A stretch of DNA of 34,806 nucleotides from a virus: IMG/VR virus record IMGVR_UViG_3300044846_002736, positions 1 to 34,806 of that record; one strand, 5' to 3'. The position numbers and the translations under genes were made by a program. Of the stretch, positions 1-34,806 are shown one piece after another (position 1 is the stretch's first letter; every line of letters starts with the position of its first letter). The notes under the pieces were generated by a model, which did not search any database, had not been told where the DNA came from, and saw only the letters and a list, made by a program, of their open reading frames with translations.

Positions 1-4
1 AATA

Positions 5-141
5 TTGATAGTGGTTTTCCCCACTCAACGGATGTCGACAATCCAGAGTGGAATCGGAATTCAGCACCCCCTGCCGATGCATCGTAAAACTACAATTAAG
101 CAGTTAAGATTGGGACGAGATGGGTAACCCAACACTATCAA
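5..141 (+). ncRNA. Structured RNA candidate closed by a 9-bp helix
   Basis: Positions 5-13 (TTGATAGTG) and 133-141 (CACTATCAA) are perfectly complementary and would close the whole segment. Inside, TGGG/CCCA at 121-131 forms a small hairpin, and TCGG 54-57 can pair with CCGA 74-77. There is no convincing open reading frame. The stretch around 87-114 (CTACAATTAAGCAGTTAAG then ATTGGG) closely resembles 672-698 inside the third tRNA-like element (CTATACTTAAGCAGTTGAAG then CTGGG), so the two RNAs probably share ancestry. No tRNA T arm is present here. I cannot assign a family, and the strand is inferred from its neighbours. Confidence 0.45.
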
Positions 142-149
142 AAATATTT

Positions 150-225
150 AGTCAGGTGGTGTAATTGGTTATCACTAAAAATCTTTGTGAAAAGTATGAT
201 ACAGGTTCGATTCCTGTCCTGACTA
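150..225 (+). tRNA. tRNA-like element without a normal anticodon arm
   Basis: The acceptor stem is perfect: AGTCAGG (150-156) pairs with CCTGACT (218-224), with discriminator A225. The T arm is textbook: ACAGG, loop TTCGATT, CCTGT (201-217). A short D arm GTG/CAC lies at 159-175 and its loop contains GG. The middle part (176-200) does not fold into a 5-bp stem with a 7-nt loop. Instead CTTT-GTGA-AAAG can form a hairpin with a GNRA loop. CCA is not encoded. It may be a degenerate tRNA or a tRNA mimic used for RNase P processing. I do not assign an amino acid. Confidence 0.55.
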
Positions 226-251
226 CTAAAAATTAATAAAAATTAAAAACT

Positions 252-452
252 ATGGAAAAAGCAATTAGAATTACTGGTTTATTATCGTTATTGTTTACGC
301 TATTAACAGTTATTATTTGGGGTGTTGTCGCGATGTGGAATCCACCAATTAATGGTATCGTACACAATTTATTTAGAGTGTCTGTATTATGTTTGCTTGT
401 GATTGGGAGTGTATGGGTTTTTATACTTTCATATCAAGAAACGAAAAATTAA
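252..452 (+). CDS. Small two-helix membrane protein, unknown function
   Basis: This 66-residue protein contains two hydrophobic segments, roughly residues 6-28 and 38-60, joined by a short polar turn with the sequence NPPING. It is therefore predicted to be an inner-membrane protein with two transmembrane helices. I do not recognise a family. It lies between two tRNA-like elements and is followed after 5 nt by another small membrane gene, so both are probably on one transcript with the RNAs. Small membrane proteins in such positions in phages are often lysis or superinfection factors, but nothing in this sequence proves that. The start is preceded by an A-rich stretch and no Shine-Dalgarno motif, as expected for this host group. 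Confidence 0.55.
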   Translation: MEKAIRITGLLSLLFTLLTVIIWGVVAMWNPPINGIVHNLFRVSVLCLLVIGSVWVFILSYQETKN

Positions 453-457
453 AAACT

Positions 458-649
458 ATGGAATTAATATTGTTTGGAATTATTGGATGTTTTATTGGTA
501 GTTTAATTGTATTAATCGCAATAAACTTATTTAAATCAAAACCCTCAATTGACTGTCAGGAGTTAATTAAACAATCTGAAGAACGATTAGAGAAGTCAAA
601 GAAGTATGGGGAAGAGTTAGATAGAATGTTAGAAGAAATGAAAAAATAG
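458..649 (+). CDS. Small membrane-anchored coiled-coil protein
   Basis: The 63-residue product begins with a strong N-terminal transmembrane helix (about residues 2-24) and ends in a charged, Glu/Lys-rich helix (about 33-63) likely to be a coiled coil. The topology resembles an inner-membrane spanin or an Rz-like protein, but it is short for that role and I do not assign it. I chose the ATG at 458 rather than an upstream ATG at 389. The upstream start would overlap the previous gene by 64 nt, and 458 has the same AAAAACT context as the previous gene's start. The TAG stop overlaps the first two bases of the next tRNA-like element. Confidence 0.5.
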   Translation: MELILFGIIGCFIGSLIVLIAINLFKSKPSIDCQELIKQSEERLEKSKKYGEELDRMLEEMKK

Positions 650-733
650 TCAGGTGGCGGAATGGTAGACGCTATACTTAAGCAGTTGAAGCTGGGCAAT
701 TCAACAATACAGGTTCGAGTCCTGTCCTGACTA
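648..733 (+). tRNA. tRNA-like element, possibly Leu(AAG) type, imperfect anticodon stem
   Basis: The acceptor AGTCAGG (648-654) pairs perfectly with CCTGACT (726-732), with discriminator A733. The D arm GCGGAATGGTAGACGC (657-672) is almost the standard bacterial leucine tRNA sequence, and the T arm ACAGG-TTCGAGT-CCTGT (709-725) is perfect. At 86 nt it has the length of a class II tRNA. A loop TTAAGCA (678-684) would give anticodon AAG, but its flanking stem has only three of five pairs. A competing 6-bp hairpin GTTGAA/TTCAAC (685-690/700-705) is stronger. CCA is not encoded. Its acceptor and T arm are nearly identical to the element at 150-225, which suggests duplication. Confidence 0.5.
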
Positions 734-735
734 CA

Positions 736-890
736 AAAAATGCTATTGTGGGAGTGACTTACTTCAACCCTCTGACGGCTGGAAAGACAGCACGAAACAC
801 GTAAACCTAAGTACCTGTACAGCGGTGAGTAACGGGCTAAGTTAGATACAATTCCTCGGAGCTGGGAGTAGAATGCTTAGGAGCGTGTTT
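736..890 (+). ncRNA. Structured RNA candidate between two tRNA-like elements
   Basis: There is no open reading frame here, but there is clear nested pairing. AAACACG (795-801) pairs with CGTGTTT (884-890), and just inside it CCTAAG (806-811) pairs with CTTAGG (876-881). A smaller hairpin GCTG/CAGC (778-791) lies upstream. The two nested helices (13 bp) enclose a 64-nt domain. The right edge of the outer helix is only four bases before the next tRNA-like acceptor, so the RNA may be freed by tRNA-type processing. I recognise no known family. Confidence 0.4.
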
Positions 891-894
891 ATAT

Positions 895-1010
895 AGTGCG
901 GTAGCTTAATTGGTAAAGCGTTCGGTGAGCAATAAAAGGTAGGGAGTCATGACCCAAGAATATAAAGTAAGTCTTGCCGAAAGTTGTGAGTTCGAATCTC
1001 ATCCAAACTA
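895..1010 (+). tRNA. tRNA-like element with a 51-nt structured anticodon loop
   Basis: The D arm GCTT-AATTGGTA-AAGC (904-919), a 5-bp anticodon stem TTCGG/CCGAA (921-925/977-981) and a T arm GTGAG-TTCGAAT-CTCAT (986-1002) are all recognisable. The acceptor AGTGCGG (895-901) against CCAAACT (1003-1009) has two mismatches. The anticodon loop is 51 nt instead of 7 and has its own helices: CAAGA/TCTTG (955-959/972-976) and GGG/CCC around 942-955. It is far too short for a group I intron. It could be an unusual small insertion, or a tRNA-shaped RNA whose anticodon arm has another job. Confidence 0.5.
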
Positions 1011-1025
1011 CAAAAAATTAAAATT

Positions 1026-1097
1026 ATGTCACCAGTATTGTTATTATTATTTATTTTTCTTATGTTTATCTTACGTAAGAAAAGACGTTAAGTTAGG
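1026..1097 (+). CDS. Tiny single-helix membrane peptide
   Basis: This is a possible 23-residue peptide: a short N-terminal MSPV, a strongly hydrophobic stretch of about 12 residues (LLLLFIFLMFIL) and a basic tail RKKKTLS. That is the pattern of a minimal one-helix membrane peptide with the positive tail inside. The ATG follows an A-rich stretch. The stop codon TAG lies inside the acceptor stem of the next tRNA-like element, just as the gene ending at 649 overlaps its own downstream tRNA-like element. The very short length makes the call uncertain, and no family is recognised. Confidence 0.35.
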
Positions 1098-1173
1098 AGT
1101 ATAAAAGGCATCGGTGCTAATTCCATCTGTTAAAGATGGTTACTCATTGTGGGTTCGAATCCCACCCTAACTT
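1092..1173 (+). tRNA. tRNA-like element with apparent UUA anticodon
   Basis: The acceptor AGTTAGG (1092-1098) pairs perfectly with CCTAACT (1166-1172). The T arm GTGGG-TTCGAAT-CCCAC (1149-1165) is perfect. A strong stem CCATC/GATGG with loop TGTTAAA forms the anticodon arm. Read conventionally, that loop gives anticodon UUA (complementary to the stop codon UAA), but the base before it is G rather than the nearly universal U. The D arm is poor and the discriminator is T. CCA is not encoded. Function as a decoding tRNA is doubtful. Confidence 0.5.
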
Positions 1174-1187
1174 CTAAAATTTATATT

Positions 1188-1397
1188 ATGAAAAAGTTTC
1201 TTTTATTGTTATTGTCTTGGATTCTTTCATTTTCAATTGTTTGGTTTGGGTTGTATTTATTTAAATACTATTTGGAGTCAGAATCTTCTATTGGTAACTT
1301 TATTGTTGGTGCTATTGGTTTTTTCGTTGCCATTAATCCGGCAATGGATGTTTGGGAAAAATTATTTAAACGTTGGTTTAAAATCAAAGAAGAATAA
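1188..1397 (+). CDS. Small membrane protein, unknown function
   Basis: The product is 69 residues with two hydrophobic segments, about 2-25 and 36-51, followed by an amphipathic, basic C-terminus (WEKLFKRWFKIKEE). Two transmembrane helices with a cytoplasmic basic tail are predicted. I used the ATG at 1188, directly after the tRNA-like element and in an AT-rich leader. An in-frame ATG at 1149 would put coding sequence through the T arm of that RNA. It precedes a holin-like gene, so a part in lysis is possible but unproven. Confidence 0.5.
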   Translation: MKKFLLLLLSWILSFSIVWFGLYLFKYYLESESSIGNFIVGAIGFFVAINPAMDVWEKLFKRWFKIKEE

Positions 1398-1414
1398 TTT
1401 AAATTGTTTTTTAG

Positions 1415-1424
1415 ATATTTATTA
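1415..1424 (+). promoter_or_regulatory. ATATTTATTA motif before the holin-like gene
   Basis: A copy of the recurring putative late motif, 30 nt before the ATG at 1455. Confidence 0.5.
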
Positions 1425-1454
1425 TTATAAAATAAACTTTTAAATATAATTTAA

Positions 1455-1622
1455 ATGAAACTTTCAAAAGAACGAATCCTAGGTGTTGTAAGACATACAT
1501 TAACATTTGTTGGTGGTATCCTTGTAATGAAAGGTCTTGTTGATGAGGCAACAGTGACTGAAATTATTGGTGGTGTTATGACACTTGCCGGTACTATCTG
1601 GTCTGTAATTGATAAAAAGTAA
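1455..1622 (+). CDS. Holin-like small protein
   Basis: This 55-residue protein is below the usual size cut-off for ORF calling but has a good start, a late-type upstream motif and a terminator directly after it. After a basic N-terminus (MKLSKERILGVVRH) there is a hydrophobic Gly-rich segment (LTFVGGILVMKGLV), a short acidic linker (DEATVTE), a second hydrophobic Gly-rich segment (IIGGVMTLAGTIWSVI) and a Lys-rich end. This RH-LT-x-GG ... G-x-V(D/E)-x-A ... G-WS ... KK layout matches small class II-like phage holins of the Pam3-gp28 type, which form holes in the inner membrane at lysis. The family name is from memory. A GH19-like lysozyme gene lies 1.8 kb downstream. Confidence 0.6.
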   Translation: MKLSKERILGVVRHTLTFVGGILVMKGLVDEATVTEIIGGVMTLAGTIWSVIDKK

Positions 1623-1641
1623 ATTTAACTTTTTATGTAAA

Positions 1642-1668
1642 TCCCATCTTTTAGGTGGGATTTTTTAT
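1642..1668 (+). terminator. Rho-independent terminator after the holin-like gene
   Basis: TCCCATC pairs with GGTGGGA (one G-U) around loop TTTTA and is followed by six T residues. The same hairpin and T tract is repeated at 3397-3424. Confidence 0.8.
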
Positions 1669-1695
1669 TTTATGTGATATTTTTTATTTTATGTG

Positions 1696-1705
1696 ATATT
1701 TATAA
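1696..1705 (+). promoter_or_regulatory. ATATTTATAA motif before fibre gene 1
   Basis: An exact copy of the late-type motif, 29 nt before the ATG at 1735. The flank TTTTATTTTATGTGATATTT is directly duplicated just upstream (from about 1664 and about 1683). Confidence 0.5.
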
Positions 1706-1734
1706 TAAAATAAAAATTTTTAAAAAAATTAAAA

Positions 1735-3375
1735 ATGGCAGAAATTATAATTACAGATCCAGTTGGTGGTACAACAACAGCAGTAAGATGCGGCGCAAAT
1801 AATAAAACATTAGGCATCTTTTCAATTGTAGGAAGTGGAAAAAATAACACAAACTCCGGTGGATATTCAAATATTGGTGGTGGTATTTATAACACATCTT
1901 TAAATACTGGTGACTACTCTGTAATAGGAGGTGGTAAATCTGGCTTTACAAATGCTAATTATACAGTAATCGGTGGTGGTGTTTATAACACAACATCTGG
2001 ATGTTATTCATCAATTCTTGGTGGTAGAAGTAATACCACAACATCAAATGGACACTATTCATCAATTCTTGGGGGACGTTTTAATAAAATTCAAAATTGT
2101 TATAGTACAATTGTTGGTGGTTGCTGTAACTTACTTACGGCTTCCGGATCCTCAATACTCGCCGGTTCAAACATTACAGGAAATACTAGTAATACTGCTT
2201 ATGTTCCAAAATTGAATATCCGTGATGTTTTTTCTGGAACACCTATTATGAATTTAGGCTTGGACGCTAGTGGTTTTGTTGTTAGTGGGTCAACACCACA
2301 AGATTTTTATGTTACTGGTGGCTCAATTAATTATGGAACAGGAGACTTAATATTAAATAGACAAAATGGTTTGGTTACAATTCCTGGATTCCACGATTAT
2401 ACTGTGACTGGCGGTACTTATTCGGCAGGTACTGCAACATTTACAAATAACACCGGAGGAACATTTAATGTTAATGGGTTTGTTACTGGCGATACATATG
2501 TGACTGGCGGTACTTATTCGGCAGGTACTGCAACATTTACAAATAACACCGGAGGAACATTTAATGTTAATGGGTTTGTTACTGGTGATACATATGTGAC
2601 TGGGTTAACGTTTAATACAGGAAATTATAATTTGACAATTGGTAGAAATGATGGTGTTTCATTTACTGATACTTTATCAATATTGGCATCAGATCTTACT
2701 GTTACTGGTGGTACATATAATAGTGGTACTGGTGTTGGTACATTTACAAATAATACTGGTGGTACATTTAATGTTACAGGATTTTTGACCGGATATACAG
2801 ATACATACCTTTCAGCGGCTACTTTTTCTGCCGGCACTTTAACTTTAACAAATAGTGATACAACAACAGTAACAGCGTCTGGATTCCAATATCAAAAACC
2901 AGTATTCAATATTGTTGCAGACCCAACTGATGGTGTTTTAGTTAGTGGAACAACAGTAGAAACAATTTCTAAATCAATTTTAATTTCCGCAAATACATTA
3001 ACAACAAATTCTATTTTAGAATTATCTTGGGGTGTACATAGAACAGGTGCTGGTATTGGTTCTGTAACTACTAAAGTTTGGGTTAATTCGGCAAATACTT
3101 TAAGTGGTGCTGTATTGTTAGCAACTGGTGCAAATCAATCAGCAACTAGTAATGGGTATTTAAGAAATTTTAGAGATATACAAAAAATTGGTACTACTGC
3201 ATATGTGTATAACGCAACACAACAAAATTCTAATGATATATCAAACACAAATCCTGCAAGGACAACATTAACGTTTGATAACTCAATGTCAATATATCTA
3301 TTATTTACAGTTACTTGTACCTCTTCTTCTGACCAAGCGTCAATTAATAGAGTTCGATTATCTGAACATTCATAA
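1735..3375 (+). CDS. Repeat-rich tail fibre or adhesin 1
   Basis: A 546-residue structural protein. Residues of about 25-150 consist of degenerate repeats of roughly 14 residues (pattern N-t-x-S-G-x-Y-S-x-I-x-G-G-x), like the head domain of trimeric autotransporter adhesins of the YadA type, which form trimeric beta rolls. This is followed by Gly/Thr-rich repeats with the unit VTGGTYSAGTATFTNN; a 32-residue unit is present in two nearly identical tandem copies and further diverged ones (about 222-360). The C-terminal domain (about 385-546) is a different beta-rich module, possibly the receptor-binding tip. The first 12 residues, MAEIIITDPVGG, are identical to those of fibre 2 at 8192, so they probably share an attachment point on the virion. 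Terminator immediately downstream. Confidence 0.75.
   Translation: MAEIIITDPVGGTTTAVRCGANNKTLGIFSIVGSGKNNTNSGGYSNIGGGIYNTSLNTGDYSVIGGGKSGFTNANYTVIGGGVYNTTSGCYSSILGGRSNTTTSNGHYSSILGGRFNKIQNCYSTIVGGCCNLLTASGSSILAGSNITGNTSNTAYVPKLNIRDVFSGTPIMNLGLDASGFVVSGSTPQDFYVTGGSINYGTGDLILNRQNGLVTIPGFHDYTVTGGTYSAGTATFTNNTGGTFNVNGFVTGDTYVTGGTYSAGTATFTNNTGGTFNVNGFVTGDTYVTGLTFNTGNYNLTIGRNDGVSFTDTLSILASDLTVTGGTYNSGTGVGTFTNNTGGTFNVTGFLTGYTDTYLSAATFSAGTLTLTNSDTTTVTASGFQYQKPVFNIVADPTDGVLVSGTTVETISKSILISANTLTTNSILELSWGVHRTGAGIGSVTTKVWVNSANTLSGAVLLATGANQSATSNGYLRNFRDIQKIGTTAYVYNATQQNSNDISNTNPARTTLTFDNSMSIYLLFTVTCTSSSDQASINRVRLSEHS
2403..2594 (+). repeat. 96-bp in-frame tandem duplication inside fibre 1
   Basis: The 96-bp unit starting at TGTGACTGG occurs at 2403-2498 and again at 2499-2594 with, as far as I can read, a single difference (GGCGAT versus GGTGAT near the end). 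A third diverged copy begins at 2595. Since 96 is a multiple of three, copy-number change would lengthen or shorten the fibre by 32 residues without a frameshift. Confidence 0.85.
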
Positions 3376-3396
3376 ATTTTATTCATTTTTACTAAA

Positions 3397-3424
3397 ATCC
3401 CATCTTTTAGGTGGGATTTTTTAT
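3397..3424 (+). terminator. Terminator after fibre 1, copy of the one at 1642
   Basis: The same TCCCATC-TTTTA-GGTGGGA hairpin and T tract as at 1642-1668. A near-identical terminator after two consecutive genes suggests it was duplicated together with a gene cassette. Confidence 0.8.
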
Positions 3425-3432
3425 TTATACAA

Positions 3433-3442
3433 ATATTTATAA
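3433..3442 (+). promoter_or_regulatory. ATATTTATAA motif before the lysozyme-like gene
   Basis: An exact motif ending 9 nt before the ATG at 3452. Confidence 0.5.
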
Positions 3443-3451
3443 ATAAAAATT

Positions 3452-4228
3452 ATGAAAAAACTTATAACTGAAGACGAAAAAAAAAATATCAAACAAATGC
3501 ATTCTATGGACGAAGGGATGTTATCTGATCTTATTGATAAGGTTAAATCTTCTGACACAGTACAAAATATAAAAAAGAAGTTTGAAGATCTATTTGGTGT
3601 TAAGTTAGGTGATGATGAAAAAGATACGGAAGATCAAGGTAATTACACCGGAAGTGTTGAGTACACTGGTGGTGGTATGGATTCAGACCAAAAGAAAAAT
3701 ATGGGTCTTATTTTAAAAGCGTTAGAAAGTGCTGGAATAACAAATCCAAACGCACAAATTGGTATTTTATCTGTTATTAAAAAAGAAAGTAATTTTAAAT
3801 TACAAGATGAGATTGGTTACTGTAGTACTTCTGATTCTAGAGTTGAGTCTATTTTTGGAGCTAGAGGTAAAAAATGTAAATCTATGAAATGTAACGATGA
3901 AAAATTCTTTGATTGTTTATATGGTTATAAATCTGGTATAAATCTAGGAAATACCGAACCTGGTGATGGTTACAAATACTTGGGTAGAGGATTCCACGGA
4001 TTAACTGGGAAAGCAAACTACAAAAAATATGGTATATCTAATCCGGAATCTCTGAATGACGACCCAAAGGTTGCAGCAAAAGAAGTTGCAGATTTTTTTA
4101 AATCACACGTAAAAGATTTTGATAGTGTAGAAGATGCTGTAACCGAAATAAATAGAATTAATTCTGGTGGATCCCAGTTTGGATTATCAAAAGCACTTGA
4201 AGCTTCAGAAGATTTTAAGACCAAATAA
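3452..4228 (+). CDS. GH19-like peptidoglycan hydrolase with N-terminal leader
   Basis: The 258-residue product has a charged N-terminal segment (1-75) and a lysozyme-fold domain (about 78-258). The domain shows the hallmarks of family 19 glycoside hydrolases: a probable catalytic Glu112 in KKESNF, and GRGFHGLTGKANYKKYG at 178-194, matching the GRG-x-x-QLT-x-x-x-NY signature with GLT for QLT. The likely role is cleavage of host peptidoglycan, either as endolysin or as a virion-borne lysozyme. The N-terminus (MKKLITEDEK ... MHSMDEGM) resembles short leaders on other genes here (18170, 30377, 30946) that may be cut by the prohead protease. If so, this enzyme is in the particle. No signal peptide is visible. 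Confidence 0.7.
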   Translation: MKKLITEDEKKNIKQMHSMDEGMLSDLIDKVKSSDTVQNIKKKFEDLFGVKLGDDEKDTEDQGNYTGSVEYTGGGMDSDQKKNMGLILKALESAGITNPNAQIGILSVIKKESNFKLQDEIGYCSTSDSRVESIFGARGKKCKSMKCNDEKFFDCLYGYKSGINLGNTEPGDGYKYLGRGFHGLTGKANYKKYGISNPESLNDDPKVAAKEVADFFKSHVKDFDSVEDAVTEINRINSGGSQFGLSKALEASEDFKTK

Positions 4229-4230
4229 TT

Positions 4231-4261
4231 TTTGGTAATTTAAAAATTATTTATATCTTTG
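4231..4261 (+). promoter_or_regulatory. Host-type promoter, nearly leaderless
   Basis: TTTG at 4231-4234, a 19-nt spacer and TATCTTTG at 4254-4261 fit the Bacteroidota housekeeping promoter. Only four bases separate the -7 element from the ATG at 4266, so transcription would start at or next to the start codon. Confidence 0.65.
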
Positions 4262-4265
4262 TGAT

Positions 4266-4748
4266 ATGAATATATTTTTTTTAGATTACGACACTCAAAA
4301 ATGTGCGGAGTATCATTGTGACAAACACGTTGTTAAGATGATTTTAGAAACCGCACAACTACTTTGTGGTACACATTGGGTGATCGGCTCAGAGGCACCA
4401 TATAAATTATCACATAAAAATCATCCTTGTGCGATTTGGACTAGGGAGTCGTTGTCAAATTATCTTTACTTATGTGATCTGGGTTTAGAATTATGTAAGG
4501 AATACACATACCGTTATGGTAAAAGACATAAATCTCAAGAAATTATTGAGTGGTGTTTAGACAGTAAACCAAGTATTAAAGATATTGGGTTTACAGAACC
4601 ACCAAAAGCAATGCCAGATGAATATAAGGTCAATTCAGTGACCGAATCTTATAGGAATTATTATATAGGTGCAAAAAAAGATTTTGCAAACTGGAAAAGT
4701 AGATCAATACCGAATTGGTTTACTTATCAAGGAACTACTGTAATGTAG
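4266..4748 (+). CDS. Conserved phage protein, function unassigned
   Basis: This 160-residue protein has a layout I have seen in many tailed phages: an N-terminal MNIFFLDYD, then [21 protein letters not shown] (about residues 13-33), a central tyrosine-rich part, and a C-terminal [24 protein letters not shown] (about 129-152). The conserved His residues and the aromatic C-terminus recall small DNA-repair glycosylases of the DenV type, but this likeness is weak and I do not name an enzyme. It has its own host-type promoter, unlike the structural genes around it, suggesting early expression. Its last 22 bases overlap the convergent gene ending at 4727. Confidence 0.55.
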
Positions 4749-6397
4749 TTTTTAAATTGATAAAATAAATACCCATTTGTATTTTGACCCATTTGTCCAT
4801 TATCAGAAAGGATTGAAATATCGTAAGTTCCTGGTGTATTATACTGAACGGTAACTGGTCTGTAATTTTGTAATTGATTTAATGGTATTGGTAAAATACC
4901 ACCTCCACAAGATGTTGGTTTTGTATAGGTGTAAGTTGACGAAGCGACAGCATTTAAAAGGTTCAAACCAATTTCTACCCAATCACCAGTTGAAAAACTA
5001 TAGAAATTTAATAAACTAAAATTAGGTACAGAAGAATTAAATGAATTAGTTGGTACTTGTAATGGATTACTAACGTATTGTGCACCCTCAAAATAAAGTT
5101 TATTTAGTGAAAAAACACCGTTTGTTACCGGAAATCCTTGTGACCAATTTGGTAAAACTGTTATTTTACTACCAACCGTTATTGTTTGTGGTTGTATTGG
5201 CGAACCACTTAAACATGTAAGCTCTGAATTAGTTTTTAATTCTAATAAAGAATTTGGACCAATTTTTCTTGGTTGATTATCAGGGCAAGCAACATTTGCA
5301 GACCAAACGGATTTATTATAAGTAACACCATCAAAACCGGTAAATGGAGATGGTGTTCTTACTGTTACATACGCAAAAGTAGGTGTTGCAGCACTTTTAT
5401 AAAAAGTCCATATTTTATATTGACGAAAATTGTCAAAACTAGGTGATCCACCAAAATTCGGAATACCCAAACATTGGGGATTGTTTTCAACATAAATATC
5501 AAATGGGCTTTGACACGGACTAGCTAATATTGTTTGATTATTCCAAATTAAAGTCATTGTATCTGGACTTAATTGGTAATTAAACCCTACTTGTACATTT
5601 CCAATAGCAGTACCCAAGTTTATTTGATAGGTTCTTGTGGTTGGCGCGTTAACATTTGAGCTTGCTGTTAAACCAAAATTAGTACCACACCCTATGATTT
5701 GGATATTGGGTGAAGGTGATGGTGTTGGTGTTGGATTTAACGTTGGTGTTGGGGTTAACGGTATTTTTGATACTGGTATAAACTGTATTGTTTGTGTTGG
5801 GGTTGGGGTAGGTGTTTTTGTAGGTGTAGGAGTCGGAGTCGGAGTCCTTGTTGTAGTTGGGGTTGGTGTTGGTGTTGGTGTAAAACCAATTGTGGGTGTT
5901 ACAGTAGGTGTAGGTGTTGGGGATGGTGGAGGACAAAAACAATCACCACTACCATAAGTAATTACTGAAAAAGTTATTGGCGGGTTAGCCGCATCTACAT
6001 AAGTCTCAATACTATTATTTCTAATACAACCAGACAATGTATACGTTTGACCACCCTCAACAAATTGTGTAAAAATATTACCACAACAATCTTTCCACTG
6101 CATAAATCCCTTATCTTTAGGTATAACTGTTGCACCAACTCTACAATCATACATACAGTCTAAATAACTAGATATTTGTTCGTCAGAAAAAGTACCATAT
6201 TGTGATAAACAATTTCTAATTAAATTATAATCCGTTGAGTTATTCAAAATTGTCGCACAACCTATCAATAAGGTTGGATTGTCTATCCCAAGGGTTGTAC
6301 TTAAACAATTTATCACATTAGTTGGTATTCCAACAGGCCCTACGGTTAATGTTGACGTGTAAGCCGAAAGAATTGATTGTATATTAATAACTGGCAT
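4727..6397 (-). CDS. Cysteine-rich structural protein with Pro-Thr linker, copy A
   Basis: A 556-residue protein with a clear three-part layout. Residues 1-155 are a Cys-rich N-terminal domain (motifs [31 protein letters not shown]). Residues about 156-231 are a low-complexity stalk made almost only of Pro and Thr ([10 protein letters not shown]). Residues 232-556 form a beta-type C-terminal domain. It is a full-length paralogue of the gene at 6418-8109: N-terminal domains and stalks are similar, C-terminal domains are more diverged. The layout suggests a virion-surface or receptor-binding protein with a flexible stalk; the family is unknown to me. Only 20 bases separate it from copy B, so they are probably co-transcribed. 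Confidence 0.65.
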
Positions 6398-6417
6398 ATT
6401 TTTATTTTTATTTTTTA

Positions 6418-8109
6418 TTAAACTACGGTTATATAATTCTTAAATCTGTACCAATAACAAGGTAATGAACCACTTTGTGTGTGAGTTTTTACCGTAATAT
6501 CATATGTTCCTGGTGTGTTATAAACAACACTAAAAGGTTTTAAAGTGTGTAGTACTTGTGGGATAATACTAAACGTTTGTCCAGAACTTGGTCCACATTC
6601 AACAAGATAAGGCCAAGGACCTTGTGATGAGTTAGTATTAAATTTGAATTGAGTACCAAAAAAAGTTAAATCTGGTAAGGCTGTGGAATAATAATAACTA
6701 ACTTGTGGATATTGGGTATTTTGCCAGTTTGGTGAAAACGGTATTGTAGAAACAGACGCAGGATTTGGTGCAGGAAACCCACCTTCAGTCCAAACTGTAT
6801 GAATTATACCACCAACACTATTACCCCCAGTAGGTGGGATTTCCCAAGATGGTAAAATTGTTAATACTGTGTTGGCAGGTATTGTAATTGGCGTTAATGT
6901 ATTACCAGTTAAACAATTATATTGATCTGGGGTTTGAAGTCTTTTTAAAGATGTTGAGCTAATAGGTGCATTAGGTCTGCCGTCTGGACAAGTAAGTGAC
7001 GCACTATATATTGATTCGATACAAGTATCACCTGCGTGTTGAGAGGGTGTTCTCATTACAAGGTATGCAAATGTCGGTGAAGCAGTTGGTTTATGAAACG
7101 AGGCCTTTAGACCACAATTTCCAGTTTCTAAATCACCGCTCAAATAAGGAGCGTTCCAAGGAGCTAATTGTTCACCGGTATTACATTGTGGGTCAGCGTA
7201 ACAAAAAGCGTAATAATTCCCATTACAACCAGTTTCAATTACAGTTTGCCCATCATATATCACAGTCGCTCTATCACTACAGGAAATAACGTCTAATGTC
7301 AATGATACATTACCAATTTGTGTTCCTAAATTCACTTTATATAAAAAAGTTTGTGGTCCAATAATCGTCTGCTCAAGTGTTGGCCCAACTGATGTATTAC
7401 AACCAATTGTAGGTATGTTTGGTGATGGCGTTGGTGTTGGTGGTGGATTAAACGTTGATGTGGGTGTTGGTGATATTTTTGGTACTGGTATAAACTGTAT
7501 TGTCTGTGTCGGTGTTGGTGTAATTGTCTGTGTCGGTGTAATTGTTGGTGTTGGGGTTCTTGTAGGTGTTGGTGTTGTTGTAGGTGTTGGTGTAAAATTA
7601 ATAGTAGGTGTCACAGTTGGCGTTGGTGTAGGTGATGGCGGAGGACAATCACAATTAACACCACCATATGTAATTGATGAAAAACTTATTGGTGGGTTAT
7701 TGTTATCAACATAAGACTGTATTGTGTTTGTTTTAATACAACCAGATAGTACGTAAGTTGTATTAGGAAATACAAATTGTGTTTGTAGATTATTACAACA
7801 ATCTTTCCACTGTATGTACCCTTTACCTAAAGGTATGACCGTTGCACCAACTCTACAATTACTTATACAGTCAATTAAAGCTTGAATTTGCGCGTCAGAA
7901 AAAGTACCATATTGTGATAAACAATTTCTTATATAGTTATAATCAGTTGATGCTGCCATTCCCCAAATACAACCTAAAGGTAGTGTAACGTTTTGGATAC
8001 CTAAAACCGAAGTTATACAGTTTTTAACTTGTTGTGTTGGCATGAACGCTTGGGCGTATTTTGATTGGGAGTATCCGGAAAGAATTGATTTCACATTAAT
8101 AACTGGCAT
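6418..8109 (-). CDS. Cysteine-rich structural protein with Pro-Thr linker, copy B
   Basis: The 563-residue paralogue of copy A starts [12 protein letters not shown] against [12 protein letters not shown] in copy A. That is why I place the start at 8109 rather than at an in-frame ATG 27 bases upstream. The N-terminal domain keeps the QWKDCC and CRVGATVIP motifs. The Pro-Thr stalk (about residues 160-235) carries the same TQTIQFIPV motif near its end. The C-terminal part is beta-rich, with the phrase [10 protein letters not shown] shared in modified form with copy A and a YNTPGTYDI motif near the end, also shared. A late-type motif lies upstream on this strand. Probably an exposed virion protein; function unproven. 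Confidence 0.65.
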
Positions 8110-8134
8110 TGTATAATAATTTTTAAGTTTATAC

Positions 8135-8144
8135 AAATAAATAT
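8135..8144 (-). promoter_or_regulatory. Late-type motif for the minus-strand Pro-Thr genes
   Basis: Read on the minus strand this is ATATTTATTT, 25 nt before the ATG at 8109. It is divergent from the plus-strand copy at 8166, giving a compact two-way promoter region. Confidence 0.45.
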
Positions 8145-8165
8145 ATAATTTTATCCAATTATTTG

Positions 8166-8175
8166 ATATTTATTA
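8166..8175 (+). promoter_or_regulatory. ATATTTATTA motif before fibre gene 2
   Basis: Ends 16 nt before the ATG at 8192. Confidence 0.5.
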
Positions 8176-8191
8176 AATAAAAACAAAAATT

Positions 8192-10351
8192 ATGGCAGAA
8201 ATTATTATAACAGACCCAGTTGGTGGTCAATCAACAACAGTAAGATGTGGACAGTCAAACACTTCTTTGGGGAGATACGCAACTGTTTCTGGTGGTAGGT
8301 TTAATACAAATTCAGGTAGTTACTCAACAGTTACCGGTGGTATTAATAATAAAATTAGAAATACCGGTGACTACTCATTTATTGGTGGTGGTAATTTAAA
8401 TTACGTTGAAGCCAATTATAATGTTATTAATGGTGGAGTATATAATACATCATCAGGTAGTTATAACACTATTGATGGTGGTAGATCAAATACACATACC
8501 AACACATCAAGATACTCAAAAATTGGGGGTAGACAAAACGTTATATCTTCTTTCTATGGATCTATTGTTGGCGGTTGTTTAAACTATGTAAATGGAAGAA
8601 ATGATATTATTGGTGGTGGTTGTTGTAACACAACTACTTTAAATTCAGAATCTTCTGTCATAATGGGTGGTGAAAACAATTTTTCAGATGGTTATGGAAT
8701 GTCAATTAATGGTGGTTACGGAAATACAAGTTCTGGGTATTTTAATAATTCATCTGGAGCTGAAAATACTGGTGAAGCAATGTTTGGTAATGTATCTGGT
8801 TTTCAAAACACAATTTCAAACGCTTACGAATCAACAATTGGTGGTGGTTTTGCTAACACAATTGAGTCTTACACTTTTTCTTGTTTTCACACAATTGGGG
8901 GTGGTAAACAAAACACAATAACTTCATTATACGGATCAACTATTGCTGGAGGTAGGTTTAACAACTCATCAGAAATATTTTCAACCGTTTCAGGTGGTTA
9001 TTTTAACACTGTTACGGGATCGTATTCTTCAATATTAGGTGGCTGTCAAAATACGGTTACTTGTTCTAATTCATTTATTTTATCGTCTAATTCATTACTT
9101 ACAGGTCAAAATTCAGTAATTTTGGGTGGGATTTCAGTTACTGGAACTGCGGACAACACCGTTTATATTCCAAAACTTAATGTTTCATCAACATCTGGAT
9201 TCCCAACATATAAATTAGGTATTGATTATGACAATAATGTTGTTGCATACACGGGCGATGCACTTAATGATATTATAATAAAAGAATCTGTTGGTATACA
9301 ATCAACAGTAAGAACTGATTTATCAAATACCGCAAGTGGTTATCAATCATCAGTATTGGGAGGTGGACTTAACACCGCAACCGGTGATTATAGTACAATT
9401 GGTGGCGGTTCTCAAAACTTAGCGTTAGGCTCTGGATCAAAAGTTGGTGGTGGACAACAAAATACATCACCACAATCATCATTCATTGGTGGTGGTGGTG
9501 GAAACTTTGCTGGTGAGTTTGGTTCAATATCAAGTATTAGTGCTGTAACAAGTGCGACATCAATAGCGGATGATGTTTACATAGTATCAACAACTGGAAC
9601 ATCGTTAGGATTTAACGCAATATTTTCAGTACAGTTTTTTTTAGATTCAATTGTTGATATAACAATTGATAACCCAGGATTTAATTATCTTACTGGTGAC
9701 ACATTAACCGTACCTGGCTACGCGTTTGGTGGGTCCAGTCCAGCCGACGACGTTGCAATTACGGTGCTATCAACAACAACTAACCAATACAACGTTATTG
9801 ATGGTGGTTTTGCAAATGGTATTAGAGGTAATTATTCAAAAGTTGGTGGGGGAAGTTTAAATACTATTTCTGGTGATTACTCATCAACAATTGGTGGAAC
9901 GCAACAACAAATTATTGGTAATCTATCAAGTGCAATTTCATCTAGCGGCGTTACAATTTCTGGTGATAGTATTGTTGTTTTGGGTGTTAATGATATTACA
10001 GCAACAACAAGCAACACAGTTTACTTACCTAGTGTTGAGATGGCTGGTTCCGTTAGTAAAAATATTACAACAGTGGATGCGACTATAGATCCAAATTTAA
10101 ATAATACCGATAGTATTGTGTTTTATGAAACACCATCTCCAGGTGGGACTATCTATTTACCAAGACCAAAAGCTGGTAAAGAAATTATCTTAATAAGAGT
10201 AAGTGGTACAAGTTCAGCTTTTATTGGTTCAATAAGTGGAACAATTAATGGTTCTGGTGGTGTTTTAAATTTACCAACGACACTATATACCGAAACTAGG
10301 TTTATTTCAGATGGTACTGATTGGTATGCAAACGATGGAGCACCAATTTAA
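8192..10351 (+). CDS. Repeat-rich tail fibre or adhesin 2
   Basis: The largest fibre here, 719 residues. It starts with MAEIIITDPVGG as in fibre 1. Residues of about 20-310 and 370-450 are YadA-head-like repeats (S-G-x-Y-S-x-I-x-GG-x-x-N). Between about 445 and 530 a different beta module is inserted (motif DNPGFNYLTGDTLTVPG, then a GG-x-x-x-DDV stretch). A related module interrupts the repeats of fibre 3 at 22789. The repeats then resume, and a C-terminal domain (about 640-719, containing GGTIYLPRPKAGKEI and ISDGTDWYAND) resembles phage fibre ends with a Trp/Tyr-rich tip. Most likely a trimeric fibre binding host surface structures. Confidence 0.75.
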   Translation: MAEIIITDPVGGQSTTVRCGQSNTSLGRYATVSGGRFNTNSGSYSTVTGGINNKIRNTGDYSFIGGGNLNYVEANYNVINGGVYNTSSGSYNTIDGGRSNTHTNTSRYSKIGGRQNVISSFYGSIVGGCLNYVNGRNDIIGGGCCNTTTLNSESSVIMGGENNFSDGYGMSINGGYGNTSSGYFNNSSGAENTGEAMFGNVSGFQNTISNAYESTIGGGFANTIESYTFSCFHTIGGGKQNTITSLYGSTIAGGRFNNSSEIFSTVSGGYFNTVTGSYSSILGGCQNTVTCSNSFILSSNSLLTGQNSVILGGISVTGTADNTVYIPKLNVSSTSGFPTYKLGIDYDNNVVAYTGDALNDIIIKESVGIQSTVRTDLSNTASGYQSSVLGGGLNTATGDYSTIGGGSQNLALGSGSKVGGGQQNTSPQSSFIGGGGGNFAGEFGSISSISAVTSATSIADDVYIVSTTGTSLGFNAIFSVQFFLDSIVDITIDNPGFNYLTGDTLTVPGYAFGGSSPADDVAITVLSTTTNQYNVIDGGFANGIRGNYSKVGGGSLNTISGDYSSTIGGTQQQIIGNLSSAISSSGVTISGDSIVVLGVNDITATTSNTVYLPSVEMAGSVSKNITTVDATIDPNLNNTDSIVFYETPSPGGTIYLPRPKAGKEIILIRVSGTSSAFIGSISGTINGSGGVLNLPTTLYTETRFISDGTDWYANDGAPI

Positions 10352-10369
10352 AATTATTTTTAAAAAATA

Positions 10370-10401
10370 TTTGACTCATAAATAAAATTATTGTAAGTTT
10401 G
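10370..10401 (+). promoter_or_regulatory. Host-type promoter for the 49-residue protein
   Basis: TTTG 10370-10373, a 20-nt spacer, TAAGTTTG 10394-10401; the ATG follows 23 nt later. Confidence 0.65.
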
Positions 10402-10424
10402 TAATATATTTAAAAACAAACAAA

Positions 10425-10574
10425 ATGAGTGAAGTACAAAATGAAGTAACAGAAGTTGAAATCTACGGATATGTCAACGCTGAAGGACAAAGAGTTTATA
10501 CACCAAATTTGGAATTTGCACATATTATGGCAACTAAAAGTGGTACAGAACATGTCTTTATAGAAAAAAAATAA
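10425..10574 (+). CDS. Small acidic protein, unknown function
   Basis: This is a 49-residue protein beginning MSEVQNEVTEVEIYGYVNAEG. It contains an acidic N-terminus and a short predicted beta-strand region (VEIYGYVNAEGQRVYTP), and ends in TEHVFIEKK. No membrane segment or known motif is visible. It has a good host-type promoter with a normal leader and is followed at once by the promoter of the large RNA. It is therefore probably expressed early, alongside that RNA. I do not recognise a family; small acidic early phage proteins often bind host proteins, but that is only a possibility. Confidence 0.55.
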   Translation: MSEVQNEVTEVEIYGYVNAEGQRVYTPNLEFAHIMATKSGTEHVFIEKK

Positions 10575-10593
10575 AAAAAAATTTACAAAATAC

Positions 10594-10624
10594 TTGACAG
10601 ATTAAAAAAAATGTCGTAACTTTG
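10594..10624 (+). promoter_or_regulatory. Host-type promoter of the large RNA
   Basis: TTG 10594-10596 (in ACTTGACAG), a 20-nt spacer and TAACTTTG 10617-10624. Transcription should begin near 10630, just before the first hairpin of the RNA. Confidence 0.75.
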
Positions 10625-10652
10625 TAAAACAAATCAGGAAAAGTCCTGAAAC

Positions 10653-10664
10653 GTTCTTTGAAAA
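10653..10664 (+). promoter_or_regulatory. boxA-like antitermination element in the large RNA
   Basis: GTTCTTTGAAAA matches the boxA sequence of bacterial rRNA leaders, where NusB/S10 bind to prevent premature termination. A second copy (GTTCTTTGAAA) lies in the tmRNA leader at 12344-12354. Confidence 0.6.
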
Positions 10665-11499
10665 TTGAATTATCCATTCAGGAGTAAGTAATGAAACTGA
10701 TAAAGATATTGGGCCGTGTATAGTCCATAAAATAAACTGGGAAACTAGGATAAAGTGAGTAAGTTGTGTTAACTTATTTGCGTCTTGATAAATCTTCGGA
10801 TTTATTGAGGTCAAGTACACAAGCGGGATACCGTTTAATCTTTAGTACCGAGGGCAACGCTGTAGGGAAAGTGGTTAAATGAATAGGCGATGTGGGTCGT
10901 CTAGTTGAGGTGGGAACACCAATAGGAATAACCCGTAGGAATTATGCAAAAAATAGAGTTTCCAATTTTATTATTGCGTGTTCCATTATGATAGGATACT
11001 TAAAACCGAAAGGTATGTTAACGTACAAGTGGTGTTGTTATTAACCTTGACCGTCCCCTACCAAGGGTTCGATCACGAAGTAGTCTAGAAATATGGAAAT
11101 GGGGACATTTCACGAGGCAGTTTGGTATTTTGTTATTCAAAAGATAATGAAGCTTAAGACGGACCACTGCTTTGACCAATCCACGACACAAAAACTTTTA
11201 TGTTAATAAACTAACATTTATAAACTATAAAGCAAAAGTGTCCGTCACGATATAATGGAAGTTACCCACCTATTCACTGGCAGTCAGTGGAACGTGATAA
11301 CCGCAAGTTTGACCGTATTTTTATGAAAAATCTCTAGGTCGTCGAAGACTGAATCAGGACGCAATCTTGAGGAGACAGGAGTAGTAAGAGAGTAGTTATG
11401 TCGTCAAGAAGTGATTGGTCTAACCAATCGGTAATGAGTGTTACAGGACAAAATCCTGTGGATAAGAGTAGAATCAATAATGACTCGAAAGACACTTAC

Positions 11500-11525
11500 A
11501 AAAACTGTAATCTCAGGTTTTTATT
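11500..11525 (+). terminator. Possible terminator of the large RNA
   Basis: AAAACTG followed by CAGGTTTTT can form an imperfect hairpin (one bulged G) ending in T residues. It is weak; the transcript might continue into the lipoprotein gene. Confidence 0.35.
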
Positions 11526-11641
11526 CTAAAATTAAATTCTTATTAAAAAAAATTAATGGCAACGAGTGGTTGTCCTTTTCTTTTTATAGAAATGTGATAT
11601 ATATATTATATATAATAAACCAAAAAATTACCTTATTCAAA

Positions 11642-11788
11642 ATGAAAAAATTATTTTCAATTTCTTTAGTGATTTTCACGGCAATTTCTCTTATGACATC
11701 TTGTGGTGAAAAAGGAACAGGAAATGCAACTGCTGACGCAACACCAGAAGCAACCGTTGTAGTAAAAGATACTACTGCTGTTAAGTAA
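11642..11788 (+). CDS. Small lipoprotein
   Basis: The 48-residue product has a clear lipoprotein signal peptide. A basic start MKKLF is followed by a hydrophobic core (about 5-17) and the lipobox LMTSC, so Cys21 would be lipid-modified after cleavage by signal peptidase II. The mature part is only about 28 residues, rich in Ala, Thr and Asp (GEKGTGNATADATPEATVVV). A protein this small and surface-located could act in superinfection exclusion, as some phage lipoproteins do, but that is inference. An upstream in-frame ATG would extend it into the large RNA and is not used here. A strong terminator follows. Confidence 0.65.
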   Translation: MKKLFSISLVIFTAISLMTSCGEKGTGNATADATPEATVVVKDTTAVK

Positions 11789-11812
11789 GTTAAGATAACC
11801 TCTTAAACAACA

Positions 11813-11845
11813 AAACCCCATCCTATAAAGGTGGGGTTTTTAATT
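11813..11845 (+). terminator. Terminator after the lipoprotein gene
   Basis: AAAACCCCA pairs with TGGGGTTTT around an 11-nt loop, with a T-rich tail. Confidence 0.8.
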
Positions 11846-11932
11846 TATTGTATTTTTTAATGACATTAGTAAAAAATATAACCAACCCCATAAAACAAAA
11901 AAATACCACTATAATTAAATAGTGGCATTAAT

Positions 11933-12340
11933 TGGTGGATCCGGAGAGTTTCGAACTCTCGTCCGGCTCGTCTTGTCTAAAAGACAACTACATGCTTAGG
12001 TTGGTATTTTCTAATACCCCAAAATATTTGGTTTTAATTTGACCAAAAACAAAGTTGACCTGTTCTTCACCATCGTAAATCAACAACCAATGGACGACTC
12101 GATTTCGGGTTCAGTCGTATTCCACCTTAGTCACTTCTGTTCCTGAGCGTATGTGAACCGGCTCGCGTTTCCGTAAACTTATTAAGCTACAGTAACTTCA
12201 GAACCTCTTAGTAAACCAAGAGTTTCCATTTTGTTTAGCAAATTGCCAGTTGTTTTTCTAAATCAGTTTTTAACGAGATTAATTCAGTCTCGGCATGCTT
12301 CTAATATTCAACCAACGCCCGTCAATTCCAATACGGACCC
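11933..12340 (-). ncRNA. ssrA: tmRNA (ssrA), phage-encoded
   Basis: On the minus strand, the 5' end GGGTCCGTATTGGAATTGACGG (12340 downward) has the tmRNA signature. Its first seven bases pair with CGGATCC (11943-11937; one G-U), followed by an encoded ACCA ending at 11933. The T arm GAGAG-TTCGAAA-CTCTC is intact. At 408 nt it is a normal one-piece tmRNA. It rescues stalled ribosomes and adds a degradation tag. The tag reading frame ends with GCT TAA TAA (12187-12179), the standard layout. Reading back to a Gly resume codon (12205-12203, as I recall for Bacteroidota) gives GSEVTVA. It lacks the common C-terminal ALAA. The resume codon is inferred, but the end ...EVTVA is fixed by the frame. 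Confidence 0.85.
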
Positions 12341-12343
12341 ATA

Positions 12344-12392
12344 TTTCAAAGAACTATATACAAATATAAGTATATTTTTAAATATATACAAA
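12344..12392 (-). promoter_or_regulatory. tmRNA promoter and boxA-like leader
   Basis: On the minus strand: TTTG (12392-12389), a 20-nt spacer, TATATTTG (12368-12361), then GTTCTTTGAAA (12354-12344), three bases before the mature 5' end. The leader would be removed by RNase P. Confidence 0.65.
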
Positions 12393-12405
12393 TATATTCA
12401 AAGTT

Positions 12406-12990
12406 TTAACTGTTAATATTTGATAACTTATTATTATTATGAATAACTAGTCTTGTGTATCCATTTGGGAGTAACTTTATTTTTTTTGTTATCAAATTCA
12501 TTTTATGGTGCATTTGTTCAAAAATAAAATGTTTATTTACTATTTGACAAAGTGATAGATGCATTGATACAAAGCTGTTTGAATATCTAGTCTTTGTGTT
12601 AAAAAGGTATAGGTTTGGTTGGCTTTGAATTAACATAGTATTTACGTCCGCCTGTAGTGTTTTGGTTTTATTCCATTCTAGTTGTATTTTTTGAATATAA
12701 TTTTCCCTCATCCAGTCATCAAAATCGTGTCTTGTTTGAATCTCAAAAAATTCTTTTTGTAAATGTCTTCTAATTTCTGTATTATCTTTAAAAAAAATAG
12801 TATTAATTTTGTTATCAACTAGATTTTTAATAATTTCTTTATGTTTTTCATTAACAGTAAAACATAGTGTAAAATTTTTATTGATCTGTGAATTAATCCC
12901 AGGAAAAAATGTTTCTTTTGCAACCTTTAAATATTTTTTAAATACCTGATCATCTTGGAAGTTTGCTCTAACTACAACAATGTGTTTCAT
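12406..12990 (-). CDS. Glycosyltransferase-like protein
   Basis: A 194-residue protein starting MKHIVVVRANFQDD, a beta-strand start typical of GT-A glycosyltransferases. The central motif TRHDFDDWM (86-94) resembles the TRLDNDDAL type motif of the putative rhamnosyltransferase family, where the Asp residues bind the nucleotide-sugar metal ion. It is shorter than most complete enzymes of that kind and seems to lack part of the acceptor domain. It could modify the phage's own proteins or DNA, or host surface sugars; substrate unknown. The gene is divergent from 13019, and a palindromic late-type motif lies between the two. Confidence 0.45.
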   Translation of the reverse strand: MKHIVVVRANFQDDQVFKKYLKVAKETFFPGINSQINKNFTLCFTVNEKHKEIIKNLVDNKINTIFFKDNTEIRRHLQKEFFEIQTRHDFDDWMRENYIQKIQLEWNKTKTLQADVNTMLIQSQPNLYLFNTKTRYSNSFVSMHLSLCQIVNKHFIFEQMHHKMNLITKKIKLLPNGYTRLVIHNNNKLSNINS

Positions 12991-13006
12991 ATTTTAATTT
13001 TTTGTT

Positions 13007-13020
13007 ATATTTATAAATAT
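13007..13020. promoter_or_regulatory. Palindromic two-way late-type motif
   Basis: ATATTTATAAATAT is a perfect palindrome, so it presents the late-type motif to both the minus-strand gene at 12990 and the plus-strand gene at 13019. On the plus side it overlaps the ATG. Confidence 0.5.
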
Positions 13021-14083
13021 GGCAAGTGAGACTTATGAATTTTTAATGAATTTAGCAAAAGGTGGAGAACATAACCGCTGGAATTATCCAGATGGATTAA
13101 TTTATGACGTACAGCTAGCTAATTCTGGTACTGCAACAAAAATTGTGATTACGTTTGATAAGGATGATGATTTTTTAGATGTCCTAAATATTGAAGAGGA
13201 GAGTACTGATAGATATACGTGGAACAGAGTTATGAGTTCTTATTATACTGATTATGATTCATACCATTATAGTGATGAGTGGAGTCAAGGGTATATAATT
13301 AATAACTTTAATGATGATAATGTAAATCTTGTTAACGAAATTTTAAGATATACTAAGCCATCATTAAAGTTAGATTTTAATGTTGAGGACTCATCGGCTG
13401 AAGTTTCCGAATTTTTAGAAACTTCTTTTAAAAGTGAAATTGATGACATAGTTTATGAATATGGTAATTTGGACTGGGACTGTAAAGAACGAGCAATACG
13501 GCAAGTGCTTGAGAAAGAAACGGCAAACCCTTTTAGTCGATTTGGTATTATAGAAATAAAACCCGCGTATAAATACGAAACAACTGTTGGTATTTTGCTT
13601 AGTTTATATAAAATGATGAAGGCGGAAGATGACGATTTAAAAGAGTTGTTAAAAAAAATTGATGAAAAATATAATTCACATATTTCTAGAGGTAGTGATT
13701 GGGGTGAATTAGAATACAACGTATATTGTGATGATTTTGATAACGAAGAGCTCCAAAGAATTATTGAAAAAAACCTTGAAAGTATTTTAGAAACGGTGCA
13801 AGAAGGTTTATTAGAAGGTACCGACTTTGAAGAATATAATAAATTATACGATACGGTATTAAAACTCGGTGGGTTTAATAGTCTTATTGAAATACCGGAA
13901 AAGGGTATCCAAGTAATTTTTGAAACCATTGATCCAACAACAAATAGATTAGTTTTTAAGTTATATAAAAGCGATCACAGTGTTGAAAGGCGTTCTGTAG
14001 ACAACCTTGAGGATCTGAATTTGGAGTTATATCACCCAGAATTATTTGAAAGCATCAGAAAAATATTAAAAAAACTTTTGTAA
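13019..14083 (+). CDS. Acidic protein of unknown function
   Basis: A 354-residue protein, strongly acidic, beginning MASETYEFLMNLAKGGEHNRWNY. It contains many Asp/Glu clusters and predicted helices (for example KMMKAEDDDLKELLKKIDEKY, about 199-219). No membrane segment, signal peptide or catalytic motif is recognisable. The ATG lies within the palindromic AT motif, so the transcript would be close to leaderless if that motif is the promoter. It shares a regulatory region with the glycosyltransferase-like gene but reads the other way, and is followed 28 bases later by the peptidase gene, which has its own host-type promoter. I cannot assign a function. Confidence 0.6.
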   Translation: MASETYEFLMNLAKGGEHNRWNYPDGLIYDVQLANSGTATKIVITFDKDDDFLDVLNIEEESTDRYTWNRVMSSYYTDYDSYHYSDEWSQGYIINNFNDDNVNLVNEILRYTKPSLKLDFNVEDSSAEVSEFLETSFKSEIDDIVYEYGNLDWDCKERAIRQVLEKETANPFSRFGIIEIKPAYKYETTVGILLSLYKMMKAEDDDLKELLKKIDEKYNSHISRGSDWGELEYNVYCDDFDNEELQRIIEKNLESILETVQEGLLEGTDFEEYNKLYDTVLKLGGFNSLIEIPEKGIQVIFETIDPTTNRLVFKLYKSDHSVERRSVDNLEDLNLELYHPELFESIRKILKKLL

Positions 14084-14107
14084 ATCAAATTATTCTTTCT
14101 AAATTTG
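14076..14107 (+). promoter_or_regulatory. Host-type promoter of the peptidase gene, nearly leaderless
   Basis: TTTTG 14076-14080, a 19-nt spacer, TAAATTTG 14100-14107; the ATG at 14112 follows after four bases, the same layout as at 4231-4266. Confidence 0.65.
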
Positions 14108-14111
14108 TACT

Positions 14112-14897
14112 ATGGAAAGAAATTTTGAATTACTAAAAGAAGTCTTGGCTGTCCCAACAAAGACATATCAGGAAGATCTAATGATTGACTTTATAACCAA
14201 TTGGTTGGACGAAAATCAAATCACATATTATGTTGATAATTTTTACAACATATATGCAACAAAACAAACCGATGAAAATATTGGGTATTTTCCTTGCGTC
14301 GTTGCGCACACAGATACGGTACATACAATTGATTCTATCAACGTTGTTGAGGAAATGTTACCCAACGCTCAAAAAGAAATTAAACTGTCCTTAAAGGCTT
14401 ATAATGACAGTGGTGAACCCACTGGTATTGGTGGTGATGATAAGTGTGGTGTATATGGATGTTTAGAGTTGTTAAAAGAATTACCAAATCTAAAGGCCGC
14501 TTTTTTTGTTGCAGAAGAAACCGGATGTAAAGGGTCTTTTAATGCGGATCCTAAATTTTTTGAAAACGTTGGTTACGCAATACAATTTGATGCTCCGGAA
14601 AATAATATGATTTCCGAGTATCTTATGTCAAAACCTATGTTTAATAGAGACTCGGAATTTTTTAATGTTGGTGGTCGTCTTATCACTGAACATTTCCCAG
14701 GTGATACCAAATACCATAGACATCCTTATACGGATATTTTCCCATTAAATCAAAATTTTGGTTTATCTTGTTTTAATATATCAATTGGTTATTATAACTA
14801 CCATACAAGAAATGAATATGTTGTTGTGGAAGACACCTACAATGGTATAATGGTCGGTAAGCTAATGATAGAAGAACTTGGGTATACCAAACACTAG
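14112..14897 (+). CDS. M20-like zinc metallopeptidase
   Basis: The 261-residue product keeps the full metal-binding set of the M20/M28/M42 (co-catalytic) peptidases. This is HTDTV (His66, Asp68), GGDDKCG (Asp109 or Asp110 as bridging ligand), EE-T-G (catalytic Glu135 with Glu136), QFDAP (Asp160) and a late His231 in YNYHTRNEY. Such enzymes trim di- or tripeptides or N-terminal residues in the cytoplasm. At about 260 residues it is shorter than typical PepT-like enzymes (about 400), consistent with a lost dimerisation domain. It is convergent with the clpC-like gene and has a host-type promoter. A role in recycling peptides from degraded proteins is inferred; exact substrates are unknown. Confidence 0.75.
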   Translation: MERNFELLKEVLAVPTKTYQEDLMIDFITNWLDENQITYYVDNFYNIYATKQTDENIGYFPCVVAHTDTVHTIDSINVVEEMLPNAQKEIKLSLKAYNDSGEPTGIGGDDKCGVYGCLELLKELPNLKAAFFVAEETGCKGSFNADPKFFENVGYAIQFDAPENNMISEYLMSKPMFNRDSEFFNVGGRLITEHFPGDTKYHRHPYTDIFPLNQNFGLSCFNISIGYYNYHTRNEYVVVEDTYNGIMVGKLMIEELGYTKH

Positions 14898-14930
14898 TAA
14901 AAAAGGAGGGTTTTTTAATCCTCCTTTTTC
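14898..14930. terminator. Two-way terminator between peptidase and clpC-like genes
   Basis: AAAAAGGAGG pairs with CCTCCTTTTT around TTTTTTAAT-type loop. The A and T runs on both sides allow use in both directions. It overlaps the last codons of the minus-strand gene. Confidence 0.8.
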
Positions 14931-16975
14931 TTTCTACCACGTTTTTTTGGTTCTGGTTTTGTCCTATCTTCAATTTCTATTGTTTGATCTTCACCTTCTC
15001 CTTTAACAAACAACATATATTCTTTTCCTTCTACAACATCATTTGTTAAAATCTTTTCAGAAATTAAATCTTCTATTTTATCCTGGATTGCACGTTTGAT
15101 TGGTCTTGCGCCGTATTGTTCATCAAACCCAACTTTTGCTATTAAATCAACCACAGAAGATTCATATGAGACCTTATATCGCATAGAATTAAGTCTACCA
15201 ATCAATTTTTCTATTTCAAGTTTTACTATTTTATCAATATGTTCTTTTACTAAAGAATTAAAAATAACAACATCATCAATTCTATTTAAAAATTCAGGAG
15301 CAAAGAACTTACGTAATTCTTTTTTCAAAATGTCTCTTTTGTATTCTTCTTGTACAACATCACTATTGTTACTAGTTTTAAAACCAACACCAGAACCAAA
15401 ATCTTGTACTTTTCTAACACCAATGTTTGATGTCATAATAATTAAACAATTTTTAAAATTAATTTTTCTACCAAGACCATCAGTCATATGACCATCATCT
15501 AACATCTGGAGTAGTGTTGAGAAAATGTCTTTATTTGCTTTCTCAATCTCATCAAATAAGATAACTGAATAAGGTTTGTTTTTCGCTTGTTCGGTTAATT
15601 GTCCCCCTTCTTCGTGACCAACATATCCTGGAGGTGACCCAATAAGTCTTGAGATTGTGTGTTTTTCTTGATATTCTGACATATCAACACGAATTAAACT
15701 ATCTTCACTACCAAAAATTTCTTTTGCCAACTTTTTAGCTAAAAACGTTTTACCAACACCGGTAGATCCTAGAAATATAAATGAACCAATTGGTCTATTT
15801 GGGTCTTTAATCCCCACTCTATTTCGTCTAATTGCTTTTGATATTTTTTTAACAGCTTCTTCTTGTCCGATTACATAACCATTAAGAGAATCTTCTAAAT
15901 TAACAAGTGAGTTTTTTTCATCAATGTTAATTTTATTGACTGGGATTTTGGTCATATTTGAAACAACCTCATAAATTAGATCTTCTGGAATACCTCTTTT
16001 ACTATTTTTTAATTCTTCTTCAAACTTCTTTTTTTCTTCGTCAAGTTTCATTAAGATATTTTTTTCGCGGTCACGAAGTTCAGCAGCCATTTCATATTTT
16101 TGTTTTTTAATAACATCAGCCTTTTCTTGTTTAATGTCAGTAGCCTCTTGTTTTAATTTCTCAATATGATCCGGAAGTTTAATGTCAATTTGCATACGTG
16201 AACCAACCTCATCTAAAATATCAAATGCTTTATCTGGAAATTCACGATCGGTAATATATCTATCTGCTAACTCAACACATAACCAAAGTGATTCGTCGGT
16301 GTAGTGTACTTTGTGGTGTTCTTCGTACTTATCCTTACTTTGTTTTAAAATTTCAAACGTTTCATCTTTTGTTGATGGATCTACAATTATTTTTTGAAAT
16401 CTTCTTTCTAACGCACCATCTTTTTCAAAATGTTTTCTATATTCATCTAGTGTTGTCGCGCCAATACATTGGATTTCCCCTCTTGATAAGGCTGGTTTAA
16501 AAATATTTGATGCGTCAAGTGAACCAGAACTATTTCCCGCACCAACCATTGTATGTATTTCATCTATAAAAATTATAATATTTGGACTTACTTGTAACTC
16601 CTCAATTATAACCTTCATCCTTTCTTCAAATTGTCCACGGTATTTTGTACCGGCTACAACTGAATTAATATCTAATGATACAATACGTTTATCTGATAAA
16701 TTTTTAGGACATTCTCCAGCGTGGATCATCATAGCTAATCCCTCAACAATGGCCGTTTTTCCAGCACCAGGTTCACCAATAATAATGGGGTTATTTTTCT
16801 TTCTTCTAGATAATACTTGTGCAATACGAAGAATTTCTTTTTGCCTTCCAATTACTGGATCTAGTTTTCCTTGTTCTGCTAGTTTAATCAAATCCTTACT
16901 GAAATTATCTAAAACTGGTGTACCACCGTCTTTTTTCTTTCCTTTATCGTCGCCGTCTACAAATTCTATTGCCAT
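14915..16975 (-). CDS. ClpC-like AAA+ unfoldase without N-terminal domain
   Basis: The 686-residue product has both AAA+ modules of Clp/Hsp100 proteins. D1 has Walker A GEPGAGKT (67-74) and Walker B IIFIDEIH (134-141). D2 has GSTGVGKT (403-410) and VILFDEIEKA (471-480). Between them is a UVR-like middle segment (about 276-310, EMAAELRDREK) typical of ClpC rather than ClpA. A GVGF loop (529-532) sits where ClpA and ClpC carry the ClpP-docking tripeptide, so pairing with host ClpP is likely. The usual N-terminal adaptor-binding domain (about 140 residues) is missing; the protein starts close to the D1 module. I chose ATG 16975 over an upstream TTG. A near-consensus host promoter precedes it. 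No ClpP gene is in the window. Confidence 0.88.
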   Translation of the reverse strand: MAIEFVDGDDKGKKKDGGTPVLDNFSKDLIKLAEQGKLDPVIGRQKEILRIAQVLSRRKKNNPIIIGEPGAGKTAIVEGLAMMIHAGECPKNLSDKRIVSLDINSVVAGTKYRGQFEERMKVIIEELQVSPNIIIFIDEIHTMVGAGNSSGSLDASNIFKPALSRGEIQCIGATTLDEYRKHFEKDGALERRFQKIIVDPSTKDETFEILKQSKDKYEEHHKVHYTDESLWLCVELADRYITDREFPDKAFDILDEVGSRMQIDIKLPDHIEKLKQEATDIKQEKADVIKKQKYEMAAELRDREKNILMKLDEEKKKFEEELKNSKRGIPEDLIYEVVSNMTKIPVNKINIDEKNSLVNLEDSLNGYVIGQEEAVKKISKAIRRNRVGIKDPNRPIGSFIFLGSTGVGKTFLAKKLAKEIFGSEDSLIRVDMSEYQEKHTISRLIGSPPGYVGHEEGGQLTEQAKNKPYSVILFDEIEKANKDIFSTLLQMLDDGHMTDGLGRKINFKNCLIIMTSNIGVRKVQDFGSGVGFKTSNNSDVVQEEYKRDILKKELRKFFAPEFLNRIDDVVIFNSLVKEHIDKIVKLEIEKLIGRLNSMRYKVSYESSVVDLIAKVGFDEQYGARPIKRAIQDKIEDLISEKILTNDVVEGKEYMLFVKGEGEDQTIEIEDRTKPEPKKRGRKKKED

Positions 16976-16987
16976 AATCTTTTTCTT

Positions 16988-17019
16988 CAAAATTTAGGTA
17001 TAAAATTACGGTATGTCAA
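16988..17019 (-). promoter_or_regulatory. Near-consensus host promoter of the clpC-like gene
   Basis: On the minus strand TTG (17019-17017), a 20-nt spacer, then TAAATTTTG (16996-16988), one base longer than the TAnnTTTG consensus; the ATG follows 12 nt later. Confidence 0.45.
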
Positions 17020-17066
17020 CAATTTCAAAACTAACAATCGTATACAATTGAATTTAAGTTGTTATA

Positions 17067-17076
17067 ATATTTATTA
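17067..17076 (+). promoter_or_regulatory. ATATTTATTA motif before the KTSC gene
   Basis: Ends 15 nt before the ATG at 17092. Confidence 0.45.
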
Positions 17077-17091
17077 TAAAAATTTTATATT

Positions 17092-17337
17092 ATGGCAATT
17101 TTAAAAGAAGAGATTATTGGGACAAAAATTATAAATCAAATTGAGTCTTCAAATATCGTAAAAACAGAATATGATACCGCAACAAAAAAATTAGTTACAG
17201 AATTTAAAAATGGTATTCGTTATGAATATGATGATGTTCCACATCAATTATACACATCGTTTAGAACAGCAAAGTCTCAAGGAAGTTTTTTTAACACAAG
17301 TATTGCAAAAATTTTTAAATATAAGAAATTGAGTTAA
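17092..17337 (+). CDS. KTSC-domain protein
   Basis: The 81-residue protein is almost entirely one KTSC domain. It has the line SSNIVKTEYDTATKKLVTEFKNG, then IRYEYDDVP, then the family-naming part SFRTAKSQGSFFNTSIAKIF (the K-T-S-C segment, here with AKSQGSFFN). The length fits a single domain. These domains occur widely in phages and prokaryotes, often alone or fused to lysyl-tRNA synthetase-like or other proteins, with no settled function. It has a late-type motif upstream, and the nucleotidyltransferase gene follows 25 bases downstream with its own copy of the motif. Confidence 0.75.
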   Translation: MAILKEEIIGTKIINQIESSNIVKTEYDTATKKLVTEFKNGIRYEYDDVPHQLYTSFRTAKSQGSFFNTSIAKIFKYKKLS

Positions 17338-17349
17338 TTCATTTTTGTA

Positions 17350-17359
17350 ATATTTATAA
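17350..17359 (+). promoter_or_regulatory. ATATTTATAA motif before the nucleotidyltransferase gene
   Basis: Ends only 3 nt before the ATG at 17363. Confidence 0.45.
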
Positions 17360-17362
17360 TTA

Positions 17363-18094
17363 ATGGACAATGAATTATTAAAAAGTTTTGAACCCCAAAC
17401 AAAGTTAAATACAAAAGTTTGGCAGGGAAGTAGTGGATCACCTAAAATGAAACCAGAAATTAGGGAAGGGCTACTCCAGATTGCTTATGAATTTATAGAA
17501 TTCCTTGATGTGGATATTGTTGTTACCGATATAATCCTTACTGGGTCATTGTCAAATTATAACTGGTCTAAATATTCTGACTTTGATTTACACATTGTTG
17601 CAAATTTCCAACAATATAATCAAAGCCAAGTTGAGTTATACGAAAAACTATTTAATCTTAAAAAAATGTTATATAATCAAAAACACGACATCACAATTAA
17701 AGGATATGAGGTTGAGTTATACGTACAAAATGAAACTGAATCACATTTTTCTACCGGTGTTTATTCTGTACTTTTTGATGAATGGTCTAATGTTCCTAAA
17801 AGAGAAAAGGTGAGTGTTGATAAAGAGTTGTTAAAAGAAAAAGCTAGACAATGGATGAATATTATAGACAACCTTATTGAAACAATTAAAGATGATGACA
17901 TTAGAACCGCTAAAGAATTGGTACAGAAATATAAAGATAAGTTAAAAAAATTTAGATCTTGTGGTTTAGAAAAGGACGGTGAGTACTCTACAGAAAATTT
18001 GGTGTTTAAAATCTTAAGAAGAAATGGTTATATAGAAAAACTAAATGATTTATCAACAAAAATTATTGATAAAAAATTATCAATGAACCAATAA
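17363..18094 (+). CDS. Nucleotidyltransferase (pol beta superfamily)
   Basis: The 243-residue protein carries the signature of the DNA polymerase beta-type nucleotidyltransferase fold: ILTGSLSNYNWSKYSDFDLHIV (58-79), that is Gly61-Ser62 followed by Asp73 and Asp75, which bind two metal ions. A third acidic residue probably lies in GYEVELYVQ. The C-terminal half is helical and charged. The substrate cannot be read from the sequence; relatives add nucleotides to RNA, proteins or antibiotics. Similar genes occur in many T4-like phages near structural genes. The start is the ATG right after the late-type motif. Confidence 0.7.
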   Translation: MDNELLKSFEPQTKLNTKVWQGSSGSPKMKPEIREGLLQIAYEFIEFLDVDIVVTDIILTGSLSNYNWSKYSDFDLHIVANFQQYNQSQVELYEKLFNLKKMLYNQKHDITIKGYEVELYVQNETESHFSTGVYSVLFDEWSNVPKREKVSVDKELLKEKARQWMNIIDNLIETIKDDDIRTAKELVQKYKDKLKKFRSCGLEKDGEYSTENLVFKILRRNGYIEKLNDLSTKIIDKKLSMNQ

Positions 18095-18128
18095 TTTATA
18101 AAAATATAAAATAATCTTAATATTCTAT

Positions 18129-18138
18129 ATATTTATTA
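18129..18138 (+). promoter_or_regulatory. ATATTTATTA motif before the amber-interrupted gene
   Basis: Lies 31 nt before the ATG at 18170. Confidence 0.45.
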
Positions 18139-18169
18139 AGAAAAAATAATTTATTCAAAAAAATATACT

Positions 18170-19777
18170 ATGGGAGGACTTAAACCTATTGGAAGTGAAA
18201 AATTACAAGGTATGGACAAAATTCATAGAATTATGGAGATTGCTAGATACAATGAAACTTTACCAAGCTCAATTAATGAAAATCAAAAAAATTAGTATTC
18301 GTTAGATTTATCGGATGGAAACACATATCACATTGTAAAAGAAAGATTGGGTTATATAATCAAAAAAGGACTTAACGAGTCTACAACCGATTATATTGAA
18401 CCTATGCAAAATAGAAAGTATTTTTCATCTTATTCACAAGCGTTGAAAAAAATGAATCTGATTGCAAAAGAATTTAACGTTTTATATGAAAACGTAGAGG
18501 GGACTTCGTTATTTAACGAAGAAAAAAAAAAGTATAAACTAAAATTAAACTCAACCCCAAAAAAAACTTCTGAACCAGCATCTACGGATATGACTGGCGG
18601 TTTAGGTATTAGTACACCCGCACCGGCACCTGCTCCAATGACACCTCCAACACCTATAACACCATCGGCAGATATGGGTGGAGAAAACAAACCAACAGAC
18701 TTGGAGCCAACACCATCTACCGGTGGTGATTTGTCTATGTCGGATTCTGAAGAACCGGCAGATGATTTATCAACACCACCTATGGGTGATACGTCTATGG
18801 GTGAAGATCCGTTAGCTACTGAAGAAGAACCAATGGATACTGAAGAAGAACCAGAAGAACCAGAAGACACTGAAGAAGAACCAGAAGATAAAGAGTCTAA
18901 AGGTGGTTCATCGTTTAAATTAATACAAAAACTTACCGGTAAATTAGCTCAAAAAATCAGAACATACTCTGAAGATAGTGAAATTGATAGTAAGGACGCA
19001 AAATACATTCTTAATTCTATTTTATCGGCAATTGATGTTGATAGTTTAGACGATGATGATGTTGATGATATTATTGCTCGTTTAGAGGGTGAAGACGAAG
19101 AAGATGATGATGTGGATACTGATACTATGGATGATGAAGAAGAGTCGTCTATGGACACGGAAGAAGAACCAATGGATACTGAAGAACCATCTATGGATTC
19201 AGAAAGTGATGCAAAACCTATGAGTGGTGGTCGTTTTGAGAAATCTTCTATGGGGATGAAAAAACCACCAATGAAAAAATCGTCAGCACCAACAATGGGT
19301 GAAATAGGTGAAACTATGAGTTTATCTAACGCAATTAATAAAAGTGTTGGTATTAAGTATAATTCAGCAATTCAAGACGAATTAGGTGAAGAGTCAGACG
19401 CTGATTACCCAAAACACGGATCAAGGTTTGAAAGAAAACCAAGATTTTATGATGATTTTGAAACATCTGATTTTGAGATGTTCGGTGAATCAAAAGTAGA
19501 TAAAATTATTTCAAAATATTTTAACTCTTCAAAAGAAGAATCACTTACAGAAAAAAGAAAACAATTAACGTTATTGGAACAAAAAGAAAAAGCCGTTTCT
19601 AAAGCAAATGGTAATATTAAAAAACTTTCTGAAAACATTAAACAAGAAAAATCAGCACTTAAATTTTTTGAAAAATACCCTAATTCAAAATTACTTGGAA
19701 AGACAAATAAAGGTAATTTAGTTTTTGAAGAAGGTTTTGTTAAAACAAAGATTACAATAAGTGGTACTGTAATATGA
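18170..19777 (+). CDS. Acidic virion-associated protein interrupted by an in-frame TAG
   Basis: From ATG 18170 the frame reads 41 residues (MGGLKPIGSEKLQGMDK ... SINENQKN), meets TAG at 18293-18295, and continues without shift for 493 more codons. The sequence on both sides looks like one protein: helical leader, then YSLDLSDGNTYHIVKER leading into GYIIKKGLNES. If read through, the protein has 534 residues plus the amber position. The middle (about 100-310) is very rich in Pro, Asp and Glu; the end is a Lys/Glu coiled coil. It resembles the scaffold-like protein at 31590 in composition and in a GSRF motif. A TTG at 18347 would be the only sizeable downstream start. Causes may be readthrough, a recent nonsense mutation or a sequence error. 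It ends with a 4-base ATGA overlap with the next gene. Confidence 0.6.
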
Positions 19778-20181
19778 GTTATTTAATATATATAAATGGA
19801 TTAGGACCTAATTATAAAGGTGAGAATATTTATGAGTTTATTTTTACCGATTCTATGGATGATGTTTGGGGTGAAAATTGGGAAGCAAGACCAGCAAATG
19901 GTTACCCAAGTCCACCAGATATAGAACATATAAAAAAAGTTGGTACATTAACACACGAGACGGTAACATTAGAACTTGTACAAAATTCTGATGTTTTTTC
20001 GGTTCAAGATTCTATTGATGGTGTTATCGCTTTAGGTTGGGAAAAAGAAGATGAAATAGATTTTTCGTTAGTTAAAAGATTGGTTTTTAAATATGGAGAC
20101 CAAGAACAAGATGTTAAAGATAAATTATACGAGAGAGACCTCGTATTACAATTTGAAAAAAAGGTAGTGTATGAAAACTAA
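19774..20181 (+). CDS. Unknown protein in the structural operon
   Basis: The 135-residue protein starts MSYLIYINGLGPNYKGENIYEFIF, a beta-strand-rich beginning, and includes DDVWGENWEARPANGYPSPPDIEHI (about 29-53) and an acidic C-terminus. No known motif is visible. It overlaps the preceding gene by four bases (ATGA) and the following gene by 11 bases, so translation of the three is probably coupled and the proteins may work together, for example in the virion. Similar proteins are found in T4-like phages of this type as conserved hypotheticals, as far as I recall; I do not assign a role. Confidence 0.6.
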   Translation: MSYLIYINGLGPNYKGENIYEFIFTDSMDDVWGENWEARPANGYPSPPDIEHIKKVGTLTHETVTLELVQNSDVFSVQDSIDGVIALGWEKEDEIDFSLVKRLVFKYGDQEQDVKDKLYERDLVLQFEKKVVYEN

Positions 20182-21277
20182 AAAAAATGTTGGGGTATTA
20201 TTAGAAAATGGGATTCATTTTAATACTATTATGAGCTTAAGCAATAAACAAGTAGGTGTTTTAGCTGAAAAATTTTTTAAATCTAAACCTATGGGTGATG
20301 TTGAGCAAGCAAAAAAAGATTCACTACAGGGTATGAGGGCTTTTATTGATAATAATATGAGTTTAGCAGATCCTGCTAATAAACTATCTGATAATCAAGT
20401 ATTAGATTTGATTAAAGGGGCTGCTCGTTGGGCAAAATCACCTAATGGTTCTAAATTTAATAAAATGGCGGCTGAAATATATAGAATAGCAAAACCGTTA
20501 TTTGAAGGTAATAAAAAAGAAACAAATGAGGTAGAAACTTATAGTACGCAAACTAGTGTTTTTAATCCAGCATCAACAACTGATAAAGGTGAATTTGATA
20601 AAGTCGCAAATAACCCAAATGTTAATAAAGAATTTTCAGTGACTAAAGATAACCAAATAGCAGTAACAACTGGTAATGTACCAAATCTAGCTGAAAGTGG
20701 TGAAGTTGCAGAAAAATTTGAGTCCAAAGCACAACAAGGATTATTCTGGACAAAGTGTAAAAACAGTACAGGAAAAAAGAAAAAAGAATGGTGCGATAGG
20801 GCTGAAGAATTTTCTGACAAAACAACCAAAAAAGATTATGAATCTATGCCAGAAAAAAAACATTCAAAAAAAACTGATGAAAATTATGAAAAATTTTTAG
20901 AAGAAAGAATTATGGAAATGATTGAAAGACATATTGAACCTACAATGACAAAACGTGATTTTATTAGATCAATCCAAGAAAAAAAGAATAATTCTGAAAA
21001 TTTTATGTTGGAAAATCCGAAAAAAAATAGTATGTTTGCACAAAATAAAGGTATGGAGATGAAAACAATGAAAAGACCAATTGGTAAAATTTCTTCTTTT
21101 GAGATGAAAGAAAACACAACAGAAAAAGAAGCGCCAACAACACCAGGAATTAAAACACCACCAAAAAGAAAGAATCCACATAAAGATCCAGCTCCGGGTA
21201 TTAAGGAAAATCCGAAGGCTGAAAACCAAAAAAATGACTTTATGTCGGCAATAACATCAATATTAAACAACGCATAA
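20171..21277 (+). CDS. Lys-rich probable virion-associated protein
   Basis: The 368-residue protein is charged and Lys-rich. It has a helical N-terminal region (about 20-120, with a repeated GMRAFIDNN and AARWAKSPNGSKFNKMA style), a segment with CKNSTGKKKKEWCDRA (about 197-212), and a disordered Pro/Lys-rich tail from about 310 onwards. No enzymatic motif is visible. It lies in a tight overlapping operon with acidic neighbours and may bind DNA or a core protein inside the capsid, as do internal head proteins of T4; this is inference from composition only. It ends two bases before the next ATG. Confidence 0.55.
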   Translation: MKTKKNVGVLLENGIHFNTIMSLSNKQVGVLAEKFFKSKPMGDVEQAKKDSLQGMRAFIDNNMSLADPANKLSDNQVLDLIKGAARWAKSPNGSKFNKMAAEIYRIAKPLFEGNKKETNEVETYSTQTSVFNPASTTDKGEFDKVANNPNVNKEFSVTKDNQIAVTTGNVPNLAESGEVAEKFESKAQQGLFWTKCKNSTGKKKKEWCDRAEEFSDKTTKKDYESMPEKKHSKKTDENYEKFLEERIMEMIERHIEPTMTKRDFIRSIQEKKNNSENFMLENPKKNSMFAQNKGMEMKTMKRPIGKISSFEMKENTTEKEAPTTPGIKTPPKRKNPHKDPAPGIKENPKAENQKNDFMSAITSILNNA

Positions 21278-21279
21278 AA

Positions 21280-22656
21280 ATGGGAAATAGAGGAGAATTA
21301 GAAAAACTTATAAGAAAAATTGTAAATGAAGCACCGGTTGATTACGGTGATTATCCAGAAAGAATGGACCCAAGAACTCAACAAAGAATTGAGGATCCAG
21401 AGGGTATATACGCCAAAAACAGAGCGTTTAAAGGTGGTGTTTCAGATGTAGAAAGATTAACAGGTTCTAGATTTAAAGAAATTGTAGACTATGTAAAAAG
21501 ATATTTTAGTACTGATATGAATGTTTCAGATCCTCAAGTTAAAAGAGCGATTCAAATGGAACAAATGTTATCAGTACGACAAGCAATGCAAATTGAACCT
21601 AGGTATAGAGAACAATTAAGGGATTTAGCTGTAGAGATTGCCGCCAAAGAAGAAGGTTGGTTAGACAGTAATATGACAATGGAACAAGCTGTTGAACAAG
21701 GGTTAATTATTAAAGTTAGAAAAGAGGGTGGTATTGTCTATGAATTTGATTTTGTTAATATGTTAACTTTCTTGGGTGAACAAAGAATTGATCCGACAAT
21801 ATTCCAGATGAAACCACAAAAAACCGAAAAACTACCATTACCTCCAAATTTTTCATTTGACGTTGATGAATTAACACCAGATGAACAAAAACAACTAGAG
21901 ATTGAAAAACGAAACGTAATCAATGCTATTATAATGGGTAAGGGAAAACGTGGTCAGTTTGCTTTTCAAATGTATAAAGATAGATTAGATGCTATTGATC
22001 CAGGACTATACGTTTTATATAATAAAATTATGGGTGCAAATGACTTGATGTATTTTACTAATGAAGATTTAATTGAGACTCTTGGTGGAAACGCCGCTGG
22101 TGCCGCTGGAAAAATGCAACAAAGTGGTGATGACGAAGATGAGGATGATGATCAAGGTGGTGAAGAGCAAGATGAAAACGACACATATTATGCAAATGGT
22201 GTTATTTTTCCTATTTTACTTCACGAACTTTTTAAATCATTTTCTATTATCTCATCAAGACATCAATGGAAAGATATGGATCCAGAAATGGCAAGACAAG
22301 TAATGGGTCAAACGGATACGATGGAAAACGAACCAATGAATTTCCGTGTTGGTGGTGAATTAGTTAGAAAATTAAGATCATTATTACCTGATGAATTAAC
22401 AATTGATGCTGATGGAAAAAAATATGTTCCTTACTTTGAACAGTTACTTTACAGTATTCCGGCTCAAGAATTTCTTAAAGATGTTATTGCAAACGTTGTT
22501 TCTGATGATAAGTCAGATAATGAAAAAGCACAAAAAAGATTTAGAGATTTACTACAACAAGCAAAGTCATTATATCAAAAATATCAAGAAAATGATGATG
22601 ACGATTATGAAGACGACGAAGAAGATGATGATATTTTAACAAGATTAGGTTTGTAA
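21280..22656 (+). CDS. Structural-operon protein with probable cleavable leader
   Basis: The 458-residue product starts with a short amphipathic helix ending in IVNE-A (MGNRGELEKLIRKIVNEAPV), which fits the (I/L/V)-x-E cleavage rule of T4 prohead proteases. The main part is helical and soluble. There is a strongly acidic insert (about 283-302, DDEDEDDDQGGEEQDEND) and an acidic C-terminus. No catalytic motif is recognised. It closes the operon that begins at 18170 and is followed by a strong terminator. Most likely an internal or head-associated protein, but I cannot name a homologue. Confidence 0.55.
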   Translation: MGNRGELEKLIRKIVNEAPVDYGDYPERMDPRTQQRIEDPEGIYAKNRAFKGGVSDVERLTGSRFKEIVDYVKRYFSTDMNVSDPQVKRAIQMEQMLSVRQAMQIEPRYREQLRDLAVEIAAKEEGWLDSNMTMEQAVEQGLIIKVRKEGGIVYEFDFVNMLTFLGEQRIDPTIFQMKPQKTEKLPLPPNFSFDVDELTPDEQKQLEIEKRNVINAIIMGKGKRGQFAFQMYKDRLDAIDPGLYVLYNKIMGANDLMYFTNEDLIETLGGNAAGAAGKMQQSGDDEDEDDDQGGEEQDENDTYYANGVIFPILLHELFKSFSIISSRHQWKDMDPEMARQVMGQTDTMENEPMNFRVGGELVRKLRSLLPDELTIDADGKKYVPYFEQLLYSIPAQEFLKDVIANVVSDDKSDNEKAQKRFRDLLQQAKSLYQKYQENDDDDYEDDEEDDDILTRLGL

Positions 22657-22676
22657 CCTAAATAAAATATTGTCCT

Positions 22677-22709
22677 AAAACCCCTTTCTTAATTGATTGG
22701 GGTTTTTTT
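22677..22709 (+). terminator. Terminator after the 18170-22656 operon
   Basis: AAAACCCC pairs with GGGGTTTT around a 14-nt loop, followed by more T residues. Confidence 0.8.
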
Positions 22710-22750
22710 TTAAAAAAAATGAAATAATAGTAATATTACTAAAATTGTAA

Positions 22751-22760
22751 ATATTTATTA
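22751..22760 (+). promoter_or_regulatory. ATATTTATTA motif before fibre gene 3
   Basis: Ends 28 nt before the ATG at 22789, followed by an A-rich leader like those of fibres 1 and 2. Confidence 0.5.
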
Positions 22761-22788
22761 GTAAATAAAAAAATTAAAAACAAAAATT

Positions 22789-23946
22789 ATGCCTTTAAAT
22801 GTAGATTTAATAAACGCAGGATCAATATTTATCAATGGAAGCCCAATATTGGACTTATATGAAACCGGTTCTGGAAGTTGCTCAACACAAAGAATTGATG
22901 TTTGCAACGAAGCAAATGGGTGTTATTCCGTTGTTAGTGGTGGAAGATGTAATACAGCACAAGCAAGATACTCAACAATCAGTGGTGGAAGATGTAATGA
23001 TGCTGGTGTTATCGGTACTATTAATAGTTGGAACGACTCTTACAGTGGTTCTTTAAACACAGGAGGTCCATTTGGTCCTTATTCCCCAACTAGCGCATCA
23101 ACAATTAGTGGTTATGGCGCTGAGTTTGAATTTTCTTTTAATGGGGGTGGTTCTTACAATGTTGATCGTATTAATGGTGGTTCTGGATATGTGGATGGTG
23201 ATATATTACTTTTTGATGGTAGTATATTTCCTAGTGGAACAACTGGTGTTGATAATGTTACTTTATCAAATATTTATGTTAGTAATTATGGTTATGCAAC
23301 TGTAGGTGGTGGGTGTAGAAATACCGCATCTGGTGAATACTCAACAATTTCTGGTGGATATGAAAACACAACTTCCGGTTATGCATCATTTATTGGTGGT
23401 GGTGCAAATAACACAATGACTACAGCATCATGCTACTCAACTATTGGTGGTGGTGATGATAATACAATTCTTAAAGGTGAAGTATCAACTATTGGTGGTG
23501 GTGAAAATAACACAATAAGTGGATTTTATTCAACAATTAGTGGCGGTTATGATAATAGAATTACAAATTCTTGCGCAACAATTGGTGGTGGTTCTGGTAA
23601 CGTATCAAGTGGCTTTACTTCAACAGTAAGTGGTGGTCGTCAAAACACATCAATTGGTGATTATTCATTTGTTGGTGGTGGACGTTCTAACACATCAAGT
23701 GGTAAATACTCAACCGTAAGTGGTGGTTATAATAACACATCAATAAATGGTTGTTCTGCAATACTTGGCGGTCAATCTAATACAGCACAACACGATAATT
23801 CATTTATTGTTGGTTGTGGAATATTAAGTACTGCGGCAAATACAACACACGTAAACTGTTTGCATTTTAGTAATATACCAACAAGTTCAGCGGGTCTTGC
23901 GCCAGGAACAGTTTGGAGTGATTCTGGAATGTTGTGTATCGTATAA
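22789..23946 (+). CDS. Repeat-rich tail fibre or adhesin 3
   Basis: The 385-residue protein has YadA-head-like repeats (S-x-YSTISGGRCN, then S-G-x-YSTVSGGxxN) in two blocks, about 45-75 and 165-345. Between them lies a module with DRINGGSGYVDGDILLFDG (about 125-143), related in outline to the insert of fibre 2. The N-terminus MPLNVDLINAGSIFING is different from that of fibres 1 and 2, so it may attach elsewhere. The end is short (GTVWSDSGMLCIV), without a large tip domain. Cys residues are unusually frequent in the repeats. Probably a trimeric beta-roll fibre or head decoration. It sits just before the terminase, away from the other fibres. Confidence 0.7.
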   Translation: MPLNVDLINAGSIFINGSPILDLYETGSGSCSTQRIDVCNEANGCYSVVSGGRCNTAQARYSTISGGRCNDAGVIGTINSWNDSYSGSLNTGGPFGPYSPTSASTISGYGAEFEFSFNGGGSYNVDRINGGSGYVDGDILLFDGSIFPSGTTGVDNVTLSNIYVSNYGYATVGGGCRNTASGEYSTISGGYENTTSGYASFIGGGANNTMTTASCYSTIGGGDDNTILKGEVSTIGGGENNTISGFYSTISGGYDNRITNSCATIGGGSGNVSSGFTSTVSGGRQNTSIGDYSFVGGGRSNTSSGKYSTVSGGYNNTSINGCSAILGGQSNTAQHDNSFIVGCGILSTAANTTHVNCLHFSNIPTSSAGLAPGTVWSDSGMLCIV

Positions 23947-23971
23947 ATAAATTAAATAAAAAAAAGTAAAA

Positions 23972-24166
23972 ATGGAAAACGTAGAAAGAAAAGTGTTATT
24001 TAAGTATGACGAACCGATTACAGTAGGTGATCACAAAGTAAAAAAAATAAAACAAACACCAAAAGGTATTAAATTTAAAACTGAAGAAGGACGTGTCCTT
24101 GTTGAAGTTGAAGCTAAAGAAACTTGGACTGAAGAAGAGTTACACGAATTATTAAATAATAAATAA
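23972..24166 (+). CDS. Small charged protein, unknown function
   Basis: The 64-residue protein starts MENVERKVLFKYDEPITVGDHKVKKI and appears to be a small beta-rich domain (strands around VLFKYD, KVKKIKQT, GIKFKTEEGRVLVEVEA) with a short acidic C-terminal helix (TEEELHELLNN). It has no membrane segment or known catalytic motif. It lies 25 bases after the fibre gene, probably on the same transcript, and is closed off by a strong terminator before the terminase gene. It might be a chaperone or a small structural partner of the fibre, but nothing shows this directly. Confidence 0.55.
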   Translation: MENVERKVLFKYDEPITVGDHKVKKIKQTPKGIKFKTEEGRVLVEVEAKETWTEEELHELLNNK

Positions 24167-24186
24167 AAAACAATTCAAAACTATTT

Positions 24187-24220
24187 AAAACCCCCATTTT
24201 AGAAATAATTTGGGGGTTTT
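24187..24220 (+). terminator. Terminator before the terminase gene
   Basis: AAAACCCCCA pairs with TGGGGGTTTT around a 14-nt loop. Confidence 0.8.
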
Positions 24221-24221
24221 G

Positions 24222-24231
24222 ATATTTATAT
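24222..24231 (+). promoter_or_regulatory. ATATTTATAT motif before the terminase gene
   Basis: Lies exactly 12 nt before the ATG at 24244. Confidence 0.5.
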
Positions 24232-24243
24232 AAAAATATCTCT

Positions 24244-26013
24244 ATGAGTTTATCAAAGGAACAAATAATGTTGGAATATGTAAGATGTATGAAAGATACA
24301 TCATACGCATTAAGAACATATCTACAAACATATGATAATACAGCGTCAAAATACGTACCTTTGGAGTTATTTCCAGATCAGGTGTCACTACTTACCGATT
24401 ATGAAGAATATGAAGAAAATATTGCATTAAAGTATCGTCAAGCTGGAGTCACCACTGTAACGGCAGCATGGATATCAAAAAGACTTGTATTTGCAAAAAA
24501 AGAACAGCCAGAAAAAATTCTAATTATCGCAAACAAACTTGATACGTCAATGGAAATGGCAAATAAGATTAGGGTTTTTGTTGATCAATGGCCAAAATGG
24601 GTTGGCGCTACGTTTTCACCAGACAAAAATTCACAAAGACATTATAAATTAACAAATGGTTGTGAAGTAAAAGCTGTTGCAACATCACGAGATGCCTTGA
24701 GGGGTTATACACCAACGGTACTTATATTTGATGAAGCTGCGTTTATTGAGGCTGATGGTGATTTCTGGGCGGCTTGTATGGCATCACTATCTACGGGTGG
24801 TAAAGTAATCGTTGTCTCAACACCAAATGGTTATGATCCAATTTATTATGATGTATATAGTCAATCAATTAAAGGGATCAACGACTTCAAAATCTCTGAA
24901 ATGTTTTGGTGGAAAGACCCAAGATATTCAAAAGACTTATATTTGGTACCAACTGATGATATGGTTGATTATCTACTAAATAAAGATGAAAAAGACCATT
25001 CTAAAAACATCTCATTTGCTGACACAGATCCATACGAAAGAGATTATGAAAAAATAAAAGAATTTTTCACCCAAGGATACAAACCTTGTTCTCCTTGGTA
25101 TGAAAAAATGGTTAAAAAATTAAAATACGATAAACGTAAAATTAACCAAGAGCTTAACTGTGAATTTCTAGGATCTGGTGACAACGTTTTTGACTCAAAA
25201 CAATTAGATTATATAAAAGATAGTACATTACAAGACGCACCAAATAAAATGATGGGTAATTCTTTGTGGATGTGGAAAGAGCCAGAACAAGGGCATAAAT
25301 ACATTATGGGTGTTGACGTTTCCCGTGGAGACAGTGAAGATTTTTCATCTATTCAGATTATTGATTTTAATGAAAGAGAACAAGTATTAGAATATGTTGG
25401 GAAAATTCCCCCAGATGCATTAGCCGAAATTGCTTATAAATGGGGTTTAATGTATAACGCATTTTGTGTTGTTGATATCACCGGTGGTATGGGTATTACA
25501 ACGGTAAGAAAAATGCAAGAATTAGGTTATAAGAATTTATATATTGATGGTGTTGATACAATGAATGTCTGGGCGGTAAATAAAAACACAACAGATAAAA
25601 TACCTGGTATTAACTTTAATAATAAACGTGTGCAAATCATTGCCGCACTTGAGGAATGTGTAAGACATAAATTTAAAATTAAAAGTGTTCGTTTATACAA
25701 TGAAATGAACACATTTGTATACGTAAACGGAAGACCTGATCATCAAAGGGGGCAACACGATGACCTTATTATGGGTATTTCTATGGCTATTTATGTCGGT
25801 GAGTCGGCATTTTCAAAACTTGAAAAGGTAACAGAGAAAACAAAAGTTATGATTGAGTCTTGGACAGTGACAGATAATGACAGTGTCGGAAAACAACTAC
25901 ATTTTGATCCTGTTTTACCTAGTATGCCCGGAATGGTGGATAGATACGGGAGAGAACTTAACAATCCGACTAAAAATGATTATAAAACATATTCTTGGTT
26001 ATTTGGAAAATAA
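24244..26013 (+). CDS. Terminase large subunit (T4 gp17-like)
   Basis: The 589-residue DNA-packaging motor has an N-terminal ATPase and a C-terminal RNase H-like nuclease. The ATPase has KYRQAGVTT (63-71), a Walker A of the deviant kind in which the glycine-lysine is replaced (Gly-Val) and a basic residue lies earlier. It also has Walker B VLIFDEAAF (159-167) with the catalytic Glu and a coupling motif VVSTPNG (190-196). The nuclease has Asp358 in GVDVSRGD, Asp411 in VVDITGG and HDD at 505-507. It cuts concatemeric DNA and pumps it into the prohead through the portal, whose gene follows. Length is near that of T4 gp17 (610). No small terminase subunit gene was recognised. Confidence 0.93.
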   Translation: MSLSKEQIMLEYVRCMKDTSYALRTYLQTYDNTASKYVPLELFPDQVSLLTDYEEYEENIALKYRQAGVTTVTAAWISKRLVFAKKEQPEKILIIANKLDTSMEMANKIRVFVDQWPKWVGATFSPDKNSQRHYKLTNGCEVKAVATSRDALRGYTPTVLIFDEAAFIEADGDFWAACMASLSTGGKVIVVSTPNGYDPIYYDVYSQSIKGINDFKISEMFWWKDPRYSKDLYLVPTDDMVDYLLNKDEKDHSKNISFADTDPYERDYEKIKEFFTQGYKPCSPWYEKMVKKLKYDKRKINQELNCEFLGSGDNVFDSKQLDYIKDSTLQDAPNKMMGNSLWMWKEPEQGHKYIMGVDVSRGDSEDFSSIQIIDFNEREQVLEYVGKIPPDALAEIAYKWGLMYNAFCVVDITGGMGITTVRKMQELGYKNLYIDGVDTMNVWAVNKNTTDKIPGINFNNKRVQIIAALEECVRHKFKIKSVRLYNEMNTFVYVNGRPDHQRGQHDDLIMGISMAIYVGESAFSKLEKVTEKTKVMIESWTVTDNDSVGKQLHFDPVLPSMPGMVDRYGRELNNPTKNDYKTYSWLFGK

Positions 26014-26015
26014 TA

Positions 26016-26025
26016 ATATTTATAA
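26016..26025 (+). promoter_or_regulatory. ATATTTATAA motif before the 84-residue gene
   Basis: Ends 3 nt before the ATG at 26029. Confidence 0.4.
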
Positions 26026-26028
26026 AAA

Positions 26029-26283
26029 ATGGGTTTAGAAAGTAGAAAAAGGTCTGGAAATTATATTGGTGGTTCACGATTAATTGTGACTGGGCAAAAT
26101 ATATATAACGTTAAAAAATTTCAACTAACATTTGATAAAAAAATAATAACAAACGAAAGTACAAAGGAAATAATACCGATTACAACTACTACAACAACGA
26201 TTCTAATAACAACTTGTTATATTGAAACTCAACTTTTTGAAGATATAACAACACAAGGATTTGACAATTTAATCTGGTGTTAA
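26029..26283 (+). CDS. Small protein between terminase and portal
   Basis: The 84-residue protein begins MGLESRKRSGNYIGGSRLIVTG and contains a Thr/Ile-rich stretch (IPITTTTTTILITTC, about 49-63), which could be an exposed beta strand or a linker. It ends in ...NLIWC. It has no recognisable domain. It sits between the terminase and portal genes, where T4 has tail sheath and tube genes (gp18, gp19); this protein is far too small to be either. It may be a minor virion component. The start is directly after a late-type motif. The function is unknown. Confidence 0.5.
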   Translation: MGLESRKRSGNYIGGSRLIVTGQNIYNVKKFQLTFDKKIITNESTKEIIPITTTTTTILITTCYIETQLFEDITTQGFDNLIWC

Positions 26284-26288
26284 TGAAA

Positions 26289-26298
26289 GTATTTATAA
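26289..26298 (+). promoter_or_regulatory. GTATTTATAA motif before the portal gene
   Basis: One mismatch to the late-type motif, 27 nt before the ATG at 26326; a second weaker copy (ACATTTATAA) is at 26315-26324. Confidence 0.4.
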
Positions 26299-26325
26299 AG
26301 ATATAAAAATATATACATTTATAAT

Positions 26326-28155
26326 ATGATAGAAAATAATAAAGATCTTACAATATTCCAAAGGTTATCCCAAACTTTTGGTCCAAATGGTTTATTACAA
26401 CAAGACATACCAACTTATAAATTTGACAAAAAAGAGTTATTAAGAACAACAGACAAAAAAGAATATGAGACGGAAAAACTCCAAGCTCAACAAACCTTTT
26501 ATCTGGCAAATCAATGGACAAAAATTGAGAATAATCTTTATACTCAAGCCATTTATTATGAACCAACAAGGTTGGCCGCATTTTATGACTACGAATCAAT
26601 GGAGTTTACACCAGAAATCTCAACAGCTCTTGACATTTATGCCGAAGAATCTACAACACCAAATGAAGATGGTTACATCTTGCAAGTTTACTCTGAATCA
26701 AAAAGAATTAAGGCAATTCTTGTTGAGTTATTTAATAATGTTTTAGATATAAACATAAACTTACAAATGTGGATTAGAAACACTTGTAAGTATGGTGATA
26801 ATTTTGTATACCTAAAACTAGACCCAGAAAAAGGTATTATAGGTTGTATGCAATTACCTAACATAGAGATAGAAAGGTTAGAACGTGGTATGGTTGTTAG
26901 ATCTGTAAACGCTGAAGTTGACCCAAAACAAAAAGGTTTAAGATTCCATTGGAAAACAAAAGATATGGAATTTAACAGTTGGGAGGTTGCTCACTTTAGA
27001 TTATTAGGTGATGATAGAAAACTTCCTTATGGTACATCAATGTTAGAAAAAGCTAGACGTATTTGGAAACAGTTAATGTTATCAGAAGACGCAATGTTGA
27101 TATATAGAACGTCAAGAGCGCCAGAAAGAAGGGTGTTTAAGGTATTTGTTGGAAATATGGACGATAAAGACGTTGAGGCTTATGTACAACGTGTTGCAAA
27201 TAAATTTAAACGTGATCAAGTTGTTGATAAAAACACTGGAAATGTGGATTTACGTTTTAATCAAATGGCTGTTGATCAAGATTATTTTATACCGGTTAGA
27301 GATCCAGCGGCTGCGATGCCAATTGATACATTGCCTGGTGCGCAAAATTTATCTGAAATTGCCGATATAGAATATATCCAGAAAAAACTTGTAACGGCAC
27401 TTCGTGTACCAAAAGCTTATTTAGGGTTTGAAGAAGTTGTTGGTGATGGTAAAAACCTATCATTACAAGATATTCGTTTTGCAAGAACAATTAATAAAAT
27501 CCAAAAGGCAATTATTGCCGAATTAAATAAAATTGCAATCGTTCATTTATTTTTATTAGGTTTTGAAGATGAGTTACAAAATTTTACACTAGGTCTTACA
27601 AATCCATCTAAACAAGCCGATTTATTAATGGTTGATGTTTGGAAAGAAAAAGTATTATTATATAAAGATCTTGTTACACCAATTGCAGAAACTTTAGCTC
27701 CTACGTCAGCAACTTGGGCTAAAAAACACATTTTTGGGTTTTCAGATGAAGATATTAAACTTGACATTCAACAACAACGACTTGAAAGAGCGGTATCGGC
27801 TGAACTTACAAATACACCAACAGTTATTACACATACTGGTTTATTTGATAATGTGGATAGACTTTATAAAACAATAACCGGTACAACTGAAACAGTTGAA
27901 GGTGGTGAATCACTTCCTGGAGGACCACCACCACCACCGGCTATGGGTGGAGGGTTAGGGTCGCTATCGTCACCACCACCACCCCCTGGAGGAGAACCGG
28001 GTGGTTTACCAACACTACCAGAAAACAAAGAAAATAATTTAAAAATTCTTTTAGAAAGTGACGATATTTTGGGTGATAAGTATTTTGATTTATCAAAAGC
28101 AAAAAATTCTTTGGGTACAATGGAAGATGCGTTAAGCAAATTGTTAAAAGACTAA
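26326..28155 (+). CDS. Portal protein (T4 gp20-like)
   Basis: The 609-residue protein matches T4-type portal proteins in layout. An N-terminal part includes YDYESMEFTPEISTALDIYAEES (about 88-110), a wing region has FVYLKLDPEKGIIG, and a stem/clip region ends in DGKNLSLQDIRFARTINKIQKAIIAELNKIA (about 372-402), the most conserved gp20 segment. Twelve copies form the ring at one vertex of the head through which DNA enters, docked by the terminase encoded upstream. It is longer than T4 gp20 (524) because of a Gly/Pro-rich C-terminal tail (about 525-570, many PPPPP and GGG runs), likely disordered, perhaps lying inside the head. Confidence 0.88.
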   Translation: MIENNKDLTIFQRLSQTFGPNGLLQQDIPTYKFDKKELLRTTDKKEYETEKLQAQQTFYLANQWTKIENNLYTQAIYYEPTRLAAFYDYESMEFTPEISTALDIYAEESTTPNEDGYILQVYSESKRIKAILVELFNNVLDININLQMWIRNTCKYGDNFVYLKLDPEKGIIGCMQLPNIEIERLERGMVVRSVNAEVDPKQKGLRFHWKTKDMEFNSWEVAHFRLLGDDRKLPYGTSMLEKARRIWKQLMLSEDAMLIYRTSRAPERRVFKVFVGNMDDKDVEAYVQRVANKFKRDQVVDKNTGNVDLRFNQMAVDQDYFIPVRDPAAAMPIDTLPGAQNLSEIADIEYIQKKLVTALRVPKAYLGFEEVVGDGKNLSLQDIRFARTINKIQKAIIAELNKIAIVHLFLLGFEDELQNFTLGLTNPSKQADLLMVDVWKEKVLLYKDLVTPIAETLAPTSATWAKKHIFGFSDEDIKLDIQQQRLERAVSAELTNTPTVITHTGLFDNVDRLYKTITGTTETVEGGESLPGGPPPPPAMGGGLGSLSSPPPPPGGEPGGLPTLPENKENNLKILLESDDILGDKYFDLSKAKNSLGTMEDALSKLLKD

Positions 28156-28164
28156 TATTTATAA
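28155..28164 (+). promoter_or_regulatory. ATATTTATAA motif before the 239-residue gene
   Basis: Exactly 12 nt before the ATG at 28177; its first base is the last base of the portal stop codon. Confidence 0.5.
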
Positions 28165-28176
28165 TAAAAACATATT

Positions 28177-28896
28177 ATGGAATTTGGATTATTAAAAACA
28201 AAAATAGAAGAATCTTTAAATAACTCTTTTAATAGAAAAACACTTAAAAAAGATATCTTTGTCTTTAATGAGTTAGTATTGGAAAATAAAGACGTGGCAA
28301 GACTATATTTTTTATATGATGAATTGTCATCAAATAAGGGTCTTAATGAAAGTTTAGCAACAGAGTTCATAAATGAATCTGTTAAAATGTATAACCAAAT
28401 TTCAAAAAATATCTCAAAAACAAATTTAAAAGAGATTCAAATGTGGGTCGGTCATTTAAAATGTGAGAACAAATATAAACATATTGATAATCTTTTTTCT
28501 AAAGACGTTTCTTCATTAGAAGATAAGTTAAAAAGTAAGTCTTTTGTTGCAGAATCGTTAAATAAACCAAAACTGGTTTATGATGGTCCTAATGTTAAGT
28601 TACCATTAGATAAAGTGGTAAATGCCGCCAACAAAACTGTTAATGAATATCTATCAAAACTTGACGAAAGTGAAAAAAAAGATTTATTAAAAGTTTTAAA
28701 AGAAAAAGATTCAAAACTTGAAATTGAATTTGATGTTTTAAAAGAAAGTGTTGTTTCTAGACTATCAAATTTGAAAAAAGAAGAAACTGACAATGAGGTT
28801 TTAAACACAATTAACGAAACAATAATTAAAGTTGATGAGGAAACTTTTAGTAGGGATGGTTACTTGAAATTAAAACGACTAAACAACAATATTTAA
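28177..28896 (+). CDS. Helical protein between portal and protease, possible prohead-core protein
   Basis: The 239-residue protein is rich in Lys, Glu, Asn and Leu, with predicted long helices and almost no Cys, Trp or Gly. It starts MEFGLLKTKIEESLNNSFNRK and includes KLDESEKKDLLKVLKEKDSK (about 161-180). In T4 the genes between portal (gp20) and protease (gp21) encode the small prohead core proteins gp67 and gp68. By position and helical composition, this may be a counterpart, though it is larger and I see no direct sequence match. It overlaps the convergent bS21 gene by four bases. Confidence 0.55.
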   Translation: MEFGLLKTKIEESLNNSFNRKTLKKDIFVFNELVLENKDVARLYFLYDELSSNKGLNESLATEFINESVKMYNQISKNISKTNLKEIQMWVGHLKCENKYKHIDNLFSKDVSSLEDKLKSKSFVAESLNKPKLVYDGPNVKLPLDKVVNAANKTVNEYLSKLDESEKKDLLKVLKEKDSKLEIEFDVLKESVVSRLSNLKKEETDNEVLNTINETIIKVDEETFSRDGYLKLKRLNNNI

Positions 28897-29078
28897 GAGT
28901 TGTTCTGTAACCTTTGACGGTAAATCGCTTTATTTTTTATTTGTCTTTTTAACACAGATTTTTTGGTGTATTCTTTTCTATCGTTTAGGTGACTATTTTG
29001 TCTAGTCCTTATAACCTTACTTTTTAATTCCTTGAGAGCCCTTTCAATGTCACCTTTCTTTACGTTTACTATTAGCAT
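28893..29078 (-). CDS. rpsU: Phage-encoded ribosomal protein bS21
   Basis: The 61-residue product reads as a complete bS21. The start MLIVNVKKGDIERALKELKSK matches the V-x-V-K-x-G-(x)-I-x-x-A-L-(K/R)-x-x-K pattern of Bacteroidota S21, followed by a basic helix with RKEYTKKSVLKRQIKNKAIYRQRL (about 34-57), the usual (K/R)-x-(F/Y)-x-K-P-S-x-x-(K/R)-R part. bS21 sits on the 30S platform near the 3' end of 16S rRNA. In Bacteroidota it takes part in hiding the anti-Shine-Dalgarno sequence. A phage copy could exchange with the host protein and steer ribosomes to phage messages. It is the only minus-strand gene inside the head block, so it is under separate control. No SD is seen before it. Confidence 0.85.
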   Translation of the reverse strand: MLIVNVKKGDIERALKELKSKVIRTRQNSHLNDRKEYTKKSVLKRQIKNKAIYRQRLQNNS

Positions 29079-29158
29079 ATTAATTTTTAATTATATTGAT
29101 ATATATACTAATTTTATGTAAATTTTTAAAAAATAAACATATGTAGTATGAAAAATAT

Positions 29159-29626
29159 ATGAAAAAAGGTAAAACTGAAAAGTTAATTGGTTTTAAAACC
29201 AGCAAAGTTCACTATGGAACGGTAGATTCTAAAAATTTTAAATCACTTTATTTAAACATTCAAACTTGGGTAGAACCAAAAAAAGATTCTGAAAATTGGA
29301 CAAGGGTTGTTTCAAACGTATCAAGAGCAATTAAACATTCTATTTATAATAGACTAGATCAAAACTTATTTAATCAAAATTTTATTGTTGATTTAGATTT
29401 AAGAACCAGTGGTATTCAAGTAAAAAAGAAATCGTTTATGAATCTAGAAATCACATTATTCTTAAACGATGAAATTGATTTTAAATCACTAATATTAAAA
29501 AAAGAATTAAAAAAATTAACAAAAGATATATATTCCGATGTATTGATTAATCACGAATATTTTAAGTTTTATCTTACAAAACAAGGAAATTCAAAACCAC
29601 AAAAAATAAAAACCGAAAATATTTAG
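29159..29626 (+). CDS. Unknown protein before the prohead protease
   Basis: The 155-residue protein starts MKKGKTEKLIGFKTSKVHYGTVDSK and is rich in Lys, Leu, Asp and Asn. Predicted beta strands (SLYLNIQTWVEP, NFIVDLDLRTSGIQV, MNLEITLFLN) alternate with helices. No motif of known function is visible. It ends in a TAG codon, evidence that TAG is a normal stop in this genome, and lies just before the protease gene. Position suggests a role in head assembly, but the sequence itself does not show one. Confidence 0.55.
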   Translation: MKKGKTEKLIGFKTSKVHYGTVDSKNFKSLYLNIQTWVEPKKDSENWTRVVSNVSRAIKHSIYNRLDQNLFNQNFIVDLDLRTSGIQVKKKSFMNLEITLFLNDEIDFKSLILKKELKKLTKDIYSDVLINHEYFKFYLTKQGNSKPQKIKTENI

Positions 29627-29635
29627 TATTTATAA
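29626..29635 (+). promoter_or_regulatory. GTATTTATAA motif before the protease gene
   Basis: Exactly 12 nt before the ATG at 29648; one mismatch to the motif, and its first base is the last base of the upstream TAG stop. Confidence 0.45.
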
Positions 29636-29647
29636 TAAAAATTAAAT

Positions 29648-30373
29648 ATGAAAATTTTAGGACCAAACGATACCGGTAAAGGAATTCTTGTTGAGTATGA
29701 CGCAGGATATATAAATCCAAACTCAATGAATAACCATTTTATAATGGAATCTAAAAGTTTTATGGATCATTCAAAACCGTTTGAATTTTATGCTGTATTA
29801 CAAAAATACAACACACCAAATAGGAACGGTAGGGTTTATCCAGAAAAGATATTAAAAAGAGAAGCGGAAAATTATAAAAAGTTAATTGAAAAGGGGACAT
29901 CTCTTTCGGAGCTTAATCACCCAGAATCTTCACTTATTGATCTTGATCGTGTTTCACATATGATAACAGAAGTTTGGTGGGATGGCCCAGTATTATTAGG
30001 TAAATTAAAATTATTAACATCACCAGGTTTTCACGAAAGAGGTATTGTATCAACAAAAGGTGATATGGCGGCAAACTACTTACGTCAAGGTGTAACATTA
30101 GGTATATCTTCTCGTGGTGTTGGATCCTTAAAAAAGGTTGGTGAACAAAATGAAGTACAAGATGATTTTGAATTAATCTGTTTTGACCTTGTGTCTTCTC
30201 CGTCAACACCGGGTGCATATTTGTTCCTAGATAAAGATGATAGAACTAAATATGAAGAAAATTTAGATGAGGAAAAAAGAATGAATATAGAAAGAGCTAC
30301 CGGTATGGAATCCTCCGCAGTTGATAAAACAAAAAAATTAATGGATAAATTGTCAACATTTCTTGATAAATAA
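29648..30373 (+). CDS. Prohead protease (T4 gp21-like)
   Basis: The 241-residue serine protease has the family marks: NRNGRVYP (58-65), a catalytic His91 in SELNHP, and the nucleophile in GISSRG (152-157, Ser154 or Ser155). DFELICFDLVSSPSTPGA follows (about 174-191). It cleaves scaffold and capsid proteins after (I/L)-x-E sites during head maturation and then degrades itself. In this window a matching site is visible in the major capsid protein (LINE-A, residues 57-61), and similar ones in other leaders. Length is close to T4 gp21 (212). The next gene begins three bases after the stop codon. Confidence 0.9.
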   Translation: MKILGPNDTGKGILVEYDAGYINPNSMNNHFIMESKSFMDHSKPFEFYAVLQKYNTPNRNGRVYPEKILKREAENYKKLIEKGTSLSELNHPESSLIDLDRVSHMITEVWWDGPVLLGKLKLLTSPGFHERGIVSTKGDMAANYLRQGVTLGISSRGVGSLKKVGEQNEVQDDFELICFDLVSSPSTPGAYLFLDKDDRTKYEENLDEEKRMNIERATGMESSAVDKTKKLMDKLSTFLDK

Positions 30374-30376
30374 AAT

Positions 30377-30913
30377 ATGAAATTACAAGAACAAATATTA
30401 AGAATCCAGTCAATGATGGGTGTAATAAATGAAAAACTTGAGGATATACAAGGACAACCACTTTATCATAGAACATCAACAAGTAATGGTTTATTGATTA
30501 TGGAATCTAACACATTAAAAGGTGTTGAACCAAGGTCTGCTCAAAAAGCATACGACAAACAGTTAAAATTGTTGGGAAAAAATAAATATATCTCATTTAC
30601 AAGAAATAAAAATTGGTATCCAGAAAACATTAATGATTTGGGTGCTGGTAGTTATGGTTCAATCGGTGATTTAGATATGACTTTTGTTATTGATAAGGAA
30701 AAATTAAAAACAAAATATATTGTTGAGCCTTTTGATTTTAACGGTTTACCTATAAAAAATTTACAATCTGGAAAAGATGAAAAAAACTTTGAGTACGAAG
30801 AACGAGTACTTGCTGATGAAATATACCCATTACACAAATACCTTATTGATATAATCTATACTGGTAATGATTCTGAAATTCAAAATGTTATTGATAATTA
30901 TTTAAAAAAGTAA
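30377..30913 (+). CDS. ADP-ribosyltransferase-like protein with capsid-type leader
   Basis: The 178-residue protein begins with a short helix MKLQEQILRIQSMMGVINE (1-19) ending in an (I/L)-x-E site, like other leaders here. The remaining part has the order of motifs expected for an ADP-ribosyltransferase: LYHRTS (29-34) for NAD binding, ISFTRNKNW (72-80) in the place of the second strand, and YEERVLADEIYPL (140-152) with Glu141/Glu142 as the candidate catalytic acid, close to the end. It lies directly after the prohead protease gene. T4 packages such an enzyme (Alt) in its head and injects it. The assignment is from pattern only and is tentative. Confidence 0.45.
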   Translation: MKLQEQILRIQSMMGVINEKLEDIQGQPLYHRTSTSNGLLIMESNTLKGVEPRSAQKAYDKQLKLLGKNKYISFTRNKNWYPENINDLGAGSYGSIGDLDMTFVIDKEKLKTKYIVEPFDFNGLPIKNLQSGKDEKNFEYEERVLADEIYPLHKYLIDIIYTGNDSEIQNVIDNYLKK

Positions 30914-30923
30914 TTTTATCAAC

Positions 30924-30933
30924 ATATTTATAT
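30924..30933 (+). promoter_or_regulatory. ATATTTATAT motif before the frameshifted gene
   Basis: Exactly 12 nt before the ATG at 30946. Confidence 0.45.
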
Positions 30934-30945
30934 TAAAATGTTGAT

Positions 30946-31213
30946 ATGAAAAGAATTATTAGACTAACAGAATCGGATTTAACAAGAATAGTTAAACAAG
31001 TTATTCAAGAACAATCAGAACACGTTAAAAATTTATATAAATCGTGGGCCAATAGAAGAACAAATTGAAGAAAATGATATTAATTTTGAAGTTGTGCTTG
31101 ATAAAATTGATGATTATGAATTGGACGAAATTATATCTGAGTTTGTTTCAACAGAAGTTAATGATTTAATATATGATATTGCGACCAGATATGCCTTTGA
31201 TTATCAACCATAA
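30946..31213 (+). pseudogene. Small leader-bearing gene broken by a frameshift
   Basis: The frame opens with MKRIIRLTESDLTRIVKQVI, a leader I know from many small phage proteins, and ends at TGA 31066 after 40 residues. The reading continues one frame over, from about 31040 to TAA 31211, giving INRGPIEEQIEENDINFEVV and onward to ...ATRYAFDYQP. Removing one base near 31035-31045 would join the two into about 88 residues. So there is one extra base here, from a mutation, a sequencing error or, less likely, a programmed +1 shift. The intact product would be a small acidic protein with an (I)-x-E site (VIQE) after the leader, hence probably a minor head protein. Confidence 0.55.
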
Positions 31214-31264
31214 TATTTGACTAATTAAAAAATAAGCTTTATAATTATATCAAATTAATAAATT

Positions 31265-31480
31265 ATGGAACAAGGAGAAAAATATTTTGTAACAAAGATT
31301 ACATCAGATTTATTAGATTCAGAATCTGGTAGAGTAAAAAAAGTAAAAGAAGAAAAATTGGTTATGGGTTATTCACCAACCGATGTTGAAGCTAAAATTA
31401 CAAAAGTGTATGAGAACTACACAATGGATTGGAGAATCACGTCTATTACTGAAAGTAAAATTGATGAAGTGATAGAGTAA
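31265..31480 (+). CDS. DUF4494-like small protein
   Basis: The 71-residue protein MEQGEKYFVTKITSDLLDSESG ... has the shape of the DUF4494 family, which I know from Bacteroidota and their phages. A first beta hairpin (YFVTKIT ... RVKKVKEEKLVMGYS) is followed by a helix with the T-(D/E)-x-E-A-(K/R)-I pattern (SPTDVEAKITKVY, 38-50) and a last strand ending in ITSITESKIDEVIE. The function of the family is unknown. It has a terminator of its own and lacks an exact late-type motif, so it may be regulated apart from the head genes on each side. Confidence 0.55.
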   Translation: MEQGEKYFVTKITSDLLDSESGRVKKVKEEKLVMGYSPTDVEAKITKVYENYTMDWRITSITESKIDEVIE

Positions 31481-31500
31481 AACACTAAATTATTTTTATA

Positions 31501-31537
31501 AAAAGGGGAGTATCTTATGATATTTCCCTTTTTTTTA
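31501..31537 (+). terminator. Terminator after the DUF4494-like gene
   Basis: AAAAGGG pairs with CCCTTTT, with an inner TATC-TTAT-GATA helix, followed by a run of T residues. Confidence 0.8.
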
Positions 31538-31567
31538 TGTCAAAAAAAAACTTTTTCCAAATTTCAT

Positions 31568-31577
31568 ATATTTATTT
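31568..31577 (+). promoter_or_regulatory. ATATTTATTT motif before the scaffold gene
   Basis: Exactly 12 nt before the ATG at 31590. Confidence 0.45.
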
Positions 31578-31589
31578 GTTATAAAAAGA

Positions 31590-33164
31590 ATGAATAATAT
31601 GAAAAACAAAAATTCAGAAATTGAAGACGCGATATTCCAAATCAGAAATTTGGAAGAAGCTCTCAATAGAAACGCACAAGGAATACTTGCTTCTACAATG
31701 AAGGAAGAAATCAGTTCACTAGTAAAAGAATCTCTTAAAGAGGCTGAAGAAGAGGAAGAAGAGATTGACACAGAGGTTGATACTATGGATGATGACGAGG
31801 AAGTTGATGTCGACACTATGGATGATTCAGAAGAAATGAATCTTATGGGTGACGAAGAAGACGATGTTGATTCAGACGAAGTAGAAACTGATAATTTATC
31901 TGCACCTACTATGGATGTTGATATGGACGATGAAGATGAAGAAACAATTGACGCTACTGGTTTCAGTGACGATGAGGTTATTACAGTTTTCAGAAGTTTA
32001 GATCCAACTGATAGTATTGTAGTTAAAAAAGAAAATAATATGTTACATCTAAAAGATACAGAAAAAGATGTTGAGTATTTGATCCAACTTGGTGAGTCAG
32101 AAGAAGATGAGTATGAAATGAAAGAAGGCGGTCGTAGACACCGTAAAGATGAATTTTCATTTGATAAATTTAAAGATGAAGACGAATTTTCATTTGATGA
32201 ATTTGATGAAGACGAATTTGAAACAATTTACGAAGTTGAAATGGACGATATGGAAAAAGGGTTTGATGGTATCGACCTTGATGAAATGGAAGACAGTATG
32301 AGTTACGATGAATTTGGTGAAATGGAAGGCGGTATGAGTTACGATGAATTTGATGAAATGGAAGATATGGATTTAGATTTAGACGCTGTTATGGAATCTA
32401 AAAAAGCTTTTAAGGCAAAAGGAATGGGAATGGGTAATCCATCAAAATTCAAATATGGTAAAAAACCAAATATGGAAAAAGGGTTTGACGAAGATATGAA
32501 AGAAGGATCAAAAACCAAATATACCGGAAAAGCAAAATTTGATTATAAAAGCGACGTAAACTCAAAAGGGTTTGGTGAGAAATCAGCTAACAGAAGTACC
32601 GTTAAAAAAGTAGAAACTAAAGAAGCTAACAGAAGTACCGTTAAAAAAATAGAAACTAAAGAAGCTTCTAGAACATTAGGAAACGGTAGCAGATTTAGAG
32701 ATGGTGGTCTACCAAAACCTAGAGTTTATTCAAAAGCAAATACTGCAATCAAAAAGAATGTAAACGAAGAGGTTACAATGTTAAGAGAAAAGAATGAAGA
32801 ATATAGAAACGCATTAAATGTTTTCAGAGAAAAATTAAATGAAGTTGCGGTATTCAATTCTAACTTAGCGTATGCGACAAGATTGTTTACAGAACATTCA
32901 ACAACTAAACAAGAAAAGATTAATATTCTTAGAAGATTTGACAATGTTGAAACTTTAAAAGAATCTAAAAATCTTTATAAATCTATTAAAGATCAATTAT
33001 CTACAGGAAAAGAGACAGAAACAACAAAAAGTATTAATGAGTCAATAGAAAGAAGGGTTGTTAAAACACCTACTTCTGGTTCAGCGATTAACTTAATTGA
33101 ATCTAAAACTTATGAAAATCCTCAATTCCTTAGAATGAAAGATTTAATGGGAAAAATGAATTAA
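31590..33164 (+). CDS. Acidic prohead-core (scaffold) protein, gp22-like by position
   Basis: The 524-residue protein lies between the protease and the major capsid gene, exactly where T4 has gene 22 (scaffold). Residues of about 50-115 and 155-270 are extremely rich in Asp, Glu and Met (VDTMDDDEEVDVDTMDD, EFDEDEF). A middle section (about 275-385) is basic with repeated NRSTVKK and ETKEA units, and the end (about 390-524) is a predicted coiled coil. It would form the core around which the capsid shell assembles and then be cut up by the protease. No clear sequence match to T4 gp22 can be claimed, as scaffolds diverge fast. Its composition is echoed by the gene at 18170. An alternative start is ATG 31599. 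Confidence 0.7.
   Translation: MNNMKNKNSEIEDAIFQIRNLEEALNRNAQGILASTMKEEISSLVKESLKEAEEEEEEIDTEVDTMDDDEEVDVDTMDDSEEMNLMGDEEDDVDSDEVETDNLSAPTMDVDMDDEDEETIDATGFSDDEVITVFRSLDPTDSIVVKKENNMLHLKDTEKDVEYLIQLGESEEDEYEMKEGGRRHRKDEFSFDKFKDEDEFSFDEFDEDEFETIYEVEMDDMEKGFDGIDLDEMEDSMSYDEFGEMEGGMSYDEFDEMEDMDLDLDAVMESKKAFKAKGMGMGNPSKFKYGKKPNMEKGFDEDMKEGSKTKYTGKAKFDYKSDVNSKGFGEKSANRSTVKKVETKEANRSTVKKIETKEASRTLGNGSRFRDGGLPKPRVYSKANTAIKKNVNEEVTMLREKNEEYRNALNVFREKLNEVAVFNSNLAYATRLFTEHSTTKQEKINILRRFDNVETLKESKNLYKSIKDQLSTGKETETTKSINESIERRVVKTPTSGSAINLIESKTYENPQFLRMKDLMGKMN
32582..32665 (+). repeat. Short in-frame tandem repeat in the scaffold gene
   Basis: The stretch GCTAACAGAAGTACCGTTAA with AAAAGTAGAAACTAAAGAA following is repeated once directly (second copy starts near 32625, AAAATAGAAAC), coding for two NRSTVKK(V/I)ETKEA units. 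Confidence 0.7.
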
Positions 33165-33188
33165 AAATAAACTTTTTACAAAAACCGT

Positions 33189-33198
33189 ATATTTATAA
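33189..33198 (+). promoter_or_regulatory. ATATTTATAA motif before the major capsid gene
   Basis: An exact motif with a longer, A-rich leader of 35 nt before the ATG at 33234. The longer leader is shared with the fibre genes. Confidence 0.55.
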
Positions 33199-33233
33199 TA
33201 TACATAAAATAAAAAACCAAAAAAAAATTAAAA

Positions 33234-34806
33234 ATGGGAGCATTATTAGAATCAGGTCTTGTTGGTAACATTGGGTTAAAACACCTTAAGGTTATTAAAG
33301 AAGATACTATTAACAAATGGGATAAATTAGGATTCCTTGAAGGCCTTAAAGGTCACCTAAAAGAAAACGTTGCACAATTATATGAAAACCAAGCTTCTCA
33401 CTTGATTAACGAAGCAACTTCAGAAGGTTCAAACGGAGCTTTTGAAACAGTTGTATTCCCAATCGTAAGAAGAGTTTTCTCTAAATTGTTGGCTAACGAA
33501 ATCGTATCTGTACAAGCAATGAATTTACCTATTGGTAAATTGTTTTTCTTTGTACCTAAAATCCAAGGTTATAACGATCTTGTAACTAGTGCAAATACAC
33601 ATTACGCACCAATCGGTTCTACTGGAAATTACCAAGCAGACGCAAATGCTGGATATCCAGGTGGAACAGGAACACCATATGCTAAAAATCTTTATGATTT
33701 ATTTTATGAAGGACCTGAAGCTGGTTTAGATCCTCAAGGTTTATTTGACTACTCTAAAGGAGCTTGGACTTCTGTTACTGGTTACGCAACTGCACAAGTA
33801 TGGTCTGGTGGTACATTAGTTTCTGCTGGTACTCAATACAACGGAATAAACGTTAGAAAAATGATTATTAAACTTTGTGGTTTTGCACAAGCTGGTACTG
33901 GTAAATTAATCGGACCTGATGGTAGTGAAATTGATAGTGAAGCATTTCTTTCTGACCTTAAAATCTTTGCGGATTTAAATAATTTAACATACGTAACTAC
34001 ACCTTGTAGTCCATTTACTGGTGGTACTGGTGGTGCAGTTCCATTATTATTTAGAGTTGTAACTCAACAATATGGTAGAGGAATTGTTTCTCCTACATAT
34101 GGATCAACACAAACTGTATTCCCTTATGGTACTGGAAATGGTGATAATGCCGGAAATGGTGGTTCTTTTGATAACATCTGTGACTTCACAGGATGTATCT
34201 ATTTAGAAGTTGATTTACAATGTCCAGTATGTGCTGAGTGTGAAGCTCAATCACTTGATGGATACACTGGTACATCAATTACTGAAATTGGTGATAACTT
34301 ATCAACTCCTGGAAATTCACCATTCATCGCAATCTGGAGAAGATATAAAAATATGGAATTTGAAGACCAAATCGGTGAGGTTTCTTTTGATTTAGAATCT
34401 GTAACAGTTTCTGTAACTGAAAGAAAATTAAGAGCTCAATGGTCTCCAGAATTAGCACAAGACGTTGCGGCATTCCACAACATCGACGCTGAGGCTGAAT
34501 TGACAGCTTTATTATCTGAACAAGTTGCTGCTGAAATTGACCGTGAAATCTTAAGAGATTTACGTAAAGGTGCTGCTTGGAATCTACGTTGGGATTATAA
34601 CGGATGGAGAAGAACTCAAATCGTTACATCTTATACTCAAAAAGACTGGAATCAAACTTTGATCACGGCAATCAACCAATTGTCTGCTCAAATCCACAAG
34701 TCTACATTGAGAGGTGGTGCTAACTGGATCGTAGTTTCTTCTGAAGTTTCTGCTATCTTTGATGATTTAGAATACTTCCACGTATCTAACGCATCTCCTG
34801 AGCAAG
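33234..34806 (+). CDS. Major capsid protein (T4 gp23-like), cut by window end
   Basis: The visible 524 residues are in one open frame with no stop. The N-terminal 60 residues are a propeptide (MGALLESGLVGNIGLKHLKV ... ENQASHLINE) with a protease site LINE-A at 60/61, parallel to T4 gp23 cleavage after Glu65. Then comes the shell domain, with FPIVRRVFSKLLANEIVSVQ, resembling the T4 MVRRAIPNLIAFDICGVQ part. Further on, VTERKLRAQWSPELAQDVAAF and AEAELTALLSEQVAAEIDREI (about 398-441) match the most conserved gp23 block. A Gly-rich and Cys-containing insertion (CDFTGC ... CPVCAEC, about 314-337) may form the raised insertion domain. Assembles as the hexamers of the head shell. Confidence 0.92.
   Translation, partial: MGALLESGLVGNIGLKHLKVIKEDTINKWDKLGFLEGLKGHLKENVAQLYENQASHLINEATSEGSNGAFETVVFPIVRRVFSKLLANEIVSVQAMNLPIGKLFFFVPKIQGYNDLVTSANTHYAPIGSTGNYQADANAGYPGGTGTPYAKNLYDLFYEGPEAGLDPQGLFDYSKGAWTSVTGYATAQVWSGGTLVSAGTQYNGINVRKMIIKLCGFAQAGTGKLIGPDGSEIDSEAFLSDLKIFADLNNLTYVTTPCSPFTGGTGGAVPLLFRVVTQQYGRGIVSPTYGSTQTVFPYGTGNGDNAGNGGSFDNICDFTGCIYLEVDLQCPVCAECEAQSLDGYTGTSITEIGDNLSTPGNSPFIAIWRRYKNMEFEDQIGEVSFDLESVTVSVTERKLRAQWSPELAQDVAAFHNIDAEAELTALLSEQVAAEIDREILRDLRKGAAWNLRWDYNGWRRTQIVTSYTQKDWNQTLITAINQLSAQIHKSTLRGGANWIVVSSEVSAIFDDLEYFHVSNASPEQ

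What the first reader, a model, noticed from the sequence alone, without database searches (positions are those of the whole stretch)
150..1173. Cluster of four tRNA-like RNAs with sound T arms but abnormal anticodon arms
All four have a T arm that pairs throughout and three have a perfect 7-bp acceptor, always starting with A. Yet one has no anticodon stem, one has a mismatched stem, one has a 51-nt loop and one lacks U33. None encodes CCA. The half that is kept is what RNase P, CCA-adding enzyme and EF-Tu recognise. Inference: they may work as processing signals or tRNA mimics rather than as decoders.
Basis: partly seen in the sequence, partly recalled or inferred. Interest (0 to 1): 0.8.

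Follow-up and report, generated by a model that had tools for sequence, protein, structure and literature searches.

The report
Phage leucine-tRNA frames carrying swappable RNAs
Many uncultured bacterial viruses carry small RNAs built on one fixed, leucine-tRNA-like frame whose decoding arm has been replaced by one of hundreds of different folded inserts; this looks like an undescribed class of non-decoding viral RNA, though no experiment has yet shown what the inserts do.

Summary
All four RNAs have intact T arms, three have perfect acceptors starting with A, none encodes CCA, and none has a normal anticodon arm. They are not dying tRNAs. The first two share a frame (AGTCAGG-TGGCGGAATTGGTAGACGC…ACAGGTTCGAATCCTGTCCTGACT-A) that I found 351 times (unique sequences) on 247 IMG/VR virus contigs. 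Between D and T arms it holds inserts of 14–162 nt in about 255 families (Chao1 ~790). Canonical anticodon arms occur at chance level. Insert families recur in unrelated flanks, show compensatory base changes and fold better than shuffles; the insert at 648–733 is the most conserved part of its element. Copies within one contig carry different inserts (277 of 280 pairs). The closest relative (L005) has a different insert at the same site. The frame's D arm equals E. coli tRNA-Leu(CAG) and keeps the published leucine identity nucleotides. Best reading: RNAs on a tRNA-Leu chassis, processed and probably leucylated and stabilised as tRNAs, with the insert as effector, perhaps a decoy against host defence (inferred). 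T4 species 1 RNA and T5 RNAX are possible unexplained kin. The RNAs at 895–1010 and 1091–1173 are different scaffolds of the same general kind.

The parts
150..225 (+). tRNA-Leu-frame RNA 1 (acceptor 150-156/218-224, D stem 159-161/173-175, insert 176-200, T arm 201-217, A73 at 225)
   Evidence: Rfam tRNA 43.6 bits; fold z -2.2; frame in 351 unique elements
648..733 (+). tRNA-Leu-frame RNA 2; insert 673-708 = linker TATACTTAAGCA (673-684), 6-bp hairpin 685-690/700-705 with loop GCTGGGCAA (691-699)
   Evidence: 39.8 bits; 19 distinct relatives with compensatory changes; 24 loci in 19 unrelated upstream flanks
895..1010 (+). tRNA-like RNA 3; stem 921-925/977-981 closing a 51-nt loop with motif GGTAGGGAGTCATGACCC (938-955)
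   Evidence: 45.6 bits; relative L005 8749-8864 keeps stem by compensatory change and motif with GC for AT; 22-nt identity to phage T5 RNAX
1091..1173 (+). tRNA-like RNA 4, a second scaffold; hairpin 1123-1128/1134-1139 with GTTAA pentaloop, no U33 anticodon loop
   Evidence: 22.4 bits to RF00005; fold z -3.0; relatives
795..890 (+). Separate structured RNA ('X') between RNAs 2 and 3; outer helix 798-802/883-887
   Evidence: Core pattern in 96 virus contigs; 62 distinct sequences, 10 pairs with two-sided changes, 96.4% of cells paired against 83.5% shuffled; no Rfam match
1..145 (+). Possible further structured RNA upstream of RNA 1 (TTGATAGTG 5-13 pairs with CACTATCAA 132-140)
   Evidence: Single-sequence fold only, z -1.5 for 1-240

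Best explanation
These are phage non-coding RNAs built on a tRNA chassis. The acceptor, D and T arms of a tRNA-Leu-like frame are kept so that the transcript is cut out and finished by the host tRNA pathway (RNase P, 3' processing, CCA addition), is probably charged by LeuRS and bound by EF-Tu, and so is abundant and stable. The anticodon and variable arms, which bacterial LeuRS does not need, are replaced by a structured insert that is the working part. Phages swap inserts on the same frame and hold several different ones. SHOWN here: frame conservation, absence of anticodon arms beyond chance, recurrent insert families with compensatory changes, a swap at one locus, different inserts in one contig, leucine identity nucleotides. 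INFERRED: processing, leucylation, stability. GUESS: inserts bind host proteins or RNAs, most plausibly as decoys or inhibitors in the defence/counter-defence race.
For: 351 unique AGTCAGG-frame elements on 247 contigs; strict canonical anticodon arm in 9 of 351 against 82 of 144 tRNA hits with other acceptors in the same loci. Anticodon stem at chance level, 12 of 197 vs 9.4 expected. 255 insert clusters; within a contig 277 of 280 pairs have different inserts; 280 of 280 pairs on the same strand. Inserts fold better than dinucleotide shuffles, mean z -0.74, n=168. Compensatory changes inside inserts of several families. RNA-2 insert near-invariant while T stem and acceptor vary with compensation; 24 loci, 19 unrelated upstream flanks. 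L005 has the same upstream gene (92.6% over window 445-675) and frame as window RNA 2, but a 77-nt insert of another family. Leucine identity: D arm GGTGGCGGAATTGGTAGACGC identical to E. coli leuV; with the 3' end as anchor T8 88, A14 85, A15 85, G18G19 81 of 90; with the 5' end as anchor U48 96, A73 102 of 115. PMC9976931: in E. coli A73, A15-U48 and G18G19 matter, and tRNA-Leu without anticodon and variable arms stays active.
Against: No RNA or charging data. A15-U48 and A73 are also common in ordinary tRNAs of these contigs (67 of 129 and 87 of 129), so they support leucine identity only together with the D arm. 200 of 255 insert clusters are singletons, where constraint is known only from average folding. 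Two-sided changes are few per family. Sampling was by frame patterns. RNAs 3 and 4 have other D arms. No target found: no antisense signal in the own locus or E. coli rRNA.
Confidence: 0.62

Rival explanations
1. Processing punctuation: tRNA-like elements are excised by RNase P and RNase Z to separate small mRNAs and ncRNAs in the operon; the insert is filler.
For: Elements lie between small ORFs and other RNAs, always on the same strand within a locus.
Against: Recurrent, covarying, sometimes near-invariant inserts; inserts fold better than shuffles.
Confidence: 0.12
2. Dying tRNAs: pseudogenes of phage tRNA-Leu whose anticodon arm has decayed.
For: Anticodon arms absent; D arm clearly from tRNA-Leu.
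Against: Acceptor and T stem stay near invariant or change with compensation; inserts can be longer than any anticodon arm and recur in unrelated flanks.
Confidence: 0.04
3. True decoders with odd anticodon arms, or tRNAs with introns in the anticodon loop removed by an unknown splicing route.
For: RNA 3 has a perfect 5-bp anticodon stem around a 51-nt loop, kept by compensatory change in L005; a few class members have normal arms (9 of 351).
Against: For the class, no anticodon stem beyond chance; no Rfam family other than tRNA at insert positions in 126 kb; inserts too short for group I introns.
Confidence: 0.09
4. A DNA-level cassette system: tRNA arms act as recombination sites and the inserts are cargo without RNA function.
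For: Same frame with different inserts at one locus suggests recombination in the conserved arms.
Against: D and T loops, paired arms and compensatory changes fit selection on RNA; every same-locus pair is on one strand.
Confidence: 0.05
5. Translation-inert tRNA decoys: the tRNA body titrates defence enzymes that act on the acceptor end or elbow of tRNA, and the insert only blocks decoding.
For: Phage tRNAs can rescue phages from tRNA-targeting defence (PMC11555353, PMC10264068); the frame is conserved in sequence.
Against: Does not explain conserved, covarying insert families or different inserts in one contig.
Confidence: 0.08

Closest known systems
T4 species 1 RNA (rnaC) and species 2 RNA (rnaD)
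   Same: T4-like phage tRNA cluster; stable RNA; rnaC is 139 nt and ends in a full T arm CCGGG-TTCGAAT-CCCGG plus CGTTTCG, after a long stretch without an obvious anticodon arm; rnaC conserved in 718 phage records.
   Different: Different acceptor, no Leu D arm, and conserved as one sequence rather than a family of swappable inserts; function not annotated.
T5 RNAX
   Same: Annotated 'stable RNA with unknown functions' in a tRNA region; shares AAAAGGTAGGGAGTCATGACCC with window RNA 3 and holds a tRNA-like segment.
   Different: 719 nt, much longer; the shared motif is short (E 0.005).
Allo-tRNAs and irregular soil tRNAs (Mukai et al. 2017, reviewed in PMC7609411)
   Same: Aminoacylation identity separate from the anticodon; polycistrons of irregular tRNAs in metatranscriptomes.
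   Different: Defined by 12-bp 8/4 or 9/3 acceptor domains and carry anticodons; here 7/5 and no anticodon arm.
Engineered tRNA scaffold for RNA expression (PMC3753655, listed)
   Same: Foreign RNA mounted on a tRNA body for stable expression: the same design idea (from own knowledge; the paper was listed, not read).
   Different: Artificial; here natural, viral and diversified.
tmRNA
   Same: tRNA-like domain charged without an anticodon (own knowledge).
   Different: tmRNA has a reading frame and pseudoknots; Rfam calls a separate tmRNA in the window and none at these elements.
Phage tRNAs that evade tRNA-targeting defence (PMC10264068, PMC11555353)
   Same: Phage tRNA-region RNAs with a counter-defence role.
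   Different: Those are ordinary tRNAs that act as decoders.

Membership tests
tRNA (RF00005) | Score above the curated cut-off (29 bits) | tested here: met
   43.6, 39.8, 45.6 bits for RNAs 1-3; RNA 4 fails with 22.4
tRNA (RF00005) | Anticodon arm of 5 bp and 7-nt loop with U33 | tested here: not met
   9 of 351 class members; stem at chance level; absent in the four window RNAs
tRNA-Leu identity (E. coli) | A73, A15-U48, U8-A14, G18G19 | tested here: met
   rule from PMC9976931
tRNA-Leu identity (E. coli) | Charged with leucine by LeuRS | not testable with these tools
   Needs in vitro or in vivo charging
tmRNA (RF00023) | Matches the tmRNA model | tested here: not met
   Rfam finds tmRNA only at 11933-12340
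Allo-tRNA | 8/4 or 9/3 acceptor domain of 12 bp | tested here: not met
   7-bp acceptor and 5-bp T stem (7/5) in the elements; definition
SpF41 sRNA (RF02435), for RNA 4 | Score above the gathering cut-off of 52 bits | tested here: not met
   25.8 bits, E 0.42
T5 RNAX | Similarity over the long RNA, not one motif | tested here: not met
   Only about 22-25 nt shared
Group I intron in tRNA-Leu | Intron in a tRNA with an intact anticodon stem | tested here: not met
   No anticodon stem beyond chance; no intron family reached Rfam's gathering score

The most novel reading that the evidence does not exclude
A natural modular RNA-display system: phages share a leucine-tRNA chassis and exchange hundreds of structured effector inserts, each binding a different host target (for example a defence protein), with leucylation and EF-Tu binding keeping the RNA stable.
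Probability: 0.35. Interest if true: 0.95.

Novelty: categorically new. Interest (0 to 1): 0.84.

Why it matters
If right, phage 'tRNA' regions hide a large, undescribed class of non-decoding RNAs that annotation tools miss or call odd tRNAs. It would give a frame for old orphans such as T4 species 1 RNA and T5 RNAX, a natural precedent for the engineered tRNA scaffold, and a source of hundreds of evolved RNA modules, possibly inhibitors of bacterial defence. It also gives a directly testable prediction: RNAs without anticodons that are charged with leucine during infection.

Tried and rejected
Antisense action: inserts have no longer complementary matches in their own locus than shuffled inserts (10.0 vs 9.8 nt), nor to E. 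coli rRNA. Known RNA families in inserts: none but tRNA in 126 kb; one Pistol ribozyme elsewhere in L210. The genome-contig scan with the frame pattern gave 42 hits, most at chance; by eye about ten records carry real frames, in Bacteroidota and other mainly environmental MAGs, so host assignment is weak (the T-arm filter had a wrong spacing and was not used). The pattern GGTAGGGAGTCNNGACCC has about as many viral hits as chance would give, so only hits with tRNA-like or T5 context were used. No isolate phage carries a full AGTCAGG frame; one metagenomic huge phage (LR756501) has a compensated version, AGTTAAG/CTTAACT. A retron or PARIS link was not pursued: published rescue uses ordinary tRNAs. 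The first insert clustering held some elements that ran into a neighbour; one search removed most of them. My reading that the RNA 3 motif loop (TCATGA/TCGCGA, palindromic) makes dimers rests on two sequences and was dropped.

Full report
What was checked. The window is a 34.8-kb IMG/VR virus fragment of a T4-like phage: portal Gp20, terminase, prohead protease and holin by Pfam. It also carries GOLLD RNA and a tmRNA. Three pass Rfam's tRNA cut-off and the fourth scores 22.4 bits. T stems are complete, three acceptors are perfect and none encodes CCA. In isolation RNAs 1 and 4 fold better than shuffles (z -2.2 and -3.0), RNA 2 weakly (-1.25), RNA 3 not (0.0).

A relative shows what varies. L005 (98.7-kb contig, about 84% identical over the shared genes) has the same region with six tRNA-like elements besides a complete tRNA-Arg. 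At the place of window RNA 2 the upstream gene is shared at 92.6% identity (window 445-675), into the D arm; then the insert is unrelated, 77 nt instead of 37, and the T arm matches again. So the frame stays and the insert is replaced.

The frame is a large class. With a second scan from the 3' end and the relaxed finder I held 351 unique elements on 247 contigs, median 103 nt. Only 9 have a strict canonical anticodon arm, against 82 of 144 tRNA hits with other acceptors in the same loci. With one element per insert cluster, a stem at the anticodon position is no commoner than in shuffled halves (12 of 197, 9.4 expected), and 5-bp/7-nt hairpins with U at loop position 2 are at chance (18 vs 15.2). 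As a class these RNAs have no anticodon arm.

The inserts are real RNA modules. They fold better than dinucleotide shuffles (mean z -0.74, n=168). They fall into 255 clusters, 55 of them recurrent (Chao1 about 790). Several families show changes on both sides of pairs inside the insert, for example L113/L253/L273, where a long helix is rewritten around a kept core. Window RNA 2's insert is in 24 held loci with 19 unrelated upstream flanks; in 19 distinct sequences the linker TATACTTAAGCA does not change and the loop GCTGGGYAA varies only at Y, while the hairpin, T stem and acceptor vary with compensation. Note that the scan pattern fixed part of that insert. Within a contig, 277 of 280 pairs of elements carry inserts of different clusters, and all pairs are on the same strand. 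This rules out general decay and makes plain punctuation unlikely.

The frame is tRNA-Leu. Its D arm GGTGGCGGAATTGGTAGACGC equals positions 6-26 of E. coli leuV. Features measured on the side not used for the search: T8 88, A14 85, A15 85, G18G19 81 of 90; U48 96 and A73 102 of 115, followed by C in 110. A review states that in E. coli A73, A15-U48 and G18G19 are needed for leucine identity, the anticodon is not, and tRNA-Leu lacking anticodon and variable arms stays active (PMC9976931). The phage RNAs drop just what LeuRS does not need. Caution: A15-U48 and A73 are also frequent in ordinary tRNAs of these contigs (67 and 87 of 129).

RNAs 3 and 4. RNA 3 has a non-Leu D arm and a 51-nt loop whose closing stem is kept by compensatory change in L005. 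Its loop shares 22 nt with T5 RNAX, annotated as a stable RNA of unknown function; the core AGTCATGACC is kept in the T5-like phages examined, and the surrounding RNAX region matches 393 records. RNA 4 belongs to another scaffold with a hairpin in the D position and a variable third helix; its 'anticodon' hairpin is 6 bp with a GTTRA pentaloop. Whether these share a function with the Leu frame is open.

Mechanism. Most likely the tRNA body is kept for maturation, charging and stability, and the insert does the work. No antisense signal and no known RNA family was found in inserts, which leans towards binding of proteins or folded RNAs. The counter-defence guess rests on the diversity pattern and on published roles of phage tRNA regions; it is not shown.

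Comparison and novelty. The nearest known things are T4 species 1 RNA, which ends in a full T arm after a long stretch without an obvious anticodon arm, T5 RNAX, allo-tRNAs and the engineered tRNA scaffold. None is a family of interchangeable inserts on one leucine frame. My literature search covered only open-access papers, so an earlier description may exist.

Noticed in passing
window 795-890: Structured RNA 'X' with strong covariation, often next to tRNA or tRNA-like genes; core pattern in 96 virus contigs and absent from Rfam.
   Followed up: partly
window 11113-11519 (+) and 11933-12340 (-): GOLLD RNA and a phage tmRNA lie close together in the same fragment; the same pair is in L005.
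   Followed up: no
window 1-145: Intergenic stretch with complementary ends (TTGATAGTG / CACTATCAA), perhaps another ncRNA.
   Followed up: no
L005 7548-7579: What looks like an orphan 5' half of a tRNA (GCACCCGTAGCTCAGCTGGATAGAGCAAC) directly before a complete tRNA-Arg.
   Followed up: no
L225, L231, L240, L253, L342: Some frames carry a second insertion, a GC-rich hairpin in the D loop (e.g. GAGCGTGGTGTCCACGCTC).
   Followed up: no
L394, L400: The RNA 4 hairpin CCATCTGTTAAAGATGG also occurs on an AGTCAGG acceptor, suggesting module exchange between scaffolds.
   Followed up: partly
L044, L045, L049: The T5 RNAX / RNA 3 motif also occurs in hairpin-like stretches without tRNA features; could be partly chance.
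   Followed up: partly
window 4727-8136 (-): Two adjacent proteins with long Pro-Thr repeats (PTPTPTPT) of similar layout, likely duplicated structural or adhesion proteins.
   Followed up: no

Follow-up and report, generated by a model that had tools for sequence, protein, structure and literature searches.

The window (the whole stretch of DNA analyzed here, an IMG/VR virus record of 34.8 kb) encodes a GOLLD RNA, and its membership in this known class is secure. Probably, the RNA is a full-length GOLLD of about 0.8 kb, which constitutes a transcription unit of its own in a phage and carries an rRNA-type leader. This GOLLD leader, composed of a Bacteroidota-type promoter, a hairpin and the word GTTCTTTGA, looks to be the new element. 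The sequence anatomy of an rRNA-type leader is secure, and a role in antitermination is likely; we consider with fair confidence that the phage GOLLD is placed under an rRNA-style leader and antitermination of the host type. The features of the region are collected in Table 1.

Table 1. Features of the GOLLD and tmRNA region, in window positions
Feature	Position	Strand	Basis
Bacteroidota-type promoter: TTGACA 10594-10599, TAACTTTG 10617-10624	10594..10624	+	sequence
Leader hairpin TCAGGA-AAAG-TCCTGA, boxB-like in position	10634..10649	+	sequence
Presumed boxA GTTCTTTGA of GOLLD leader	10653..10661	+	conserved in relatives; matches 16S leaders
GOLLD 5' domain, boundaries approximate	10709..11112	+	covarying helices 10711 to 11111
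Hairpin, invariant GAAA loop; candidate L11a of solved GOLLD	10737..10748	+	47/47, stem covaries
GOLLD 3' domain, RF02032	11113..11519	+	Rfam match over whole model
Variable linker and closing helix 11158-11164/11240-11246	11158..11246	+	7 pairs in 47/47
Hairpin, self-complementary loop dinucleotide (CG here); candidate L21a, bridge B8	11336..11350	+	
Phage tmRNA gene, convergent with GOLLD	11933..12340	-	RF00023, 99 bits; ARAGORN silent
tmRNA leader: TATATTTG promoter element 12361-12368, presumed boxA GTTCTTTGA 12346-12354	12346..12368	-	sequence

A cmscan of the whole window against the 4227 families of Rfam 15 at their gathering scores yielded GOLLD, tmRNA and tRNA and no other family. The GOLLD model (RF02032), whose gathering score is 150 bits, was matched over its entire length (model 1-416 of 416) with 284.6 bits and an E value of 1.6e-80. 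In the preliminary description of this DNA, the region had been taken for a giant ornate RNA, either belonging to a known class or forming a new one, to be checked against the GOLLD, ROOL, HEARO and OLE models. The former alternative was correct, while the latter is ruled out because RF02032 is matched over the full model; ROOL, HEARO and OLE gave no match at gathering score in the window. The model covers the conserved 3' half of GOLLD, the 5' domain being located outside of it.

The region had also been described as about 0.8 kb without a credible gene, and only two ORFs of at least 60 aa touch it: one of 72 aa on the minus strand (10602-10820) and a GTG-started frame of 116 aa, which begins at 11438 and lies mostly downstream. 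In 47 relatives (see below), the longest ATG frame in the region measured 20 to 117 aa (median 50; lengths alone compared). The phage setting is borne out by the IMG/VR origin and by genes for a terminase, a portal, a head maturation protease and a major head protein. The host probably belongs to the Bacteroidota, as judged from the type of promoter and leader rather than from a host label. A phage or prophage location near tRNA genes, which serves as a criterion for GOLLD, was likewise found, with three tRNAs detected by cmscan among the tRNA genes at the left end of the window (150-1010). The tRNA at 895-1010 (plus strand; Rfam 45.6 bits) is 116 nt long, contains an insert in the anticodon arm (TTCGG...CCGAA) and was passed over by ARAGORN; two similarly long tRNAs (107 and 114 nt) occur in one relative (L035). 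The intergenic stretch between phage tRNA genes at 735-895 (plus strand) is hairpin-rich, apparently non-coding and without an Rfam match at gathering score.

The pattern used to collect viral relatives combined two words conserved in the 3' domain and retrieved at least 119 loci. Among the matches listed, 103 loci (window copy included) had at least 920 nt upstream, those with less being left out, and dereplication below 90% identity retained 49 of them. Two of the 49 (L015 and L056), judged not to be Bacteroidota-like, were scored as misses in the boxA conservation count and omitted from the census, the alignment and the upstream survey, which leaves the set of 47; in the boxA site census and the upstream/downstream survey, L001 was replaced by the window sequence. 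Identity among the 47 aligned relatives averaged 0.76, the lowest value being 0.61. Two pattern hits in genome contigs (L123 and L124) contained no GOLLD according to Rfam and were dropped. Two relatives from huge phages of 635 and 642 kb ('phages' collection) were both GOLLD by Rfam. A query with the Rfam consensus retrieved 27 records from the 'phages' collection, including Acinetobacter, Mycobacterium, Streptococcus and roseobacter phages; six of the seven phage records fetched were GOLLD at gathering score, and Curtobacterium phage Shrew fell below it. None of 398 Bacillota genomes had a GOLLD match, in a search whose controls also gave none.

At least one two-sided compensatory change was detected in 124 of the 188 consensus pairs (47 dereplicated relatives, helices of three or more pairs), versus 8-22 pairs when the 3' partners were slid by 1-3 columns; the consensus structure was derived from the same alignment as was scored and is thereby favored over the slid controls, and the gap is still large. 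Covariation among homologues, whose absence had been named in the preliminary description as decisive against the RNA, is thus evident. The covarying helices lie on either side of 11113, in a conserved 3' region and in a structured, less conserved 5' region, and since the helices span 10711 to 11519, one leader helix (boxA with 11406-11410) aside, both domains of GOLLD are real. An internal helix of 15 pairs had been proposed to join 11158-11173 to 11229-11246: its outer seven pairs stood, four of them with two-sided changes, whereas 15 pairs are too many, because the pairs inward of the first seven are not standard. The pairing suggested between the two ends (10664-10675 with 11460-11478) is ruled out as a feature of the family, being without a single two-sided compensation in the 47 relatives; its 3' core GGAUAA is invariant, its 5' side varies or is missing, and a given standard Watson-Crick pair can be formed in 28 to 36 of the 47.

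The many hairpins noted earlier, including UUCG and GNRA-type loops, were located in the form of a UUCG loop within the hairpin 10782-10788/10805-10811 and of the GAAA loop listed in Table 1. The latter hairpin may correspond to L11a of the solved GOLLD. Residue numbers in PMC12286853 suggest that the hairpin at 11336-11350 is L21a, whose half-shell contact is described there with the same GC/CG switch. Of the 46 relatives having the hairpin, 38 show GC as its loop dinucleotide and 8 show CG, so that a half-shell contact dinucleotide of this kind, a further criterion for GOLLD, appears in 46 of 46 at a presumably equivalent position. Neighboring loops in the segment 11336-11370 switch together, GC occurring with GGCA (38 relatives) and CG with CGCAA (8, the window included). 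If these loops are the self-kissing pair known from the cage, the joint switch may keep the two contacts from mixing; it may also be a single event.

The host-type promoter and, in the title of the preliminary description, the boxA-like element had both been pointed out correctly, the latter being its most informative hint. Among the loci listed, the exact word GTTCTTTGA was found in the leaders of 99 of the 103 full loci and 45 of the 49 dereplicated ones; in dinucleotide-shuffled leaders it appeared in 10 of 4900. In a census of 9-mers in the 920-nt region of the 49 dereplicated loci, it ranked third with 45, the top two reaching 46. The four misses are L056, with an upstream sequence apparently identical to that of a Streptococcus prophage locus (L135); L015, which has a tRNA-like sequence in the leader region and lacks a promoter of this kind; L068, which differs by one mismatch; and L050, in which the word is absent.

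The promoter element TAnnTTTG is kept in the relatives: of the 45 dereplicated loci with boxA (among loci listed), 43 have it no more than 70 nt 5' of the word. Between the end of this element and boxA there are 26-28 nt in 34 of the 43 loci and 16-58 nt in the others. The segment between them folds below -1 kcal/mol in 40 of the 43 loci, but also in 2134 of 4300 shuffles; this criterion is too weak and was therefore replaced by a shuffle comparison, in which, for 37 of the 43 loci, no more than 5 of 100 shuffles attained the folding energy of the segment. A hairpin between promoter and boxA is present in the window and absent from some relatives, and in three loci the segment is merely 16-19 nt long.

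For comparison, 15 leaders of 16S rRNA from 11 genera were chosen from Bacteroidota rows of the plasmid collection, since a search of the viral contigs gave no Bacteroidota 16S. The exact word GTTCTTTGA occurs in 12 of the 15 (8 genera), and the order promoter-hairpin-boxA is the same as in the GOLLD leader. In these 12, a distance of 135-236 nt separates it from the GGCTCAG word that follows close to the 16S start, and in nine of them TAnnTTTG lies upstream with foldable sequence between. Thus, the phage leader is like that of a Bacteroidota rRNA operon in promoter type, hairpin, word and order; in contrast, it drives a viral 0.8-kb RNA, a tmRNA or tRNAs. The Flammeovirga leader carries GTTCTTTTGA instead of GTTCTTTGA, and in both Flavobacteriia leaders read (Flavobacterium and Chryseobacterium) the exact word is absent in place; Flavobacteriia could be hosts, which counts against the boxA reading.

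The word is presumed to be the boxA of Bacteroidota rRNA leaders. In studies of Escherichia coli and relatives, boxA is described as the binding site of NusB and NusE (S10), in a complex that prevents Rho-dependent termination (PMC5725501) and contributes to 30S biogenesis (PMC10250234). By analogy, the Bacteroidota word would act like the E. coli boxA, NusB-S10 binding included, and the GOLLD leader may bind Nus factors and confer resistance to Rho.

The same word precedes other stable RNA genes, among them the tmRNA gene of the window. In 15 of the 29 loci long enough for the comparison, a convergent tmRNA lies no more than 1.9 kb downstream from GOLLD, and tmRNA was confirmed by Rfam in all 10 loci scanned. 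From 37 rows with tmRNA-like starts, two were unscorable (one false match, one at a contig end), and all 35 others contain GTT[CA][TA]TTGA in the leader, as GTTCTTTGA (14), GTTATTTGA (19) or GTTCATTGA (2). In the 47 dereplicated loci, GTTCTTTGA occurs in 45 GOLLD leaders, 8 tmRNA leaders, 7 pre-tRNA sites (at most 150 nt upstream of a tRNA) and 13 other sites, the respective averages for 150 permuted words being 0.03, 0.00, 0.01 and 6.4. Over the 1,121,771 bases of viral loci and window, redundant contigs included, 101 copies were counted in GOLLD leaders and 65 elsewhere, with about 14 expected from composition. In the one bacterial genome compared, a Prevotella replicon of chromosome size that is catalogued as a plasmid and on which its own tmRNA was not found, the word shows no clear enrichment (34 versus 30 for the reversed word). 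One of the 30 word sites examined there (of 34) lies in the 16S leader, and none of the 30 tRNA genes examined (of 31) has GTT[CA][TA]TTGA within 250 nt upstream.

Scans of viral contigs for promoter plus boxA produced at least 156 distinct sites, of which 24 were assigned to tmRNA, 11 to tRNA or tmRNA, 11 to GOLLD-like RNAs and 110 to other positions; the assignment was made by a crude script, which evidently overlooks some of the tmRNA and tRNA genes. Among those listed, some of the 'other' sites precede protein genes and many look like chance. The signal is thus not confined to stable RNA genes. The two huge phages (LR756502 and LR745206) contain 27 motif sites, two before tRNAs and one before GOLLD; the GOLLD of LR745206 has a boxA, and that of LR756502 has none. 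In the vicinity of the window tmRNA, a 48-aa frame resembling a small lipoprotein (MKKLFSISLVIFTAISLMTSCG...) lies between GOLLD and tmRNA (11642-11788, plus strand), and a Clp/ATP-dependent protease ATPase (phrog_4871, E 1.2e-234) is encoded a few kb away (14915-16990, minus strand).

The closeness of the word to the 5' ends of tmRNA and tRNA would also suit a processing position, and the leader word might be a processing or protein-binding site common to tmRNA, tRNA and GOLLD precursors rather than a signal for antitermination. We regard this as unlikely, since its distance to the first helix of GOLLD varies between loci (725-867 nt from boxA to the 3' word) and since promoter, hairpin and boxA follow the order of rRNA leaders. 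It is improbable, too, that GTTCTTTGA is a structural part of GOLLD, in which it would pair with 11406-11410 or with the UUCAAAAGA loop at 11136. The consensus fold does pair UUCUU (10654-10658) with the purine run at 11406-11410 (AAGGA or AAGAA), and the central pairs can be formed in 46 of the 47 relatives; however, not one two-sided change was seen, the Rfam consensus retains the purine run, and the GOLLDs of four other phage groups are without the word nearby. Moreover, the word also precedes tmRNA and tRNA genes and sits in rRNA leaders. Conservation of a functionless word through close kinship of the loci alone is hardly credible, for although all of the loci come from one pattern scan and most share the 26-28 nt layout, the flanking sequences diverge between loci and the hairpins differ or are missing while the word stays, RNA identity falls as low as noted above, and the word recurs at unrelated genes.

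A related arrangement was observed outside the Bacteroidota. The roseophages DSS3_MAL1 and MD18, which are closely alike, carry GCTCTTTGACAATTTGG; GCTCTTTGACA has a single occurrence in each genome of 149 kb, and the reversed word has none. This sequence precedes a tRNA-Glu gene, followed by more tRNA genes, GOLLD (which has a tRNA inside its span) and tmRNA. Three 16S leaders of Rhodobacterales contain GCTCTTTGACATTG (Cereibacter), GTTATTTGACATTG (Ketogulonicigenium) and GCTTTTTGACATTG (Paracoccus), the latter two words being identified by eye, and over its first ten bases GTTATTTGACATTG is equal to the variant found in the phage tmRNA leaders. The roseophage GCTCTTTGACA is like a Rhodobacterales-type boxA and stands at the head of a tRNA-GOLLD-tmRNA cluster. 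The roseophage GOLLD would share one transcript with this boxA, which lies 1.5-2.4 kb from its 3' domain; in MD18, a protein gene is annotated between the two.

In the six named phages outside the Bacteroidota, no strict form of boxA was found at a distance of up to 900 nt from the 3' domain; a search tolerating two substitutions gave scattered matches in four of the six, none of them convincing. When all of the upstream sequence was considered, one distant match each turned up in the Mycobacterium locus and in one of the Streptococcus loci. The GOLLDs of the Acinetobacter, the Mycobacterium and two Streptococcus phages have no boxA at the RNA, which rules it out as a feature of every GOLLD.

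In the mechanism proposed for the window, GOLLD would be transcribed from the host-type promoter as a separate unit, and its leader would imitate the start of an rRNA operon with promoter, hairpin and boxA. Host NusB and S10 would bind the transcribed boxA and give rise to an antitermination complex on the host RNA polymerase, by which the untranslated GOLLD would be completed without Rho-dependent termination; folding help of the kind given to rRNA would perhaps be extended to GOLLD as well. Such a leader would be explained by the nature of the product, a long untranslated RNA being a natural target of Rho and requiring long-range folding during its synthesis. The RNA would fold into its 5' and 3' domains and probably assemble into a hollow cage of 14 copies, as the analogy with the solved GOLLD suggests for the window RNA. 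Because the same signal precedes the tmRNA and some tRNA arrays, GOLLD may be included in a set of viral stable RNAs expressed in an rRNA-like manner, and such a set would point to the translation phase of infection.

A role of GOLLD in translation is suggested by its company (tRNA, tmRNA and boxA), together with the ribosome pull-down mentioned for GOLLD in PMC12286853. A broader proposal, to which we give somewhat less than even chances, is that a boxA-controlled stable-RNA regulon exists in phages of at least two unrelated host groups, and that GOLLD is a cage for parts of the translation machinery, aided in folding or loading by the S10 complex. If true, a host rRNA antitermination signal planted before GOLLD, tmRNA and tRNA arrays would cause the host to make a giant viral RNA of rRNA-like character, together with its partners in translation, as it makes ribosomes. 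An rRNA-type leader would bring non-coding RNAs of viruses under boxA control; it also suggests a way in which the cell is brought to synthesize GOLLD and ties the latter to phage tmRNA and tRNA, and the nine-base boxA offers a simple experimental handle on GOLLD.

Signals of the boxA type occur on a bacterial non-coding RNA in CRISPR arrays and, as the lambda nut sites, in phage protein-gene operons. Outside rRNA, the same type of signal has been described for suhB and other genes, in this case bacterial, in a survey that by its own statement left non-coding RNAs aside (PMC5725501). GOLLD was reported in 2009 (reference in PMC12286853) and is described as a molecule of unknown function in PMC12286853. 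There, the cryo-EM structure of GOLLD env-38 (2025; 833 residues, including the 5' domain) is a closed 14-mer with an empty interior, into which the linker points. The window RNA is like GOLLD env-38 in several respects: it has the complete 3' domain and a 5' domain with covariation, exceeds 0.8 kb when the leader is counted, is encoded by a phage close to tRNA genes, and contains both the GAAA loop and the self-complementary dinucleotide. Unlike env-38, it has a promoter of its own, an rRNA-type leader and a linker without tRNA. Neither boxA nor antitermination gave a hit in PMC12286853. ROOL, which is also a giant cage-forming RNA (PMC12286853, PMC5643018), had no match in the window, and boxA gave no hit in PMC5643018. 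Among the open-licence papers listed, none by its title linked boxA with GOLLD or with bacteriophage tmRNA; either could be in print elsewhere.

Several other elements were observed in the window and its relatives. Proteins rich in short GG..N repeats (three) and related PT-repeat proteins (two), perhaps virion surface parts, are encoded at 1735-3375, 8192-10351 and 22789-23946 on the plus strand and at 4727-8136 on the minus strand of the window; the protein at 8192-10351 has no PHROGs match. Near tRNA genes (e.g., L086:2059-2148, plus strand), often directly after promoter, hairpin and boxA, lies a conserved small RNA that measures about 90 nt and contains GGGAAACTCGTAAAGT and GGTGAAACGAGAGT. 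It was found in L006, L026, L027, L035, L057, L077, L086, L090, L120, L212, L237, L250 and L302, and is a candidate new RNA, the L086 copy matching no Rfam family. Its main stem covaries by eye (TTGACTCA/TGAGTCAA, TTAAATCA/TGATTTAA and TTAACACA/TGTGTTAA). In nine loci the element following boxA is this small RNA, and in L086 a tRNA comes next. Finally, promoter-boxA leaders also occur as converging pairs about 0.5 kb apart, followed by GCAGAATAAAGA-GGGAAAGAAAC..., in L314 (1891-1922, plus strand, and 2381-2413, minus strand) and L327 (1455-1487, plus strand, and 1948-1981, minus strand); a leader of this kind with GCAGAATAAAGA-GGGAAAGAAAC is also present singly in the Prevotella replicon (L158, NC_022111).
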